Shown one piece after another: positions 1-64,000 of a stretch of 64,000 nucleotides of DNA. The notes beneath the pieces are model-generated. The model was given only the letters and a program-made list of their open reading frames with translations, did not search any database and had not been told where the DNA came from. The position numbers were made by a program, and so were the translations under genes. The number at the start of each line of letters is the position of its first letter. The first letter of the stretch is position 1. The stretch is from a virus: positions 1 through 64,000 of IMG/VR virus record IMGVR_UViG_3300025168_014097; one strand, 5' to 3'.

Positions 1-148
1 GTATAGTTTTTTGATTTGAATGTGCTATTGATATGAGATCTGATAGCTCATCTTTAAACTTATGTAGAGCTTTCCCAGAAAGTTCTATCCAACTTCCTTT
101 TGCAATTTCACCACTTGCCTCTAATATTTTCTTTAATTTTATCGCCAT
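1..148 (-). CDS. Unknown protein, N-terminal part only (cut by window edge)
   Basis: The frame opens with ATG at 148 and runs off the left edge, so only about 49 residues are visible. They begin MAIKLKKILEASGEIAKGSW and continue as a Lys-rich, probably helical segment. The start overlaps the last ten bases of the upstream gene (stop at 139), the usual coupling in this genome. No domain can be named from this fragment. Confidence 0.6.
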   Translation of the reverse strand, partial: MAIKLKKILEASGEIAKGSWIELSGKALHKFKDELSDLISIAHSNQKTI

Positions 149-375
149 GGTAACATCGTCATTCCAATTTTATTTAATATGAATTCCATTATAATTACAA
201 ATGATATTCCACCTACTAATTGCCAAACCCAAAACTTCCATCCCGTCAATCCTTCTTGCCATTTACGGAATCTACTTTTCTTCACCCACTCATACAATCC
301 TAATTTAGAGTTGATCCTATCTGCCCACCAACTCATATCAACTACATTTCCTAATATTTTATAGAATTTTAACAT
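139..375 (-). CDS. Small single-pass membrane protein
   Basis: I do not recognise this 78-residue protein. The N-terminal half is basic and Trp/Lys-rich, and a hydrophobic helix near the C-terminus (around WQLVGGISFVIIMEFIL) should cross the membrane. An ATG also exists at 384. I prefer 375 because it overlaps the upstream stop as TAATG and has AGGA about ten bases upstream. It is one of several small membrane proteins in this end of the window, so a lysis or envelope role is possible but unproven. Confidence 0.6.
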   Translation of the reverse strand: MLKFYKILGNVVDMSWWADRINSKLGLYEWVKKSRFRKWQEGLTGWKFWVWQLVGGISFVIIMEFILNKIGMTMLPWR

Positions 376-563
376 TATTCCCATTTCCTATTATATTTGT
401 TTCTCTGGTCAACCATTACATATTCAACTGTATCGTGTTCACCGCAATGAGGACATCTTAATTTTTCTATATGTTCTGCTTCATTTATCTTCCATTCACC
501 TCCACACTTCTTATTACTACATTTATAAATATACGTGTGTCGTATGAATACTTTATGTCCCAT
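375..563 (-). CDS. Small zinc-ribbon protein
   Basis: This 62-residue protein has two cysteine pairs, CSNKKC near residue 15 and CPHC near residue 37, spaced as in a zinc ribbon. A charged tail rich in Asn, Lys and Arg follows. Such small phage zinc-ribbon proteins can bind nucleic acid or protein partners, but nothing here fixes the role. It starts with ATG at 563, four bases after the preceding stop, and overlaps the next gene by one base. Confidence 0.6.
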   Translation of the reverse strand: MGHKVFIRHTYIYKCSNKKCGGEWKINEAEHIEKLRCPHCGEHDTVEYVMVDQRNKYNRKWE

Positions 564-567
564 CTAA

Positions 568-2262
568 TTATCCTGCTACAAACGATGAAGAACCAAATTC
601 AAGGTCTAATGCATCTTCTATATCTACAGGGTCTGAAAAATCAAATTGATTCTTGAAGAAATCATTCCAATATTCCTTACTTGCTTCTTTCTTTTCTAAG
701 TCTTCCCCTCCCTCTTCTTCTGATTTCATATCCCATTCTTTTTCTATAGGTATCTCATTATAATTTCCATCTTCATCTTTAATTTTTTCACCATCTTCAC
801 CCAACTCATATGATATTATTTGTACATTACCAGTCTTTGGATCTATTCTAGTTGCTTCAATTCCTACCTTTTTTCCATCGATGTATCGGGTTAACTCTTC
901 CTCACCATCTCCAGCTGGATCTATTGATGCATCATAACGATCCTTTACATCTTTCTGATGCTGCACATTTATCATTTCTTTGGTAGTCATCCCAGTTGCT
1001 TCAAACGCTTTCTCCTTCTCTTGCTTTACAGCTTCCAGTTTCTGGTCTCGTTCTGCACTCGGAGCTTCTTTCTCTATCGCAGATTGTTTAGCTGTGTAGC
1101 TGTCCATGATATCTGTCGTAGCTTTGACTTTAGCAGCTCTTGCTGAGAATCGTTCATTGGCTGCTAATTGGACTGCTTGTTTAGCTTTTGCATTCTCTGG
1201 GTCTCTTGCTAGCAATGAATTGGCTTTATCCATATTCTTATCTGCAGTTTCGAGAGCAGCTGATGATTTGGCAAATTGTTGCTTCTCTTGACTTTCAGGT
1301 TTAACAGTCGTCTTATCCGGTTTTGGTTGTTTAACATCTGGCTTTTGATCCGGAGTGTCTTTCGACGTTAGTTTTTTATCTTGTTTTGGTTTAGTCTTTA
1401 AGTCTTCAGGGCTTTTTGGAACCTTCCCACCTTGTTTTTTTCTTGATTGTTTTGAAAAGAAATCTTCTGCTGCTTTTTGAAATTTCAGTTTTGCTAGTTT
1501 ATAAGCTCTTGGATCCTTATCTTTATACCTTGGACTCAATGCAGATGTAACTTTTATTTCTTTTCCTTGTTTTGACTTTACAGTCTGACCTTCCAATTCT
1601 TTAGTAATTGCTGCAGCTACTTCAGGATTCATTCCTTTTTTACCATCTCCACCATCATCTCCTGCAGGTTCAGCCTCCATGAGTTCGCGGATCAGTTTTC
1701 TACGTACTTCCATTCTAAATCTATTTACAACTTCTTCCATTTCAGTCTCATCATCGTATTGTTGTCCGCTAGTTTGTGGAATTCCTCCAACGTCTGTAAA
1801 TGCATTTTCTATTCCTTTTTTCAATTTACTTAAACCTCGCCCTGCCATTCCAATTTTATCACTAGCTCGGCTTAGATTGTTCTGCATCTTTTTCTCAGCA
1901 TTCTTAGCTACATTCTTTTCTAAGTCCGCTTTATCCTTTTTGTACTTTGCTAACCGATCTCTTATGTCTGAGCCTTTATTCATCGCAGTAGAACCTTTCT
2001 TTTGTTTAGCTCTTGATATTCTTTTTCCCACATTCTGAGCTTTTTTAGCTGCAGCTTTACCTGCTTTCTTTGCTCCTTTTGCTGCAGCTTTACCTGCTTT
2101 TGATGCTGCTTTTCCAGCTGCTCTTGCTCCTTGTGCTGCAGCTCTTCCTACCGTTGCACCAACTCTAGCTATCGCACCTACTACTGCAGGTAAAATCTCA
2201 TCGATTTGATCAGCTTCATTTATTTCATTCAGCCATTTATTTTCTGTTTGCAAATTTTTCAA
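568..2262 (-). CDS. Large Lys/Ala-rich low-complexity protein, possibly virion or DNA-associated
   Basis: I do not recognise a family for this 564-residue protein. After an acidic leader (about residues 1-27), residues 30-95 form an Ala/Gly/Lys tract with repeated AAGKAA/AAAKGAKKAG units, like linker histone tails. The middle is highly charged, helical and rich in Lys/Gln/Asp/Pro. The last 120 residues are acidic and ordered-looking. A basic tract followed by an acidic domain would suit a DNA-binding, scaffold or injected virion protein; that is inference. The start is TTG at 2262 (another TTG at 2253) and lies inside the preceding gene, so the exact start is uncertain. Confidence 0.65.
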   Translation of the reverse strand: MKNLQTENKWLNEINEADQIDEILPAVVGAIARVGATVGRAAAQGARAAGKAASKAGKAAAKGAKKAGKAAAKKAQNVGKRISRAKQKKGSTAMNKGSDIRDRLAKYKKDKADLEKNVAKNAEKKMQNNLSRASDKIGMAGRGLSKLKKGIENAFTDVGGIPQTSGQQYDDETEMEEVVNRFRMEVRRKLIRELMEAEPAGDDGGDGKKGMNPEVAAAITKELEGQTVKSKQGKEIKVTSALSPRYKDKDPRAYKLAKLKFQKAAEDFFSKQSRKKQGGKVPKSPEDLKTKPKQDKKLTSKDTPDQKPDVKQPKPDKTTVKPESQEKQQFAKSSAALETADKNMDKANSLLARDPENAKAKQAVQLAANERFSARAAKVKATTDIMDSYTAKQSAIEKEAPSAERDQKLEAVKQEKEKAFEATGMTTKEMINVQHQKDVKDRYDASIDPAGDGEEELTRYIDGKKVGIEATRIDPKTGNVQIISYELGEDGEKIKDEDGNYNEIPIEKEWDMKSEEEGGEDLEKKEASKEYWNDFFKNQFDFSDPVDIEDALDLEFGSSSFVAG

Positions 2263-2461
2263 GTCCAGCTATCCCAAAACACCCTAATACTACCATTACG
2301 AAGGAATTATATATTGCTTCGTTTATTACCAAATCATTACCAGTCCATCCTGTTATGATGTCTGCTAACATTACTACTACCATTACTACAAATGCCAAAA
2401 AGCCTATAATAGACTTTTCGTTATATTTGTTATCATCTTTAAATATTTCTTTCCAGCTCAT
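2237..2461 (-). CDS. Two-helix small membrane protein, holin candidate
   Basis: This 74-residue protein has a charged N-terminus (MSWKEIFKDDNKYNEKS) and two hydrophobic helices at about residues 17-38 and 46-66, ending GLEKFANRK. Small size, two helices and charged ends fit class II phage holins, and other envelope-acting genes lie nearby. The family is not identified with certainty. Its 3' end overlaps the next gene by 26 bases. Confidence 0.6.
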   Translation of the reverse strand: MSWKEIFKDDNKYNEKSIIGFLAFVVMVVVMLADIITGWTGNDLVINEAIYNSFVMVVLGCFGIAGLEKFANRK

Positions 2462-2472
2462 TTTTATTCTCT

Positions 2473-2853
2473 TTAAAATAGCTCCATAATTATTTCATCT
2501 ATTTTATCTTGTACATCCGTTTGTTTGGCTTCCATTTTCATCATAATATTTGCTTGGAATCTTCCAACTTCCTCATCTCCATTGAATATCAATATTGTAG
2601 GAATAACTACTATACCGTACTTACCCGCTGCTTTAGTATCCGTACCTATGTCTATGAATGATGTTTCACATTCTCCAAGTTCAGTAACCCAAGCTACTTT
2701 GTTTGCTTCATTGAATCCTGCATTAAACTGTACAACACATAATCCATCATCTCCACAAGGGGATTGGCCATTTGCTGAAGCTGATATTAACATAAAAAAT
2801 AGTATTAACAAATACCCTCCAAATAATTTTAACGTTGTATAATCTTTTTTCAT
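2473..2853 (-). CDS. Exported thioredoxin-fold protein lacking the CXXC site
   Basis: The first 30 residues form a signal peptide: Lys-rich start, hydrophobic core, then ISASANGQ. The mature part looks like a thioredoxin fold, with a strand of type VVQFNAGF, a helix, and the cis-proline motif VIPTILIFNGDEEVGRF near residue 85. The usual WCXXC is replaced by FNAGFNEANKVAW, so classic disulfide exchange is unlikely. Two cysteines flank the first strand (SPCGDDGLC) and one lies in GECETSF. It would act in the periplasm, perhaps as a chaperone or binding protein in the envelope cluster. Confidence 0.6.
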   Translation of the reverse strand: MKKDYTTLKLFGGYLLILFFMLISASANGQSPCGDDGLCVVQFNAGFNEANKVAWVTELGECETSFIDIGTDTKAAGKYGIVVIPTILIFNGDEEVGRFQANIMMKMEAKQTDVQDKIDEIIMELF

Positions 2854-2855
2854 AA

Positions 2856-3197
2856 CTACTGATTTCTTCTTTTATCTATTTTACCACCTTTGATATATCT
2901 GATACTATCATATGTGCCATCATCATAATCTAATCGTTCTAATATGTGAACTATATCTTCTTTAATCTCAGTTATATCATTTTGGGTATTCTGTATTATA
3001 GTGTACATACTATCTTGATAAAGGATATCTTCGGCTGTTGGTATCCATACTTCTACTTCGTTGTTAAGCTTTTCTTCAAGAACTACTACTTCCTCAGTCC
3101 AAACACTTGCTAATACCAAAGTACTAAATAATACTCCAGATATAAGTAATATACATACTCTATTAGATACACATATATTTGTATTCCATAGTTTCAT
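2856..3197 (-). CDS. Membrane-anchored protein with periplasmic coiled coil, spanin-like candidate
   Basis: This 113-residue protein has one hydrophobic segment near the N-terminus (about residues 13-32, VCILLISGVLFSTLVLASVW). A polar region of coiled-coil character follows (NTQNDITEIKEDIVHILERL) and then a basic tail. The topology is like an inner-membrane spanin or a holin accessory protein. No homologue is recognised, and the lysis link rests on context only. Confidence 0.5.
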   Translation of the reverse strand: MKLWNTNICVSNRVCILLISGVLFSTLVLASVWTEEVVVLEEKLNNEVEVWIPTAEDILYQDSMYTIIQNTQNDITEIKEDIVHILERLDYDDGTYDSIRYIKGGKIDKRRNQ

Positions 3198-3201
3198 TGA
3201 A

Positions 3202-3486
3202 CTACCTCAATCTATCTATCTTATCGTTTAACTTCTCAAGTTGTTCTTTAATTTCTTTAACATCTTCTTGAGTTGTCATAATTGTTTGACGTACCAATTG
3301 ATCTTTCATATCAAATTCCATTCTAGTAATTACAGGTGCTGGTGGTTCTGGGAGTAATTTTGCCTCAGCTATATCTGCTTGTAGTACAAACCACATACTA
3401 ATTACTGCTGCTAATCCCGCTGCTATTGCTCCAAGTGTTTTAATACTAATCTTAAAAGATGTGTCTTCGTTTAGTTCTTTTGTCAT
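3202..3486 (-). CDS. Single-pass membrane protein with C-terminal coiled coil
   Basis: This 94-residue protein has a hydrophobic helix at about residues 15-37 (LGAIAAGLAAVISMWFVLQA), a Pro-rich linker (LLPEPPAPV) and a C-terminal heptad-like region (VKEIKEQLEKLNDKIDRLR). I chose ATG at 3486, just after the preceding stop at 3491; an upstream in-frame start at 3516 would overlap that gene. Together with its two neighbours it forms a trio of small anchored coiled-coil proteins. A role in lysis or envelope remodelling is inferred. Confidence 0.55.
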   Translation of the reverse strand: MTKELNEDTSFKISIKTLGAIAAGLAAVISMWFVLQADIAEAKLLPEPPAPVITRMEFDMKDQLVRQTIMTTQEDVKEIKEQLEKLNDKIDRLR

Positions 3487-3490
3487 GTTG

Positions 3491-3745
3491 TTAATCCCAA
3501 AATACCATTTTTCCAATTATACCAAGTACTGCAATCCACAGTGACCACAATACTTTATCAGTTCTTTTTCTAAATGTTGTGTTCCTATTTATTCTCGCTA
3601 TCGCTCCATCATCTGGGCTTAGCAATTGTTTCTTTATCATTGTTAAATCTTCCTGCATCCTAACTTGTCCATCTTTAAGATATGCTACCTCTTGGTTTAC
3701 AAGTTTGAGTTCGCTGTGTAAATTCTCATTTGTCAATCTAGCCAT
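3491..3745 (-). CDS. Coiled-coil protein with C-terminal membrane helix (XhlA-like layout)
   Basis: This 84-residue protein has an N-terminal coiled-coil segment (about residues 5-45) and a hydrophobic C-terminal helix (about 66-82, LWSLWIAVLGIIGKMVF). That layout resembles the XhlA/hemolysin family of phage lysis accessory proteins, but I see the layout rather than a diagnostic motif. It starts with ATG at 3745, one base after the stop of the beta-barrel gene. Confidence 0.55.
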   Translation of the reverse strand: MARLTNENLHSELKLVNQEVAYLKDGQVRMQEDLTMIKKQLLSPDDGAIARINRNTTFRKRTDKVLWSLWIAVLGIIGKMVFWD

Positions 3746-3746
3746 C

Positions 3747-4859
3747 TTAAAATACCCTATAATTTACGCCAGCACTAAATCCATGCCATTCTCTATTCCA
3801 GTACTTGTTATAAGTACCTTCTATAAATATACCTAAATTTTTGTTAACCCAATGTCCATACACTAAACCTGCTGAATAATCCATCCACTGTCCACCATTA
3901 TAATTGTAATAACTAAATTCATTATCACTATCACTATAATGTAATGGCATTAAATTACCCCAAGCGTGTAGCCAGCTTTTCTTTTCATATTTGTAATAAT
4001 CAAATCCTATTACCCAAGAGTGTTGCAGTGTATTTTCTAACTCATTTCTTTTCTTTTCAGTATAATCTGCTAACATAGTTGGTACAACAACTGCTTCCCA
4101 AACTTCAGGGCTTGTTGCAACTGAATTACCAGATGGATCAAAATATTCTGCTCCACCCTGTCCATCAAATTTAACCGTATATCCTTCTTCTAGAGCTAAG
4201 AATGTGTAGTGTAAATTATTATTAGACAACAACCATTCTGCTAACGGATCATAGCCATAAGGTTCAGCCAATCTTTGAGCTGCTCCAAAATTAAATGTTA
4301 AATTATTTAGTTTTGGATGTCTATATGTTAACCTTTCAGAAGCTTCGAAGTATTTAATGTCTGCAAAGCCATCTTCTAAGTATTCTACCTTTACAATATA
4401 ATGTTTCCAACAAAAGTTTTTACTACAACCATCACTACCAACATATCTAATAAAATGATGTTGATCTAAATAAGTTTCACCTTGCTGTCTTTTATATTCA
4501 CCTTGAAATAAAAACTCTACCTTATTATTCCATCTACCTAAAGTTGCTGCATCAGTAAATGAATTTTCTGTACCGTTCTTGAACCTCTCTTTATCTTCAT
4601 ATCCAAACTTCTTGATCTTTCTTACACCAAATAATATTGAATAATCATAAGGAGTTTCTATAACAGATGTTTGTAAACCGTTAGTTACGGAGAAAGCGTC
4701 TTCATCTGATAGAGACGTACCACCGTTAACTGCTCCGTAGATAGTACCAAACTTGAATAGATCTTTAATCTTTATTTGCGATACTGTGTGTTTGGAGTCT
4801 TGAGCAGTCGTTGCAAAACTTATTACGAATGCTATTATAAATGCTAATATCTTTTTCAT
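3747..4859 (-). CDS. Predicted outer-membrane beta-barrel protein
   Basis: This 370-residue protein opens with a clear Sec signal peptide (MKKILAFIIAFVISFATTAQ). Amphipathic aromatic-rich strands follow, and the protein ends in GVNYRVF. A terminal Phe after an alternating strand is the classic beta-signal read by the BAM machinery, so the product most likely sits in the host outer membrane. Its ATG overlaps the stop of the T9SS-sorted repeat protein (ATGA), so the two should be co-translated and may act together. It could be a surface receptor mask, a secretion partner or a superinfection-exclusion protein. I do not see a clear match to the PorP/SprF family. Confidence 0.65.
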   Translation of the reverse strand: MKKILAFIIAFVISFATTAQDSKHTVSQIKIKDLFKFGTIYGAVNGGTSLSDEDAFSVTNGLQTSVIETPYDYSILFGVRKIKKFGYEDKERFKNGTENSFTDAATLGRWNNKVEFLFQGEYKRQQGETYLDQHHFIRYVGSDGCSKNFCWKHYIVKVEYLEDGFADIKYFEASERLTYRHPKLNNLTFNFGAAQRLAEPYGYDPLAEWLLSNNNLHYTFLALEEGYTVKFDGQGGAEYFDPSGNSVATSPEVWEAVVVPTMLADYTEKKRNELENTLQHSWVIGFDYYKYEKKSWLHAWGNLMPLHYSDSDNEFSYYNYNGGQWMDYSAGLVYGHWVNKNLGIFIEGTYNKYWNREWHGFSAGVNYRVF

Positions 4860-7800
4860 TGTTTAATCACCCTCGTTGTAAATTGTTTATCGTTATAGAT
4901 AAGTATTAAGTTGTATACTCCATTCGGCCATCCAGCTAGACTGATTCGTTTAGAATTCTCAGAAAGTATCTTTCTTCCATTGATATCATATATCTCTACT
5001 TCTATATCTAATCTTGTTTCTATGTTTATCACATCTCCTGTTGGATTTGGGTAAACAACTATTCCCATAGAGCTTATATCTTCTATTGCTGTAGGCCAAC
5101 CTAATTGACAGTAGTCATACATTTGTACACATGATGCGTCCCAATCTGTATCACAACAATAATCATCTACTGAAATTACCCAAGCATAGCAACCATCATT
5201 TAACCAATAAGGATTTCCAGGACCTCCATAACAGCCTGCATTATATAAGCATGATGCTGAATCTGATACATTTGCAGTTGGGTCATAATTATATGCTCCT
5301 ACATCTGTACATCCTGATATTATTACTATACACGAATTATCATCATAGCAAGCATTTGGATCATAATTCAATGCTGATGCATCTGTACATCCTGATATGT
5401 AACAACATGTATTATTTGAAGTATTTGCTAATGGATCAAAGTTAAATGCTGATACATCATTACATCCATATATGAAAGGGATACAATTTCCATTATCTAC
5501 ATTTGCTAATGCATTATAATTAAACATTGTAGAATCCATACAACCGTAGATTGGTAACACACAACTATTATCATCCGTATTTGCTGATGCATTATAATTT
5601 AACGCATTAGGATTAGTACAACCATAAACAAACATCTCACAAGTATTATTATCTGTATTGGCTAATGGATTGTAGTTGAACATCGTTGAATCAGTACAAC
5701 CGTAGATTGGATTGATACAACTTCCATCATCTGTATTGGCTAGTGGATCATAATTTAATGCAATAGGATTAGTACAACCTAACACTATTCCTTGACAAGT
5801 ATTATTATCTGTATTGGCTAATGGATCATAATTGAATTGAGTTGAATCAGTACATCCATATATAAATGGAATACAAGAACCTGGTATTTCTGTATTTGCT
5901 AATACATTGAAATTAAATTGTGTATTGTCCATACAACCATAAACAACATCAATACATGAGCCATCATCTGTATTTGCTAGTTGGTTATAATTAAACTTTG
6001 TAGGATCTGTACAACCATATACAAATGGAATACACGAACCATCATCTGTATTTGCCGTTAAACTATAATTGTACATAGTAGAATCAGTACAACCATTTAT
6101 TATTCCTATACATGAATTATCATCATCAGTAGCCGTTGGATCGAAATTAATTGATAGTGGATTAGTACAACCTGCTATTTCTAGTTCATCACATATACCA
6201 TCACCGTCTATATCACTTAAACAATAACTTAAACAATCATAATACTGAGCTGGATAAGTACATCCTCCGTTATCAACATTTGCAATTACATCATAGTTAC
6301 ATGCTGCTAAATCTGTACATCCTAACCACACACAACTTCCATCATCTGTATTGGCTAATGTGTTATAATTATATGCTGCTGTATCCATACAACCGTTAAC
6401 AATTGCAATACATGTATTATCATCTACCGTTGCTAACGAATCATAATTAAATGCAAATTCATTAGTACATCCATATACAATTGGAATACATGATAGATCG
6501 TCTACATTAGCATTAGGATCATAATTTGCTGCTAATGAATCCATACACCCTGGTACTGTTGGTATGCAATATGTTCCACAGAATGGTATTGCTGTATACT
6601 TTGTATAGAATGGAGAACTGAATCCTTGAAGTGCTCCTTGTCCATTATTTGCAAATGGATTCTGTCCTTCATACATTAGTTCAACACCGTTAGCATTTGT
6701 TAACTTAAATGAATTGTGCCAAGTCTGAAATTGTACTTCTTGTGGTGGTTGTTGTGGTCCACCTACTTCAAAATAGAATACCTCTACTGGCACACCTGGG
6801 TCTAATATTATATTCCATGTATTTTGATAATTTCCTGGTCCCATTGTATATGTACCTAAGTTTATACCATTTTGATATACACCTATATATGAATTACCCC
6901 AACCATCACCTCCTGCATCACCAATCCATAATTCATAATTACAATCTGGAATCAAGTCCATTATTGTAGCATTAGGATCATAATTAAATGCTCCTGGATT
7001 AGTACAACCATATATATGTAAATTAGCACATGACCCATCATCATTATTAGCTAATGGATTAAATTCTTGATAATCATCATCTGTACATCCATTAATCGTT
7101 GATACCGTAGCACATGGCGTTCCGAATAAGTTTGCTGCGGTTAAAGTATCTCCAAAGCCTGGATTGTCCATATACCAAATAGTATCTCCTAAACAATTAT
7201 ATATTACTATCATTCCATCTAATGTTCCACCTGATGTTGAACCTGCTAAACCATCACCATAGACATCAGTAACTTCTAATTCAAAGCCTGCATTTTGGTC
7301 CACACAGAAATTATATGTATATGTTTGTCCTATATCATTAAAGTCATAGTCACCTGCTGCAGCTGAACCAACAACTCCTAAGCTATTCATTGTCCAACCA
7401 GTTTCACTTGGCCAGTTATCAAATGTAATTTCCATTGTTATTTGATATTGTGTAGTTGTATCACATGTCGTTCCTGCACAAGATCCATCATCTTCAGTAG
7501 CCCATGGATTGTAAGTTGGTTGAAGTGGATCTGTACATCCTAATATACATGGAGTAGGAGTATAAGCAATAGTATCGGACATAGTACCATCTGCAAACTC
7601 TACTAGTAAATAATGTTCTACTGACCAATTAGGTGGCATTTGTCCATTACCCGCACCTACTTGAAACTCTGTTGTATTTGGAGCAACTCCATATTGATAT
7701 GGTCCAACACCATCTTCATTTGTATACCATACCTTGACAGTTTCACATGATGGATTGTTTTGGTCCATAGTCCATTCAAATATAATTAAAGCCACATTGT

Positions 7801-8332
7801 TTGGTAAACAATCTTGATATGCATTAGACGACAAAATCCCACCACAGGCAGGATAAGTACAACTACCATCATTGATAGTAGCTAGGGAGTCAAAGTTTAA
7901 TGCATTTGTATCTATACATCCTGGCACATCTGGTGCAGGAGGTGCACATGGTAATATATTAACTAATGTATCTAAGGTAAAAAACTGCATTGTTAATGGA
8001 TCATAGTTTATGATAGGTCCTTGACAATCGTTTTGCATTTTAAACCATGCTGGGTTCTGTGACAACCAACCATCACCATAACTATCATTTAAGGTTACTA
8101 TATAATTGCCTGAATTTACACCAATTATTGTATCTAAATATTGATATGGTGTTGTAGGTTGGTGAAATATTACAGTATCACCTAGTACAGTATCTTCCAC
8201 CATAAAGAAATTAGCTTCTGATGGTGCATAAAAATCATACTGTACTTTAAAATTTACCCAACTATCTGTGTTTCCATATTGTGCTAATAACATTGTTGGC
8301 AATAAAGCCAATACTAATAGTAACTTTCTCAT
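4856..8332 (-). CDS. Secreted Cys-rich repeat protein with T9SS C-terminal sorting domain
   Basis: This 1158-residue protein starts with a Sec signal peptide (MRKLLLVLALLPTMLLAQ). Its N-terminal half contains three DxxGDG(W/L) modules near residues 83, 336 and 455. It has about 20 copies of a 25-28 residue motif, GC(T/M)(D/N)...(N)(Y/F)(D/N)P.A...DDGSC; sixteen lie back to back at about residues 595-1040. Next comes a Cys cluster (YCCDTDWDASC) and a last domain with VYPNPTGDVINIE, VEIYDINGRKIL and NGVYNLIL. That is the type A T9SS sorting domain (TIGR04183 type), which directs transport across the outer membrane in Bacteroidota. The paired Cys in each repeat probably form disulfides and the Asp-rich loops may bind calcium. 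I expect display on the host surface or release before lysis. The ligand is unknown. Confidence 0.85.
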   Translation of the reverse strand: MRKLLLVLALLPTMLLAQYGNTDSWVNFKVQYDFYAPSEANFFMVEDTVLGDTVIFHQPTTPYQYLDTIIGVNSGNYIVTLNDSYGDGWLSQNPAWFKMQNDCQGPIINYDPLTMQFFTLDTLVNILPCAPPAPDVPGCIDTNALNFDSLATINDGSCTYPACGGILSSNAYQDCLPNNVALIIFEWTMDQNNPSCETVKVWYTNEDGVGPYQYGVAPNTTEFQVGAGNGQMPPNWSVEHYLLVEFADGTMSDTIAYTPTPCILGCTDPLQPTYNPWATEDDGSCAGTTCDTTTQYQITMEITFDNWPSETGWTMNSLGVVGSAAAGDYDFNDIGQTYTYNFCVDQNAGFELEVTDVYGDGLAGSTSGGTLDGMIVIYNCLGDTIWYMDNPGFGDTLTAANLFGTPCATVSTINGCTDDDYQEFNPLANNDDGSCANLHIYGCTNPGAFNYDPNATIMDLIPDCNYELWIGDAGGDGWGNSYIGVYQNGINLGTYTMGPGNYQNTWNIILDPGVPVEVFYFEVGGPQQPPQEVQFQTWHNSFKLTNANGVELMYEGQNPFANNGQGALQGFSSPFYTKYTAIPFCGTYCIPTVPGCMDSLAANYDPNANVDDLSCIPIVYGCTNEFAFNYDSLATVDDNTCIAIVNGCMDTAAYNYNTLANTDDGSCVWLGCTDLAACNYDVIANVDNGGCTYPAQYYDCLSYCLSDIDGDGICDELEIAGCTNPLSINFDPTATDDDNSCIGIINGCTDSTMYNYSLTANTDDGSCIPFVYGCTDPTKFNYNQLANTDDGSCIDVVYGCMDNTQFNFNVLANTEIPGSCIPFIYGCTDSTQFNYDPLANTDNNTCQGIVLGCTNPIALNYDPLANTDDGSCINPIYGCTDSTMFNYNPLANTDNNTCEMFVYGCTNPNALNYNASANTDDNSCVLPIYGCMDSTMFNYNALANVDNGNCIPFIYGCNDVSAFNFDPLANTSNNTCCYISGCTDASALNYDPNACYDDNSCIVIISGCTDVGAYNYDPTANVSDSASCLYNAGCYGGPGNPYWLNDGCYAWVISVDDYCCDTDWDASCVQMYDYCQLGWPTAIEDISSMGIVVYPNPTGDVINIETRLDIEVEIYDINGRKILSENSKRISLAGWPNGVYNLILIYNDKQFTTRVIKQ
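4859..5080 (-). other. T9SS type A sorting domain coding segment
   Basis: The final ~73 codons encode the sorting domain: the VYPNPTGD opening, the middle strand motif EIYDINGRKIL, and the end motif NGVYNLIL...TTRVIKQ with a basic C-terminus. The order and spacing match the Bacteroidota secretion tail family. This is the strongest host marker in the window. Confidence 0.85.
5230..6555 (-). repeat. Tandem array of about sixteen ~80-base units encoding GCTD-type repeats
   Basis: Sixteen contiguous units of 75-84 bases, with one longer unit, lie inside the T9SS-sorted gene. Each encodes a GC(T/M/N)(D/N) start and a DDGSC-type end, and units differ at many bases, so the array is old or under diversifying pressure. 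Four more degenerate units lie upstream in the gene, near 6945-7010, 7040-7100, 7460-7545 and 7830-7925. Confidence 0.85.
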
Positions 8333-8345
8333 AAAACTTTCTCCT

Positions 8346-8612
8346 TTATTTGCAACAAGTATTGCTAGGTTTGCAGCTTCGTACTTGATAAGCCCATGCT
8401 GCAGCTGATAATAGTAAGCCTAAACCTAACCATCCATCGCCAAATGTACATCCAGCTCCTACTGCTAAAACATATCCACCATAGCATTTAATATAGCATA
8501 ATATTGCATCATATATTGTTTTGTTTTCTTTGTATTCTGCTACTAATTTTTCGTCTAATTCTGTGCTGTCTAATACCTTCTTTACAACCTTTTTTACCGT
8601 CTTCTTAGCCAT
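8346..8612 (-). CDS. Small membrane protein with Lys-rich start and Cys-rich end
   Basis: This 88-residue protein begins MAKKTVKKVVKKVL and has a Gly/Ala-rich hydrophobic region at about residues 43-77 that may form two short helices. It ends with three cysteines (CKPSNTCCK); three further Cys lie in the middle. It is not recognised. It sits next to the T9SS-sorted gene in the envelope cluster and starts one base after the preceding stop. Confidence 0.5.
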   Translation of the reverse strand: MAKKTVKKVVKKVLDSTELDEKLVAEYKENKTIYDAILCYIKCYGGYVLAVGAGCTFGDGWLGLGLLLSAAAWAYQVRSCKPSNTCCK

Positions 8613-8613
8613 T

Positions 8614-8922
8614 TTATTTACTCCTATTGTTTTGTCTCATGGACCATTTAATATGATTATCACCTTCTACTACTGTATGCAATACAACTTCAGTGGTTTG
8701 TGGTGGATTTCTATATAATACTACATCTCGTTCTTTAAGTGTTTCACTCACTCTACTGCATATTGATTCTTCTAATTCTGGATCATATCCCTGTCCTAAT
8801 ATCTTCTTTGGAACTCTTGATAATATACCTTGGACAACACTACCAATACTCCATTCATCTGTATCACCCATCTTGGTTCCCGACTTGATAGTTTTCCATC
8901 CAGTATCAGGTGATTTGCTCAC
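8614..8922 (-). CDS. Unknown phage protein with GTG start
   Basis: This 102-residue soluble protein has no motif I can name. Its start is GTG at 8922 and overlaps the upstream TAG by one base (TAGTG), a typical coupled junction. Later segments look like strands (RDVVLYRNP, TEVVLHTVVEGDNHIKW). The neighbour next upstream is equally anonymous. Confidence 0.55.
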   Translation of the reverse strand: MSKSPDTGWKTIKSGTKMGDTDEWSIGSVVQGILSRVPKKILGQGYDPELEESICSRVSETLKERDVVLYRNPPQTTEVVLHTVVEGDNHIKWSMRQNNRSK

Positions 8923-9254
8923 TATTCCGCTCCAAACATTCTACCCATCAATTCAGGATATCCTTTTACAGTTCGCATAGTTTGTATCATCTTCTTTACT
9001 GTAGATTTGTCTGCACCTTTAGCTGATTTTGCCTCGTGTTCAAGATGAGTTAGTAAAACTTTACAATTTCTTTCCCATTCCTTTTGAAATCCTTTATCCA
9101 TCGGAGCTTCGTTAAGTTTCTTGTCCCACTGCGCTTTCCAGTCTGCTTCATTTGCAAATGGAGGATGTGATACATCATCATAAACTTTTCCTACTTCAAC
9201 TTGTTCTTTAATTTGTTTACCACCAATTCTTTTATACTGTTCTTTTAAATTCAT
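8922..9254 (-). CDS. Unknown helical phage protein
   Basis: This 110-residue, highly charged protein is probably helical (for example DKGFQKEWERNCKVLLTHLE). It lies one base after the YkuD-like gene, so the two are probably co-transcribed. No domain is recognised. Confidence 0.55.
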   Translation of the reverse strand: MNLKEQYKRIGGKQIKEQVEVGKVYDDVSHPPFANEADWKAQWDKKLNEAPMDKGFQKEWERNCKVLLTHLEHEAKSAKGADKSTVKKMIQTMRTVKGYPELMGRMFGAE

Positions 9255-9255
9255 C

Positions 9256-9864
9256 TTAATTCTCTATATCTTTTGATTCTATTAGAGTATATGTGAAATT
9301 ATTGTTCCACGTTTCTCTAGCCGTTTGACATATTTCTAAGAATGTATGCCAATCATCATTACTTGCTATTACTTGACAGCCCGCTGACCATCTATCTACG
9401 TATGTTGATTTTTTACCTGCCTTTGAAGTTGCTCTATGTATATTAATTCCAAATATACCAGTTTGAGTTGTCGATTCATCAAAATCATATACACCATCTT
9501 TATTACGATCTCTGTAAACTGTTACATCTTTCTGTTGTCCTAATGCTAAATATTTACCTTGATGTAATCTAAGTTTATGTGAACCTCTGTATTGACCTGG
9601 CTTAAGGATTGCAACACCTTTTTCACTTAGTAAGTTTTCAACATGATCGTCTCCAGGATCTGTTGTACAGTCAAAGCAGTGAAATTGCCATTCACCATCT
9701 TCTTTATATGTAATTGTGATTTTGTCATCGAATCTGTTTGTAACCTTGTTGTTAGTTTCGGAATTTCTGATTCCTACAATGTTAACGTTATAGTCACCAG
9801 ATTCAAACCATCTGTAGCCTTTAGCTTCAACTGCAGTTTGGATTTGATCTCTAGTATAAGACAT
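9256..9864 (-). CDS. YkuD-fold peptidoglycan enzyme, probable lysis or wall-modifying protein
   Basis: The C-terminal half of this 202-residue protein carries GIFGINIHRA followed by VDRWSAGCQVI. That is the His...S-x-G-C pattern of the L,D-transpeptidase/YkuD catalytic fold, with Cys near residue 163 as nucleophile and His near residue 142. An N-terminal region of unknown function precedes it. There is no signal peptide, so access to peptidoglycan would need a holin or the virion. Family knowledge suggests peptidoglycan cross-link chemistry; whether it cleaves or forms bonds cannot be told. A strong ribosome site (GAGGAG) precedes ATG 9864 and is partly covered by an inverted repeat. Confidence 0.7.
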   Translation of the reverse strand: MSYTRDQIQTAVEAKGYRWFESGDYNVNIVGIRNSETNNKVTNRFDDKITITYKEDGEWQFHCFDCTTDPGDDHVENLLSEKGVAILKPGQYRGSHKLRLHQGKYLALGQQKDVTVYRDRNKDGVYDFDESTTQTGIFGINIHRATSKAGKKSTYVDRWSAGCQVIASNDDWHTFLEICQTARETWNNNFTYTLIESKDIEN

Positions 9865-9865
9865 A

Positions 9866-9925
9866 GTTTTCTCCTCTTGTATTTAGTATGAGTACGTATA
9901 TAAATATACTGAGACCCGAGAAAAC
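9866..9925 (-). promoter_or_regulatory. Leader inverted repeat covering the ribosome site of the YkuD-like gene
   Basis: The eight bases GTTTTCTC (9866-9873 on the plus strand) pair with GAGAAAAC (9918-9925). Between them sits a perfect inner palindrome at 9896-9909. In the minus-strand RNA the outer stem covers part of the GAGGAG ribosome site (complement at 9871-9876). This layout could block translation from read-through transcripts. Confidence 0.45.
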
Positions 9926-9931
9926 AATCAG

Positions 9932-10111
9932 TTAATCCAGCTTAACGTCTTTGCGTTCTACCCAAAATAACCGCCCAACATCATCAGTTACTCTGATTCT
10001 TTTTTTATCTGAATCTGACTCATTGTATTTGACCCGAGTGCCCTTCACTAAAGCTCCATTAGCTGTGTGATATGTCTTTGTAACATTAGCTTTTTTCACG
10101 CTTCCTGACAT
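9932..10111 (-). CDS. Small basic protein, SH3-like barrel possible
   Basis: This 59-residue basic protein (MSGSVKKANVTKTYHTANGA) has alternating strand-like segments (TRVKYNE, KRIRVTDDVGRLFWVERKDV) reminiscent of a small barrel that binds nucleic acid or the ribosome. I chose ATG 10111 because AGAGGA stands seven bases upstream. A longer frame to 10150 would overlap the neighbour more. Function is unknown. Confidence 0.55.
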   Translation of the reverse strand: MSGSVKKANVTKTYHTANGALVKGTRVKYNESDSDKKRIRVTDDVGRLFWVERKDVKLD

Positions 10112-10265
10112 TTTCTTTCCTCTTTTTCGATGGAACTTCTTCGTCATCATACTTTCGTTTTCTACGACGAATCTTTTCTTTATGAGGCTTATTCTGTCCC
10201 CAATCTAATTCTTCTAAATCTTTACGATTTAGCTTGACTTTCTTCACTGAGTCTTTCATGTACAT
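10086..10265 (-). CDS. Very basic small protein
   Basis: This 59-residue protein is dominated by Lys and Arg (HKEKIRRRKRKYDDEEV, then KKRKENVRKREKS). Strong positive charge suggests a nucleic-acid or ribosome-binding role, with no recognised domain. ATG at 10265 or 10259 are both possible and neither has a strong ribosome site. It overlaps both neighbours. Confidence 0.45.
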   Translation of the reverse strand: MYMKDSVKKVKLNRKDLEELDWGQNKPHKEKIRRRKRKYDDEEVPSKKRKENVRKREKS

Positions 10266-10413
10266 TTTCGCATAATTGCAGTCTGTCTGGATTCGTTCCA
10301 ATCTCCTGCAATCTTTTAATTTCTAATTCTAATTCTTTAATATCTGTTGGAATCCAGTCTTTCACATCTCTGTTACGATTAATGTCCCAATATCTGTCGT
10401 TATGATTTGTCAT
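10222..10413 (-). CDS. Small unknown protein
   Basis: This 63-residue charged protein has a helical middle (IKELELEIKRLQEI). It starts with ATG at 10413, overlapping the preceding stop by 14 bases. I recognise no family. It belongs to a run of three tiny overlapping genes between the sugar cassette and the envelope cluster. Confidence 0.5.
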   Translation of the reverse strand: MTNHNDRYWDINRNRDVKDWIPTDIKELELEIKRLQEIGTNPDRLQLCENVHERLSEESQAKS

Positions 10414-10654
10414 ATCTTATCTTTAATTTTTTTATTCTATCTAGGAATTCTGTAATGGTTAGCGTTTCATTCTTATCTGTTTTTATTTTTACCGCTTCTA
10501 ATAATTCCGGTTTTGTATCTATCATTCCCATAAGAGATCTCAATCCTTGTCCACTCCAAAATACTCCAAAGCCGTTATCTTCTCCAAGTAAGTTTGTTTC
10601 GAGCCATGCATCACGCTCTGTATCTCCTGGCATCATTAGATAGTATTGCTTCAT
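10400..10654 (-). CDS. Small unknown protein downstream of sugar cassette
   Basis: This 84-residue protein begins MKQYYLMMPGDTERDAWLET. I chose ATG 10654 because it follows the preceding stop directly (TAATATG); an earlier in-frame ATG at 10705 lies deep inside the SDR gene. A glycine-rich middle (GEDNGFGVFWSGQGLRSLMG) and a charged helical end are visible. Function is unknown. Confidence 0.55.
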   Translation of the reverse strand: MKQYYLMMPGDTERDAWLETNLLGEDNGFGVFWSGQGLRSLMGMIDTKPELLEAVKIKTDKNETLTITEFLDRIKKLKIRYDKS

Positions 10655-10655
10655 A

Positions 10656-11648
10656 TTATTCTGATTTCCAAAACGAGTATATACCTTTATCCAATTCATA
10701 CTCATTCCAAAACATCCTTTCCCGCTTCGGTTGTTTTTTTGCCCACTCCCACATGTCAGTAAGACCTTGCTTCAAATCAATCTTTTCTGTGTAGTCTAGC
10801 AGGAATTGGGACTTCTCATATGTTGGATATGCATATTTAACCTCATGTCGACCTTCTAAGTGAACTTTATTCCCTCCACCCATTACTTCAATCAATATAT
10901 CTGCCGCTTGATTAATACTACATTCTTTTATACCACCTAAATTAATGACTTGCTTTGATGCTCTTTCATCAGTTGCAGCTTTCCACAATGGTTCTAAACA
11001 ATTATCAATATAGCTAAATGCTCGCTGTTGTTCACCATCTCCAAATATAGTAATATCTTGGTCATTCAAATATTGATACATCCATATACCTAATACATTT
11101 CTATATTTATCCCAGATATTTTGCTTGAGACCATATACGTTATGTGGTCTGATAATACACCAATCCAGATTATGTTGTTGTCCTGCTATATGAATATCTA
11201 GCTCACATCCTAATTTTGCTACTCCATATGGATCAATTGGTTGTAGTGGTGAATCTTCAGAAAATGGTGGTGTTCCGTGACCATATACAGCTAAAGATGA
11301 TGTGAATACTAATCTAGTAACATCATATTTAATACAATTGTTAATAATTTCAGCTGTTGATATTAAATTATTCTGATAGTTGTATTTTCTAATGAATGGG
11401 CTCAATCCTTCTGCTGCATATGCTGCAAAATGATATACAAATTCTGGTTTATGTTTTTTAAATACCTTATCCAGCCCGTCATTAATATCTTGCTTATAGA
11501 ATTTTACCTTTTTATTAACGTTTTCTTTAAATCCGCCAGATAAATCATCTACCCCAATTACTTTATAGTCTGTACTTTCTATGATCCAATCTGCCAATCT
11601 GGATCCGAGTAATCCTGCTACTCCGGTTATTAAAACTGTTTTACTCAT
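10656..11648 (-). CDS. NAD-dependent sugar epimerase/dehydratase (extended SDR, GalE-like)
   Basis: This 330-residue protein has the Rossmann motif GVAGLLGS near residue 8, HFAAYAAE near 73, SSLAVYG near 116, the catalytic YGVAK near 140, and RPHNVYG near 167. These define an extended short-chain dehydrogenase acting on a nucleotide sugar, closest in style to UDP-glucose 4-epimerase. It is the last enzyme of the glycan cassette and overlaps the upstream glycosyltransferase by eight bases. The exact sugar is not deducible. Confidence 0.8.
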   Translation of the reverse strand: MSKTVLITGVAGLLGSRLADWIIESTDYKVIGVDDLSGGFKENVNKKVKFYKQDINDGLDKVFKKHKPEFVYHFAAYAAEGLSPFIRKYNYQNNLISTAEIINNCIKYDVTRLVFTSSLAVYGHGTPPFSEDSPLQPIDPYGVAKLGCELDIHIAGQQHNLDWCIIRPHNVYGLKQNIWDKYRNVLGIWMYQYLNDQDITIFGDGEQQRAFSYIDNCLEPLWKAATDERASKQVINLGGIKECSINQAADILIEVMGGGNKVHLEGRHEVKYAYPTYEKSQFLLDYTEKIDLKQGLTDMWEWAKKQPKRERMFWNEYELDKGIYSFWKSE

Positions 11649-12426
11649 AATTAATTCCCTTAAATTTATTTATTTGTGGTTTATGTGAATTGTTAGGATG
11701 TCGAATTGGATCGATACCCCATTTATACTTAAATATATTTGCTGCTGACTGTTCGCTAGCTTTGAATCGCTCACCTTCTTTTCCATTCTTAGTTGCTACT
11801 GAGCCGAAGTGATAAAAATTTAATTTTCTAGATCTTTTGAATGTTTTTCCAGCTAGCTCTAATTTCAAAAAGAAGTCCCAATCACATATAAATGGTGACC
11901 CATAGATAGTATCAAATCCCCCTACCATCATATAGTCAGTCTTTGACATGTAAAATGGAAATATTTCTCCATCATCTGTCAATTTATTTGTTCTATAGGT
12001 TTGTTCGTCTGTAGTGAACTTATCTAGATCAAAATCTTCTACTCCTCCAAAATCAGCTGTTTCAAAATTAAATATGCTAGGAGCTCGTTCAATCTGGTTT
12101 GGTGTTATAATTGTTTTACCATCTTCCGATTCTAAAATTACATCCCAATCCTTTGGAAATACATTATCATCATTTACGATAAGTATGTATTCATTAGTTG
12201 CATTCCACACACCTACATTAAGTGAATGCTGCATACCTTGATTTGTTTCATTTGGTACAAATCCTACACGATCTTTATACTTTTCAATTATGTGTTTACT
12301 TTCTTCAACAAATCCATCAATAACACATATCATCTCATTATTATTCTGTTGATTATCTAATGCTGATTGCAGACATATATCTAAACATTCAGGACTTCTA
12401 TAGCTTGGTATTATTACACTAATCAT
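11641..12426 (-). CDS. Family 2 glycosyltransferase
   Basis: This 261-residue protein opens MISVIIPSYRSPECLDICLQ, the GT2 nucleotide-binding start. It continues with NQGMQHSLNVGV, the metal-binding VNDDN (DxD-like) near residue 88, and a CDWDFFLKLELAG acceptor-side motif. The ATG at 12426 overlaps the upstream stop (ATGA); a longer frame to 12462 is less likely. It should transfer a sugar from a nucleotide donor in the cytoplasm. Confidence 0.75.
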   Translation of the reverse strand: MISVIIPSYRSPECLDICLQSALDNQQNNNEMICVIDGFVEESKHIIEKYKDRVGFVPNETNQGMQHSLNVGVWNATNEYILIVNDDNVFPKDWDVILESEDGKTIITPNQIERAPSIFNFETADFGGVEDFDLDKFTTDEQTYRTNKLTDDGEIFPFYMSKTDYMMVGGFDTIYGSPFICDWDFFLKLELAGKTFKRSRKLNFYHFGSVATKNGKEGERFKASEQSAANIFKYKWGIDPIRHPNNSHKPQINKFKGINYE

Positions 12427-13115
12427 ATTACATTCTCCCAATCTGTTAGTGGTGCTAACCAAGCAGTTTCTCCATGTGTTGCATGTCCTGGTATTGAGCT
12501 CACTAACGATCTATTGTTATTTCTTAATTCTATGAATGTGTCAAAGTCTCTTGGATAAGTTCCTTGTGTGTGTTTTCTCCAAACATCCTCATCTTCTCGT
12601 AATGTTTTAACTCGAGCACAGAACGTCATTGTTGTTGAATTTGTTATCTTCCAATGACTGCTATCTGTCAAAAACACTTTAGTAATCTCTCCTCCACCTT
12701 TAACGTGAGGATTTCCTCCTCTATTAGCATCAATATATTTATCTGGATGGTCATATAATGTTGCATAATGAGCTCCCATATCAATAGCTTCTTGCAAATA
12801 CTTTTGTGCATTCATATTATGAATATAGTCATTTTCTATGAAATATACAACTTTATCATCGTCTAATTTTAATGCTTCATCCAAAGCTAAATTGAAAGTA
12901 CCAGCACCATGACCAATTGATACATAGTTTATATGATCTCTCGATTTATATTTCTGGATCATATTATTTGTTTCCTCTGATATATTATCTGCTATAATAG
13001 ACCAATTTGCATTACAAAATACTTTGACCGCATTTTGCAAACATGTTTCATTGTTAATATAGTCTGGTTTTACTTTACTATATCCTGCATCTGATATTCT
13101 ATAGATTACGTGCAT
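12423..13115 (-). CDS. Glycosyltransferase-like protein (GT-A type fold)
   Basis: This 230-residue protein begins MHVIYRISD and has GHGAGTFNLALDEAL followed by the acidic VVYFIENDYIHN, placed like the DxD motif of GT-A enzymes. Later HGETAWLAPLTDW resembles the acceptor end of phage-borne glycosyltransferases. Both ends overlap glycosyltransferase genes. I cannot assign a CAZy family. Confidence 0.6.
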   Translation of the reverse strand: MHVIYRISDAGYSKVKPDYINNETCLQNAVKVFCNANWSIIADNISEETNNMIQKYKSRDHINYVSIGHGAGTFNLALDEALKLDDDKVVYFIENDYIHNMNAQKYLQEAIDMGAHYATLYDHPDKYIDANRGGNPHVKGGGEITKVFLTDSSHWKITNSTTMTFCARVKTLREDEDVWRKHTQGTYPRDFDTFIELRNNNRSLVSSIPGHATHGETAWLAPLTDWENVI

Positions 13116-13969
13116 ATTATTTCTCGCATTTGTGATGCTACTTCAGTATCTGTTAAATATGGATCTAAGCTGACGTGTCCCTCATTTGGAAAGTAGAATT
13201 CTGGACCTAGTTTTGGTTTCTGAATTTTCTTGATAACTCCATTCCATCCATATAATTGGTGTACAAAATCTCCAGTGATAATTGTTTTAGTTCCAACACC
13301 TGCTGCAAGATTTATCAATCCACTTTCTCCTCCAATCATCCAATCACAAGATTTTATAACAGAAGCCGTTGCGCTATAGTATCCTGCTGCCATAGCTCCA
13401 CCCATTGGTTGGTGTTTATGGTTTGGAGTTCCAGTTGGAAAACCAACCATTATGATATTACATTCTTTAGCTAATACTGATAGAATATTCTCGATATTCC
13501 TCCTTTCACCTCCATATCCAGTTTCATTTGGATGATTGATTCCCGCTTTATATTGTTCTGGAGTGAATTTAAAACTCTTTTCGATCCAATTAGATTGTAC
13601 TGCAATGTTAGGTCTACCATCTTTAGGGAGAAGTAATTTTGATGAATCGTCCGCTCCTTCATTTGTATAAATTTTATATCCAAGATCATCTGTAAATATT
13701 TCACAATGATGTCTAAAATAGATTGGAGGTGGAATTGATTGGTCTACTGGTGGTAAGTTGTATACTTTATCATATTGTTTTTCCATTTCTGGAGTAAGTT
13801 CAGAATTATGAATTACCTTACCGATACGTGGATCGTTGTTAAATAATCCCATTACTTGATGTACTGAAACACAGTAATCTATTGGATCAGTATATGGATT
13901 AGATTGAGCAATTCCTGCTGCGAATAAATGATCACCTATGAATCCATTACATTTAACTAACTGCTTCAT
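13106..13969 (-). CDS. GT9-like (heptosyltransferase-type) glycosyltransferase
   Basis: The C-terminal part of this 287-residue protein shows NIIMVGFPTG, then SCDWMIGGESGLINLAAGVGTKTII, broken here by position rather than copied in full: CDWMIGGESGL near residue 217 and LAAGVGTKTII near 229. That is the nucleotide-sugar site of GT9 enzymes such as ADP-heptose:LPS heptosyltransferases. HldA-, HldC- and HldD-like enzymes in the same cassette make ADP-heptose a plausible donor; this is inference. It is shorter than the usual ~340 residues. Confidence 0.6.
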   Translation of the reverse strand: MKQLVKCNGFIGDHLFAAGIAQSNPYTDPIDYCVSVHQVMGLFNNDPRIGKVIHNSELTPEMEKQYDKVYNLPPVDQSIPPPIYFRHHCEIFTDDLGYKIYTNEGADDSSKLLLPKDGRPNIAVQSNWIEKSFKFTPEQYKAGINHPNETGYGGERRNIENILSVLAKECNIIMVGFPTGTPNHKHQPMGGAMAAGYYSATASVIKSCDWMIGGESGLINLAAGVGTKTIITGDFVHQLYGWNGVIKKIQKPKLGPEFYFPNEGHVSLDPYLTDTEVASQMREIICT

Positions 13970-14750
13970 CTACTATCTCTTTTACATTTGGATTAAATTC
14001 TGGATTGTCTTTTACAAATTGACCGACCCTTGGTACATAATGTTTTATGAAATGTTCCATTTTTGTACCTTCTTGATTTGGAAAATAATCATCTTTGTTT
14101 AGTCTATAATCTTCTGCAGTAATATTATCACAGTTTAATCCTAATCCCCCAGCAGCTGCATATCCAAATTCTGCTGTTGGTCGGTGGTTAATTTTAAATC
14201 CTGCTTTTTTCACTAGTTCTGGAAGATATGTTTCGTATATTTCAAAGAAATAATTACAATAATTTGTAATTGAAATCGTTTCAACCAACTCAAAGATTTT
14301 TCGATGGATAACCCAAAAGTCCCAGTAATGTGTACCTGCTTCAGCTATATCCGTAAGGAATACACACTTACCTTTCCAATTTCGAACATTATCATCCCAC
14401 CCTTTATTTATATCTGTTATATCATCACAAGCACCTAAAAGGAATTCACCTTTTGCTGTCGCTGCGATCTCATCAAAAAATTGCGGTATACTGCAGTAGC
14501 CGTATTTTTGCGGTCCTGACATTACTTTAATTTGTAAATGTCTTGCATGTCCTGCACATAATCTTATATCATTTATCCATTCTTGAGATCTACCAGCTTC
14601 ATTATCTATACGAAGTATTACTTCAATATCATCGGGATTTGTAGCTGTGTTGAAAAATAGTAATATTGATTTTGTGACCATATCTCTATCATTTGCTGAT
14701 GGCATCATAATTGATACTAATGGATTTTGGTTGTCGATTGCATTACTCAT
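13953..14750 (-). CDS. GT2-like glycosyltransferase
   Basis: This 265-residue protein begins with LVSIMMPSANDRDM near residue 10, followed by IEVILRIDNEAG, and a GEFLLGACDDITD segment near residue 92 at the DxD position. It is similar in plan to the protein at 28165-28950, so the two may be paralogues. It lies between the cupin and the GT9-like gene with short overlaps. Confidence 0.6.
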   Translation of the reverse strand: MSNAIDNQNPLVSIMMPSANDRDMVTKSILLFFNTATNPDDIEVILRIDNEAGRSQEWINDIRLCAGHARHLQIKVMSGPQKYGYCSIPQFFDEIAATAKGEFLLGACDDITDINKGWDDNVRNWKGKCVFLTDIAEAGTHYWDFWVIHRKIFELVETISITNYCNYFFEIYETYLPELVKKAGFKINHRPTAEFGYAAAGGLGLNCDNITAEDYRLNKDDYFPNQEGTKMEHFIKHYVPRVGQFVKDNPEFNPNVKEIVDEAVS

Positions 14751-15132
14751 TTTGACTATCTCCTTTTTCGACTCTATAAGAGTCTTCTATTTTATCTTGC
14801 GTTGAGGTTTCAAAAATACAGCTATCTTCAAGAGCTTCTAATTGATGAGCTATACCTTGGTATATTGTTACAACATCACCTGCGTTTAATTCTTGTACAA
14901 CTTTATCTGCATTAGTAGGATCAATCCATGTGAATTTTAATTTGCCGTATCGTACAAACCACGTTTCATATTTATCAACATGATAGTGCATTGAAAACTT
15001 TTTACCTTTTTCAAATACTAAAAGCTTAGCACAATAGTCTTGATTGTTTTCGATGTGTAATTCATATCCCCAACCTTTTTTAATAAAAGATTCTTTACAT
15101 TTTGTTGCATTCCATACTATCGGTTTTTCCAT
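14743..15132 (-). CDS. Cupin protein, sugar-phosphate isomerase-like
   Basis: This 129-residue single-domain cupin carries the metal-binding first motif FSMHYHVDKYETWFV (two His and Glu) near residues 46-60 and the second motif GDVVTIYQGIAHQLEA near residues 85-100. It resembles the C-terminal cupin of mannose-6-phosphate isomerase-type proteins. Inside a sugar cassette it could be a sugar-phosphate isomerase. It is the only isomerase-like candidate for a step otherwise done by GmhA, which is absent; that link is speculative. Confidence 0.65.
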   Translation of the reverse strand: MEKPIVWNATKCKESFIKKGWGYELHIENNQDYCAKLLVFEKGKKFSMHYHVDKYETWFVRYGKLKFTWIDPTNADKVVQELNAGDVVTIYQGIAHQLEALEDSCIFETSTQDKIEDSYRVEKGDSQNE

Positions 15133-15509
15133 TCTAATATCTCCGTTGTTGAGTATCCTTCTATTCTATCAAAGAATACTACTTCTTCTACATGTTGTTC
15201 ACCTACCACAGTTTGGCCTTTCCAATCTGATCCTATGACTAATTTACTAGCTCCTACTATATTTACGAGATCTTCCAATCCTTGGGTAGAGTCAAATACA
15301 AATACTCCATCTATATATTTTATAGATTCTAAAACTTCTTTTCTATCTTGCATATTATTAAAAGGTCTATCATCTCCCTTATCTTTTTTAACTTTTTCAT
15401 CTGAATCAATACCTACGTATAATTTAGATCCTAAGCTTTTGGCATATTTGAATAATTCAATGTGTCCTTTATGTAAGATGTCAAAACATCCATTAGTCCA
15501 AATTATCAT
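15117..15509 (-). CDS. hldC: HldC/RfaE C-terminal-like nucleotidyltransferase
   Basis: This 130-residue protein opens MIIWTNGCFDILHKGHIELF, with the HxGH (HKGH) nucleotide-binding motif of cytidylyltransferase-fold enzymes. It continues with VGIDSDEKVKKDKGDDRPFN and the end motif GYSTTEIL. This is the pattern of the ADP-heptose synthase domain (HldE C-terminus/HldC), which joins ATP to heptose 1-phosphate. ATG 15509 overlaps the kinase stop (ATGA), so kinase and nucleotidyltransferase are co-translated as split halves of HldE. Confidence 0.75.
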   Translation of the reverse strand: MIIWTNGCFDILHKGHIELFKYAKSLGSKLYVGIDSDEKVKKDKGDDRPFNNMQDRKEVLESIKYIDGVFVFDSTQGLEDLVNIVGASKLVIGSDWKGQTVVGEQHVEEVVFFDRIEGYSTTEILEWKNR

Positions 15510-16261
15510 ACAGTTGCTACTCCTTGTTTTTGTACCACTATTGTAGTGCATTCCTGTGCAAATTGGATAGCTTTGTCTATATTATTTGTGTTAATATATT
15601 CATATACCAATCCAGCTAAGAATGTATCTCCTGCTCCTGAGACGTCCTTTACAGGAACATCTGTTGTTGCATACATTCGGCCTTGATATTCACATCCATG
15701 CTTACCTTTCGTTACTATTAATTGTTTGTGTAGATTGGGATATTCTGACAGTTGCTTGGAATTCTTTTGATATTCTAAATGATTAATTTTAATATAATCC
15801 ATACCTTTACACCAACTACCTAATTCTTTTTTTGTATCTAAGAATGTGGGACACTTTGCTTTTTTACCTATATGAGCTATATCATAAAGTGTAAGAAATC
15901 CTTTATCATAATCCGATACTACTATAGCGTCATACTCTAAATCAAAATCTGTATTTATACAATTTTGCCAGTCTTCATTAAAGTCAATTGGCATGCATTC
16001 ATCATTTTCATCTACTCTAAGAACCATTTGGTTATATCGCTCGTCTACATATCTTATCTTTCTAATAGATTCTTTATTAGTAATTAAATCAACTGTGGCT
16101 CCTAGAGCTTTTAAATTAGCAACTACATTTCCTGCCATTCCTGGATTTGATTTTTTCTCTACTGGTACTAATACTGGTACTGGAGCTTCTGGAGCTATCC
16201 TTTCTATATCTCCATAGATAAATACATCTTCACAACTATCCCCTATAACTAATATTTTCAT
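15506..16261 (-). CDS. hldA: PfkB-family heptose-phosphate kinase (HldA/HldE N-terminal-like)
   Basis: This 251-residue ribokinase-fold protein has MKILVIGDSCEDVFIYGD at the start, NPGMAGNVVANLKALGA near residue 39 and the catalytic DVSGAGDTFLAGL near residue 205. The motif set and the directly following HldC-like gene point to D-glycero-D-manno-heptose 7-phosphate kinase. It is shorter than the ~310 residues of the E. coli kinase domain, mostly in the middle. It would phosphorylate the C1 position before nucleotidyl transfer. Confidence 0.7.
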   Translation of the reverse strand: MKILVIGDSCEDVFIYGDIERIAPEAPVPVLVPVEKKSNPGMAGNVVANLKALGATVDLITNKESIRKIRYVDERYNQMVLRVDENDECMPIDFNEDWQNCINTDFDLEYDAIVVSDYDKGFLTLYDIAHIGKKAKCPTFLDTKKELGSWCKGMDYIKINHLEYQKNSKQLSEYPNLHKQLIVTKGKHGCEYQGRMYATTDVPVKDVSGAGDTFLAGLVYEYINTNNIDKAIQFAQECTTIVVQKQGVATV

Positions 16262-17043
16262 ATGCTCAAATTCTTTCTATATTCTTTTGTTCCTTCTTCC
16301 ACTGTCCAATTTGGCTCCCATCCTGGCATAAATTTTAATCTGTCTGCTTTAGTGTAGAATTGGTACCAACCAGGTATTTTATCTGGAGTGTGATAAGTAT
16401 ATGATATTTCCATTCCTTCTACTAAAGATTCAAAAGTTTCTGCTTTACCCGTACCTACGTCAAATACTCCGCGTTCTAAACTCATTGCATGTAAGTTTGC
16501 ATGAACAATGTCTGCTATATATACAAAATCCCTCTTTGGATTTTTTGGAAACAATTTAAACTTTCCTGCTTTATGTGCTTGATATGCTACTGATGCCATT
16601 TTACCCTTTTCATGTTCACCTGGACCGTATACATTAAAATATCTTAACGCTACAAACTTCTTACATGCTTGCAATCCATACTCCTCTGCTAATAATTTCG
16701 ACCAACCGTATATGTTATTTGGAAGGCCATCATTTCCGTAACAAGCAGCGGAGCTAGAATATACAACTTTTTTCTTATATTTCCTAGCTAAATCAAATAA
16801 TTTTTTGCTTGTTGTATAATTCCAATACAACATATAGTTTGGATCTTGTTCAGTTGTATCTGATATTGCTCCTATATGGAATATACCATCACACTGTTTA
16901 ACCATGCTTTCCAAAGCTAGCTCATCTTCCCATGTCTGTTTGTCTTGATGTATTTGCCATGCATAATCACCTCTCGATTCGAGTGTTTCTAATACAGCTT
17001 TTCCTACAAATCCTTCTGCTCCAGTTACTATGAATTTTGCCAT
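16258..17043 (-). CDS. hldD: ADP-heptose 6-epimerase (HldD-like SDR)
   Basis: This 261-residue protein has the Rossmann motif FIVTGAEGFVGKAV at the start, HIGAISDTTE near residue 55, catalytic YGWSK near residue 112, and LRYFNVYGPGEHEKGKMASV near residue 134. WYQFYTKADRLK lies near the end. These are hallmarks of HldD, which inverts C6 of ADP-heptose. I chose ATG 17043; the frame can extend to a TTG at 17055. With the kinase and nucleotidyltransferase just downstream it forms a three-gene heptose unit. Confidence 0.8.
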   Translation of the reverse strand: MAKFIVTGAEGFVGKAVLETLESRGDYAWQIHQDKQTWEDELALESMVKQCDGIFHIGAISDTTEQDPNYMLYWNYTTSKKLFDLARKYKKKVVYSSSAACYGNDGLPNNIYGWSKLLAEEYGLQACKKFVALRYFNVYGPGEHEKGKMASVAYQAHKAGKFKLFPKNPKRDFVYIADIVHANLHAMSLERGVFDVGTGKAETFESLVEGMEISYTYHTPDKIPGWYQFYTKADRLKFMPGWEPNWTVEEGTKEYRKNLSI

Positions 17044-17420
17044 GATATTTCCCAATCTTTAAAATCTGCTGCTAAGCAATCTATTTTATAATCTTTTCTT
17101 CCACCAACTTTTTCTTGGATCATATTTTTTGCAGTATTTCTAATACCATTTAATCCGTGTGTTAGCTCGAGATTATTTCCATCTTTGAGACCTTTTCTAT
17201 AGTTTGATTCATTGTGCCATATATGTAAATTCATTTGTGAAAGCACTACGACAGCTCTAATCAATTCTGCATCTATTCCTTCTAACTTAATATCGTGCAT
17301 AATATCTTGAATTTCCTGAGCATATTCTTCTTTATGATCTGGAATAAATACTTCTTTTAATTGTGCTATTGATAGCCTATCTATTAATTCTGATAGTGTT
17401 GGTAAATATTTTCTACTCAT
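17028..17420 (-). CDS. Conserved-looking helical protein within sugar cassette
   Basis: This 130-residue protein begins MSRKYLPTLSELIDRLSIAQ and is helical, with a HIWHNESNYRKGLKDG segment. The opening looks like a family I associate with sugar-gene islands of phages, but I cannot name it. ATG 17420 overlaps the upstream stop as ATGA. The position between the Gmd-like and HldD-like genes suggests a role in nucleotide-sugar metabolism or in glycan assembly. Confidence 0.5.
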   Translation of the reverse strand: MSRKYLPTLSELIDRLSIAQLKEVFIPDHKEEYAQEIQDIMHDIKLEGIDAELIRAVVVLSQMNLHIWHNESNYRKGLKDGNNLELTHGLNGIRNTAKNMIQEKVGGRKDYKIDCLAADFKDWEISWQNS

Positions 17421-18376
17421 ACTCGCTTTCTCCAATATTCTAGTAAATCGTTCCATATATCATCCATCGTTTTTTCTGGCTTCCAATCATAATGACTTTT
17501 AAATTTAGATGTATCAGGTATCTGTAGTGTTATATCAGTTGGTCTCATTCTTTCAGGATCTTGAATTTTCTTGAATGGTTTATCTGATTTTGATATTAAA
17601 GCATCTAATGCTTCTCCTACTAAACACGATTCATCACCGCCTATATTATATACCTCACCTGGTCTTGGAAATTCTGAACATAGCCAATACGCCTTGATCG
17701 CGTCATCTATATGATTATAGGTTCTAACAGAATTTAAGTTTCCATGTCGTACTTCATATATTCCATTTTTCTCTCCTTTTGCGATTTGACGTGCAAACGA
17801 TGATACTGCAAATTCTTTTCCTCTTCTAGCTCCTTCATGACTAAACATTCGAGTAGTTATAATTTTCATTCCAAACGCTTTGTGATAATATTGAGACATT
17901 AAATCATGTCCTACTTTCGATATTGAATATGGATTAGCTGGTCGAATTGGATTATTTTCAGTTATTGGAATTTCATGTGGTTCTGGATTACCATATACCT
18001 CACTTGTAGACACACTTATTATAACCGGATCCATTTCATTTGATTTTATTGATTCTAATAAATGAGTTGTTCCCAATACATTTGTATGCAATGTTACAAT
18101 TGGATTTTTGAAGCTAGATTCTGGAAAACTTTGAGCTGCAAAGTGAAATACTTTATCCGGTTTGGATAGCTTAATCGCTCTATCAATACTAGCATAATCC
18201 ATTAAATCGCCTCCATAAAGTACAACTCTCGGATTGTCGATTAGATGCTCTATATTTGTAGTATCTTCCATCCATCTTTTAAACCCATAAATTTGATCAT
18301 CTGTGTGTTCCAGAATATAGTCTGCCATATGGCTACCTACAAATCCTGTAATGCCTGTGATAAATATTTTACTCAT
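17417..18376 (-). CDS. GDP-mannose 4,6-dehydratase-like SDR
   Basis: This 319-residue protein has ITGITGFVGSHMADYIL at the start, FHFAAQSFPESSF near residue 75, NVLGTTHLLE, the Ser-Glu-Val-Tyr-Gly strand, catalytic NPYSISK near residue 145, and TRMFSHEGARRGKEF near residue 170. The end RPTDITLQIPDTSK matches GDP-mannose 4,6-dehydratase (Gmd) and its GDP-6-deoxysugar relatives. Product would be a 4-keto-6-deoxy sugar or heptose. I chose ATG 18376, overlapping the RmlC-like gene by eight bases; the frame extends to 18454 without support. Confidence 0.75.
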   Translation of the reverse strand: MSKIFITGITGFVGSHMADYILEHTDDQIYGFKRWMEDTTNIEHLIDNPRVVLYGGDLMDYASIDRAIKLSKPDKVFHFAAQSFPESSFKNPIVTLHTNVLGTTHLLESIKSNEMDPVIISVSTSEVYGNPEPHEIPITENNPIRPANPYSISKVGHDLMSQYYHKAFGMKIITTRMFSHEGARRGKEFAVSSFARQIAKGEKNGIYEVRHGNLNSVRTYNHIDDAIKAYWLCSEFPRPGEVYNIGGDESCLVGEALDALISKSDKPFKKIQDPERMRPTDITLQIPDTSKFKSHYDWKPEKTMDDIWNDLLEYWRKRV

Positions 18377-18851
18377 TTTTATCTCTTCCCCATAGAATTG
18401 GATTATTATGTGGCCATTTGAAATTCCACGATGGATCATTCCAATGTACAACAAATTGATTTTCTATATCATTATAAGAACCCTCAAACGCTTGCTTGTA
18501 ATGGAACGTGCATGTATCACTTAATACAAAATGACCATTTGCACAACCTGGAGGAACCAATACTTGTTTTCTATTAGCATCTGATAATACAAACCATTCT
18601 GATTCACCGTAGGTTTCTGACTCCTTACGACAATCAGCTACAACTAGATAGAATTCACCCTGCACACAATTGATCAGCTTCCATGTTTTATCATCACCGT
18701 GTAATCCTCGCAGTACATCTTTTTTAGAATGTGAAAACTTATCCAATCTCCAATTCAAATCTGGATAATCATCACTGGTCCACGTTGTGTATATGTCTCC
18801 ACGAAAGTCTTCATGATGAGTTGGATTAAAAGTTTTTAGATCTTGAATCAT
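18369..18851 (-). CDS. RmlC-type keto-sugar 3,5-epimerase
   Basis: This 160-residue protein shows HHEDFRGDIYTTW near residue 12, the hallmark SKKDVLRGLHGDDKTWKLI near residue 42, GEFYLVVADCRKES near 68 and VPPGCANGHFVLSD near 99. This is the dTDP-4-dehydrorhamnose 3,5-epimerase family, which epimerises 4-keto sugars at C3 and/or C5. Placed between a Gmd-like dehydratase and a reductase-like SDR, it fits the dehydratase, epimerase, reductase order seen in 6-deoxyheptose pathways. ATG 18851 overlaps the upstream stop (ATGA). Confidence 0.8.
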   Translation of the reverse strand: MIQDLKTFNPTHHEDFRGDIYTTWTSDDYPDLNWRLDKFSHSKKDVLRGLHGDDKTWKLINCVQGEFYLVVADCRKESETYGESEWFVLSDANRKQVLVPPGCANGHFVLSDTCTFHYKQAFEGSYNDIENQFVVHWNDPSWNFKWPHNNPILWGRDKNE

Positions 18852-19756
18852 GCAACTACCTCTTCTGATACATTCTCCAGATACCACTCAATGGTTTTAC
18901 GGACACCTTCTTCAAAACTAGTTTGTGGTGTGAATCCATATTTTTTTGCTCGACTTGTATCTAATACTCTTCTCATATCACCTTCTGGTTTTTCTGGCGA
19001 ATATTCAATAGTTCTATCAAAATAATTAGCTACTATTTCAGCCACAGCTTTGATTGATATACCATGTCCGCTAGCTAAGTTTACTGGTTCAGTAACTTTA
19101 TTTTCTACCATATGAATCATTCCCTGAGCTACATCTTCTGAATAGATTAAATCTCTAACGGGTGCGCCAGTTCCCCAAACGTTTAGTATTTCATTCAAAT
19201 GTCCTTTCTTAATTAAAGATGGAACAACCATTGAATGCTCACCAAAATTATCATGCGGTCCATATACATTTGCAGGTCTTACTATTGATACTTTATTCCA
19301 ATCGTTTTCAATTGCATATGCTTGTGCTTGCAATTCACCCATTCTCTTTGCCCAAGCTGGGAATGTATCATTTTTTGTAGGAAATGTTTTCCACACATCA
19401 TCTTCGGTTAATACTTCAGCTTGCTCATATACTCCAACAGAACTTGTATACAAATACCATTCTACTCCTGCATCTTTAGCAGCTTCCATCATATTAGTGT
19501 TAAACTGTAACATTGGTACAAAGTATCTTGCTGGTTTTTCTACAGCTGTTTGTGGACTACCTTTGATACCTGCTAGATGCATTACGATATCCATTCCTTT
19601 ACATATTTCTTGACATACACATCTTTCTCTTAGATCTGTTGGTAGGTCTGTTGGATATACACGTGCACCTTTTTCTTGTAACATTTTTACTAATGATTTT
19701 CCAATCATTCCGTTAGCACCCGTTACTAATATTTTTTTATCTTTTAAATTTATCAT
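18848..19756 (-). CDS. Extended SDR, GDP-fucose-synthase-like, without the usual catalytic Tyr
   Basis: This 302-residue protein has ILVTGANGMIGKSLV near residue 9, VMHLAGIKGSP near 57, TSSVGVYEQAE near 104 and RPANVYGPHDNFGEHSM near 160. The overall plan is that of GDP-L-fucose synthase (Fcl) and related 4-keto-sugar reductases. At the YxxxK site it reads FPAWAK (about residues 131-136), so Pro occupies the Tyr position and a Phe lies one residue before. The enzyme may be inactive, may use another residue, or may be a binding partner. The domain looks otherwise intact. Confidence 0.7.
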   Translation of the reverse strand: MINLKDKKILVTGANGMIGKSLVKMLQEKGARVYPTDLPTDLRERCVCQEICKGMDIVMHLAGIKGSPQTAVEKPARYFVPMLQFNTNMMEAAKDAGVEWYLYTSSVGVYEQAEVLTEDDVWKTFPTKNDTFPAWAKRMGELQAQAYAIENDWNKVSIVRPANVYGPHDNFGEHSMVVPSLIKKGHLNEILNVWGTGAPVRDLIYSEDVAQGMIHMVENKVTEPVNLASGHGISIKAVAEIVANYFDRTIEYSPEKPEGDMRRVLDTSRAKKYGFTPQTSFEEGVRKTIEWYLENVSEEVVA

Positions 19757-19760
19757 ATCT

Positions 19761-20543
19761 TTACTCTACTACAAAATAAGAAACTCTTGATGCAAATTTA
19801 TATCGTTTCAATGTTATATTATTCAATCCAAAAACTTCCATTAATGCTAATGTTTCACCTGGTGAATCTGGATCATTTAATTCATCAAAAGCCACTACAC
19901 TACCTTTTGTAAGTCGTGGTCTGATTGCTTCCAAACACTCCTTGGTAGGTTTATATAAATCAAAATCAAAATATGCTAATGATATGATAGTCTCTGTATT
20001 GTCTTCTAGGTATTTATGTATTGTTTTAGTTGCATCACCTTTTACTAATTCAAATTTCTTAATATGTGATAAAGGATTATCATCCTCAATATTCTGGACT
20101 ACTTTGGATAAGTATTTATCATAGTCATCTGTAAGTGCTAATCCTCCTTCAACCATCAGAGATGATTCGCCATCTTCTGGTGTAATTTCTGGAAACCCTT
20201 CGAAGGTGTCAAATGCTACTATCTTTTTATGTCTATTGAAAGGTTCGTATATACCACGGAGGGCTGCAAATAATGCTGCATTGTGTCCCCATCTAGTCCC
20301 AAGATCCATCACAATACCATGTACATCAATTTGTTTTTGATATATGTGATTCATAAATAAAATCCTAGATAGATTTTTTGAATTTAAAAATAATCCTAGA
20401 TTTGGTAGTACTTGTTCTTTCGGTATCGGACATTCTCTCAATAATTCGTATAATTCGAGTCGTTTCTTTGTTTCTAATTTATTCTCATACTCACCATAAA
20501 AAGGGTCTTGGCCGTTTGCATGCTTTGTGTTGTTGTCAGTCAT
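19761..20543 (-). CDS. TylF/macrocin-O-methyltransferase-like SAM enzyme
   Basis: This 260-residue protein has the SAM-binding GIVMDLGTRWGHNAALFAAL near residue 75 and KIVAFDTFEGFPEITPEDGE near residue 106. A VKGDATKTIHKYLEDN segment and the metal-binding-type SLAYFDFDLYKPTKECLEAI follow near residue 190. These match the TylF family, which O-methylates sugars. A methylated sugar in the phage glycan is a reasonable guess. ATG 20543 is preceded by AAAGGAG with seven-base spacing. Confidence 0.75.
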   Translation of the reverse strand: MTDNNTKHANGQDPFYGEYENKLETKKRLELYELLRECPIPKEQVLPNLGLFLNSKNLSRILFMNHIYQKQIDVHGIVMDLGTRWGHNAALFAALRGIYEPFNRHKKIVAFDTFEGFPEITPEDGESSLMVEGGLALTDDYDKYLSKVVQNIEDDNPLSHIKKFELVKGDATKTIHKYLEDNTETIISLAYFDFDLYKPTKECLEAIRPRLTKGSVVAFDELNDPDSPGETLALMEVFGLNNITLKRYKFASRVSYFVVE

Positions 20544-20562
20544 TTTTATTCTCCTTTATTGT

Positions 20563-21666
20563 TTATTTTTCCCAAACTAGTGCTGGGATTTCTTTGTTCC
20601 ATCCAAAAGCTATTACCCAAGCCCAAAATCTTAACCTACCTTCGATCAAATCAAATTGAGTATCGTTTACACGCTTGAGCCTGATAGGCTTTAGGAATAT
20701 TCCTTGTTCTATTTCTTCTGATAATTCTATTGGGGATGGCGTCATTCCCATTGCATTTTCTTTTGCTTCTTCTATTGTTTGATATACTTTACGATTGTAG
20801 TCATTAGAAACTCTAATCTGCTTTGTATCTATATTTCTTGTCGGTGTTACCAACTGTACTGACATTGATTCATAATCATGGTCTGTTAATTCTATATCAG
20901 CTGATTTTGCATTTTCCAATGCACGTGATGGTTTTGACGTATTTGGGATTACTATTACGTTTGGATCTTGTATCAACCACCTTAAAACTATTTGTCCTGG
21001 AGTACATTTATATTTCTCTGAAAGAGCATTTAGATATTCTGATTGGTATGATCCATTTGCCAACTTTCCTTGTGCTAATGGACTATATGCGATGAGCTTG
21101 ATATCATTATTTTCACAGAAGGGTAATATGTCCTTCTCTACTGACCGTTCAAAAAAATTATATTCTGCTTGTATGCAAGCTAAGTGATGACCTTCAGAAG
21201 TTAATGCAGTAACCGCATCTTGTGCTTCTGATAGTAGAAAATTACTGACACCTACATGTCTAACCTTCCCTTCCTTTACTAAAGTATTCATTGCTCTCAT
21301 CGTTTCACTAATTGGGAAATTTGGATTTGGCCAATGTACTTGGAATAGATCGATTCGGTCTGTTTGCAATCTTATAAGACTATCTTCAGCTGATTTTATA
21401 ACACCTTCGTATGTAGTATCGTTTGGAGATACTTTACTTGCTAAAAATACTTTTTCTCTACCTATTTTTTTCAATGCAGATCCCAATAAAGTTTCAGATA
21501 ATCCATCTCCATATACTGGTGCAGTATCTATAAAATTTACACCATTATCTACAAAGCATGATAGTGTTAGGTCTAGATTCTTTCCATCTTCCTTATCTGG
21601 TAGGTGGAATCCAGTACCAAAACCTATTGCAGAGACGCTATCCGATCCTAAGTTACGATAAATCAT
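20563..21666 (-). CDS. Aldo/keto reductase fused to a C-terminal ParB-like domain
   Basis: The first ~280 residues of this 367-residue protein form an aldo/keto reductase: FIDTAPVYGDGLSE (catalytic Asp and Tyr) near residue 45, FLASKVSP (Lys) near 75 and FQVHWPNP (His) near 108. SNFLLSEAQ, AYSPLAQGKL and PNTSKPSRALEN (NADPH site) follow. The last ~60 residues read PIRLKRVNDTQFDLIEGRLR then FWAWVIAFGW and EIPALV, the plan of ParB/Srx-fold domains (I.L..I....Y.LIEGRHR). I know no standard family with this fusion. A link to sugar-keto reduction comes from context. Confidence 0.75.
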   Translation of the reverse strand: MIYRNLGSDSVSAIGFGTGFHLPDKEDGKNLDLTLSCFVDNGVNFIDTAPVYGDGLSETLLGSALKKIGREKVFLASKVSPNDTTYEGVIKSAEDSLIRLQTDRIDLFQVHWPNPNFPISETMRAMNTLVKEGKVRHVGVSNFLLSEAQDAVTALTSEGHHLACIQAEYNFFERSVEKDILPFCENNDIKLIAYSPLAQGKLANGSYQSEYLNALSEKYKCTPGQIVLRWLIQDPNVIVIPNTSKPSRALENAKSADIELTDHDYESMSVQLVTPTRNIDTKQIRVSNDYNRKVYQTIEEAKENAMGMTPSPIELSEEIEQGIFLKPIRLKRVNDTQFDLIEGRLRFWAWVIAFGWNKEIPALVWEK

Positions 21667-22559
21667 TATATATCTCTAATCTTAGTAATTATTGAATCAA
21701 CATCTATTCCATATTTTTGATGTAGCCATTTTCTATCTCCATACTCAAAATATTGTTTATCTTCCAATGCTATCCTTTTCAGTTTAATAGAGAGGTTATT
21801 GTCTGTGATGAACTCGCTGATTGCACTACCAATTCCACCAGTTATTGAATTTTCTTCAATGGTGATAATTTGTCGAGCGTGATATATTAATTGTTCTAAA
21901 TTATTTGGTAATGGACTTATTCTAATTAAATCTATCAATCCATACTTTAATTCCTTTGCAACTTCTAATGCTACATGAGTCATGTATCCAGTACTTATAA
22001 TAACTGTATCATCAAATTCGCGTATTTCATTTGCAGCTTCACATCCATCCGTATACAATTCTGGGAATGTTCCTTTATCAATTCTTACATAAGCTGGTGA
22101 TGAATTGTTATAAACTTTTTGTGCACAATCTTTAGCTGACTCAGCATCGGATGGGTTAAAAATTTTCATCTCAGGCATTACTCTCATAACACCTATATCA
22201 TGTATTGCATGATGAGTTGGTCCATCTTTGGAAAATGACAATCCTGCTCCACATCCTATTATAGTAACATCTAAATTCATACTACATATATTTGCTTTTA
22301 TATGCTCATAACACCTCATTGTAATGAACGGAATTATAGAATACACGAATACTTTTTTTCCAGCTAACGCTAACCCAGTTGCTATTAATACCATGTTTTG
22401 TTCTTGTACACCCACATTTATGAATTGGTCTGGAAAATCTTTTTTATATTTTCTAATACTGAACGCATCTGCATCCGCCGTTATGAATACTACGTTTTTA
22501 TCTTTTGCTGCAATATCATATATTTCGTCGAAGAAAGCATCTCTAATATCTATACCCAT
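21666..22559 (-). CDS. Transketolase C-terminal half (pyrimidine-binding and C-terminal domains)
   Basis: This 297-residue protein opens with a short helix then VVFITADADAF, and carries INVGVQEQNMVLIATGLALAG across residues 47-67, including the catalytic Glu that activates TPP. FSKDGPTHHAIHDIGVMRVM near residue 110 and a C-terminal domain follow. It pairs with the next upstream gene, the N-terminal half, as in split archaeal-type or antibiotic-cluster transketolases. The two overlap by ten bases and should make a heterotetramer that moves two-carbon ketol units. Confidence 0.8.
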   Translation of the reverse strand: MGIDIRDAFFDEIYDIAAKDKNVVFITADADAFSIRKYKKDFPDQFINVGVQEQNMVLIATGLALAGKKVFVYSIIPFITMRCYEHIKANICSMNLDVTIIGCGAGLSFSKDGPTHHAIHDIGVMRVMPEMKIFNPSDAESAKDCAQKVYNNSSPAYVRIDKGTFPELYTDGCEAANEIREFDDTVIISTGYMTHVALEVAKELKYGLIDLIRISPLPNNLEQLIYHARQIITIEENSITGGIGSAISEFITDNNLSIKLKRIALEDKQYFEYGDRKWLHQKYGIDVDSIITKIRDI

Positions 22560-23371
22560 TTTAGAATCTCCTCTTTTAATTCTACTTCAGCTAAATCAAA
22601 TTCTTCATCTGTTGGAACAGAGTGGTGCCATTTTATTCCAGATTCCATAAATGAAACTCCTTTTCCTTTTACGGTGTCTGCTATAATAACTGTTGGTTTA
22701 TTTATTTTTAGATATCGGTGTTCTAAGCCATGACATATTGAATCGTGATTATGGCCGTCTATTGTTTCAACATTCCAACCACAAGCTGTAAATTTTTCTT
22801 CAAGATTATCATTTTCGATAAAATCTGTAACGGATAGTCTATTTCTATCAACAATCACAGTCAAGTTAGTTACATTTTTCTGAGCTGCAAACATGACGGA
22901 CTCCCAAATGGATCCTTCTTCACATTCTCCATCTCCCACTAAAGAATACATGTGTTGATCTGGTTTTGCCATAGCTAATCCAGTTGCAATTCCAATCGCA
23001 TGTCCGAGTGATCCAGTGTTTGTTTCTACTCCTGGTATATTAAAGTCTAATTGTCCACCATAAATACTACCATCAATTCCATACATTGCTATTTCAGATT
23101 TAGATATGATTCCAAGATCAGCTAAGATTGCATATATTCCCAAACACGCGTGTCCTTTACCTACTATTAATCTATCCCTATCTTCCCAATCTGGATCGTT
23201 AACTCTGTAGCAAAATGCACTTGGTCCGTAGTACAAAGCTACTAATATATCCATACAAGAATATATTCCTCCAAAATGTCCGAGTCGAGCTTGTTTTATC
23301 ATTTCCAAAACTTTTAATCTCATCTCAGCTGATTTTTTCTGCAAACTTCCTGTTGGATATAAATTATCCAT
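22550..23371 (-). CDS. Transketolase N-terminal half (TPP-binding domain)
   Basis: This 273-residue protein has ARLGHFGGIYSCMDILVALY near residue 28, VGKGHACLGIYAIL near residue 70, NTGSLGHAIGIATGLAMA near 113 and the TPP/metal motif LVGDGECEEGSIWESVMFAA near 139, ending in DRNRL. All key His and the GDG...N residues are present. It forms one enzyme with the following gene. Transketolase makes sedoheptulose 7-phosphate from pentose phosphates, the precursor of the heptose made by the HldA/C/D-like enzymes in the same cassette. It could also transfer ketol groups to a keto sugar. Confidence 0.8.
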   Translation of the reverse strand: MDNLYPTGSLQKKSAEMRLKVLEMIKQARLGHFGGIYSCMDILVALYYGPSAFCYRVNDPDWEDRDRLIVGKGHACLGIYAILADLGIISKSEIAMYGIDGSIYGGQLDFNIPGVETNTGSLGHAIGIATGLAMAKPDQHMYSLVGDGECEEGSIWESVMFAAQKNVTNLTVIVDRNRLSVTDFIENDNLEEKFTACGWNVETIDGHNHDSICHGLEHRYLKINKPTVIIADTVKGKGVSFMESGIKWHHSVPTDEEFDLAEVELKEEILKWV

Positions 23372-25026
23372 TATACATTTCCTCCAAAAGGTTCTATAAT
23401 TTTTTGATTACAGTCACAAACAACTTCTACCAACATAGGTGTATTAGTTGAAAATATTTTTTTAAGATCCGATTCAATATTATTATAATCTTCAATAATA
23501 TAAAATGGCAACTCAAACGCTGCAGCTACTTTTTTAAAATTCAATACCGTATCATCATCTGTATATCTAGCACCAGTCATATCATCTTGCGATTTTCGGA
23601 TAGATGCGTATCCACCGTTATTTATTACAAATGTTTTTATGTTTAGATTGTTATACGATATAGTTCGCAACTCTTGTATATTCAATTCAATTGAACCATC
23701 TCCTACAATAGTAATTACCTGAGAGTCTGGTTGAGTTGCGCTAGCTCCTATGGATAAAGGTACTGCTAATCCCATACTATAAAAAGCTCCAGAAGTTAAA
23801 TCTCGCTGTCCTTGTTTTAGTTTAAGTGTTTGAGATACTGCATAATTAGAACTTCCCGCATCACTAACAAATACTGCATTTTCAGCTGCATACTTACTTA
23901 CAGTTTGTAAAAAACGGTATGAGTTTATTGGATTTCCTATCTGCTCTGTAGTTACAATTGGATTGGATGTTTGATATTCTTTACATGTATCTAACCATCC
24001 ACTATATCGATTCCACTCAGTGGTTTTTTCAATCTCTGAATTCAGCTCAGTCATAAATAATTTCAAATCAACTTGTAATGGAATATCAACTTTAAGACCT
24101 GGTTTTTTCATTTCAGTTTTATCAATATTTACCATTATTAGTTTTTTCACAGATTCAAAATAATTATACTCCGGACCTGCCTGTGCATGGGTTAGACTAG
24201 TTCCTAGAGCTAATACTAAATCACATTCCTTCATAATTTTAGATGATGATAAATTTCCTCTTATACCACCCATTCCAAAATAACACTCATCTTCATCTGT
24301 TAGAATATCATTAGCTAATCTTGCAGATATTGCTGGAATTCTCAATTCGTTCAGTAAGAATCTTAACTCGTCAATACTATCAGATGTTCTGACTCCTTGT
24401 CCAAATACAACCAAAGGTTTTTTACACTTACGCAGTTCAGTCAATACTTTTCCTATATTAATTTTTTTGCTTTTATGTTGATGTGGTTTAAATCCTTTTA
24501 AATTAGAGATATTGATTTCTTGTGATTGTACATCGAATGGAATATCTAACCAAACTGGTCCTGGTCTTCCTGTCGTTGCTTCGTGAATAGCTTTTTCTAA
24601 ATGAAATCGAATATCATTTGGATCATCAACACGAACTGCATATTTTGTTATATTTTTTACATTGTCAATAATATTGAATCCTTGAATACCAAATGTTCTA
24701 GCTTTATCTGATAACTGTTTAGTTCCTACTTGTCCTGATATTACGAGTACTGGTGCTGAGTCCACCCACGCTTCCGCTACACCACTAATTGCATTCGTTC
24801 CACCAGGTCCGGTTGTTGCTATAACAACTCCTACATCATTCAAAAGTTTAGAATATGCAGAAGCCATTCCAACAGCTGCAGCTTCGTGTCTTGCACAAAT
24901 ATATCTCATACCTTTTTGATGAGCAAATGCATCATCTAAGTATATAGAACCAGTACCCGAAAGCATGAATACATTCTTTACTCCATGATTATTTAAGAAT
25001 TCAGCTATAAATTCTGATGCATTCAC
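23371..25026 (-). CDS. Acetolactate-synthase-like TPP enzyme
   Basis: This 551-residue protein has the three-domain plan of acetolactate synthase and related enzymes. FMLSGTGSIYLDDAF comes first, then the catalytic Glu in ARHEAAAVGMASAYS near residue 50, ATTGPGGTNAISGVAEAW near 72, a central domain with GMGGIRGN, and the TPP motif TIVGDGSIELNIQELRTIS near 440 with VINNGGY. In sugar clusters such enzymes (for example YerE-type) add a two-carbon branch from pyruvate to a keto sugar. A branched sugar is therefore a good hypothesis; acetolactate or acetaldehyde chemistry are alternatives. Confidence 0.8.
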   Translation of the reverse strand: MNASEFIAEFLNNHGVKNVFMLSGTGSIYLDDAFAHQKGMRYICARHEAAAVGMASAYSKLLNDVGVVIATTGPGGTNAISGVAEAWVDSAPVLVISGQVGTKQLSDKARTFGIQGFNIIDNVKNITKYAVRVDDPNDIRFHLEKAIHEATTGRPGPVWLDIPFDVQSQEINISNLKGFKPHQHKSKKINIGKVLTELRKCKKPLVVFGQGVRTSDSIDELRFLLNELRIPAISARLANDILTDEDECYFGMGGIRGNLSSSKIMKECDLVLALGTSLTHAQAGPEYNYFESVKKLIMVNIDKTEMKKPGLKVDIPLQVDLKLFMTELNSEIEKTTEWNRYSGWLDTCKEYQTSNPIVTTEQIGNPINSYRFLQTVSKYAAENAVFVSDAGSSNYAVSQTLKLKQGQRDLTSGAFYSMGLAVPLSIGASATQPDSQVITIVGDGSIELNIQELRTISYNNLNIKTFVINNGGYASIRKSQDDMTGARYTDDDTVLNFKKVAAAFELPFYIIEDYNNIESDLKKIFSTNTPMLVEVVCDCNQKIIEPFGGNV

Positions 25027-25955
25027 TATTGGTCTCCTTTTGAAGTTCTTGGCGTCACACTATGTTTTGGCTCTGCTTTATTTTCTACTCTATCAGCTTC
25101 ATATTTCCACTTCGAATCACCTAATAACTTTTCTAATTCATCTTCCTTGATTTCATAGAAATTTTCTGATGCTGGGAAAACTCCACCTCTTACCTCATCT
25201 CTATATTGTTCTAACGATGATTTAATTAACTGTCCTGCTTCACAATATCTCTTTACAAATTTAGATTTAAAGTCCCAGAATAATCCTATTAAGTCATGCA
25301 TGATTACCAATTGACCATCTACTTCATCACCTGCTCCAATACCGTAAACTGGTATATCCAATTCTTTAGCTATCATTGCAGCTGGTTCTTTTGGCATTGC
25401 TTCTAACAATAATGCTGAGCATCCTGCTTCTTGTAAAGCTATAGCTTGATTAAGTACAAGTTCAGCTTGGTCAGCTGTTTTACCTTGCACTCTATATCCA
25501 CCCATTTTTGCTCTCGTATGAGGAGTCAATCCTAAATGACTCATAACCATAATCCCAGAATCGCATATAGCTTTAATTCTTTCTACCATTGCTCCTTCCA
25601 CTTTAACCATATCCATTCCCGCTTTTATAAATCTACCAGCGTTTTCTACTGCGCTTTCATTTGATATTTGATATGACATGTAAGGCATATCACCTATTAA
25701 AAATGCATCACTAGCACCTCTTGATACAGACTCTGCTGCTGATATCATTTGATCCATAGTTACTGGGATTGTTGTTTTATGACCTAATGTAGTCATCCCC
25801 AACGAATCACCAACTAGAATTACATCTACTCCTGCTCCATCTGCAATATATGCTTGTGGATAATCGTAAGCTGTTACAGCTACAGTTTTAATTCCTTCTC
25901 TTTTGTGCTTTCTCAACTTAATAATAGTTGTTTTTGTTTTGCTATCTGCTGCCAT
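25026..25955 (-). CDS. panB: Ketopantoate hydroxymethyltransferase (PanB)
   Basis: This 309-residue protein carries VAVTAYDYPQAYIADGAGVD, VILVGDSLGMTTLGHKTT (metal Asp) near residue 45, LIGDMPYMSY (metal Asp) near 85, MVKVEGA (metal Glu) near 116, GYRVQGKTADQA near 153 and the catalytic Glu in LLLEAMPKEPA near 183. These are the full PanB signature. PanB transfers a hydroxymethyl group from methylene-THF to 2-ketoisovalerate for pantothenate and CoA. The C-terminus has about 40 extra charged residues. In this cassette it might instead hydroxymethylate another keto acid. AAAGGAG lies seven bases before ATG. Confidence 0.85.
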   Translation of the reverse strand: MAADSKTKTTIIKLRKHKREGIKTVAVTAYDYPQAYIADGAGVDVILVGDSLGMTTLGHKTTIPVTMDQMISAAESVSRGASDAFLIGDMPYMSYQISNESAVENAGRFIKAGMDMVKVEGAMVERIKAICDSGIMVMSHLGLTPHTRAKMGGYRVQGKTADQAELVLNQAIALQEAGCSALLLEAMPKEPAAMIAKELDIPVYGIGAGDEVDGQLVIMHDLIGLFWDFKSKFVKRYCEAGQLIKSSLEQYRDEVRGGVFPASENFYEIKEDELEKLLGDSKWKYEADRVENKAEPKHSVTPRTSKGDQ

Positions 25956-25967
25956 GTTATTTCTCCT

Positions 25968-26498
25968 TTATTTATCGTTATAATGATCACCATACTCTAT
26001 TAGTAATGTCGATCCTTTCCTTTCATATGCCTTTTCAAATTCAGACACAATTTCTTTTGGTTCGTTTAATAGTACTATTTTTATTTCACCCAATATAGAT
26101 TGCAATGCTTCTGTATAATCTATAGTGTGTTGGACGCCTCCGTTCAATGGAGTCGTAGACCCAATTGAAGTTCTTATGATTACTTTTGGTTTCCAATTAT
26201 TCTCAGTCATTATTTGAAATTTATCTAAATGATTTACTAATTGATCCATTGCTCTCATTAGGAAATCAAACCGTGGATAGCAACTAATTGGCGTTAAACC
26301 TTCCAATGCCATACCAGTTGCTATACCCATTTGTACTTCTTCAAATACTGGCATTTCCAGTCTTTTATCTTCTGATACTGTACTTAATGTATTAAATATA
26401 GCATTGCCACTATACGATACTGATTGACCTAAAAAAATCGTATCATCTTTTTCAGCTAGCCATTCCATTGCTTTAATTATTTCGTCTTTATATTTCAT
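25968..26498 (-). CDS. Miniature E1 beta-like TPP enzyme subunit
   Basis: This 176-residue protein begins MKYKDEIIKAMEWLAEKDDT and has LEMPVFEEVQMGIATGMALE near residue 50, the E1-beta segment with the TPP-activating Glu. SCYPRFDFLMRAMDQLVNHL and IIRTSIGSTTPLNGG follow. It matches only the pyrimidine-binding domain of 2-oxoacid dehydrogenase E1 beta (normally ~325 residues); the C-terminal domain is missing. I chose ATG 26498; the frame to 26558 would overlap the alpha-like gene by 50 bases. It pairs with the next upstream gene. Confidence 0.7.
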   Translation of the reverse strand: MKYKDEIIKAMEWLAEKDDTIFLGQSVSYSGNAIFNTLSTVSEDKRLEMPVFEEVQMGIATGMALEGLTPISCYPRFDFLMRAMDQLVNHLDKFQIMTENNWKPKVIIRTSIGSTTPLNGGVQHTIDYTEALQSILGEIKIVLLNEPKEIVSEFEKAYERKGSTLLIEYGDHYNDK

Positions 26499-26508
26499 AA
26501 CATCTCTC

Positions 26509-27132
26509 CTAGAATAAAACCCAATTGCCAGTTCCGTGGTGTGGAAATACTCTATCATATTTATAATAAATTACATCCTCTGGAACATCTCTTTTTACAC
26601 CACCCCAAGTTTCGTCAGTTGGTGTGTTAGTACTCATATTATTATCTTCTACTACAAACTGTAATGGTAAATCAAAATTCTTTGCATATTTATATGCTTC
26701 ATAAAACAATCCACTTTCAAATGTCATATCACCAATGAAACACCAAGTCTTTCTATCACTTCCCATTTCTTTCTGAGCTTTAGCTGTACCTAATGCTATT
26801 GGAATAGTTCCTCCTACAATAGATGAAGTATACAGTTTTGGTTCTTTAGAATAAACACTCATACTTTTTCCACGAACAATTAGGTCCTTCAAGATTTCTT
26901 GATCGACACCGTGTAATAATGCGTGATAATGATTTCTCCAACTAGAGAATACCCAATCATCTGGGTGAACATATTGAAATATATCTATCAGATTATCTTC
27001 ATTCCCTCCTGATAAATGAACAGGGCCTGGTATTTTTCCAGCTTCATATATTAATTTAATATCTTCCTCAAAATCTATGAGATCTTTTGCTGTTAAGTTA
27101 ACATCTTTATGTTTTATCAATCCTGGCTTCAT
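26509..27132 (-). CDS. Miniature E1 alpha-like TPP enzyme subunit
   Basis: This 207-residue protein has the E1-alpha plan in short form: WRNHYHALLHGVDQEIL near residue 65, SSIVGGTIPIALGTAKAQKE near 103, and the TPP/Mg motif CFIGDMTFESGLFYEAYKYA near 131, ending VVEDNNMSTNTPT. Normal E1 alpha has 330-400 residues. Parts of the C-terminus used for E2 binding are missing, so a stand-alone decarboxylase or ligase that transfers an acyl or ketol group is more likely than a dehydrogenase complex. It precedes the beta-like gene by ten bases. Confidence 0.7.
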   Translation of the reverse strand: MKPGLIKHKDVNLTAKDLIDFEEDIKLIYEAGKIPGPVHLSGGNEDNLIDIFQYVHPDDWVFSSWRNHYHALLHGVDQEILKDLIVRGKSMSVYSKEPKLYTSSIVGGTIPIALGTAKAQKEMGSDRKTWCFIGDMTFESGLFYEAYKYAKNFDLPLQFVVEDNNMSTNTPTDETWGGVKRDVPEDVIYYKYDRVFPHHGTGNWVLF

Positions 27133-28127
27133 GTTAAGTATCCCTCTTTATTTTTATTATACCATTCTATAGTTTTTTTGATTCCTTCATCAATATTAAC
27201 TTCAGGCTTCCACCCTAACTCATCAAAAGCTTTTTGTGAATTAAGTGCTAATTTTGTATTAATGCTTGGCTTTGTCAAATCGTGAGTTATCGTCAGATTT
27301 TTTCCTGAGTGTTTTACTATTTTATTTACAATATCTTTTACCGAAATACTTGTACCATTTCCAACGTTATATAACTTGTATATAGATTTTTGCAAATTTA
27401 CAGCCTTATCAATAAAATTTACAACATCTGAAACATATAGTAGGTCTCGCTCAGTTGATCCATCTCCCCAAACTACCATTTCATCTCCTTCAGTTGCTTC
27501 CATTGCTTTTGTAATAGTTGCACCAAACATATGAGATTTTTCTAAATCGTATTTATCGTAAGGGCCGTAAGTGTTTGAATGACGTATGACAGTATGTTTA
27601 GTTCTTCCTAATTTAGAGTAAAATTCACACATTTTTTCTACATAAACTTTTGTCCACCCAACTCCAAAATATGCATCAAATATACCCTCATCTAATGAAA
27701 AATCCATCTCAGTTACTGGCGATCTTTCTGGATTGTACATTACTCCACAACTTAGAAATAAAAAGTGGCCAACATTATAATCATAACATGCTCGTAACAA
27801 TAATGAATTCATTACTGCATTGTCAGTAACATGTAGGTATGGCTTTTCTAATATATCCTTTGCTCCAGATGTATTTGCAGCTGCCATAATTACAACATCG
27901 TATTGTGGTGTACGCTTAAATACATGATCTATTCCTGATTGTGTTGTTATATCACATGAGAGATGTTGTTGACCAGTTACACCTTTATATCTCCACGGTC
28001 TAGTATTACATACAGTCCATACATCATATTGCTCTGGCTTAGATTTATAATAATTGTAGATGTTCATTCCCATGAATCCAGTTGCACCTACTATCAATAC
28101 GCTAGTTTTATCTTGTTTTTTACTCAT
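27129..28127 (-). CDS. Extended SDR, Fcl-like, with Val at the catalytic Tyr position
   Basis: This 332-residue protein has VLIVGATGFMGMNIYNYY near residue 10, VIMAAANTSGAKD near 80, FLSCGVMYNPE near 124, RHSNTYGPYDKYDLEKSHM near 184 and VVWGDGSTERDLLYVSDVV near 225. This is the Fcl/GDP-fucose-synthase style of nucleotide-sugar SDR. The YxxxK site reads FGVGWTK (about residues 154-160), so Val stands where related proteins have GYGW. A Tyr three residues earlier cannot take that place directly. It is the first gene after the promoter at 28153-28183 and thus heads the sugar-precursor operon. Confidence 0.7.
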   Translation of the reverse strand: MSKKQDKTSVLIVGATGFMGMNIYNYYKSKPEQYDVWTVCNTRPWRYKGVTGQQHLSCDITTQSGIDHVFKRTPQYDVVIMAAANTSGAKDILEKPYLHVTDNAVMNSLLLRACYDYNVGHFLFLSCGVMYNPERSPVTEMDFSLDEGIFDAYFGVGWTKVYVEKMCEFYSKLGRTKHTVIRHSNTYGPYDKYDLEKSHMFGATITKAMEATEGDEMVVWGDGSTERDLLYVSDVVNFIDKAVNLQKSIYKLYNVGNGTSISVKDIVNKIVKHSGKNLTITHDLTKPSINTKLALNSQKAFDELGWKPEVNIDEGIKKTIEWYNKNKEGYLT

Positions 28128-28152
28128 AACCTTTTCTTTTAATATTAATTGT

Positions 28153-28183
28153 AATATACGAAATTTATTTCAATTGTGCAACT
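28153..28183 (-). promoter_or_regulatory. Promoter (AGTTGC-N19-TATATT), heads nucleotide-sugar operon
   Basis: On the minus strand AGTTGC (28183-28178) is followed after exactly 19 bases by TATATT (28158-28153), with TTTCG just before the -10/-7 box. The first start codon is 25 bases downstream. One of eight copies with identical spacing. Confidence 0.75.
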
Positions 28184-28950
28184 TCCAAGCCATTTATTAC
28201 ACGTTGTACATCATCTTCTATTATGTTGTAATGTGCTGTGATTCCATCCGGTCTGGTTGGTGGTAATTCATCTCGCACGTGTTCTCCACCCATACATTTA
28301 TGTGACAGTTGAATGTTAGGTTCAATAATTTCGAAATTATAACCTTTCGTTTTTGCTATATTATTCCAAACAGTCCATTTGGTATCCGTAGATGCGTGAA
28401 ACTCCATATAACCTTGGAGCTCTATAATTTTACTGTGGATAAATGGAATTGCAAGAAAGTCTTCAGTTGTAAACCCTTCCCCCGAAAATCCATTTACTCC
28501 ATCTAAAAAAGTAGATTTTACGATACTCACTTTACCGCTATTGCTCTCCATTATACCTTCCCATCCAACCGTTTTCATAGTTACATCATCGCTAAAAGGA
28601 AGTATGAATTCTCCTTCAGCTGCTGTAGCAAGTTCGTTCCACATCCTCCACAGATCTACATAACCTCCATACCTATCTCCTTTCAATAACTTCATATCAA
28701 ATACTTTATCGTATTTGTCTAATAAATGAAGATTGTCTAAAGTATTATGGTCATCATTATCAACACGTAAAATTATTTCTATCTTATCTTTATGTTCTGT
28801 AGTATTGTAGATCGATTCTAATGATGGGATCAACCCTCCTTCTTGAGCAAATCCATCATTATGAAAAGTTGGTATCATTCTATTTCTTGTAGGCATGATT
28901 ATAGATACCAACTTTTTATATTGGTTTGGTTTGATTGTAAATTCTTTCAT
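28165..28950 (-). CDS. GT2-like glycosyltransferase
   Basis: This 261-residue protein has LVSIIMPTRNRMIPTF near residue 14, IEIILRVDNDDHNTLDNL near 58 and GEFILPFSDDVTM near 113 as the DxD-like site. The plan matches the protein at 13953-14750. Its 3' end overlaps the promoter of the following operon, so that promoter lies partly inside coding sequence. Confidence 0.65.
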   Translation of the reverse strand: MKEFTIKPNQYKKLVSIIMPTRNRMIPTFHNDGFAQEGGLIPSLESIYNTTEHKDKIEIILRVDNDDHNTLDNLHLLDKYDKVFDMKLLKGDRYGGYVDLWRMWNELATAAEGEFILPFSDDVTMKTVGWEGIMESNSGKVSIVKSTFLDGVNGFSGEGFTTEDFLAIPFIHSKIIELQGYMEFHASTDTKWTVWNNIAKTKGYNFEIIEPNIQLSHKCMGGEHVRDELPPTRPDGITAHYNIIEDDVQRVINGLEVAQLK

Positions 28951-28951
28951 A

Positions 28952-29650
28952 TTATATATCTACTTTTATCCATTTTAACCATCCTCGTATTTCTACTGTA
29001 AATTTTTCTTCAACATCAGCTGGTCTGAAATCCTTATCAGCATATTGTTGTCCTTCATGTAATATTTTTTCATTATTTTGGAAGTCTGTATCTGAATCTA
29101 GAGGTTTATTATCTTTATGGTGAAATGCATAAAACATTCCTTCATCATTTCTATGCCATTCTATATTTAATAACTCTTTTGCTCGAGTTCTCGTATCATC
29201 ATCTTCCTTGCCCCATCCTATATACATAGAATTCAATCCTTTCATTTGATTCCAATGACTACGTGTTAAAATAAATACTCCTCCAGAATGATCACCAACA
29301 TCTATGTGGAATTTTTGATATCCTAATGGAATATCCATCTTGCCTAAAGATTTATCATTTTCATCTAAGAATATAACATTTCTAACTGGGTATGTTGGTT
29401 TATTGTCTATAACATCATATGATACATTGTCTGATGGCCAATGATCCACATCGTGAAATATAAGTACCTCACCCTGTGCTTGTTCTGCAGCTATATTATA
29501 GAGTGTATTCTTTCTAAACTTGTTAGCTCCTAACTGTTCTGATACAATAATCTCATACTCTGTATCTTTAAACTTTTCATGTAATCGTGGTAATAACTTT
29601 TTAAGATGTTCTTCACGATCTCTGTATGTAATTATAATTGAATACTTCAT
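28952..29650 (-). CDS. GT7-like (beta-1,4-galactosyltransferase-type) glycosyltransferase
   Basis: This 232-residue protein begins YSIIITYRDREEHLKKLLP, has FHDVDHWP (DxD-like) near residue 65, and then GGVFILTRSHWNQMKGLNSM and YIGWGKEDDDTRTRA near residues 127-155. The W-G-W/K-x-E-D-D-D signature is the hallmark of GT7 galactosyl- and N-acetylgalactosaminyltransferases, better known from animals but present in bacteria and phages. Donor and acceptor are unknown. It overlaps the next upstream gene by four bases. Confidence 0.75.
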   Translation of the reverse strand: MKYSIIITYRDREEHLKKLLPRLHEKFKDTEYEIIVSEQLGANKFRKNTLYNIAAEQAQGEVLIFHDVDHWPSDNVSYDVIDNKPTYPVRNVIFLDENDKSLGKMDIPLGYQKFHIDVGDHSGGVFILTRSHWNQMKGLNSMYIGWGKEDDDTRTRAKELLNIEWHRNDEGMFYAFHHKDNKPLDSDTDFQNNEKILHEGQQYADKDFRPADVEEKFTVEIRGWLKWIKVDI

Positions 29651-30522
29651 GATGAATACTTCTTTGTAAGTTTATCATACCATCCAGGCACTCGTTCATA
29701 TTGATGTAGTATTGGAAATATATTTCCATCTTCATTCATTACATATCCATCATCATTCATAATAGGAGCTGGTTCAAGAATGGTGTCTCCTAATTTAGGT
29801 CTCGCCTCTATAAGTGCACCAATCTGTGCAGCCCAATATTCTTTCGTCCCTGCCCATTGAGTTCTATCCTTATATACTGTATTCACTATCAGATTAAATG
29901 CTGGTTGATCTGAGTGCCATTGACCTACCGTCAGCAGGTATATATGGAGGCATAAATCGATTGCTGTATCTGCATTAGCTGCAAAGGAGCCCACATTAGA
30001 TACCATCATATCGTTTGCAAGATTCATAAATGTAATATCTCCAAACGATTTTCTGAAATTGTCTCTGTTCCAAGGTTCATTCCAATACTTCACACTTTCC
30101 GATGGTGAAATAATCTCTTTGGTCATATTATGATCTAACCATACAGTTGGATCATTCTGGAATATAATATCTCTCACGTCTGTATGTATTATGCGATTGA
30201 ATGTTCTTCCTTCTGATCTAAATTGGCATAGGAGCTGCCACATGTGAAAAAATCGTACATTATGTACTAGTAGATGTGCATTGGATGCATTTACTTGACT
30301 GCTGTTTGTTATGAAGTTATCTACGACTTGCCCTTTTGCATCTGTCGTTATTTCATATACTTCTATATCATTCTCACGGAGCTCATCTATAAGTGCTTTA
30401 TTAGAGTTATAAGATACCAATATCTTGTCTCCTTTAAATCCACACTGATTAACTGAATTTACCCAATTTTGTATTTGATCGAATTGATAATCTCCAATCG
30501 CTCCTATTATTAAATCCTTCAT
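29647..30522 (-). CDS. Putative glycosyltransferase
   Basis: This 291-residue protein has a GT-A-like plan: LIIGAIGDYQFDQIQNWV at the start, RIIHTDVRDIIFQNDP (DxxD acidic site) near residue 108, and QWHSDQPAFNLIVN near 215. The TDVRD and SDQPAFN pair is typical of nucleotide-sugar-binding proteins of unknown specificity. It overlaps both flanking glycosyltransferase genes by one to four bases. Confidence 0.6.
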   Translation of the reverse strand: MKDLIIGAIGDYQFDQIQNWVNSVNQCGFKGDKILVSYNSNKALIDELRENDIEVYEITTDAKGQVVDNFITNSSQVNASNAHLLVHNVRFFHMWQLLCQFRSEGRTFNRIIHTDVRDIIFQNDPTVWLDHNMTKEIISPSESVKYWNEPWNRDNFRKSFGDITFMNLANDMMVSNVGSFAANADTAIDLCLHIYLLTVGQWHSDQPAFNLIVNTVYKDRTQWAGTKEYWAAQIGALIEARPKLGDTILEPAPIMNDDGYVMNEDGNIFPILHQYERVPGWYDKLTKKYSS

Positions 30523-31145
30523 TATATTCCTCTATAGAATTCGTTTTGTGCTTCTTGTTTTGTTATTGATTTATGGTGTTGTATGGCGTATTTTGCATCG
30601 AATGGTAATCTACCGAATGCCTCATATCCATCTAACCGTTCGTGTACTGGTTGTATCCATTTTATGATTCCATTATTTTTATATATCCGCATTTGAGCAT
30701 CTGGCCAGTTAATCCAATTTTTATCATTTACCTGCCAGTTCCACTTCTCTACATGCTCATCAGTGATTCCTTCTACTGTATTCACTCTTGGCATCCAGAT
30801 TGCATCAACTTCATCATTCATCTTTATTATATCAGGTAATATACGAATTAAATCTAAGGGAAGCAACTCATCCGCATCTAAATTCACAATCCAATCTCCT
30901 GAGCATTTGCTTGTTAAAAAATTCTTCTGTGCTGCAAAGTCTTTATTGAGTGGATGAGTATACCATTTGAAATGGTTGTTACTTCGCGCATATGAATCAC
31001 ATATGAATTGAACTTTTTTTGTATGAGTCGTTTCATCTAAGACTACGACTACTTCGTCTGAAGTTCTAATATTTTCTAGCGATGTTAATAGTTCGTTGAG
31101 TTCTCTAGCTTCATTACATGCTAGTATTGCATAACTAATTTTCAT
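30522..31145 (-). CDS. GT2 glycosyltransferase, LPS-core (WaaE/KdtX) style
   Basis: This 207-residue protein begins MKISYAILACNEARELNELL and has EVVVVLDETTH and FAAQKNFLTSKCSGDWIVNL followed by DADELL, the GT2 metal site, near residue 93. QMRIYKNNGIIKWIQPVHER is the acceptor-side motif found in LPS-core glucosyltransferases of the WaaE group. It stops with NEFYRGI, slightly shorter than the usual ~250 residues. Confidence 0.7.
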   Translation of the reverse strand: MKISYAILACNEARELNELLTSLENIRTSDEVVVVLDETTHTKKVQFICDSYARSNNHFKWYTHPLNKDFAAQKNFLTSKCSGDWIVNLDADELLPLDLIRILPDIIKMNDEVDAIWMPRVNTVEGITDEHVEKWNWQVNDKNWINWPDAQMRIYKNNGIIKWIQPVHERLDGYEAFGRLPFDAKYAIQHHKSITKQEAQNEFYRGI

Positions 31146-31151
31146 AACGTA

Positions 31152-31715
31152 TTATTCCTTAGGCGGTTTTGGTGGTGCGGTAAAATCCATTTTATATTGT
31201 ATATCTGTAAAATTATACTGTACTACGTGACATCCTTTAATTCTATCTATATCGTAACTTCGATAATTTTCAACAAGTGCTTTTATACCTTTAATCCTGT
31301 CCCATTTAGCAAGTCCGTTCATCCCTGGAATATCTATGATTGGTATGAGGTTCCTGGCTACTCGAGTGACTGTTGGTTCTGGATGTTTGGGTTGTACTCG
31401 GGCTCCTATTTTAGGACCTGCCCACTGAACATCATAAGGCCTTGCTGCGAATATTAGGAATTGAGTTGGGGTAATTTTTTCCAAGTCTATTCCCCACATA
31501 TAGAATCCACGTGAATCAACATCATCTCCTCCTCCAGCTTGTCTTCCAAAATAAGGATCCGATACCCATAATAATCTTTTAACGTTTCTCGGTCCTTTTG
31601 GAGACTTTCCACTCCTATGATACGAACTTTGATACATGAATTCAACAATCATTCCTGCTTCTACCTTCATCTTACTTATCGGAAACTTTACCTTTGTATG
31701 TACGGCTGGATGCAT
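31152..31715 (-). CDS. Unknown phage protein
   Basis: This 187-residue protein has beta-rich, aromatic stretches: MIVEFMYQSSYHRSGKS, RLLWVSDPYFGRQAGG and RGFYMWGIDLEKITPTQFLI. The end is TAPPKPPKE. The pattern resembles small virion or DNA-end proteins of T4-like phages that have a strand-rich core, but I cannot assign it. It separates two groups of glycosyltransferase genes. Confidence 0.55.
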   Translation of the reverse strand: MHPAVHTKVKFPISKMKVEAGMIVEFMYQSSYHRSGKSPKGPRNVKRLLWVSDPYFGRQAGGGDDVDSRGFYMWGIDLEKITPTQFLIFAARPYDVQWAGPKIGARVQPKHPEPTVTRVARNLIPIIDIPGMNGLAKWDRIKGIKALVENYRSYDIDRIKGCHVVQYNFTDIQYKMDFTAPPKPPKE

Positions 31716-31716
31716 A

Positions 31717-32184
31717 TTATTTTGTTTCTTCGATTACTAGGCCTAAATTAGCTATTGCATCTGCAAATTGCCAACTTTCATATGCTATACTATTTTCCAT
31801 ATCAAGTCTATTAGTATAGAATTTTCCGTCTTGACCTTCAATTGGCCATTTTTGTTGTTCTTCTTCTGGAATTTCTATCTCAGGAGCAAATCTATACCCC
31901 CACTGATCCTTACTTGTTCCATCAGGAAAAACTATACCTTTTTCTGGAATTTGTATTACTGATGGGATCCAAACTATTCCTCGTGCCTCATCTTCAACTG
32001 CCAAATCTGTAATTAATTGTGGAGCATCTCTTAGCACATTTTCAATTGCTTCTGATCCTATTTTGTAATGTTCATTTGACGCATACCCACAATCAAATGA
32101 CATATATGCGTCGCCTTCTTCAAGTCTTTCGTGGAAGCAATTACCTAATCCATCCACCGGACATGTTATTTTTGTTCTAGACAT
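31717..32184 (-). CDS. Unknown phage protein with N-terminal Cys/His residues
   Basis: This 155-residue acidic protein begins MSRTKITCPVDGLGNCFHER and has DCGYASNEHYK soon after, so three Cys and two His lie in the first 40 residues and could bind a metal. Later it reads WIPSVIQIPEKGIVFPDGTS, a strand-rich segment. Two base spacing links it with the previous gene. Function is unknown. Confidence 0.55.
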   Translation of the reverse strand: MSRTKITCPVDGLGNCFHERLEEGDAYMSFDCGYASNEHYKIGSEAIENVLRDAPQLITDLAVEDEARGIVWIPSVIQIPEKGIVFPDGTSKDQWGYRFAPEIEIPEEEQQKWPIEGQDGKFYTNRLDMENSIAYESWQFADAIANLGLVIEETK

Positions 32185-32186
32185 TA

Positions 32187-33491
32187 TTATTCTCCCGCTT
32201 TTTGTAAGGTTGGTAACTCAATTGAATCAAATGATGGTAACGTCATTGGTATTTCCGATGCTGGTTTTGGAACATACTTTTCAACTAGTTGTGTGAACTT
32301 ATCATTCATCACATCCATACTGCCATTTTTTGTTATATAATGACGTTGACGTCTTCCCAAATCTTTAATATTTTTATATTTATTAAATGCATCTTGCATT
32401 GCTTTTTTAGCAAATTTATAGTTTGCATAAAACCAAGATGATTCTTTCAATATAACCTTATCCCAGACTGCACTTTCATGAACTGGAGTTACACTACCGA
32501 CGAGTCTAACTGAATGTTTTAGAAAGTCCTTGTGTCCGGACCACCACGTTGATATGATTGGCTTTCCACTTGTACTGAATTCTGCTAATGGTCGCCCATA
32601 CCCCTCTCCGTGAGTAAATGATACCATAGTTTTTACCTTTGGATGATTGTATAGTGAGTTTACTTCTGAATCTGTTAGTTCACCATGAATAAGATAAATC
32701 TTTGGTGGATTATCAAATCTATCAGTGATATCTTTAATCTTAGCTTTCATTTGCTCTCTATCAATTATACTGAAGGTTGCATGTGATGTTTTTAGAATCA
32801 TTGCAGGTTGTTTTGATTTACCATCAAACGCACTACAAAATGTTTCAATACATCCTCCGATATCTTTCCTGTCGTGGGTATGACCTCCTGATAGCCAATG
32901 ACCCATTTGTAAGAAGCAGAAATCTTCTGGTATTACATCAAGCATTTCTTGAATAGATGTATCTATAGTATTTTTAGAATCGTGCTTAGTTATGGCAAAA
33001 TAAGTATCTAGATCCACTCCTTCTAACAAAACTTCTATTGGTTTTTGTAACTGTAGTTTTGCGACCTCATTCCCATTATCCATTTTGGAATATACAGTCT
33101 CTATCAAAGTTTGCTTAGAATGGTGGGAAGGTACAATTATTAGATCCATTCTATTACATCCATCTAACCATTCATTATGTACTAATGTAGTTTCCATACC
33201 AGCTGTTATTCCTATATTGTAATTCCCTAACGGTTGAAATTCGTTTGGTACTGATAGTTGTACAAATACGTCTGGTTTTGGAAGACTACCTGCTTGTGGG
33301 TTATGTATTAAATTAGTGATATCACTATCACCTTCTCCTAATGCATTCATTGGAGTGTTTCCCCACCTTAAGCTAATTACCTTTATATCAAATTTATCCA
33401 TTGCAATTAAACTTCTTACAAGATCTCTTGCATGATCACCATATCCTGATCTAGTTGCTATTGGTCCTTGAAATACTAAAAATGGTCTCAT
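32187..33491 (-). CDS. GT4-type glycosyltransferase
   Basis: This 434-residue protein has the two-Rossmann GT-B plan. FLVFQGPIATRSGYGDHARD near the start is the Gly-rich acceptor loop, and LIIVPSHHSKQTL marks the domain joint. FLQMGHWLSGG follows near residue 206, and the end motif FTHGEGYGRPLAEFSTSGKP near 303 is the donor-binding E-x7-E region of GT4. It overlaps the upstream GT4 gene by four bases. Confidence 0.75.
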   Translation of the reverse strand: MRPFLVFQGPIATRSGYGDHARDLVRSLIAMDKFDIKVISLRWGNTPMNALGEGDSDITNLIHNPQAGSLPKPDVFVQLSVPNEFQPLGNYNIGITAGMETTLVHNEWLDGCNRMDLIIVPSHHSKQTLIETVYSKMDNGNEVAKLQLQKPIEVLLEGVDLDTYFAITKHDSKNTIDTSIQEMLDVIPEDFCFLQMGHWLSGGHTHDRKDIGGCIETFCSAFDGKSKQPAMILKTSHATFSIIDREQMKAKIKDITDRFDNPPKIYLIHGELTDSEVNSLYNHPKVKTMVSFTHGEGYGRPLAEFSTSGKPIISTWWSGHKDFLKHSVRLVGSVTPVHESAVWDKVILKESSWFYANYKFAKKAMQDAFNKYKNIKDLGRRQRHYITKNGSMDVMNDKFTQLVEKYVPKPASEIPMTLPSFDSIELPTLQKAGE

Positions 33492-34978
33492 TGTTTATCT
33501 CCTAATATACTGTCAAAAATTATCCCAGATGGGTACTTTGGTGTTGGTGTTGACATATCTAACATTGCAAATTTTGGTCTAGGTTTCCACACATCTAACG
33601 TTGTTTCAACTGCATTTATAAAGTCATTGCACATATCTTCTGATTTGAATCCAGTTGCCATAGCCCACGTTCGACCTGCCATACCTCTACGATTCCGTTC
33701 GTCTGGTCCTAACTTATATACTTCCACCATTTTCTTTGCAATATCTTTTACACTTGCTCTACTATCATAAATGTATGGTGTTTGTGGCGATCCTTGTAGA
33801 TTTATTTGTGGGAATACTGGAAATGCCCATTCACCATGCTTTTTATGCTTTCCATTACTATTCGACGGCCAGGTGTCTGTATAATCAGTTTCCTTGATCA
33901 ACGAGCCATCCTCTTTTACAAAACCGCATTGGTCTTGTAATCCACCAGTTACGTTTACAAGTACTGGAGTTCCTGACATTATAGTCTCCATGCAACTTAA
34001 TCCAAATCCTTCTGCTGAACTTGTATTAATTCCACAATCTGATATATTATAAAAATAGTTTAATGTTCTTGAATCTATCTTTGCTGTAGAGAATCCGACT
34101 TTATAATCAGCACAGAGTGCTTTAGCTACTGCTGGAAGATCAGTACCATTTGGATCTACTGTATCCGTGTGTAAAAGGAATAAGCACTTATCTGCTTGTT
34201 CTTTTGGAAGTGTATCACAGAAAAGTCTATATGCTAACATAGCGTCTGATACCATTTTCCTTCTGATATTTCTACTGTTAAACGTAAATATCATTTCTGC
34301 ATCTATATTATCTCCAAGCAATTCTACTTTAAAGTTTTGCATATCATTCCACTCTGGGTGGTCATCAGCTATCGGATAATATTCACTTGGATTGATACCA
34401 TGAGGTACGTAGAATAAATCTTTTCCTTCTACTCTAGGTTTTCGTTGACAGACGTGTTTGTTAATATTATACGTTTGCTTTGAGATAGCCATAATAAAAT
34501 CACACGACTCATATGCATTTTCATTCCAATGAGGAAATGGAAGATCATCCCATATATTTAGATATCCTAAAGGTATAGTTTGTCTGATTTCATGTTCCAT
34601 TTGATATAACCATTCCCAAAATCTAGGATCCGTAAAGTGAATAATTACATCTGGTTTTTCTTGGTTTATGACATGTCTTAATAGATCTGGATTGCCATAT
34701 CCATCAGTTGGATATATTTTGCAATATGCATTTTGAACCCCAGTTTCTTTTACAAGATCTTGAGATATATCCACTAGCTTTCCTCCATCTGGATGTTTGA
34801 TTGCTCCTCCTATTTGAACCCAATCATATTTATGACACGTACCTTTTACTGTATTACGAGATACTGTTCCCACACCTGAGTGCATTCTCATATCATCTGA
34901 TAATAGTAAAATTTTCTTTTTTGCTTGAATAGGCTGATTATGTACCATTGAATTAGTTGGTAAATTTTGAATTTCCAT
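33488..34978 (-). CDS. GT4-type glycosyltransferase
   Basis: This 496-residue GT-B protein has ILLLSDDMRMHSGVGTVSRN near residue 24, FIMAISKQTYNINK near 160, IFTFNSRNIRRKM near 240 and the donor motif TSSAEGFGLSCMETIMSGTP near 328. It begins the glycan cassette in transcription order. A TATAAATA box lies 20 bases before ATG 34978 and might be a T4-type late promoter. Confidence 0.75.
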   Translation of the reverse strand: MEIQNLPTNSMVHNQPIQAKKKILLLSDDMRMHSGVGTVSRNTVKGTCHKYDWVQIGGAIKHPDGGKLVDISQDLVKETGVQNAYCKIYPTDGYGNPDLLRHVINQEKPDVIIHFTDPRFWEWLYQMEHEIRQTIPLGYLNIWDDLPFPHWNENAYESCDFIMAISKQTYNINKHVCQRKPRVEGKDLFYVPHGINPSEYYPIADDHPEWNDMQNFKVELLGDNIDAEMIFTFNSRNIRRKMVSDAMLAYRLFCDTLPKEQADKCLFLLHTDTVDPNGTDLPAVAKALCADYKVGFSTAKIDSRTLNYFYNISDCGINTSSAEGFGLSCMETIMSGTPVLVNVTGGLQDQCGFVKEDGSLIKETDYTDTWPSNSNGKHKKHGEWAFPVFPQINLQGSPQTPYIYDSRASVKDIAKKMVEVYKLGPDERNRRGMAGRTWAMATGFKSEDMCNDFINAVETTLDVWKPRPKFAMLDMSTPTPKYPSGIIFDSILGDKQ

Positions 34979-34997
34979 ATATTATAACCCTTTTTTT

Positions 34998-35005
34998 TAT
35001 TTATA
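34998..35005 (-). promoter_or_regulatory. Possible T4-type late promoter (TATAAATA)
   Basis: The minus strand reads TATAAATA at 35005-34998, the T4 late -10 box, 20 bases upstream of the GT4 start at 34978. No -35 element is required for late promoters. In AT-rich DNA a single eight-base match is weak. Confidence 0.25.
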
Positions 35006-35189
35006 AGTTTCGTCCTAAGGTCTCCACCCTATTTATTTTCTTTCTAAACGATTCCTCATTAACATATAAGTATATCGATCGATTAACTAATTTTTGTAAA
35101 TTTATATCTGTTTCTAGACAAGTTTTTTTGAAATCTTTACGCAGTCCTTCTTTAATTTTGACTGACGTGAGTCGTATTTCTTCCGGCAT
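35001..35189 (-). CDS. Small ribbon-helix-helix-like DNA-binding protein
   Basis: This 62-residue protein has a strand-like start (EIRLTSVKIKEGL) and two helices (RKDFKKTCLETDI and LQKLVNRSIYLYVNEESF), the plan of ribbon-helix-helix repressors. I chose ATG 35189, which has a GGGAG-type ribosome site; the frame to 35231 has no support. It may regulate phage or host genes. Confidence 0.55.
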   Translation of the reverse strand: MPEEIRLTSVKIKEGLRKDFKKTCLETDINLQKLVNRSIYLYVNEESFRKKINRVETLGRNL

Positions 35190-35233
35190 AACTGTTCTCC
35201 CTTTATATATACATATATACGAGTCGTACAAAA

Positions 35234-35632
35234 CTAACTAATTATTACAACTTTTTTCTTATATTTTTTAGCTTCACTTATCGTATGATTAGTTTCTTTA
35301 CCATCCTCTCCATTTGGAGTAAATATTATCATTACATCACAGTATTTTGCTAGCATAGTGTTTCTCGTAAAGAAGTTTCCTGGGTTGTATGTCTTATTAT
35401 AATAATTTTCATGTAATGCTGAATATAAATTTTTTGGAGTGTGAGATGGATTGAACTCTAAGTATTCACATCCTAACTCTAACGCATATTTCTTTGCATA
35501 TTTATCCGCTCCTTGTTTGCATCCACTAGATGCTATTAATAAAGATTCACACTCATTCTTCAATTTATATATACATTCTTTTATCTTACGTTTATTTTCG
35601 TAATTGCGACTACCTACAATACCAACCTTCAT
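35234..35632 (-). CDS. SLOG-superfamily protein (DUF2493-like)
   Basis: This 132-residue protein has VGIVGSRNY at the start, IASSGCKQGADKYAKKYALE near residue 33, and FTRNTMLAKYCDVMIIFTPN near 87. These mark the Rossmann-like SLOG fold, DUF2493/YspA group, which binds nucleotide-derived ligands. SLOG proteins occur in phage and in anti-phage signalling systems, but the ligand here is unknown. ATGA overlap with the Smr gene. Confidence 0.7.
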   Translation of the reverse strand: MKVGIVGSRNYENKRKIKECIYKLKNECESLLIASSGCKQGADKYAKKYALELGCEYLEFNPSHTPKNLYSALHENYYNKTYNPGNFFTRNTMLAKYCDVMIIFTPNGEDGKETNHTISEAKKYKKKVVIIS

Positions 35633-35856
35633 AATTTTATCACCAATTTACCTTCATTCGGTGAATAACGTTCCAGTACTTCTAAGTTATATTCATCTAG
35701 TACTTCACATACTAGCTCTTTCATTCTATCACTATATCCAGTTACTATTTCAAATCTTTGCACTGGTTTGTCTGCTAGAATAATATCATTGATAAATTTA
35801 TCTACGATATCATATACATCTCTATGTCGTATTCCATGTAGATCTAATTTATTCAA
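35629..35856 (-). CDS. Stand-alone Smr domain protein
   Basis: This 75-residue protein reads KLDLHGIRHRDVYDIVDKFI, then FEIVTGYSDRMKELVCEVLD and NEGKLVIKL. This is a complete Smr domain (LDLHG and TG-x-S motifs), found at the end of MutS2 and in some endonucleases or RNA-quality-control factors. The start is TTG at 35856; it is supported by AAAGGAG exactly seven bases upstream (complement at 35864-35870) and by an eight-base overlap with the previous gene. Confidence 0.7.
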   Translation of the reverse strand: MNKLDLHGIRHRDVYDIVDKFINDIILADKPVQRFEIVTGYSDRMKELVCEVLDEYNLEVLERYSPNEGKLVIKL

Positions 35857-36748
35857 CTACTCTCTCCTTTGATGGACATAAGTCTGGTCGAGTCTTGAAG
35901 TCACAGTATTTACAATTTTTATTATTCTTTCCTTTGACTGCAATGTAATCACGATCCGTATTATGCGATCCATCTACATTGAAAGCAGATCTAACAAACT
36001 CATCTACCGAGCTATTAATCTTATTCATGGTAGGCTTACCTGCAGCTGGATTAAATATTTGTACTCTCTTTTGTGGAAAGTCCATGTTTTCATATAGCTT
36101 GCGTTTTACAATAAAATATTCCACTCTGATATTATCTAATGGTACGTTGAACTGCTTTGCATAATACGATTTATATAATACCAACTGAGCAGTTTTAGTC
36201 GAATCAGCTTTCTGATACTTATTCCATCCCATTGTACTAGTTTTGATATCAATGATCTTATAAGTATTATCTCTAGTATCTTTAATAATCAAATCAATAT
36301 AACCTCTGAACTTCACATTCTGATTTACACTCATAGGAACAAGTAATGGTACCTCTACACCAATGAGTTCATGATTCTTTTTCTGGAAGTATTCTCCTCG
36401 TTTACTCAATACATAATCTAATATCAGAATACCATGTTCGTAGAATTCACCCATTTCAGCTGCATTAGTAAATTTAGGATCTTGTCCCATAGCACATGCT
36501 TTGCGATATTCTTTAGCCATCATCTTTTTCAAGATTTCATGCCAGTCTTCCTTATTAGCAGCTACTGCTGATTCTTCATACATAATAGTAAGATACGATT
36601 GTAGAGTTTCGTGGAACGCACTACCGAATAATGTATGTATTGATTGTGTATATACAGATAACTTATCTACATAGTTAAGCTTCCACTGACGTGGACAGTT
36701 AGCATACTGAGTATACTGTGAGTATGATATTTTATTTCCAGTCGCCAT
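35849..36748 (-). CDS. RecB/Cas4-like PD-(D/E)XK nuclease with Cys cluster
   Basis: This 299-residue protein has SYSQYTQYANCPRQWKLNYV near residue 9, FGSAFHETLQSYL near 42, the active site FRGYIDLI...YKIIDIKTS near 147-172, and the QLVLYKSYY helix near 187. Near the C-terminus come NCKYCDF and RPDLC. The first Cys plus the C-terminal Cx2C...C match the Fe-S cluster of Cas4/AddB-type nucleases. It likely acts as a 5'-3' exonuclease on DNA ends in recombination or host DNA breakdown. Confidence 0.8.
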   Translation of the reverse strand: MATGNKISYSQYTQYANCPRQWKLNYVDKLSVYTQSIHTLFGSAFHETLQSYLTIMYEESAVAANKEDWHEILKKMMAKEYRKACAMGQDPKFTNAAEMGEFYEHGILILDYVLSKRGEYFQKKNHELIGVEVPLLVPMSVNQNVKFRGYIDLIIKDTRDNTYKIIDIKTSTMGWNKYQKADSTKTAQLVLYKSYYAKQFNVPLDNIRVEYFIVKRKLYENMDFPQKRVQIFNPAAGKPTMNKINSSVDEFVRSAFNVDGSHNTDRDYIAVKGKNNKNCKYCDFKTRPDLCPSKERVVE

Positions 36749-37070
36749 TGATTACTATTTGTGATATTATTCCATATATTGATAGATCCTGAAACGTATC
36801 TTTTACAGATTCAGTTGTTACTTTTGCATCTTGCTTCAACAGTACTAATTGCTTTAATCTTTGAATCTTATCATTCATTCTAAACCATAATCCTGTTAAT
36901 GCAACATGTACTTCTTGCTCAGTCTCTAAATTAGATCCTACTGATATATTACCTTTACCATAATCCATCATCTTACTGGCAAACAATTCATATTGTTCTG
37001 CATGTATCTGTTCATATGCTTTTGCAATGTCTGGATACTTAGCTTTCAACTCGTCTCTACTATTCGTCAT
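36732..37070 (-). CDS. DUF1599/nucleotide-modification-associated protein
   Basis: This 112-residue protein has LFASKMMDYGKGNISVGSNL near residue 29, then GLWFRMNDKIQRLKQLVLL near 61 and SVKDTFQDLSIYGIISQIVI near 88. These conserved blocks define DUF1599, found next to nucleotide-modification genes in phages. The biochemical role is unclear. ATG 37070 overlaps the gp62 stop (ATGA). Confidence 0.7.
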   Translation of the reverse strand: MTNSRDELKAKYPDIAKAYEQIHAEQYELFASKMMDYGKGNISVGSNLETEQEVHVALTGLWFRMNDKIQRLKQLVLLKQDAKVTTESVKDTFQDLSIYGIISQIVINGDWK

Positions 37071-37510
37071 TTCTTTATCTTTATTAGTTTTTTAATCAGC
37101 TTACGGTCCATGCCGTAAGTCTCAAGTATATTAGATATATACAATATCCCCCTTTTTTCTCGAAAAAGCAACAATAAATACGATTTTATTTCAGTTTTTC
37201 CTACTTCAAAATGTCGTGATAAATACTCAAGTAATTCGGGATTATATTTGTCAGCTTTTGCAGCCTTTACATACTTGCTAAACATTTTCTTCTTTGGAAG
37301 AATGCTAGAATACAATTTATACAATTGCTTCTTATCTGTAATATTTAGTGATTGGACTTCGTTTACTATCTCAAGTAAATCAGAGTTCATAGAGAGCCAT
37401 CTACTTACCATAAACGAACTCCATGACTTCCAATCACTTTCTGAGTAACTAGTAGCTGGAAGTTTGTTTACAGTTATATTATTGATGTGCTCAATTATGC
37501 TTTTACTCAT
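37067..37510 (-). CDS. 62: Clamp loader small subunit (gp62-like)
   Basis: This 147-residue protein matches T4 gp62. WSSFMVSRWLSMNSDLLEIV lies near residue 33, followed by LYKLYSSILPKKKMFSKYVK, and HFEVGKTEIKSYLLLL near residue 100. gp62 stabilises the gp44 ATPase ring that loads the sliding clamp. The start ATG 37510 overlaps the zinc-protein stop; the frame to 37546 is unlikely. As in T4 it sits downstream of gene 44, here with a zinc protein inserted. Confidence 0.75.
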   Translation of the reverse strand: MSKSIIEHINNITVNKLPATSYSESDWKSWSSFMVSRWLSMNSDLLEIVNEVQSLNITDKKQLYKLYSSILPKKKMFSKYVKAAKADKYNPELLEYLSRHFEVGKTEIKSYLLLLFREKRGILYISNILETYGMDRKLIKKLIKIKK

Positions 37511-37775
37511 CTGATGATGTTGGCATCTTCGGAATAAATTCTTCATTCACCCACTTACATGATGAGCATTCAAATACTTGCATTGGTGCTAGTGTTGGTT
37601 TCCCCGATGGTGATAACGACGCTGGAAGTTTCTTGAACATTGATGCTGGTGTGAATGTTGGATTCTCACACTTTTCACATATGACATCTTCTAGTGTATT
37701 TGGATCAATACTGATTGGTGTTGGTTCAGAGTTCTTCGGTCCTGAATTCCTTCCTCTATTGTTTACTACTTTCAT
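37503..37775 (-). CDS. Zinc-ribbon protein between clamp-loader genes
   Basis: This 90-residue protein has CEKCENPTFTPASMFKKLPA near residue 34 and FECSSCKW near residue 68, two CxxC pairs 34 residues apart that should bind zinc. The Ser/Pro-rich linker contains LSPSGKPTLAPMQ. It lies between gene 44 and gene 62 with four-base overlaps, so a link with the clamp loader or late transcription is possible. I know no T4 counterpart. Confidence 0.6.
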   Translation of the reverse strand: MKVVNNRGRNSGPKNSEPTPISIDPNTLEDVICEKCENPTFTPASMFKKLPASLSPSGKPTLAPMQVFECSSCKWVNEEFIPKMPTSSDE

Positions 37776-38689
37776 TTTACAGTCTCTTTTAGCTTTACTA
37801 ATAAGGCCATGATATTAATTTCTTTATCAACTACCATAGCATCTTTATATTGTGCTTCTGCTATATACATTATAGCTTCTGCTGTTTGTGTTGTGTATTC
37901 ATCAGTATTATCGTATAAGAATCTATATACATCTGTAAAATCTGTCGATTTACTGTCTACAACAATTTGTCTCATTTTTGATATATTTTCATTGGCTTGG
38001 ATTGATTTTAATAAATCGTTCATCCAATCAGCTTGAAGCATTGACGTCTCATCAATGACTAATCTACCATCTACTATCTGTCTTTGCAAACCGTTAATAG
38101 CTCTACGTATATCTGGATAAGTGGATTGTACAATTTGAACCAATGCTTGTGCGTATCCAGGTCCATTTCCAACTAATTCTTCATCACATATATGCTTTAA
38201 TCGTATTGCAACTTCTTTTCTTGATGGTGGAGTAATTCCAAATACCTGACATCTACTTTGTATAGGATCAATGATCTTTTCAACGTAGTTACAAGTAAGA
38301 ATGAATCTAGTAGTCTTACTGAACGTCTCCATTAAGTTTCGTAATGCTGCTTGTGCATTTGGAGTCAGATAATCTGCTTCATCTAGAATTACAACCTTTA
38401 AAGGACTGAATCCCATTGAGCTTGCAAAATCTCTAATCTTAGTTCTGACCGTATCAACATTGTTTTCATCAGATGCATTAATGTACATATGATCACATTC
38501 AATATTGTTAACTACGATCTTACCAAGAGTGGTTTTACCAGTTCCAGCTTTCCCATATAATAACAAATGGGGAATATCCCCACTTGCTATATATGATTGT
38601 ACCTTTGAAACTATTGCTTCAGATCCAATATACCCTTCCAATGTGTCAGGTCTATACTTTTCTACCCAAAGTGTATTTTCTATATTCAT
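37772..38689 (-). CDS. 44: Clamp loader ATPase subunit (gp44-like)
   Basis: This 305-residue AAA+ protein has WVEKYRPDTLEGYIGSE at the start, Walker A YGKAGTGKTTLGK near residue 44, Walker B VVILDEADYL near 100, the sensor TCNYVEKIIDPIQSRCQVF near 133 with the SRC arginine finger, and a small C-terminal domain. This is the sliding-clamp loader. The promoter at 38696-38726 ends only six bases before the ATG, so its RNA should have almost no leader. Confidence 0.85.
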   Translation of the reverse strand: MNIENTLWVEKYRPDTLEGYIGSEAIVSKVQSYIASGDIPHLLLYGKAGTGKTTLGKIVVNNIECDHMYINASDENNVDTVRTKIRDFASSMGFSPLKVVILDEADYLTPNAQAALRNLMETFSKTTRFILTCNYVEKIIDPIQSRCQVFGITPPSRKEVAIRLKHICDEELVGNGPGYAQALVQIVQSTYPDIRRAINGLQRQIVDGRLVIDETSMLQADWMNDLLKSIQANENISKMRQIVVDSKSTDFTDVYRFLYDNTDEYTTQTAEAIMYIAEAQYKDAMVVDKEINIMALLVKLKETVK

Positions 38690-38695
38690 ATTATA

Positions 38696-38726
38696 AATAT
38701 ACGAAATTTATTTGGATTCTGCAACT
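38696..38726 (-). promoter_or_regulatory. Promoter (AGTTGC-N19-TATATT) before gene 44
   Basis: Minus-strand AGTTGC (38726-38721) and TATATT (38701-38696) are 19 bases apart, with TTTCG before the -10/-7 box. Only six bases separate the box from ATG 38689, which predicts a leaderless transcript. Confidence 0.75.
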
Positions 38727-38932
38727 TTTTTATCGGTATTTATTAGTGATTTTAATGCTTCTAATTTACCATCAGATGTTGCAATTGCATCTAGCAATTT
38801 ATCCATTTCACCAACGACGTCAGGATGTTCTCCTACACCTACTGGATGTTGTAGATAAGTATTTAGATTAGCTACTGCCACAGCTCTGTCTGCTTCACAT
38901 TTTTTTACTATTGCGTTTACATATATTTCCAT
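38708..38932 (-). CDS. Small helical phage protein
   Basis: This 74-residue protein begins MEIYVNAIVKKCEADRAVAV and has a helical plan with LNTYLQHPVGVGEHPDVVG in the middle. Its 3' part overlaps the promoter of gene 44. I recognise no function. It follows groL by seven bases. Confidence 0.5.
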   Translation of the reverse strand: MEIYVNAIVKKCEADRAVAVANLNTYLQHPVGVGEHPDVVGEMDKLLDAIATSDGKLEALKSLINTDKKVAESK

Positions 38933-38939
38933 AATCTCT

Positions 38940-40878
<1,939 letters not shown>

Positions 40879-40890
40879 AACTACTCTCCT

Positions 40891-41622
40891 TTAATTGTTT
40901 TGTGTTTGTACTAAATAATAAACAGACTTATAGTCTGGGCCTTCTATTGTTACTCTAGCTAATCCGTCAGGACTAACCTCCATTAATCCTGAAGTCATAT
41001 CTCTATTGGCTAGTAATATTTCCTTCATATGATCTGCTGAAAAAGAAATATATTCTAAATCAGGTACTTCTGTATTTGCGTTTGTTACATCAAATATAAT
41101 CTTATTAGTCGCCATCGAGTCTGAGTGACCTATAATTACTTGCAATTTGTCTCCGAAATCATTTGCTACTACTGTGAAATTTGTTTCTTCAGATAAAGCT
41201 GCTTTTGCTCTGATAAATCTAGACACAAAGTCTCCATCTACTGTAATAGTTGTAGTGAATTCTGGTATCTGTTTAAGTTTTGGAGCTTTTGGTATTATCG
41301 ATTCTTCTGATAGAATGTACTCTAACATTGTAGTACTGTCAGTCATCCCTATTGAATAATTGCGACCTTCTTGATGATTTACCAATACGTTAATATCAGT
41401 ATCTAATACGCTAATAAGTTTTTTGAGTTGTGATGTTGTGTATATACAATAATCACCTTCTGTGAATCCGATGCCCTTATACTTAACGTTTCCTAATAAC
41501 GTCTTGTCATCAGATATAAAGTTTGTGCGCATCTCTTCTTTAGATACATTCCACTTTACAGATTCGACACCACCTCCTAATGAGTATTTGTCTATAAAAC
41601 CATTTAATTTTTGTTTGTCCAT
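40891..41622 (-). CDS. 45: DNA polymerase sliding clamp (gp45-like)
   Basis: The length of 243 residues, position right after the polymerase gene, and repeated strand-helix plan fit the trimeric T4 gp45 clamp. Visible segments include FIDKYSLGGGVESVKWNVS, NVKYKGIGFTEGDYCIYTTS and AALSEETNFTVVANDFGDK, then ISFSADHMKEILLANRD near 205. It would tether gp43 to DNA and, in T4, also activates late transcription. No single motif is diagnostic, so the call leans on synteny. Confidence 0.75.
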   Translation of the reverse strand: MDKQKLNGFIDKYSLGGGVESVKWNVSKEEMRTNFISDDKTLLGNVKYKGIGFTEGDYCIYTTSQLKKLISVLDTDINVLVNHQEGRNYSIGMTDSTTMLEYILSEESIIPKAPKLKQIPEFTTTITVDGDFVSRFIRAKAALSEETNFTVVANDFGDKLQVIIGHSDSMATNKIIFDVTNANTEVPDLEYISFSADHMKEILLANRDMTSGLMEVSPDGLARVTIEGPDYKSVYYLVQTQNN

Positions 41623-41663
41623 ATAATAACCTTTATTTTTTCTATATATAAATATATATTAAG

Positions 41664-44177
41664 TTAACTAAAATCGAAAAATTTCCGTATCATTTTCGTA
41701 TTTTTTGCTGGTAATTTACCCCACTTCAATGCAGTGTAAAAAGCCGATAATTTATTTTCTAAATCTGACTGAAAGTGTCTATTATAGTCGATATATTTTT
41801 CTATATATTGAACTATCTCAATCGGATCGTCATATCCCTTCATTGCTAAACTGTCATATCCATAAGGATTCTGTTTCAAGTATACCCATTTAATTTTATC
41901 ACTACTCCGAATCTCACCTAAATGCGTCTGCTTGAGTGCTGTGATCATATCATTGTACGAAATGGCTGCTTTGACATGTGCTGGGCATCCTTTACGAGTT
42001 GCTGTTCGTGTAGACCCATCAAATTCCAACTTATACTTTTGAATATTCTTTACACCCGTCGGCTTAGCTACATCTAGTATAGGAAGAGTTTCTATCTCAT
42101 CTCGAAAGTCTAATACTTTATTATCAACATACTCTTGTGTTTTATTTTGTAGAATATCTTGCAATACTCCTGCCATAAAAGTTCTAAGTGCAGCTGGAAA
42201 GTTTGATCGTACAACATCAATACCCTTGACATCTAATTTATCTACTGGGTGTCCCTCAACGTTAATGATCCATTGAGCATATCGTTTCTTAGCTATCCAT
42301 ATTCCCGCCTTTGCAATAGTCTCTTGTTTAATGTCAAATCTGTGATCGTCTATATTAAACAATTTCTTAGCCATAACATCATATGTTTTATTCATATGAT
42401 CTTGAACATCTTTTGCAATGATAAGAATCTTCTCAGACATTATTTTATCGTCTGTTATATCAACGTTGGGATACCGCTTCTTAACAAGTGGAAGAGCTGA
42501 GAAGAATACTGAGTCGGTATCTGTATAGATGCAATGTTCCTTAACTTCTTCTAACTCTTTGCTATAATACTGATCACCTATTTTAGCTGTGGTCTTAATT
42601 ACAGTTTGTCCTGTAGTGGTTACAGCTTCTGCGTTGTCCAAGTCAAAGAATCTAAACGATGCTAAACCTAATACCCCATACATTGAGTTCAATAGGATCT
42701 TTTGAGTATATTGCTTTTGATCGTAGAATTCAGCCTTGACCGTATCACCTTCTTTCTCATACTTCTTACGTAGGTTTTTATACTCAACTCTTTCTTCAAA
42801 CCACGTATTCAAAATAGATGGAACAAGTCCAGGTCGCGACTTATCAAACATAACACCATTAGCAGCTACTGAGTAATTCTTTTCTTCAATGAATTCTTTA
42901 TACTCAGCCATATGCATTTTCTTATTAGTTTTACCTAACTGAACCGTAAAGTTTCTATCTTTATCCTTATTGAACGCATCTTGATCCCAATCAATTACCT
43001 TTCCCATTTTAGTTTCAGGACTGATATTGAGTGACATAATAATAGAAGGATATAGGGATGTTAAATCTAAATCGTATATCCACTCATACCTACCAGGGTT
43101 TGGTACCTTAACAAATGCTCCAGTAAACTTACCTTCCCGCTTACGCTTTTCCGGTTTATTCTTTGTTACGATTCCTAGTCTATTACAATATGTAAGAATT
43201 GCTCCTTCGAGATAATTAGATGTAATATGGATATACTCATATCGTACATGACCCTTATGACATATTGCTCTAGTCAGATCTAAGAATTTTAACTTATCAT
43301 CTAACCGCTTTACGATCTCAACATCATTTAAGTTATACTCAATATACTTATCAATATCCTTTTCGAATAAATCATCTAGAGTTCCATCATACTCAATCTT
43401 CCCCAATCCAACTTCAGTCTGTCCTATTGCGTCTAGTCTATACGATGATCTTTCACCAATAGTATATTTACGATATAATGGTAGGTAATCTAAACAAGAC
43501 ACTCCTTCTATATAATAGCGATCTAAATGCTCTCTATAGTTTACCTTTCCAATGGGACTCAATGAGTTTGCATAATCATCACCCAATACAGTTTTTATTC
43601 TATTGTAAAGATACGGTACATCAAATCCTTCAATGTTCCATCCAGTGAGAATCGTTGGATCTAATTCTACATACTTCTCTAGAAATTTGTATAGAAGTTC
43701 TCCTTCAGTTTTACATATTACTACTTCACAATTGTCTTTAGATACACTCTTTACACGATCCTTTTCATCTAATACGAAAACTCCATACTTATCTATCGAT
43801 CGTTCATACCAAGCTATTGCTGTAATCTTATTTACTGGATCTCTCCAATCAGGGAAGCCTTGAAGTATTTCAGTCTCAATATCAAAGAACACTTCTCTAT
43901 GATTTGTAGATGGAAAGTCTGAGTCTCCATACTCATGAATCAATGCTTTAGTTTCCATTGGAACATCATATTCATATAGTTTACCCGATCGTTCATCTTC
44001 TTCCGACCATCGTTTAACAACTCGTACAGTTTTACCATCAATAGCTTTCCTCTGACCTCTTGGATCTTTGAGGTAAGCATATCGATACTTACTTATCGGG
44101 TTCTTGATATGACCTAACTCGTCATCCCAAATATGAACCGTACGAGTTTTGTAATCTACATAAATATTTTGATACAT
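41664..44177 (-). CDS. 43: Family B replicative DNA polymerase (gp43-like)
   Basis: This 837-residue polymerase has the exonuclease motifs FFDIETEI near residue 97, GWNIEGFDVPYL, and EYNLNDVEIVKRLDD. Its polymerase motifs are A (DLTSLYPSII near 371), B (KILLNSMYGVLG near 490) and C (YTDTDSVFF near 551). All catalytic Asp are present, so both synthesis and proofreading should be active. It is slightly shorter than T4 gp43 (898). It is followed downstream by the clamp, GroES/GroEL and the clamp loader. Confidence 0.9.
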   Translation of the reverse strand: MYQNIYVDYKTRTVHIWDDELGHIKNPISKYRYAYLKDPRGQRKAIDGKTVRVVKRWSEEDERSGKLYEYDVPMETKALIHEYGDSDFPSTNHREVFFDIETEILQGFPDWRDPVNKITAIAWYERSIDKYGVFVLDEKDRVKSVSKDNCEVVICKTEGELLYKFLEKYVELDPTILTGWNIEGFDVPYLYNRIKTVLGDDYANSLSPIGKVNYREHLDRYYIEGVSCLDYLPLYRKYTIGERSSYRLDAIGQTEVGLGKIEYDGTLDDLFEKDIDKYIEYNLNDVEIVKRLDDKLKFLDLTRAICHKGHVRYEYIHITSNYLEGAILTYCNRLGIVTKNKPEKRKREGKFTGAFVKVPNPGRYEWIYDLDLTSLYPSIIMSLNISPETKMGKVIDWDQDAFNKDKDRNFTVQLGKTNKKMHMAEYKEFIEEKNYSVAANGVMFDKSRPGLVPSILNTWFEERVEYKNLRKKYEKEGDTVKAEFYDQKQYTQKILLNSMYGVLGLASFRFFDLDNAEAVTTTGQTVIKTTAKIGDQYYSKELEEVKEHCIYTDTDSVFFSALPLVKKRYPNVDITDDKIMSEKILIIAKDVQDHMNKTYDVMAKKLFNIDDHRFDIKQETIAKAGIWIAKKRYAQWIINVEGHPVDKLDVKGIDVVRSNFPAALRTFMAGVLQDILQNKTQEYVDNKVLDFRDEIETLPILDVAKPTGVKNIQKYKLEFDGSTRTATRKGCPAHVKAAISYNDMITALKQTHLGEIRSSDKIKWVYLKQNPYGYDSLAMKGYDDPIEIVQYIEKYIDYNRHFQSDLENKLSAFYTALKWGKLPAKNTKMIRKFFDFS

Positions 44178-44181
44178 ATAT

Positions 44182-44337
44182 CTAAACTAATTCTTCAATT
44201 ATTCCTACAATTTCACTAACAATTAATACTCCCATTGCTATCGTTAAATCGAAAGGTAATAATATATACCCTAGTATTCTTATTCCTGATTTTACAAAAC
44301 TAATTGTCTGATGCATTTTTGCGTCTGGTTGTTTCAT
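44182..44337 (-). CDS. Tiny membrane protein
   Basis: This 51-residue protein begins MKQPDAKMHQTISFVKSGIR and has a long hydrophobic helix (ILGYILLPFDLTIAMGVLIV) followed by an acidic end. I chose ATG 44337, just past the previous stop at 44339. It lies directly before the polymerase gene. Function unknown. Confidence 0.5.
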   Translation of the reverse strand: MKQPDAKMHQTISFVKSGIRILGYILLPFDLTIAMGVLIVSEIVGIIEELV

Positions 44338-44338
44338 T

Positions 44339-45184
44339 TTACTTCTCCAATATATTGCGCATCCAATTAATATTTGCATTAATCATTTTTTCTACCGACA
44401 TTTGTTTATTGTCAATACTATGCTTCTTAGCTGTTCTCTGAATATGAAAGTCCACCTCTAATTCTGACTTACCGTTCTTCAATCCAGTTGTACTATCATC
44501 TAATAATACACCATTGATCCCATGCCAAAAAGGTGAAGAGCTATCATTCGTGTCCATAACACCTAAAGCTCTCTGTGTGATCAATTCTCTTGGTCCATCG
44601 CCCAATCCTAAATAGTGATGGGAAAGATCTTTTCTTTGAGATACTAATCCTTCTCTACACATATAAGCAGTTGCAAAAATTCTATTAGCTGCTATATCGT
44701 TCGTACCAGTCAACCCACAAAATGCATTAGGCATTCCTAATATAGACATTCCCATAACTTTTACTTCTGGAAGCTCTGCTAATCTTTTATAGCATTCTAA
44801 CCATCCTTTATAGTTTCCCGTCTCTGATTGTGGTACTGCCATTATTTCATAGTCTTCATCCTTAGCCATTTCAATAAAAGCAACTGTGGAGTCGTATGTT
44901 ACACTCCAAGGCTCGAATGGATAATCTGGCGCTACTACATAAGTTGGCTTCACACCACTGTCTGCAATTAACTTCATTAGTGGTTCTGGATCTAAACTCT
45001 TTTTAAATTCAAATGCACCATTATCACATATGATGGTATCACCTCTATCAGCTTTTTCTCTATAATAAGCTGCGTATTGTTTATCTTTTAATAAATGTGC
45101 TAATATCAAGTGAAAATCAGCATCTTCCGGTATAAGGTCTAAATACTCTACTGGAGCTATGTAACCAAATTTAGTTTTTTTCAT
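44339..45184 (-). CDS. dpdA: DpdA-like DNA 7-deazaguanine transglycosylase (TGT fold)
   Basis: This 281-residue protein begins KFGYIAPVEYLDLIPEDADF and has ILAHLLKDKQYAAYYREKAD, DTIICDNGAFEFKKSL near residue 49, VVAPDYPFEP near 82, IMAVPQSETGNYKGWLECY near 113 and VMGMSILGMP near 140. SHHYLGLGDGPRELI lies near 186, followed by DTNDSSSPFWHG. This pattern fits phage DpdA proteins, which swap guanine in DNA for a 7-deazaguanine base. FolE, QueE and QueD genes a few kilobases upstream strengthen the call. It is much shorter than tRNA-guanine transglycosylase and lacks its zinc site. Confidence 0.7.
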   Translation of the reverse strand: MKKTKFGYIAPVEYLDLIPEDADFHLILAHLLKDKQYAAYYREKADRGDTIICDNGAFEFKKSLDPEPLMKLIADSGVKPTYVVAPDYPFEPWSVTYDSTVAFIEMAKDEDYEIMAVPQSETGNYKGWLECYKRLAELPEVKVMGMSILGMPNAFCGLTGTNDIAANRIFATAYMCREGLVSQRKDLSHHYLGLGDGPRELITQRALGVMDTNDSSSPFWHGINGVLLDDSTTGLKNGKSELEVDFHIQRTAKKHSIDNKQMSVEKMINANINWMRNILEK

Positions 45185-45632
45185 ATTTTTTCTTTTCCAT
45201 ATATTGTTTAACTTCTTGTAATCCTAATTCATTATCTTTAAGTAAATATTCTTCAAATGTATTTCGATCAAATTCAATATCCTTTGAATCTCCTCTACTA
45301 CAAAATCGTTCAAAACACATATCTAAAGGTGTATTCATCCAAATCATTTCTGCTTCTGGATATGCTGATACAATCTCTACTTGTCTTGGCCCACTTATTA
45401 CTACTCCTTTTTTCTTAGTAGTTCGTCTAAGTTCTCCAATCTGATAGATAATTTGTGTAGATATCTCTGGATGACCTTGTAGTTTATCTCGCTTATTTGT
45501 ATCTAATATTCCTCTGACTATGTCTGAGATTTCTATAAGATCATAATCTAAATCATCTGATAGTAATCTAGCTTCATAAGTTTTTCCGCTACAGATTGTT
45601 CCTGCGACAAATATTATATGATCTCTATACAT
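45171..45632 (-). CDS. P-loop nucleotide/nucleoside kinase-like protein
   Basis: This 153-residue protein has the Walker A IIFVAGTICSGKTYEARLL near residue 6, a lid-like region RGDSKDIEFDRNTFEEYLL, and MIWMNTPLDMCFERFCSR near 98. The small size and plan fit a deoxynucleoside-monophosphate kinase or adenylate-kinase-like fold. I chose ATG 45632; ATG 45647 is also possible. Position in the nucleotide-modification region suggests a job in the nucleotide pool. Confidence 0.6.
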   Translation of the reverse strand: MYRDHIIFVAGTICSGKTYEARLLSDDLDYDLIEISDIVRGILDTNKRDKLQGHPEISTQIIYQIGELRRTTKKKGVVISGPRQVEIVSAYPEAEMIWMNTPLDMCFERFCSRGDSKDIEFDRNTFEEYLLKDNELGLQEVKQYMEKKKYEKN

Positions 45633-45972
45633 AGACCTCTGCACCATTCTCGTTATCCTCAAATACGGAGACGTATACGCATTTGAATTCTTTTAATATT
45701 TCTTCAGCTAACATTTCACAGGACTTAGCTCCGAACTCATGTGTCCTGGATTGTAGATTATAATATGTATGTCCTAACCATTGTTCAATATCTCTCTTGA
45801 ACATGATAAACTCTACATCTCTATCATCATGATTAACTTGTTTCTTAGCAGTGATAAACCATTTATGTCTATGCATACTTGATAAGAATCCTACTTCTGG
45901 GACTATTGATTGAGCATCTGGCCAATTATGTAATCCTTCTATTTCTAACTTTACTATTACGTTTGTCTTCAT
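45625..45972 (-). CDS. T-fold-like protein (divergent QueD/PTPS relative?)
   Basis: This 115-residue protein has VKLEIEGLHNWPDA, then MHRHKWFITAKKQVNHDDRD with an HxH pair near residue 34, VEFIMFKRDIEQWLG near 53, SCEMLAEEILKEF near 84 and VYVSVFEDNENGAEVYV at the end. The order (zinc-like His pair, D(F/V)..(L/F)KR, helix xxEMLAEEI, closing strand) echoes 6-pyruvoyltetrahydropterin synthase/QueD, but it lacks the Cys site. This is my inference from pattern. The promoter at 45982-46012 lies just upstream. Confidence 0.5.
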   Translation of the reverse strand: MKTNVIVKLEIEGLHNWPDAQSIVPEVGFLSSMHRHKWFITAKKQVNHDDRDVEFIMFKRDIEQWLGHTYYNLQSRTHEFGAKSCEMLAEEILKEFKCVYVSVFEDNENGAEVYV

Positions 45973-45981
45973 ATTACTCTT

Positions 45982-46012
45982 AATATACGATTTTTTATTC
46001 GATCTAGCTACT
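45982..46012 (-). promoter_or_regulatory. Promoter variant (AGTAGC-N19-TATATT)
   Basis: The minus strand reads AGTAGC (46012-46007) and TATATT (45987-45982), exactly 19 bases apart, with TCG before the box. It differs from the other copies by one base in the -35/-33 element. Nine bases separate the box from ATG 45972, so a very short leader is expected. Confidence 0.65.
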
Positions 46013-46526
46013 AAACCTTTAGAAACTTTTTATATGCACTTGACATTCTATCAAAAAATTTAGTTTTAAGAATAGCAGAATGAGCTTTATTAAGCTCTTC
46101 TCTATCTGCTATATTTATTAAAAATGTTGGTGCAAATGATCTGGGGTTGTATCCATCTATCTCAGTAACTTCATCGTTAGGATTAAAGCATATGATTTTA
46201 TATTGTGGATATCTATTCTTTTTAAGTAGTTTGTTTAGAAAACTCTGATAGGATCTAGTTTCATTAGATGATAATTCACCTGAGTTTACTAGAGCAAATA
46301 AAGCTGACTTGTACTTACTTTTATGAAAAACCTCAACACGTTCTATAAACGTTTCAATATTTGGATCAAATACATCTATCATCATTAGATCTTTATCTAA
46401 TTCAGTACCAACAAATGGACAGACCGGCATATTTCCATATTCAGGACGTTTTTGTTTTATGATAAAGTCGAGATAACCCCTAACTCTCTTTTTTAGAGTT
46501 GTATATGGACATCCTGACTTTTTCAT
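46011..46526 (-). CDS. Unknown phage protein
   Basis: This 171-residue protein begins MKKSGCPYTTLKKRVRGYLD and has NMPVCPFVGTELDKDLMMID near residue 33. It is otherwise mixed alpha/beta with a basic C-terminus (RMSSAYKKFLKV). Two CP pairs are notable, but no metal site can be argued. It stands between the dCTP-deaminase relative and the T-fold-like gene. Confidence 0.55.
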   Translation of the reverse strand: MKKSGCPYTTLKKRVRGYLDFIIKQKRPEYGNMPVCPFVGTELDKDLMMIDVFDPNIETFIERVEVFHKSKYKSALFALVNSGELSSNETRSYQSFLNKLLKKNRYPQYKIICFNPNDEVTEIDGYNPRSFAPTFLINIADREELNKAHSAILKTKFFDRMSSAYKKFLKV

Positions 46527-46529
46527 ATC

Positions 46530-47024
46530 TTACTTAACGTCTTTATCTTTTTGCCACTGACCATCATATAATTCTGCAGAATTGTTCTCAAACATAATAA
46601 TTTGAGCTAACCGTGCACCTTTTTCCAATACAACTGATTTGGTAAGTGTCATTACACCACCCATCTGATCCACTTCAAATCCTGGATCATACACACCACT
46701 TGTTACAGTTCCACCCATTCTAAGAATAGATGATCTCTGACGGATGAATGCAGTTGTCTTATCATCTAGCTTACATCCTTGTTCAAACGTAACACTATAA
46801 ATCCCTGGATGTAGTACCCACACATTCCGTTCATCACCTTCTGATTTTTCTACAGTTGATAATGTAACATCATCATATTTATCCAACATAGTAGCATCTG
46901 AGAATAACATTCCACCTCTGATAGCTTTTACATCTACTACGGTTAGATCATAACCTACTTGAGCTTTTTTTCCTTTACCATTTGTGGTAAGCATTTGCTC
47001 AACTTGATTTGCATTTAATAACAT
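46530..47024 (-). CDS. dCTP deaminase/dUTPase-family protein
   Basis: This 164-residue protein has GYDLTVVDVKAIRGG near residue 24, AFIRQRSSILRMGGTVTSGV near 92 and YDPGFEVDQMG near 112, then EKGARLAQIIMFENNSAELY and DGQWQKDKDVK. These blocks match the trimeric dUTPase/dCTP deaminase family. It should remove dUTP or make dUMP for dTTP synthesis. I cannot separate the two activities by eye. TAATATG joins it to the next upstream small gene. Confidence 0.75.
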   Translation of the reverse strand: MLLNANQVEQMLTTNGKGKKAQVGYDLTVVDVKAIRGGMLFSDATMLDKYDDVTLSTVEKSEGDERNVWVLHPGIYSVTFEQGCKLDDKTTAFIRQRSSILRMGGTVTSGVYDPGFEVDQMGGVMTLTKSVVLEKGARLAQIIMFENNSAELYDGQWQKDKDVK

Positions 47025-47025
47025 A

Positions 47026-47175
47026 TTATATCTCGAATCCTAAATTCAATACCATAAGCCTAAATTTACTCCCATACCACTTTACTTCTAATACAGTGAA
47101 GGTTCCAATTCTACATTCTAAATAATACTTTTCTTTTTTGTTTCCAGCATCAAAGCCGTTTATCCAATTTACCAT
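47026..47175 (-). CDS. Small unknown protein (49 residues)
   Basis: A complete short frame opens with ATG 47175 and ends with TAA at 47026, two bases before the deaminase-family start. Its 49 residues begin MVNWINGFDAGNKKEKYYLE and have alternating strand residues (TFTVLEVKWYGSKFRLMVL). It fills exactly the space between HPRT and the next gene, which supports its reality. Function unknown. Confidence 0.55.
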   Translation of the reverse strand: MVNWINGFDAGNKKEKYYLECRIGTFTVLEVKWYGSKFRLMVLNLGFEI

Positions 47176-47177
47176 TT

Positions 47178-47717
47178 TTATTCTCCGTTTTCTAATTTGT
47201 AAATAGCAGGAAGATTTCTACTTAATCCATTGTCGTCTAATCCATAACCAACGACCCACTCGTCGTTAATTTCAAATCCGTAAACATCCATTGGATGATC
47301 TCCACCTTTTCTTTTTAATAATGTTACTATCTTGATACTATTTGGTAATTGTGAACTGAGATGTAAATATACCTCTTTCATTGTTTCACCCGTATCAATT
47401 ATATCTTCTATAATATACACATTTTTTCCCTGAATAGCAACTTCTATATCTTTTAATATTTTAACTCCTCCTGAGTTATCCTTTCCTTCATATGACTTAG
47501 CTCTTATAAAATCTATTTCACACAATCCGTGGTATTGTTTTACCAAGTCACTGAAGAACATAAATGCTCCATTTAATACGCATATAAATACCGGTGGTGA
47601 GGATGCATTTCTTTTATCTTCAACTTGTTCTATCATTTGAGCCATCTCTACAATCCTTGATTGTATCTGGTCGTGTGTTATCATTTGTTCCATACTAAAT
47701 ATCTTTTCTTGTTTCAT
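47178..47717 (-). CDS. hpt: Hypoxanthine/guanine phosphoribosyltransferase
   Basis: This 179-residue protein has VFICVLNGAFMFFSDLVKQY near residue 42, the DFIRAKSYEG loop near 68, and the PRPP motif VYIIEDIIDTGETMKEV near 99. It then reads KRKGGDHPMDVYGFEIND and WVVGYGLDDNGLSRNLPAIY, all HPRT blocks. It makes IMP or GMP from free bases and PRPP. In the setting of base exchange in DNA (DpdA releases guanine) it could recycle the guanine; this is inference. Start ATG 47717 directly follows the QueD stop. Confidence 0.8.
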   Translation of the reverse strand: MKQEKIFSMEQMITHDQIQSRIVEMAQMIEQVEDKRNASSPPVFICVLNGAFMFFSDLVKQYHGLCEIDFIRAKSYEGKDNSGGVKILKDIEVAIQGKNVYIIEDIIDTGETMKEVYLHLSSQLPNSIKIVTLLKRKGGDHPMDVYGFEINDEWVVGYGLDDNGLSRNLPAIYKLENGE

Positions 47718-47718
47718 G

Positions 47719-48183
47719 TTATTCTTTATATATCGCTGAATTATTGCCATTTTCCATAAACTCTACACTTGAGATTTTAACACGGCCATCAGTTTCTAGT
47801 TGTACAAACTTGTTTAGTTTATTAAACACATACTCTGCAAACTTCTCTGCTCCAGTAGCTTCAACTTCTCTTAACTGTATAACTCCTAGATCAGATAATG
47901 ATTGAAACATTAATGCTTCTGGATCATCTTTAGCTATAACGACTGTATGATCAAACATATAGTCCATCCATGCTTTTGGTTGCATACCATCTATAAGATT
48001 TTTAGCTCTCTTCATGCCTCCGAAGTCCCATACCCAATTTTTATGATCCAACTCTCCTTCAAATACTACCTTGAATGATACAGCGTATCCATGTAAATAT
48101 TTACAATGAGTTTCTACTGCTTTCCATTGTCTAAAGCAGCAAGTGAATCCACTGAATAGTTTGGTTGATTGATATTTTGCCAT
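47719..48183 (-). CDS. queD: 6-carboxytetrahydropterin synthase (QueD)
   Basis: This 154-residue T-fold protein has FSGFTCCFRQWKAVETHCKY with LHGYAVSFKVVFEG right after, around residues 11-40. HC..LHGY gives the zinc ligands and the catalytic Cys region; the usual LHGHxY is LHGYAV here. VWDFGGMKRAKNLIDG near 53, FDHTVVI near 73 and VEATGAEKFAEYVFNKLNKF near 104 complete the family. It makes 6-carboxy-tetrahydropterin. I chose ATG 48183, following the previous gene's stop at 48191. Confidence 0.8.
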   Translation of the reverse strand: MAKYQSTKLFSGFTCCFRQWKAVETHCKYLHGYAVSFKVVFEGELDHKNWVWDFGGMKRAKNLIDGMQPKAWMDYMFDHTVVIAKDDPEALMFQSLSDLGVIQLREVEATGAEKFAEYVFNKLNKFVQLETDGRVKISSVEFMENGNNSAIYKE

Positions 48184-48190
48184 ATTGTAT

Positions 48191-48349
48191 TTACCCTTTA
48201 TTGTTTTGTTTATCATATTGATGTATAGCTATTCTTAACTTTGTAATTAAATCTTTTACATCATCTGGATCTAGTGTTATTGCGCAACATGTATCCTCAA
48301 TATGATCTTCTAGTTCTTTTACAATAGCATATATTTCTTTTACAGTCAT
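48191..48349 (-). CDS. Small unknown helical protein (52 residues)
   Basis: A complete frame opens at ATG 48349, overlapping the QueE stop by one base (TAATG), and ends with TAA at 48191, just before queD. Its 52 residues begin MTVKEIYAIVKELEDHIEDT and contain a CC pair and a second helix (DVKDLITKLRIAIHQY). The tight fit between queE and queD supports translation. Function unknown. Confidence 0.55.
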   Translation of the reverse strand: MTVKEIYAIVKELEDHIEDTCCAITLDPDDVKDLITKLRIAIHQYDKQNNKG

Positions 48350-49122
48350 TATACACCACGTTCTATGTCATATGCTATAATATGATCTCTCCCAGTCATA
48401 TTATATCCATGTTCTGCTACCATTTCGAATACTAAAGGATACATCTGAATTAACGTTTCTCTCGTATCTCCTGCAGGCATTATATAAGTCTTATCTTTCG
48501 GAATATCTAATTCAATCCTATACGCTTCAATTTCTGCAAGATTTTCATCTGTTCCATCCCATACTGGCTTGAAATGGTAATCTTTGTGAAATGACATCAT
48601 TTGTTTTATTGCTTCCGTATTTTGTCTTTTTCTGTTATGTGTATCTATAAATCTTTGGTCAATAACTTTCCCAGCTGGAGTAATAGCTCCAACAACAGGA
48701 ACGGAATTACTAAACTTAGGACTAAGACTAATAAGATCAATAGGATAATCGGTTTCAACAAAAGCAGATCCTTCAGTTTCAATAGTAATAATAATATTTC
48801 TTTCATAAGCAAAGTGTGTTAACTCATTAACCAACGCTGGGTGCATTGTTGGTGATCCACCAGTTAACATCATTTCTTTTACTTGTGGATTCTCGTCATA
48901 TATTTTGACTATATCATTAAAGGTAAATGTACCTTTTTCTGGATGTATGGAGGTATACCATGAGTCGCACCATCCTCCTTCACCAAAGTAGCAACGGTGA
49001 GTACAACCAGTAGTTCTAACTGCAATTGTTGGTCTTCCAAACCTACTTCCTTCGGATTGAACACACCTATATACTTCTAGTATAGGTAATACCTTATCGT
49101 AATCTAAAATTCGTTTATTCAC
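48349..49122 (-). CDS. queE: 7-carboxy-7-deazaguanine synthase (QueE), radical SAM
   Basis: This 257-residue protein has EVYRCVQSEGSRFGRPTIAV near residue 17, then VRTTGCTHRCYFGEGGWCDS, the cluster-binding Cys motif in QueE form (three Cys around residues 39-51). EMMLTGGSPTMHPAL near 83, IIITIETEGSAF near 110 and LISLSPKFSNS near 131 follow. It turns carboxy-tetrahydropterin into 7-carboxy-7-deazaguanine. The start is GTG at 49122, overlapping the FolE stop (TAGTG). Confidence 0.8.
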   Translation of the reverse strand: MNKRILDYDKVLPILEVYRCVQSEGSRFGRPTIAVRTTGCTHRCYFGEGGWCDSWYTSIHPEKGTFTFNDIVKIYDENPQVKEMMLTGGSPTMHPALVNELTHFAYERNIIITIETEGSAFVETDYPIDLISLSPKFSNSVPVVGAITPAGKVIDQRFIDTHNRKRQNTEAIKQMMSFHKDYHFKPVWDGTDENLAEIEAYRIELDIPKDKTYIMPAGDTRETLIQMYPLVFEMVAEHGYNMTGRDHIIAYDIERGV

Positions 49123-49763
49123 TATGCCAATCTACTTTGATCTATTAGATTAAAAAATTCTGCCCTTGTAATATCAGCTTCGATAAATCTTCCAGACATT
49201 TGAGATGTTTTCATAACACTATCATGTTTAATACCTCTACACTTAACACAATTATGTTGTGATTCAATAACTACTGCAACTCCTCTATGTCCTTCACACA
49301 ATTTTTCAACGTGATCGTGAATTTGCTTCGTCAATGATTCTTGAATATTTGGTCTTCTTGAATAAAAGTCAACTATACGGTTCAACTTACTTAACCCAAC
49401 TACCATATCAGTCTTCTCTTTTCCTGGGATGTAAGCTACATGAGCTACTCCTGAGAATGTAAGATTATGATGTGCACACATACTCATTACCGGTATTCTT
49501 GTTTGGCATATTAGTCCCGTATAACCTTCATCGTTTGGGAATGCAGTAATAACTGGTTCAGCTCCTATCGATCCTGCGATCAGGTCATTTACCCATGCTT
49601 TTGCAACTCTTTGTGGAGTTCGATCACTATGCTTGTCGGCTTTCCAATCAAATCCTAATGCTTCTAAAAATTGACCGTAATGTACTGCAGCTTGTTCAAT
49701 CATTAAAGCTTTCTCAGCTTCTGTTCTTGGCATATTGCCATTCGCTTTTTTTAATAAATCCAT
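49122..49763 (-). CDS. folE: GTP cyclohydrolase I (FolE)
   Basis: This 213-residue protein has the FolE blocks: [17 protein letters not shown] near residue 49, [20 protein letters not shown] near 93 with catalytic Cys-His-His, [20 protein letters not shown] near 122 and [17 protein letters not shown] near 160 with the zinc Cys. It opens GTP to dihydroneopterin triphosphate, the first step of the deazaguanine path. The promoter at 49797-49827 lies 33 bases upstream. Confidence 0.85.
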
Positions 49764-49796
49764 AACCTTTTCTTTTCTTTATTATTATATTACTTA

Positions 49797-49827
49797 AATA
49801 TAAGAAATATAATTCGTTTATACAACA
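49797..49827 (-). promoter_or_regulatory. Promoter variant (TGTTGT-N19-TATATT) before folE
   Basis: The minus strand reads TGTTGT (49827-49822) and TATATT (49802-49797), exactly 19 bases apart. TTTCT precedes the box. The -33 element keeps GTTG but differs at the ends. It would drive the folE-queE-queD operon. Confidence 0.7.
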
Positions 49828-49840
49828 GTTTCTACTTTTT

Positions 49841-50035
49841 TTATTTGATCCATTCTTCTAGTTCAGTTGGTGTTGGCCATGTTAAAGCTTTTTGACACTT
49901 ATCACACACCCATCTTGTATCACTTACCTTTACAGTCTTTATCGTTTGATTTTTGTGCCTGCACTTGTTTTGATAGTCCTCTATTTCCTTCTCGATTTGC
50001 TTCAACCGTTTGGTCATATCGTTCATGTTTATCAT
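49841..50035 (-). CDS. Small zinc-finger protein
   Basis: This 64-residue protein begins MINMNDMTKRLKQIEKEIED and has NKCRHKNQ then WVCDKCQKALTWPTPTELEE, giving a C-x-H and a CxxC pair for one zinc. I chose ATG 50035 because GGAG lies seven bases upstream. The same DNA also carries another frame (49920-50111), so one of the two may be spurious. Similar short phage zinc proteins have no known role. Confidence 0.6.
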   Translation of the reverse strand: MINMNDMTKRLKQIEKEIEDYQNKCRHKNQTIKTVKVSDTRWVCDKCQKALTWPTPTELEEWIK

Positions 50036-50111
50036 GAGATCTCTCCGTAGTGTTACGTAACATTTCCTCATAATATAACCGTTCAATCCAATCTTCTTTA
50101 TACAATCTCAC
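49920..50111 (-). CDS. Possible small charged protein overlapping the zinc-finger gene
   Basis: A 63-codon frame opens with GTG at 50111, five bases after AGGAGG, and overlaps the end of the ribonucleotide reductase gene by 14 bases. The product is very charged (DWIERLYYEEMLRNTTERSH). It overlaps the zinc-finger gene by 116 bases in another frame, and its second half looks like a shadow. The AGGAGG also codes Gly-Gly in the reductase tail, so its fit may be chance. Confidence 0.3.
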   Translation of the reverse strand: MRLYKEDWIERLYYEEMLRNTTERSHDKHERYDQTVEANREGNRGLSKQVQAQKSNDKDCKGK

Positions 50112-51957
50112 AAGAACCTCCTGCGCAGGCTAGTTCACCTTTAAGATCAGTTTCATCTTTTTCTTCTACAATATTAGATAAGTCTATTTCAGTTAACGAC
50201 TTTAACATTTCGTTATATTTTTCTTCTGTGATATCTTCGAATGGTGCTTGTGTATATGTTCCACCATTATAAGGTAGTACTGATAAACCATTATAGTGTT
50301 TTCTATTTTCCCACATCCATTCACCCGCATATTCCCACTCATTGTCTCTTAACGAAACGGTTGCAGACACGTTATGTGTATTAGATCCATTCCTATGTCC
50401 TGGAGACACCCATTCTTGAGCTACCTTCTTTACTCGTTCTAATAACTGGAATGGAGATTCAGTTCGCAATATTGAACCTTCTGGTGATTTCTGTGGTATT
50501 TGAATTACAGCTGTATCGTGTGGACTGAAGTATTCGTCTTCAACTAGCTCTGGATGGTGTTCGTTGAGATATTTATACATTGATTCATTTTTACCAACTC
50601 TAATTCTTCTGATATAATAATCGTTGTGCCATGCGTGGATACCTGATGATGTACCTAATGTCAATGAGGTAGTTCCTGCAGGCTTGACTGTTGTACATCT
50701 TGCTGATTGCTTAATTCCTATAAGTTTTGCAACTCTAGCATTTTCCTTCTTAACAATTTTTGCAGCTGATTTCATATCATATCCTAATACTACACCCGAG
50801 CCAATACCTGTCATTGATATTCCTATCAATGCATCTTTTTCAGTAGTATCTTGCCATACCTCTCTTAAATAGTGAAAGTTTGTATATCCTGCTTGAAGAG
50901 TTCCAATAAATGCAGCTGACTTTACCCTTGCTTCAAAATCTTCTTGTGATTCTATATCACTAGCATTTACTTCACATAGATTACAAAATTGATACGGTCG
51001 TAAAGCTATTTCACAGCAAGGATTAGTTCCCCAGTCTTTATCATTGTTAAGATATATACCAGGTTCTCCTGCTCCAGACAACTCTACTCTTTTCCAAAGA
51101 TCCATGAAAAATTCTTTAGTTATTTTGTGTCTCATTAAACATGCTGAGTTATTTGCTCTACCCCTCTGTGGATTCAATTCCCACCAATTACCACTTTTAC
51201 AACCGATCATTTCATTATCATCAGCGCTAAATAAACTAATAAGAGCAGCTCTTCTTATTCCTCCTGCTAATACAGCATCTGCAATGTGGCAAACTATATC
51301 GTGGACTTCAATTGTCGATAATTTATCTCCCGATTCTTTTTCCTTCAACATTCCATCAATCTTAACCAAACATTCTTTTAATGGTTGAGGTCCTGGTGCT
51401 TTACCACCCGATGTTACAAGTCTTGCACCTTTTGGTCTAATATCAGAATAATCAAATTCAACACGACTTCCACCACCATTCATGTATGATTTCATAAGAA
51501 CTTTTACTGCGTCTGCCCATCCTTCAATACTATCACTAATCAAATATCTTTTCTTCCTTTTAGGATATGGTTTTTGAATTACTGAGAGTTGACTTACATG
51601 ATGTTTCTGCACTGAATACCCCACTCCCGTTCCACCTAGCAATAAGAACATGCATTCACTGAATGATTCAATTGAATCGATTGGAAGATATGCACAGTTA
51701 TATACTCTATTAGGTGATATCTCAATTGGCTTACCTGCAAATTGCATAGATCTCATAGATGGTAATATCTTTTTATCATATACCATTTTATACACTTCTT
51801 CAATATCAGCTTTGAGTGCTGGGTATTTTTTTTGATGCATTTGCATATTACGCGTTACTAATTCTTCCCATGTCTCTCTTCTATTCAGTTCTGGCACGTA
51901 CTTTGCATACTTCATATAGACAGTAATGTCTGATAGAATTTTGTTTGAAATTTCCAT
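50098..51957 (-). CDS. nrdJ: Adenosylcobalamin-dependent (class II) ribonucleotide reductase
   Basis: This 619-residue protein has ILPSMRSMQFAGKPIE near residue 63, NCAYLPIDS near 87, LLLGGTGVGYSVQKHH near 105, DIRPKGARLVTSGGKAPGP near 169, the radical-site loop NPCCEIALRPYQFCNLCEVN near 314, VKPAGTTSLTLGTSSGIHAW near 424, and the tail CAGGSCEIV with redox Cys. No R2 partner is needed. The plan fits the monomeric, B12-dependent type, so activity depends on host cobalamin. It makes deoxynucleotides for phage DNA. The ~87-base leader before it has no motif I recognise. Confidence 0.85.
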   Translation of the reverse strand: MEISNKILSDITVYMKYAKYVPELNRRETWEELVTRNMQMHQKKYPALKADIEEVYKMVYDKKILPSMRSMQFAGKPIEISPNRVYNCAYLPIDSIESFSECMFLLLGGTGVGYSVQKHHVSQLSVIQKPYPKRKKRYLISDSIEGWADAVKVLMKSYMNGGGSRVEFDYSDIRPKGARLVTSGGKAPGPQPLKECLVKIDGMLKEKESGDKLSTIEVHDIVCHIADAVLAGGIRRAALISLFSADDNEMIGCKSGNWWELNPQRGRANNSACLMRHKITKEFFMDLWKRVELSGAGEPGIYLNNDKDWGTNPCCEIALRPYQFCNLCEVNASDIESQEDFEARVKSAAFIGTLQAGYTNFHYLREVWQDTTEKDALIGISMTGIGSGVVLGYDMKSAAKIVKKENARVAKLIGIKQSARCTTVKPAGTTSLTLGTSSGIHAWHNDYYIRRIRVGKNESMYKYLNEHHPELVEDEYFSPHDTAVIQIPQKSPEGSILRTESPFQLLERVKKVAQEWVSPGHRNGSNTHNVSATVSLRDNEWEYAGEWMWENRKHYNGLSVLPYNGGTYTQAPFEDITEEKYNEMLKSLTEIDLSNIVEEKDETDLKGELACAGGSCEIV

Positions 51958-52044
51958 TATAATCTTCCTCTATTTTCTTTTGATCCTGTTGTGTCGGTAT
52001 AAATGTTGTGTATATAATAATTATGTGTATATATGTATATAGCT

Positions 52045-53403
52045 CTATCCATCAGCCGGTTTATCTTTTAATTCCATGAATTTATTGGCCAACCTTTTTC
52101 TCATAAATTCTGCCCCTCCATCCATTTGTTTCTGCGTGTCTTGTCCTGCAGCTGAAGCTCCTTCGTATATGTGAATTTGTCCATTTGATGTGTTCATTTT
52201 AGATGGTAATGTTATTCCATCTGGTCCAAATCTATTTTTAATAACATGCCACCTTCCAGTACCTGCTATCTTGTCTTCTACTTTTCTTGATAGTGATATT
52301 ACAAAGTCTGCGGTCATAATTTTTGAATACGACTCTGCAATCTTTTCTGCTCCAATAACATCTTCTTCCAATGCTGATCTATTTGCTTGAGATGCAGTCC
52401 AAACTGGTATTTCATATTCTCCTGCCATACCTCTTAGATCTTCATATATGTTTCCAAGCTCATGTCTCACTTCCTTACCATTACCCCTTAATAGATCAGC
52501 ATAATCTACAACAACTAAATCTGGCTTGAATCCTTGTATCGTGCATTTGTCTATATGTGCGCGTATTGTATTTACAGTCGCACCTTTAGTTGGAAAATAC
52601 TTTACTATCAATTGGCCTTTTAGTTTCTTTACTCGCTTTTCAACATCTTCTTGGTGAAACTTCAAATTCTGAGCTGGGATACCAGTGAATACAGAGTCGA
52701 ATCTTAACCCAACATATGCTTGATTTAATTCTAATGTATAATGAACTACAGTCTTACCATTCTTTACAGCATTTGCAGCTACATTAACTAATCCCCACGA
52801 TTTACCAATTCCAGCTGGTGCTACAAATACTCCTAGTTCTCCTGCTCCCAATCCTCCATCAGCCATATCATCTATTACTTCCCATCCTGTTTTTACAGTC
52901 TTACGTAAACTTTCTACATATCGGTCATTAATATCAACATTATAATCATGGCCAATATCTTTATCACCACCTGCTTTCATTGCTTCATCAATTATAGATT
53001 TGATACCATCATAATTTCCAAATTGCAACATTTCTACCGAACTTGTTATTGCTTGTTTTATTTTTTGATTCTTGCAGAACTTGATAGTTTCATCTTTAAT
53101 AAAATCTAAATCTTCAGCTTCAAAATTACGTACAGCATCTTTAAGATTTTGTACAATTTCAGTTTTAAGTACATCACTACTAACATTCTCTAATTTTACT
53201 TTCATCACTTCTAATGTTGGTTGTGATTTGAAGTCGTTGTAATATTCGGTGATTGTATTCATCATCCATTTATTAGCTTCCGATTCAAAATATTCAGGAT
53301 CTAGAATATCCATGATCTGTTGCAAGAATGGTTTATCCTTGAATAAGCAAGCCATCAATTTAGATTGAAAGCTATATCCATATTTTAAGAATGTATCTGA
53401 CAT
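52045..53403 (-). CDS. 41: Replicative DNA helicase (DnaB/gp41-like)
   Basis: This 452-residue protein has an N-terminal helical domain (QSKLMACLFKDKPFLQQIMD) and a RecA-type domain with Walker A VAPAGIGKSWGLVN near residue 196, VVHYTLELNQAYVGLR near 218, Walker B LVVVDYADLLRG near 287 and TASQANRSA near 324. Walker A is APAGIGKS rather than the usual GxxGxGKT. It should unwind DNA as a ring. The promoter at 53412-53442 lies eight bases upstream, giving a nearly leaderless mRNA. Confidence 0.8.
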   Translation of the reverse strand: MSDTFLKYGYSFQSKLMACLFKDKPFLQQIMDILDPEYFESEANKWMMNTITEYYNDFKSQPTLEVMKVKLENVSSDVLKTEIVQNLKDAVRNFEAEDLDFIKDETIKFCKNQKIKQAITSSVEMLQFGNYDGIKSIIDEAMKAGGDKDIGHDYNVDINDRYVESLRKTVKTGWEVIDDMADGGLGAGELGVFVAPAGIGKSWGLVNVAANAVKNGKTVVHYTLELNQAYVGLRFDSVFTGIPAQNLKFHQEDVEKRVKKLKGQLIVKYFPTKGATVNTIRAHIDKCTIQGFKPDLVVVDYADLLRGNGKEVRHELGNIYEDLRGMAGEYEIPVWTASQANRSALEEDVIGAEKIAESYSKIMTADFVISLSRKVEDKIAGTGRWHVIKNRFGPDGITLPSKMNTSNGQIHIYEGASAAGQDTQKQMDGGAEFMRKRLANKFMELKDKPADG

Positions 53404-53411
53404 ATGCTTCT

Positions 53412-53442
53412 AATATAAGAAAAATATTTGTAGTATGCAACT
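53412..53442 (-). promoter_or_regulatory. Promoter (AGTTGC-N19-TATATT) before helicase gene
   Basis: Minus-strand AGTTGC (53442-53437) and TATATT (53417-53412) are exactly 19 bases apart, with TTTCT before the box. The element overlaps the end of the exonuclease gene. Eight bases separate it from ATG 53403. Confidence 0.75.
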
Positions 53443-54472
53443 AAACTAATGAAAAAGCATGTAGGGGCATAAAAACTTCTTTTAGCCAAAATTCATGATT
53501 TCTAATAGCCGTGTTCATCTTATCTTCAACCAACATTAATTGAAACTTCGGTTTATTCAAAGATGGTACTGGGTTGTGTACAATATTTCTGATTGTTTCT
53601 TTTGCTCGTCCTGATATATCTACATCGTGGAGTTGCATAAGTTTGTGATTTAATTCTAGTAGATCGTAGTTCTCATTAATTGCATTCAACATTTTTATTT
53701 TACTGTCTGCTGATAATTGAATGAGATCATCGATTGTAACTTTTTGTTCTTCTGATAGTTCTGGTACTCGTTTGAGTAATGACTTCAAACCCACTCCAGG
53801 TATTCCTGGAATATTGTCGGACTTATCACCACTTAAAACTCTATACATTAAATAATTTGGAGCTGATATTCCATATTCTTCTAAGATATCATCTGCAAAG
53901 TACATTTTCTTTTTTGTTGGACTCCATACACCTATTCTATCATCTATTAACTGTAAAAAGTCTTTATCTGATGACATAATAAAATGTCTTGATTCCGGAA
54001 GCACTTGCTGCGTTATATATGCAATTGCATCATCTGCTTCTATGTTATCGATCGACATGCAACTTACTGGTAACGTGTCCAAGTAGTTTATCAATCTTCC
54101 TAGTTGCATTTTCATATTCTCTTGCTGATCCGTTAACGATCCAGATTCATATGCTCTATTTAATTTTTGAGTGGGTTTTCTGTTTCCCTTATAAGCTGGA
54201 AATACTTTACGTCTTCTTGACGACCCACCTTTCCCATCAAAGCAAATAATCACTCTGGTAGGTTTGATCCTTTTAATTGCAGCTCCTATAGACATTAGAA
54301 ATCCACTAATGCCACCCACGTGAATTCCATCATCATTTGTTGCTGGTGAAACTGACCATGATCTGATGAAGGTATTGAGGCCGTCAATAACTAATACCCT
54401 ATCATTGATATTGCTACCAACAGCCTCATTTTCCTTTAACGAATCCAATATTGAAAAATATTTGTTCTTCAT
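53441..54472 (-). CDS. rnh: 5'-3' exonuclease / RNase H (T4 rnh-like, FEN family)
   Basis: This 343-residue protein has RVLVIDGLNTFIRSWS near residue 25, VIICFDGKGGSSRRRKVFPA near 74, SIDNIEADDAIAYITQ near 139, HFIMSSDKDFLQLID near 163 and SGDKSDNIPGIPGVGLKSLL near 212. These are the metal-binding Asp clusters and helix-three-turn-helix of FEN-type nucleases. In T4 this enzyme removes RNA primers and acts with gp32. It lies between UvsX and the helicase. Confidence 0.8.
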   Translation of the reverse strand: MKNKYFSILDSLKENEAVGSNINDRVLVIDGLNTFIRSWSVSPATNDDGIHVGGISGFLMSIGAAIKRIKPTRVIICFDGKGGSSRRRKVFPAYKGNRKPTQKLNRAYESGSLTDQQENMKMQLGRLINYLDTLPVSCMSIDNIEADDAIAYITQQVLPESRHFIMSSDKDFLQLIDDRIGVWSPTKKKMYFADDILEEYGISAPNYLMYRVLSGDKSDNIPGIPGVGLKSLLKRVPELSEEQKVTIDDLIQLSADSKIKMLNAINENYDLLELNHKLMQLHDVDISGRAKETIRNIVHNPVPSLNKPKFQLMLVEDKMNTAIRNHEFWLKEVFMPLHAFSLV

Positions 54473-54484
54473 AACCTTTATTCT

Positions 54485-55615
54485 TTATCCTTCTGGTACT
54501 GGTTCGCTACTTAGATCAATATCATCTACTCCTAATTTGTCAGTTTTGTATTTCATAATACTAACCTCACACATTTTTTCATAGATTTGATTTTTTAGAT
54601 CTTCATCTTTCTCAAGTAATTCTTTCCAATCCTTAGATAGGAATTTATGAACTTCTCCAGTGTCTGTATCTGTATATCCATACCACGCACCTGATTGCGT
54701 AACTAACTTGTGGTTTTTCAATACATTTAACCATCCACCTAAATCATCCACACCACTTTCAAATAGAATTTCAAACTCAGCTTTTCTCAAAGGAGGTCCC
54801 ATTCTATTCTTAACTACTTGAGCACTTGTTTTCATTCCAACTACTACATCCTGCTTGTCAACTTTCGTTTTCAATTGTCCCATAGATTTCAATCTAAGTC
54901 TACAGCTAGAGTGAAACCCTACTGCTTTACCACCCGATGTTGTCCATGGATCACCAAACATTACTCCCAACTTCTGACGGAGCTGGTTTGTGAATACTAG
55001 ACAAATTCGTTGTCTACCAATCATTTGAGTAACTTTTCTCATTGCTTTTGACAGAATGATAGCTTTTGAAGTTGCCCAACCGTCTTTCTCATAATCCGCT
55101 TCCATTTCTACTTTAGTAGATGCTCCAGCTAACGAATCTACAACGATTGTTACCAATCTGTCTTTACTAGACTCCCTAACTTTGTTTATGATGTTTTCAA
55201 TTGACTCAAAAATGTCTTCAATTGTTTCCAACTGTACATATAACATCTTTGATACATCCATACCGATAGCACGTAAGAACTCTTCGTTCATTGCATTCTC
55301 AGTATCTATGTAAACTGCTAAGCCACCTTTCTTTTGAGTATTAGCCAATAGGTGAGCTGCAAGTAATGATTTACCTGAAGCTTCTAGACCAGTTATTTCG
55401 GTAATTCTACCAACTGGTATTCCACCATGAGGTCTATTTGCAATAGCTAGATCAAGCGTAGATGATCCAGTTGATATCCATTCAGTCAAATCTGTTGGTG
55501 TATCTTCCGATCCATCTAGAAAATGTGCTACTTTGTAATCTTTGAATTGTTTATTCAACGATGCTGCCAGCACCGTAGCCAGTTCGTCCCTGACTCCTGC
55601 TTTATCTTTTGCCAT
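54485..55615 (-). CDS. uvsX: RecA-like recombinase (UvsX)
   Basis: This 376-residue protein has Walker A ITGLEASGKSLLAAHLLA near residue 74, AVYIDTENAMNEEFLRAIGM near 98, Walker B VTIVVDSLAGAS near 154, CLVFTNQLRQKLGVMFGDPW near 206 and TTSGGKAVGFHSS. RecA itself has GPESSGKT at the P-loop. It forms filaments on ssDNA for recombination-dependent replication, as in T4. It directly follows the gp32 gene. Confidence 0.85.
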   Translation of the reverse strand: MAKDKAGVRDELATVLAASLNKQFKDYKVAHFLDGSEDTPTDLTEWISTGSSTLDLAIANRPHGGIPVGRITEITGLEASGKSLLAAHLLANTQKKGGLAVYIDTENAMNEEFLRAIGMDVSKMLYVQLETIEDIFESIENIINKVRESSKDRLVTIVVDSLAGASTKVEMEADYEKDGWATSKAIILSKAMRKVTQMIGRQRICLVFTNQLRQKLGVMFGDPWTTSGGKAVGFHSSCRLRLKSMGQLKTKVDKQDVVVGMKTSAQVVKNRMGPPLRKAEFEILFESGVDDLGGWLNVLKNHKLVTQSGAWYGYTDTDTGEVHKFLSKDWKELLEKDEDLKNQIYEKMCEVSIMKYKTDKLGVDDIDLSSEPVPEG

Positions 55616-55625
55616 AACTTACCTC

Positions 55626-56396
55626 TTACTTAAATAATTCATCAAATGCGTCATTGACGTCATCTACTTTTTTGGTAGATGATTGTGCATTTGTTTGAGT
55701 TGATGCTGCTCCGGTTGGTCCTGCAGGAGTTTCATCACCTGATCCTGGTTCTAACCATTCAGCTAATGCTTGCTTCAAGTCATCATAAGATACTTCTTTA
55801 AATATCTCAGTAATGTTCTTTTGCTCATTCATTATTTTGTTTGCCACATCTTTGTTGTCAGTAGCAGCTGTTTGGTTGGGCTTCACGCGGATTGTAGTTT
55901 GAGGGAAGTTCTTTCCAGTTTCTTCTTTTGTCATGAATTCAACTGTAATGTCTCTTCCTGCTTGTAAATCTGTGATATCACCATAATCTGGATCAGCAAT
56001 AAAACTTAATAGTTCTTGGTAAACAGTTTTACCAAATCCCCATAATTTTACACCTTCTGATTCCTGTCCTCTTACTAATACCGGTACATAAGTTCTCAAT
56101 GTTGGATCAAGCTTTCTTGCCATTTGCCAATCATCTTTATTACCGGTAGCTTTCAATTGTTCTGCAAATTCCACTACTGGATCTGCTTTACCAAAAGTTA
56201 CTGGTGATACATAGTTCTTCTGTCCTAAGTTGTAATGAAAGTACATTTCCCTAAAAGGGTTATCTTTATCATACTGATAAGGTACTATTCTGATTTGTTG
56301 TTTGCCTGGTTCAGGCTTCCACAGATTTGAAGTTCTGTTGGTTTGGGATTGCAAGTTATTTAATTTCTTGCGGATTGCGTCTAAGTCAATAGCCAT
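55626..56396 (-). CDS. 32: Single-stranded DNA-binding protein (gp32-like) without zinc site
   Basis: This 256-residue protein begins with a basic N-terminal region (AIRKKLNNLQSQTNRTSNLW), continues with an OB-type core (KQQIRIVPYQYDKDNPFREM, YFHYNLGQKNYVSPVTFG), and has a Ser/Thr/Pro/Gln linker. It ends with the acidic tail DDVNDAFDELFK used for partner binding in T4 gp32. There is no cysteine in the whole protein, so the zinc site of T4 gp32 is absent. Upstream lies an 86-base region with a promoter and a small hairpin. Confidence 0.8.
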   Translation of the reverse strand: MAIDLDAIRKKLNNLQSQTNRTSNLWKPEPGKQQIRIVPYQYDKDNPFREMYFHYNLGQKNYVSPVTFGKADPVVEFAEQLKATGNKDDWQMARKLDPTLRTYVPVLVRGQESEGVKLWGFGKTVYQELLSFIADPDYGDITDLQAGRDITVEFMTKEETGKNFPQTTIRVKPNQTAATDNKDVANKIMNEQKNITEIFKEVSYDDLKQALAEWLEPGSGDETPAGPTGAASTQTNAQSSTKKVDDVNDAFDELFK

Positions 56397-56447
56397 TTTT
56401 TAATCTCCGTTTGTTAATTAGTTAATAAAATTATTTGTCATTAGTTA

Positions 56448-56461
56448 CCTATATAAATAGG
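56448..56461 (-). promoter_or_regulatory. Short hairpin in gp32 leader
   Basis: CCTAT and ATAGG pair around a four-base loop, about 50 bases upstream of the gp32 start, and AT-rich unstructured RNA follows up to the ribosome site (GGAG, complement within 56401-56412). T4 gp32 represses its own translation by binding such a leader. The stem is only five pairs, so the role is tentative. Confidence 0.35.
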
Positions 56462-56482
56462 CTTCTAAAATGATTTACATTA

Positions 56483-56513
56483 AATATACAAAATAAAATT
56501 TGTATTTGCAACT
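56483..56513 (-). promoter_or_regulatory. Promoter (AGTTGC-N19-TATATT) before gene 32
   Basis: Minus-strand AGTTGC (56513-56508) and TATATT (56488-56483) are exactly 19 bases apart. The -33 element touches the upstream stop codon. It leaves an 86-base gap to ATG 56396, by far the longest leader of this promoter set. Confidence 0.75.
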
Positions 56514-56857
56514 TATTTCCAGATTATTTGTATGCCAACTAAAATTAAGGCTAGTAATAAGGAAACGAGTGTTTTTGTGTTGATACCCTCATTCATATAG
56601 ACACTCGTCAATACTGCGAATGATGATATACCGGTTGCAAATCCTATAAATCTTCCAGGCCATAGTGACCCGTTAAAGTATCCGACTACATAGGTTGTTG
56701 CTATAATAAATGCGTATGATATAGGAACGGCAAATATACATGCCATTGCAAATGGGTGATCTTTGGCCCACTTCCAAACGAATTGACCGTTTGTTTGATA
56801 CCAGATTAGTGTTTGCCCAAAGAAGAATAATAATATTCCGAATAATAATTTTACCAT
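56513..56857 (-). CDS. Four-helix integral membrane protein
   Basis: This 114-residue protein has four hydrophobic helices: LLFGILLFFFGQTLIWY, FAMACIFAVPISYAFIIATT, FIGFATGISSFAVLTSVYM and TLVSLLLALILVGIQIIW. The size and the GRFIGFATGIxSFxxLT...NEGINTKTLxSL pattern recall SMR/DMT-like phage membrane proteins. Whether it transports anything is unknown. It has its own promoter at 56883-56913 and is a separate short transcript ahead of gp32. Confidence 0.65.
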   Translation of the reverse strand: MVKLLFGILLFFFGQTLIWYQTNGQFVWKWAKDHPFAMACIFAVPISYAFIIATTYVVGYFNGSLWPGRFIGFATGISSFAVLTSVYMNEGINTKTLVSLLLALILVGIQIIWK

Positions 56858-56882
56858 AGTCTTTACCTTTTTATTTAGACTA

Positions 56883-56913
56883 AATATACGAAATTATTTT
56901 GGAGTATGCAACT
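56883..56913 (-). promoter_or_regulatory. Promoter (AGTTGC-N19-TATATT) before membrane-protein gene
   Basis: Minus-strand AGTTGC (56913-56908) and TATATT (56888-56883) are exactly 19 bases apart, with AATTTCG before the box. The first ATG (56857) is 25 bases downstream. It is the cleanest copy of the set. Confidence 0.8.
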
Positions 56914-56915
56914 AT

Positions 56916-57317
56916 TTAGTTGTTTTTTTTGATATAGATTACGTCTTCGATCTCAGTATTAATTTTTCGAAGTCCATCATCATTTGTAACAAGCATTGTA
57001 TTTTTATAGTTATCCCAATCTATCTGATATGATGTATCCAATACACCATTGTTTAATAGTTTGATGAGATTGTTTAATGCATTTATAGTATATAATGTGT
57101 TTGTATTTTTCTTACGGTGAAGTGATATAGTATTATCCATTATTGTAAAGTCGCCTGATGCATCGATATTATACGTGCACATTAGATCATTTGCACTTCC
57201 CGCTTCTCTCAATATAAATATTTTATTATACAGTACTGTGTATGTCTGTATGATAATATCTACCGTTTCAGTTAAGTGTGGTTTTTGCGTGAATGTACAT
57301 AGTAGTTGAGTCCTCAT
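56916..57317 (-). CDS. Small conserved phage protein, function unknown
   Basis: This 133-residue protein begins MRTQLLCTFTQKPHLTETVD and has YNKIFILREAGSANDLMCTY, TISLHRKKNTNTLYTINALN and LIKLLNNGVLDTSYQIDWDN. The regular strand-helix plan and family-like motifs suggest a conserved phage protein of T4-like viruses, but I know no function. Its end overlaps the start of a promoter region. Confidence 0.6.
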   Translation of the reverse strand: MRTQLLCTFTQKPHLTETVDIIIQTYTVLYNKIFILREAGSANDLMCTYNIDASGDFTIMDNTISLHRKKNTNTLYTINALNNLIKLLNNGVLDTSYQIDWDNYKNTMLVTNDDGLRKINTEIEDVIYIKKNN

Positions 57318-57320
57318 ATC

Positions 57321-59096
57321 TTACTCTATCAAGCTTTGGAGTTTATGGTTCACAGGATACGGTCCTAATAGTTTTGTTCCTTCCATTATCATTGTTAGTT
57401 TTGAACTGCTGTTAGTTCCAGTTCTTAATAGTGTATAATACTTTTGATTATCCTTTGTAAGTTCAGATAATACCCAACATGTAATTGTATAGTATGTTTT
57501 CTTAGGAGAAGGTTCAGCTTTTACAGCTAACATTTTGAAATCGATTTCATTCTCACTCAACCGTTTTTCAACTGCATCTGCTGTACCTAGATATGTATAT
57601 GGAGTTTTACCAAATGCACCATATACTTTCCATACAGGTAATTTTGTTCCACCAAATAACATCTCCGCTGTTAGATCGCTAATAATTCCTTTCATCTTGC
57701 TTACATCAGATACTAAATCAATTATCAATTGAGCTGTTGCTATATTTGCAATTAATGATAATACTGTGGTACTTCCTGGATGTTTATCATTCGACAGTTT
57801 TATATTTTTTACGGGCTTTACTTTTTTGAATGTTCCTATTGCGTATTTATTAGATTTTACTTTTTTATTTAGAGTATCTATATATCCATTTACATTTTTA
57901 ATCGCTTGCATTGGATTTTTTGCAACCTCATCAATTTCAGCTTCTAGTTTTCCTGATATTGTACCTTCTTTTATTGTATATCCTGATAGTAGAGCTGATA
58001 CCGCTGATGGTGGAATAGATTGTCCGTTTTGCAATCCTCCTAGGAATTTATTTCTAAAAGAAGAAATTGCGGAATTGAACTTATTCTTTATAGTATTAAA
58101 TGATTTAGTCGCAAAAGCTTTTATATTATCAAGAAAACCTTCTGTGAGTACTTCATATACCAAGCCTTCATTTGTAGTAGGCTTTTCGCCTTTTAGAATA
58201 CTAGTTGCATCTCCAGTCGATATTCCAAGATCATATACACCCCTGAGACTTTTCGTAACTTTACCCATTTGTGCACCTGATGCTGATTTCTTTAGTGAAA
58301 CTTGCCAATACTTGATACTATCTCCAACTTTCACATATCCATCAGTTGTTCCTTCTATAGCATTACTTTCATCTGCGATTGCTGCTAGTAATGCACTTTT
58401 TGATACATTGGATATCACACAGTCTGCAGTATTAGCTTTAGAACCTTTTCTTGTTAGTCCTCTAGTTTTTTCTGCAGTGTAGAAGTCTCTAATTCCTGCA
58501 TGGATGAAGTGCTTTGCCGAACCTCCTACCACCTTACTACAATATATGCTCATTCCTTTTGCAAGTGCACAGCATAATGCTATATCTTGCATACTATTTT
58601 CATGGAATTCTAGGTTTGTTGAGTCGAATGTTGGTAGTGTAAAATTACCGATAATTGATGTTCCTGATCCATCCCAATCACCTGAGCCAAACTTTAACTG
58701 TTTTAGTGCAGTTGTTGTTATCTTGATAACATTTTTACATTGAGCGATATAATCTTCTACATCCTTTTGCTTTTTAACTTTTATTTTCTTAAATACTGAT
58801 GGGAGATTCAATAAAGGATCTATTGCACTGGTAGAGATACCACCAATGCCAATACAAGCTGCAGTTTCCATCATTGCTGTATTTAACGAAGCATCCCTCT
58901 TACTTTCAAATATGTGACCTTTTCCCGATAAAGAGCTTATAGCATTTTCAATTAATTGGGTTGAATATTTTTTAGATACCAATACTTCACGTAATATTGC
59001 AAGATCTTTTGCGTTATATGGTTTATCAGCATATCCGTGTGGATGTGTGTAAAACCAATCTTCTATTACATCATCAATTAGGTAGTTTAAGTTCAT
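57321..59096 (-). CDS. Large phage protein of unknown function, possibly virion-associated
   Basis: This 591-residue protein begins MNLNYLIDDVIEDWFYTHPH and is mixed alpha/beta, with hydrophobic stretches (MMETAACIGIGGISTSAIDP, TVLSLIANIATAQLIIDLVS), a basic middle (GIRDFYTAEKTRGLTRKGSK) and a beta-rich end. I recognise no domain. The start is ATG 59096 (a TTG lies at 59102), 23 bases inside the end of the polymerase-like gene. A virion protein or an injected protein are possible. Confidence 0.55.
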   Translation of the reverse strand: MNLNYLIDDVIEDWFYTHPHGYADKPYNAKDLAILREVLVSKKYSTQLIENAISSLSGKGHIFESKRDASLNTAMMETAACIGIGGISTSAIDPLLNLPSVFKKIKVKKQKDVEDYIAQCKNVIKITTTALKQLKFGSGDWDGSGTSIIGNFTLPTFDSTNLEFHENSMQDIALCCALAKGMSIYCSKVVGGSAKHFIHAGIRDFYTAEKTRGLTRKGSKANTADCVISNVSKSALLAAIADESNAIEGTTDGYVKVGDSIKYWQVSLKKSASGAQMGKVTKSLRGVYDLGISTGDATSILKGEKPTTNEGLVYEVLTEGFLDNIKAFATKSFNTIKNKFNSAISSFRNKFLGGLQNGQSIPPSAVSALLSGYTIKEGTISGKLEAEIDEVAKNPMQAIKNVNGYIDTLNKKVKSNKYAIGTFKKVKPVKNIKLSNDKHPGSTTVLSLIANIATAQLIIDLVSDVSKMKGIISDLTAEMLFGGTKLPVWKVYGAFGKTPYTYLGTADAVEKRLSENEIDFKMLAVKAEPSPKKTYYTITCWVLSELTKDNQKYYTLLRTGTNSSSKLTMIMEGTKLLGPYPVNHKLQSLIE

Positions 59097-60390
59097 GTTC
59101 AATGTCCATCATATTATTGTAATTATACCCATGTTTCACCTTTACTGGAAACTTGATGGTGTTTATTACGTCTTTTATAAATATCTCTTTGTCGGACAAA
59201 TCAAAGTCAAATAAGAAGGAATCGTACGTATATAGTACAAGTTTTGATTGATACTTCTGCATAACCCCGTAAATCTCCGATAAAATCGAAATATTACTCT
59301 CTGTTTCAAGTGATTGGATGTAATAATTAAACAATTTCTGTGGTGTCATGTTATTTAACACATGTTTATACATCGGTCTCTTAAATAAGTATGTAGGAAT
59401 GTACTTTTCCGCGTTAAATTGATGCCATAACTCTTTTATTAGCTTATCTACTTTTGCAAAGAACTCTATCTGCAGGAATTCTTTTGGTACTCCACCATAA
59501 AGTATTCTAAAACTTATCTCCTTAGACTCCTTATACTCTTTCTTAGTTAGAGTCTGCTTATCAAAATACTGTCTACCAAGATACTCGTGTATAGATCCAT
59601 CTGGTAGTTCGTAATCGAGAACATCAGCTATCAATCTCAAGTGATAAGCATCGAAATCCATCTCTATGAGTTTACCATTTGGAAACCTACTTATAAATCT
59701 TTCTCGAGAACCATCTTCTTTGTTAAGTGCGGCATAGTTTATGCTCTGGAATCTGTTTGAGGGTCTTCCAGTCGTTGTATATGGGTTATACTGTGTGTAT
59801 TCGAAGCCATCTTTTGTATACAATCCCTGTTTTTCTATTTCATGTAATAATGGAATAGTTATATTATTATATTTATCAAAATATTCTTGGTTAATAACCG
59901 TTTCAGGATCTTTGGAAATAAAATCATAATTAGATCTAACACGGTCTATAGATGATGCTCTCTCAACGTGTTTAGTTATTGGAATAATTAAATTTGTATC
60001 TTTACGATTCCAAAACTTAGATGTAAAAAAATCATGAGCTGTAGTACTCGTTTCATCTATAGGTATAATTTGTCCGTAATTTATCCACTCCACCATATTC
60101 ATATCAATCAATTCAATAGTTGGTAACATAAAATACATCAGACTTTTCTTGTCTATTGTATTTAATTTTTTACCACTTAGCTTTGTATTGACTTGTTCTA
60201 AAGTAGCTGTCCAAACAGCTTCTGGGTGGTTCATGGGAATTACATGAATTTCATTCATATTGAAAAAAATCAACATACTCAATGAATTATACATTGGATG
60301 ATCCGTATCATTACAATATATGGGGATTATTACGGAATAATCCGGAATATCAAATTCCATTAGTGATTCATGTGATTCTATTATATTCAT
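59074..60390 (-). CDS. Family A DNA polymerase-like protein (second polymerase)
   Basis: The C-terminal ~250 residues of this 438-residue protein match the polymerase domain of family A. TTTGRPSNRFQSINYAALNK comes near residue 204. Motif A LIEMDFDAYHLRL lies near 243 (metal Asp kept, Glu of Pol I replaced by His), motif B KESKEISFRILYGG near 287-300 (Lys, Phe and Tyr kept), and motif C VLYTYDSFLFD near 384 (Asp kept, His-Asp-Glu changed to Tyr-Asp-Ser). Both metal-binding Asp are present. The N-terminal third shows no 3'-5' exonuclease motifs. A repair, lesion-bypass or primase-linked polymerase is possible. The promoter at 60408-60438 drives it. Confidence 0.75.
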   Translation of the reverse strand: MNIIESHESLMEFDIPDYSVIIPIYCNDTDHPMYNSLSMLIFFNMNEIHVIPMNHPEAVWTATLEQVNTKLSGKKLNTIDKKSLMYFMLPTIELIDMNMVEWINYGQIIPIDETSTTAHDFFTSKFWNRKDTNLIIPITKHVERASSIDRVRSNYDFISKDPETVINQEYFDKYNNITIPLLHEIEKQGLYTKDGFEYTQYNPYTTTGRPSNRFQSINYAALNKEDGSRERFISRFPNGKLIEMDFDAYHLRLIADVLDYELPDGSIHEYLGRQYFDKQTLTKKEYKESKEISFRILYGGVPKEFLQIEFFAKVDKLIKELWHQFNAEKYIPTYLFKRPMYKHVLNNMTPQKLFNYYIQSLETESNISILSEIYGVMQKYQSKLVLYTYDSFLFDFDLSDKEIFIKDVINTIKFPVKVKHGYNYNNMMDIEHELKLPN

Positions 60391-60407
60391 AACCTAAATT
60401 TTTATCT

Positions 60408-60438
60408 AATATACGAAATTATATTCGAATACGCAACT
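60408..60438 (-). promoter_or_regulatory. Promoter (AGTTGC-N19-TATATT) before family A polymerase-like gene
   Basis: Minus-strand AGTTGC (60438-60433) and TATATT (60413-60408) are exactly 19 bases apart, with AATTTCG before the box. It overlaps the stop of the Gly/Ser-tailed protein gene. The ATG lies 17 bases downstream. Confidence 0.75.
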
Positions 60439-61249
60439 AATAGCCGCCTGAGCTTCCACCTGAGCTTCCACCTGAGCTTCCACCTGAGTTATAGCTAGAG
60501 TCTCCAGAAGATGTATCAGTTCCACCAGCTGGTGGTGTGATAACTGGAGAATCTCCAGTTGAATTATCCATCATATCAGAATCTTTCATCATAGTTCCAT
60601 CCGGCATCCGGTGCATGCCATCTTCCATTTCCATTGGATGTGGCTTCCAAGCTTTACACCAATAATTTTTCCGAATCCATACATCCCCCCAATTAGTACA
60701 TTTTCCCGCGATGTTGAAATGGCAATTTGAGCACTTTTGAAATCCACTAGATCCTGGTGCATATGCTGCAGGTAGAGATCTTGGTATTGGTGTGTTATCA
60801 TCATATTTTCTTCCAGGAATATCAGGTAGTACATCCGGTTCCAGTAAAGCAAATAATGTAAATGATCTAACTACCTTTATAATTTTTGGATTATCCTTAG
60901 CTACTCGAGCTACGTTTTTACGATTTACTGTGTCAACACCTTTTTTATGGATAATTCCATTAAGATGTCTGTCGAATCGTGGGCCTTTCAACTTCCACGT
61001 GATTTTTACAACCTTCCATAGGTACGGACTTATTCCTTCTGTAGCACTTGCTGATGTGTCAAATTGTTTTTGGTCTATTTCAACTACAACATTACCAAGT
61101 TCACTTATTGCAAAGTATCTATCGAATTTACCATTCTTATATTGTTGTCCTGTTGGTATTGGACTTATAGCTTTTGGTGAAGAAAATACTGTATGGTCTT
61201 TCAAATTAGGGTCTTCTCTCACCAGTTTATCATAGATATAGTCAGCCAT
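60437..61249 (-). CDS. Probable structural protein with Cys cluster and Gly/Ser tail
   Basis: The first ~120 residues of this 270-residue protein contain strand-rich text (FDRYFAISELGNVVVEIDQK, WKVVKITWKLKGPRFDRHL). A cysteine cluster follows near residues 173-199 (KCSNCHFNIAGKC and WCKAW) that could bind zinc or an Fe-S cluster. The end is a low-complexity Gly/Ser tail with repeats of GGSSGGSSGG. Its start overlaps the stop of the large structural gene by one base. A tail or baseplate role is inferred from the neighbour. Confidence 0.6.
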   Translation of the reverse strand: MADYIYDKLVREDPNLKDHTVFSSPKAISPIPTGQQYKNGKFDRYFAISELGNVVVEIDQKQFDTSASATEGISPYLWKVVKITWKLKGPRFDRHLNGIIHKKGVDTVNRKNVARVAKDNPKIIKVVRSFTLFALLEPDVLPDIPGRKYDDNTPIPRSLPAAYAPGSSGFQKCSNCHFNIAGKCTNWGDVWIRKNYWCKAWKPHPMEMEDGMHRMPDGTMMKDSDMMDNSTGDSPVITPPAGGTDTSSGDSSYNSGGSSGGSSGGSSGGY

Positions 61250-63981
61250 TAGCTTTCTCCTCCAATTCCTTCAGTATCGGTTGTATTATTAGCATATGTT
61301 TTATTTTCTGGTAAGTCTACTCCTTCTTTCTTCCAACTAATTGGATCTCTTGTAAATGAAAGTTCTGAAGGTGACTTCTTATCGAGTTGATTTGGATCGA
61401 ATCTTCCACCTCCCGATCCTATTTTATATACACTCATATCTATTGGACGTCTACGCATTATAGATTCTACCGTTGTTTTCCATCCAGAAGTTGTAATGGA
61501 ATGTTTTACGTTAGTAACTTGAAAGCATACTGTATCCTTATACCGTGCAGGTAAGTGAGTTGATAATAATGCATGACCGTAATGAATTCCACTTATTCCA
61601 TCCAATTCAAAACTCATCTTAACTGGTACTATATTATGATCTAATAATGCATTATCTCCTACATTCGCATTAGCTTTATCATTTAGTATAGTTTCTAACA
61701 ATCTACCAGCATTTGATACATGTTCTTCAGTAAGATTATCATGTATATGATATGTTAATAAATGCACAAGTCCTTGAACCCTTCCTTTTACATCTTTAGG
61801 GATTATGAACGTATTATCATCAGCTGTGGGTTCTGCGTTTGATATGGGTACTTGTATATTTTCGTGAGCTAAATCCACAAACATATTTCCCAACTCATAT
61901 AACTTGTTTGGAACCGTCCCATCATCAAAAGCAGTATTATTACCATACAAAGCCATTACAGCCATTGCGTTTGGTATTTTACTCTGCAGAGAATATCCAG
62001 TCACTATGCTGTTCATTCGTTGAACTGGGAATTGAGCTACTACATCTACATGTGAGTTTGCATAATTAGCATCTATAATCTTAGTAGTTCCCGAATCTCC
62101 TTCTCCATCTATTTGAAATTTGAAATTCCAAATATTTCCACATGATTGTGACATTCCATCCAATACCTTTTGCATTGCATCTTTTATTGTTGTTGCATTT
62201 TTAAAACACTTATTTATAAAGTTTGTATTTATAAGTATATGTGGAAGGAATCCATACGTTCTTTCGGTCTTATCTTGATCAGTAAATAATTTAAAACTTT
62301 GAAGTCCCTCAAGTTTCTCGTTTCCTGCTGCATCGGAGATAAATTCAACTTGATTTTGAGTTTGATCGTCAAAGGAGACAACTTGAGATACACCAGTTTG
62401 GCCTGGTAGTATACATATTCTTGGATCTGTTGATGCTAGATATTGATGATTACATATTTTTGTAGGCAAGCTAACTAATTGATACATTTCACTTGGAAAT
62501 GGCGTATCCGGTTCTTCTGGAGCTGTTGAGTAAAAATAAGCTGCTAGATTTTGAGAGCTGTTTTTGAATCCAAAATGATGGCCGTATTGTTCTACTCCTG
62601 ATGCAGCTTCTTCTTTTGATTCTCCAGAAGCTTGGACGGTTTCATCTACTAACTCCTTTTCTCTTCCTTCTATATCTATAGGCTGTATTCCTACTGCTGA
62701 AGAATCTGGAAGAGGGGCTCCCTCTTCTATTGTAAGTCTAGTTTCCGAATCGTTATATTCATTCACTAATGTTTGGAATGCCTCTGCACTTAGTTTTTTA
62801 CCTGCGGAATCAGAAGCTTCTGGGATTCTATTAGGCGGTCCTGCTAGTAGATGGTCTCCACTATCAAACCTAGTATATTTTACTCCTTCTGGGGATTGTA
62901 GTGATATATTATCATTTACTATCTGTTCTAGTACGCTAAATGGTATGAATACGTCTCCATCTGTAATCTTTCTGAATTCTTCGTATATTTTATATGCATC
63001 TGAAAATGCTATTCCTTTGGCTAGTGCGCCTGACTGTTTTGATTGTTGTAATTGACCTTTGAAGCTTGCCTTATTATCTGCGATTGTTTGTACAAATGCA
63101 AAGTTACCAGATGAATCCAATTTCTGGTAGTGTCCCCACATTGGCATAGGATAATCTACCACACGTGGTGTACTAGACTTTAATATGGTTGATTTGAGTG
63201 TTCGAATTTGATTACCTGATCCAATTCCACTATTATTTTCTTTATAACCACCATATATTCCATAAGGACCTCCTGATGAAGGTGCTAGTGGGTTTTGAGC
63301 ACCAGTGCCTGACCCCAGTTTTCCAGCATCTATTCCAGAATGTTGTCGTAACGCGACCTCATTGTCTAATGCAAGGTGTATAACACCAAAATGTCTACTA
63401 ACGTCTCCTGCTGTGAATTTGTGAGGGAATCCAAATGATTTATCACCATCATTACCACCTTTACCTACCACTGCATCTAGCCCCGCCCAAACTGATATTG
63501 CAGTTGAACCGGCTCCAGGTTTGTATTTGGTGAAGTAATGTGGACCTTTACTAGTACCAGACATAGCTTTGACAATATCTGATGCACCTGGAATCTTATT
63601 GTTATTATTCTCTTTGATAAATGCATGAAATTCTTCTAATCCTTTGCCAAATCCAAGTATTGATTCTCCTTGGGGGTGTCGTTTACAAGCTATCCGCATG
63701 GCATATCCGAATGCAGATAGAGGATTTCCTGCTGATAAAAATTTTGGCATAGTATCTGGTACAGTATACTTTTGATGACCCATTCCTTTTGATCCTTTGG
63801 TAATGATGTATTCTTTTGAGACTACAGACATCATAGGATTAATGTAATCATCTGGACTAACACCATTACCACCAGTAAAAGCATTTCCATGATAAGTATA
63901 AGTGGGATCAGTAGCCCCCACTGGTATATATACCGTTGCATAATGATTGTAGAATGCATCCATTAGATTGTTTTCATTCAT
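61249..63981 (-). CDS. Large tail/baseplate structural protein (hub-like C-terminus)
   Basis: This 910-residue protein has a Gly/Ser-rich N-terminal half with low-complexity loops (HSGIDAGKLGSGTGAQNPLA). Its C-terminal part reads VPVKMSFELDGISGIHYGHA, then LPARYKDTVCFQVTNVKHSI and SGWKTTVESIMRRRPI. That end is typical of baseplate hub or tail proteins of contractile phages (L..DGI.G...G, Y.....F.V..V.H, W.T......). The exact T4 homologue is not assigned. The upstream end of the transcript lies outside the window. Confidence 0.65.
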   Translation of the reverse strand: MNENNLMDAFYNHYATVYIPVGATDPTYTYHGNAFTGGNGVSPDDYINPMMSVVSKEYIITKGSKGMGHQKYTVPDTMPKFLSAGNPLSAFGYAMRIACKRHPQGESILGFGKGLEEFHAFIKENNNNKIPGASDIVKAMSGTSKGPHYFTKYKPGAGSTAISVWAGLDAVVGKGGNDGDKSFGFPHKFTAGDVSRHFGVIHLALDNEVALRQHSGIDAGKLGSGTGAQNPLAPSSGGPYGIYGGYKENNSGIGSGNQIRTLKSTILKSSTPRVVDYPMPMWGHYQKLDSSGNFAFVQTIADNKASFKGQLQQSKQSGALAKGIAFSDAYKIYEEFRKITDGDVFIPFSVLEQIVNDNISLQSPEGVKYTRFDSGDHLLAGPPNRIPEASDSAGKKLSAEAFQTLVNEYNDSETRLTIEEGAPLPDSSAVGIQPIDIEGREKELVDETVQASGESKEEAASGVEQYGHHFGFKNSSQNLAAYFYSTAPEEPDTPFPSEMYQLVSLPTKICNHQYLASTDPRICILPGQTGVSQVVSFDDQTQNQVEFISDAAGNEKLEGLQSFKLFTDQDKTERTYGFLPHILINTNFINKCFKNATTIKDAMQKVLDGMSQSCGNIWNFKFQIDGEGDSGTTKIIDANYANSHVDVVAQFPVQRMNSIVTGYSLQSKIPNAMAVMALYGNNTAFDDGTVPNKLYELGNMFVDLAHENIQVPISNAEPTADDNTFIIPKDVKGRVQGLVHLLTYHIHDNLTEEHVSNAGRLLETILNDKANANVGDNALLDHNIVPVKMSFELDGISGIHYGHALLSTHLPARYKDTVCFQVTNVKHSITTSGWKTTVESIMRRRPIDMSVYKIGSGGGRFDPNQLDKKSPSELSFTRDPISWKKEGVDLPENKTYANNTTDTEGIGGES

Positions 63982-64000
63982 ATATTTGAAATTATTTGTA

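Follow-up and report, generated by a model that had tools for sequence, protein, structure and literature searches.

What might a marine phage build with three different thiamine (TPP, or ThDP) enzymes and PanB encoded side by side? The question is raised by a stretch of 64,000 nucleotides, here called the window, of a virus contig of 81,685 bp (IMG/VR record IMGVR_UViG_3300025168_014097) that also carries phage genes for a DNA polymerase, a DnaB-like helicase, a UvsX-like recombinase, RNR and GroEL. We propose, with a probability of roughly 60%, that the operon makes a deoxy-sugar with a carbon branch, destined for a surface or phage-directed glycan, PanB making the donor of the branch and a YerE-like ligase attaching it.

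The original prediction placed an acetolactate synthase (ALS)-like protein, a shortened E1 alpha/beta pair, PanB and a split transketolase next to one another, and the Pfam and NCBIfam profile matches bear this out: all of the genes are present, intact and co-directional. Positions 21666-28127 on the minus strand form one tight operon in the order SDR, short E1 alpha/beta, PanB, YerE-like TPP enzyme and split transketolase. Consecutive genes from 28127 to 18848 are separated by -10 to +19 bp, and the minus-strand genes continue without real gaps down to 17417. The first gene of the block encodes an SDR resembling nucleotide-sugar epimerases and dehydratases (epimC, 27129..28127; PF01370, 127 bits). 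Beyond the transketolase, on the same strand, lie an aldo/keto reductase with a C-terminal extension (20563..21666; PF00248, 224 bits), possibly the reductase of the branch ketone; a methyltransferase-like protein of the TylF/Methyltransf_24 type (19761..20543; PF13578, 26.4 bits, cut-off 26.3), a possible tailoring enzyme; a second SDR, resembling nucleotide-sugar epimerases and reductases (epimB, 18848..19756; PF01370, 135 bits); an RmlC-like cupin epimerase (18369..18887; TIGR01221, 96 bits, under the equivalog cut-off); and an NDP-hexose 4,6-dehydratase-like SDR of the RmlB/GMD type (17417..18454; TIGR01181, 166 bits, and TIGR01472, 140 bits, both under cut-off), which we propose makes the keto-sugar acceptor. 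The last two genes overlap more widely, with TTG or GTG starts, and are probably over-extended.

The seven-gene set recurs in a second contig, IMGVR_UViG_3300037963_006819 (L325), where the order SDR-E1a-E1b-PanB-TPP-TKN-TKC is kept at 52-74% amino acid identity to the window. EpimC is in the same place there and is 61-63% identical. Past the seven-gene block, L325 has two other genes, the aldo/keto reductase being replaced and having no equivalent at that place, followed by counterparts of epimB (54-57% identical), the RmlC-like gene (35%) and the dehydratase-like gene (46-48%). The differences between the two contigs are greatest at third codon positions, and the reading frames of L325 are open except at assembly N runs. 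Retention of the same gene order at this level of identity rules out decay of the block and its assembly by chance; membership of unrelated operons, or decay in relatives, was looked for and neither was found. A third contig, L018, is 99-100% identical to the window and is not an independent instance. The three-enzyme combination is rare, being found in two independent contigs (the window and L325) and in the near-identical L018. The PanB/TPP pair, in contrast, is widespread in IMG/VR, and so is the short E1 pair; these parts are not rare in phages, as had been supposed.

Classified by profile, the three TPP enzymes are YerE/JanthE-like, E1-like and a split transketolase. The first of these (23371..25026, minus strand), which had been taken to be ALS-like, is a YerE/JanthE-like ThDP carboligase. 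Its score against TIGR00118 is 324.6 bits, under the cut-off of 538.35, and this score, the structure match and the tree together reject a true acetolactate synthase. By sequence, the solved structure closest to the window ligase is JanthE (286 bits, the next scoring 203). The predicted fold (pLDDT 87) is that of a three-domain ThDP decarboxylase, nearer to JanthE than to ALS, and its best match is JanthE 8RPH with a TM of 0.93. When a profile was built from 15 viral relatives, JanthE scored 607 bits against it, 5AHK from Pseudomonas protegens 453 bits and true ALS 387 bits. In a 91-row tree, obtained by a quick method and with JanthE on a long branch, the viral enzymes and JanthE are split from ten true ALS at 100% SH-aLRT. 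INPHARED held no close YerE-like match (the matches are 28-32% identical, and the annotated ones are acetolactate synthases), and a plasmid search returned no match. YerE-like enzymes ligate 2-oxo acids, once decarboxylated, to ketones and give keto-sugars branches derived from keto acids: YerE joins pyruvate to CDP-3,6-dideoxy-4-keto-glucose to give yersiniose A, while ErwE does not use pyruvate and prefers 4-hydroxy-2-oxo acids (PMC12247030).

The gene next to the ligase (25026..25955, minus strand) encodes a PanB-family hydroxymethyltransferase, the proposed donor synthase. PanB (ketopantoate hydroxymethyltransferase) is the textbook enzyme of vitamin B5 synthesis. The window protein matches the family over its whole length and above the cut-offs (PF02548, 326 bits; TIGR00222, 284 bits, cut-off 207.55), and its active-site motifs are conserved. 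The motif residues D50, D89, K118, E120, H140 and E185 do not vary among 60 viral and 80 bacterial sequences, and we take them to be the residues that bind the 2-oxo acid and the metal in the known enzyme. Given this constancy of the putative catalytic residues, the viral enzyme probably transfers a hydroxymethyl group to a 2-oxo acid. The main viral clade is set apart from canonical bacterial PanB, with no more than 51% identity among the 80 loci kept from the matches listed; LGLTPH replaces LGLTPQ in 55 of 60 viral copies, and PanB matches in INPHARED are at most 45% identical.

Unlike canonical panB, the viral gene adjoins a YerE-like gene and is without panC, which was found in none of the 30 viral records tested, many of them fragments. 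The viral matches counted below are ranked by similarity, and many of their contigs are fragments. A TPP ligase gene adjoins PanB in all 68 viral loci found by PanB among the IMG/VR matches listed, the ligase coming first in 48 and PanB in 20, mostly within about 20 bp of each other. A DegT-family gene that clusters with RfbH is present in 42 of 48 dereplicated PanB loci. The one such protein examined comes nearest to CDP-4-keto-6-deoxy-glucose-3-dehydrase; against the RfbH equivalog, a single protein scores above the cut-off and the rest of those scored are under it. In the converse search, PanB adjoins 53 of the 78 YerE-like viral loci among the matches listed. Where it is missing, the ligase is often flanked by a gene for an HpcH/HpaI aldolase, a NeuB-like protein, a class I/II aminotransferase or DJ-1. 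The first three belong to known families that make 2-oxo acids. With the loci dereplicated at 90%, a gene of one of these four kinds lies within three genes in 0 of 60 PanB loci and in 14 of 20 others (Fisher p = 2.6e-11, a value that is descriptive only, the donor categories having been chosen after the loci were seen).

The PanB-paired ligases fall into four clades with a mutual identity of only 31-38%, while their PanB partners are 67-81% identical across the clades. Along the PanB tree the ligase-clade label switches 13 times (this is a quick tree, and its well supported branches force fewer switches). The PanB proteins of loci L028 and L025 are 96% identical and their ligases come from different clades. 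Despite repeated exchange, PanB and the ligase seem to have kept their adjacency, which would be difficult to account for if the two did not act together.

Synthesis of a branched or extended sugar, as originally predicted, is well supported: the ligase is YerE/JanthE-like, its relatives have RfbH-like and RmlB-like neighbours, and all three ThDP classes reviewed for sugar branching, namely decarboxylase-type, E1-type and (proposed only) split-transketolase (PMC12247030), appear to be present. The assembly of the sugar can be pictured as follows. The RmlB/GMD-like dehydratase (17417-18454) would form an NDP-4-keto-(di)deoxy sugar, to which many relatives would add the action of an RfbH-like 3-dehydratase. 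With methylene-tetrahydrofolate as the source of the hydroxymethyl group, PanB would convert a small 2-oxo acid into a 4-hydroxy-2-oxo acid, either 4-hydroxy-2-oxobutanoate from pyruvate or ketopantoate from 2-oxoisovalerate. The YerE/ErwE/JanthE-like enzyme would then decarboxylate this acid on ThDP, and the resulting acyl anion would join the ketone of the sugar, leaving a tertiary alcohol with a hydroxyacyl branch. The reductases, epimerases and methyltransferase would tailor the sugar, and glycosyltransferases would use the product, presumably in a surface glycan. The gene identities, intact motifs, pairing, gene order, replacement of PanB and bacterial counterparts are observed, while each of these chemical steps is inferred. 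The roles of PanB as donor-maker and of the ligase as attacher are suggested by the invariant PanB residues and by the class of the PanB product, which is the class that ErwE prefers. The review of YerE-like enzymes makes no mention of PanB as a partner (PMC12247030), and the literature searched gave nothing usable on PanB in polysaccharide loci or on PanB with 4-hydroxy-2-oxobutanoate.

Several features sit less easily with PanB as donor-maker. No RfbH-like gene was found in the 81.7 kb of the window virus, although such genes are common beside the ligases of its viral relatives. The ligases of the window, L028 and L325 are without the C-terminal tail PLEDM..P.L.REEF..NM that is common to JanthE and most viral copies (an observation of this analysis and not a published criterion). 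DJ-1 has no obvious keto-acid chemistry despite its position in the 'donor slot', and the canonical look of the PanB motifs would also fit ketopantoate synthesis.

The two enzymes might also work in the opposite order, the YerE-like enzyme adding an acetyl branch from pyruvate and PanB then hydroxymethylating the methyl ketone or another carbon of the sugar. The unchanged 2-oxo acid and metal residues of PanB suit a keto acid as substrate rather than a sugar nucleotide, and keto-acid-making genes flank the ligase where PanB is missing. The type of product would be identical, and YerE itself uses pyruvate (PMC12247030), but on balance we find this order unlikely. The original prediction is modified in this respect: a hydroxylated keto-acid donor is a likelier product of PanB than a hydroxymethylated sugar. 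It is distinctly unlikely that the product is instead a keto-acid ligand, which the original prediction also allowed, or a 3-deoxy-ulosonic acid, so that an acyl substituent or an acidic sugar would be made and not a carbon branch on a deoxy-sugar. NeuB-like genes do adjoin some YerE-like genes, but YerE-like chemistry is carbon-carbon ligation to ketones (PMC12247030), and the usual company of these genes is dehydratase and RfbH-like genes.

The branched-sugar reading with PanB as donor-maker can also be set against bacterial genomes. Viral-type PanB was found in two Nitrospirota genomes, at 476-479 bits to the viral profile as against 610-627 bits for typical viral copies. Both operons contain, in order, an SDR, a full-length E1alpha, a full-length E1beta, a GMD-like gene, a YerE-like gene, PanB, a C-methyltransferase-like gene and an SDR, and they are 64-86% identical to each other. 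In one of these genomes, G505, a separate canonical PanB is encoded at a distance of 2.2 Mb, with panC elsewhere. A tree places the operon copy with the main viral clade, apart from the canonical copy of the same genome; the deeper order of this tree is uncertain, owing to a single bacterial row on a long branch and five divergent viral ones. At E 1e-105, a threshold at which the positive control detects typical viral copies and the divergent viral subgroup (L241, L257) falls below, there was no viral-type PanB in 251 Chloroflexota and 77 Nitrospinota genomes; the bacterial sample covered Nitrospinota, Nitrospirota and Chloroflexota, and any absence applies to these phyla. YerE-like genes occur, without viral-type PanB, in three Nitrospinota genomes, and one of these genes adjoins an aminotransferase 54% identical to the viral one.

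A viral pantoate transferase from an oxygen-minimum zone has been read as support for vitamin B5 and CoA (PMC8940887, on that paper's own contigs). PanB and the ALS-like enzyme would then be metabolic helpers for the supply of valine, pantothenate and CoA, in keeping with a PanB score above the family cut-off and with the place of both ALS and PanB on the valine/pantothenate route. This we regard as very unlikely: the TPP enzyme is not an ALS, panC is absent from the 30 viral records, the genes sit constantly among sugar and glycosyltransferase genes, and G505 keeps a separate canonical panB, with panC elsewhere. Most unlikely of all is that the three TPP systems are unrelated passengers gathered in a variable sugar island and have no pathway in common. 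The short E1 pair does usually occur apart from the PanB/TPP pair (PanB in only 2 of 80 E1 loci), but L325 retains all seven genes in order at 52-74% identity, and two bacterial genomes each have an operon that unites E1, YerE-like and PanB genes.

PanB appears to have been re-used to make a carbon branch that is attached by the neighbouring thiamine enzyme. We advance tentatively, at slightly less than even odds, a broader proposal: that PanB-family enzymes are dedicated donor-synthesis partners of YerE-like ligases, a role unrecorded in the literature searched, and that donor genes (PanB, HpcH/HpaI, NeuB-like, aminotransferase) and ligase genes are exchanged among marine phages as modules that can replace one another while remaining side by side, diversifying the branched sugars of surface glycans. 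If this is true, PanB gains a second role as a donor-maker for branched sugars, a genetic route is provided to the hydroxylated keto acids preferred by ErwE-type enzymes, and the published view of viral pantoate transferase as an auxiliary gene for vitamin or CoA supply (PMC8940887) is corrected. Phages would carry and shuffle sugar-branching modules, which the reviewed literature describes from bacteria. The PanB/ligase pair is shared by many marine viruses and two bacterial genomes, and with the viral pairs and the bacterial operons the proposal is directly testable.

The E1 pair is indeed shortened. The E1alpha-like ThDP subunit (26509..27132, minus strand, 207 aa; PF00676, 62 bits) matches the E1_dh model, which has 300 positions, from 6 to 171, and its predicted fold (pLDDT 87.8) matches PDH E1alpha. 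The E1beta-like subunit (25968..26498, minus strand, 176 aa; PF02779, 35.7 bits) had been listed as 25968-26558; Met21 at 26498 is the better start, as a GGAGA ribosome site precedes its ATG and relatives have the same Met start. The ThDP core domains of both subunits are present, and the Transketolase_C domain of full-length pairs is not. The short pair is a uniform, genuine family and not a product of decay. Among the matches listed, E1alpha is 194-236 aa long in 79 of 80 viral loci, the exception being a 158 aa fragment at a locus edge, and E1beta is 176-202 aa long with no Transketolase_C domain. The family has at least 589 viral matches in IMG/VR, and the 80 loci listed include an RmlC-like gene in 73 cases and an RfbH-like gene in 29. 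By analogy with alpha-KADH2 enzymes, the most likely role of the pair is that of a second branching enzyme, adding a C2 unit, an assignment less certain than the roles of PanB and the ligase.

The split transketolase consists of a separate gene for the N-terminal (PP) subunit (22550..23371, minus strand; PF00456, 111 bits), which adjoins the TPP gene in L325 too, and a gene for the pyr and C-terminal subunit (21666..22559, minus strand; PF02779, 104 bits, and PF02780, 67 bits), also kept in L325. Its role is the least certain: it might carry out ketol branching or feed heptose or pentose precursors, the alternative use being suggested by heptose-type genes at 15117-17055 of the window.

All three ThDP systems can be compared with known enzymes. 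The split-gene transketolases of miharamycin and amipurimycin, for which sugar branching is proposed and unproven (PMC12247030), are likewise encoded by two genes, and the window pair adjoins sugar oxidoreductases. The alpha-KADH2, or E1 alpha-beta, branching enzymes of the aldgamycin and kibdelomycin clusters are likewise E1-like pairs in deoxy-sugar clusters, and the viral loci usually have an RmlC-like gene; the viral subunits, judged by their own profile matches, differ in being reduced to the PP and pyr cores without Transketolase_C. The Nitrospirota E1 counterparts are full length, unlike the viral pair. The short E1 of cyanophages S-SM2 and P-TIM68 ('transketolase central region') belongs to the same family, at 43-44% identity, and lies in nucleotide-sugar clusters, but its alpha and beta parts are fused, unlike the separate genes of the window, and no PanB or YerE-like gene was found at these two loci. 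As for the ligase, YerE (yersiniose A), ErwE (erwiniose) and JanthE (8RPH/8RPI/8RPJ) have the same domain set as the window enzyme, and the ligase genes of its viral relatives adjoin RfbH-like and RmlB-like genes.

The aldo/keto reductase of the block (window 20563-21666) continues for about 100 amino acids past its Pfam match, and this C-terminal extension has a sequence (IEGRLRFWAW...IPALV) that may be ParB-like. Genes for an HldE-like kinase, an adenylyltransferase and a heptose-epimerase-like protein (window 15117-17055), with scores below the equivalog cut-offs, adjoin the block, and it is possible that they provide an ADP-heptose route. The virus also encodes a GroEL-like chaperonin (window 38940-40580), which matches phrog_5725 with 524 bits.

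Many viruses carry the short E1 alpha/beta pair (among them the 80 loci L154-L233), usually with an RmlC-like gene as its neighbor. In two cyanophages, the alpha and beta parts are fused (L071:13983-15191 and L072:14049-15194).

At three loci without PanB, the gene of the YerE-like carboligase is followed immediately by an HpcH/HpaI-like aldolase gene and then by that of a 4Fe-4S (LdpA-like) protein (L248:5757-7665, L253:5623-7607 and L242:5768-7728). An 862-residue open frame in a Nitrospinota genome (L337:7737-10325) contains a YerE-like domain preceded by an N-terminal extension, which appears cupin-like. A second, divergent group of viral PanB proteins (L241, L251, L252, L257 and L267) is also partnered by a YerE-like gene and retains the bacterial form of the PanB motif, LGLTPQ.
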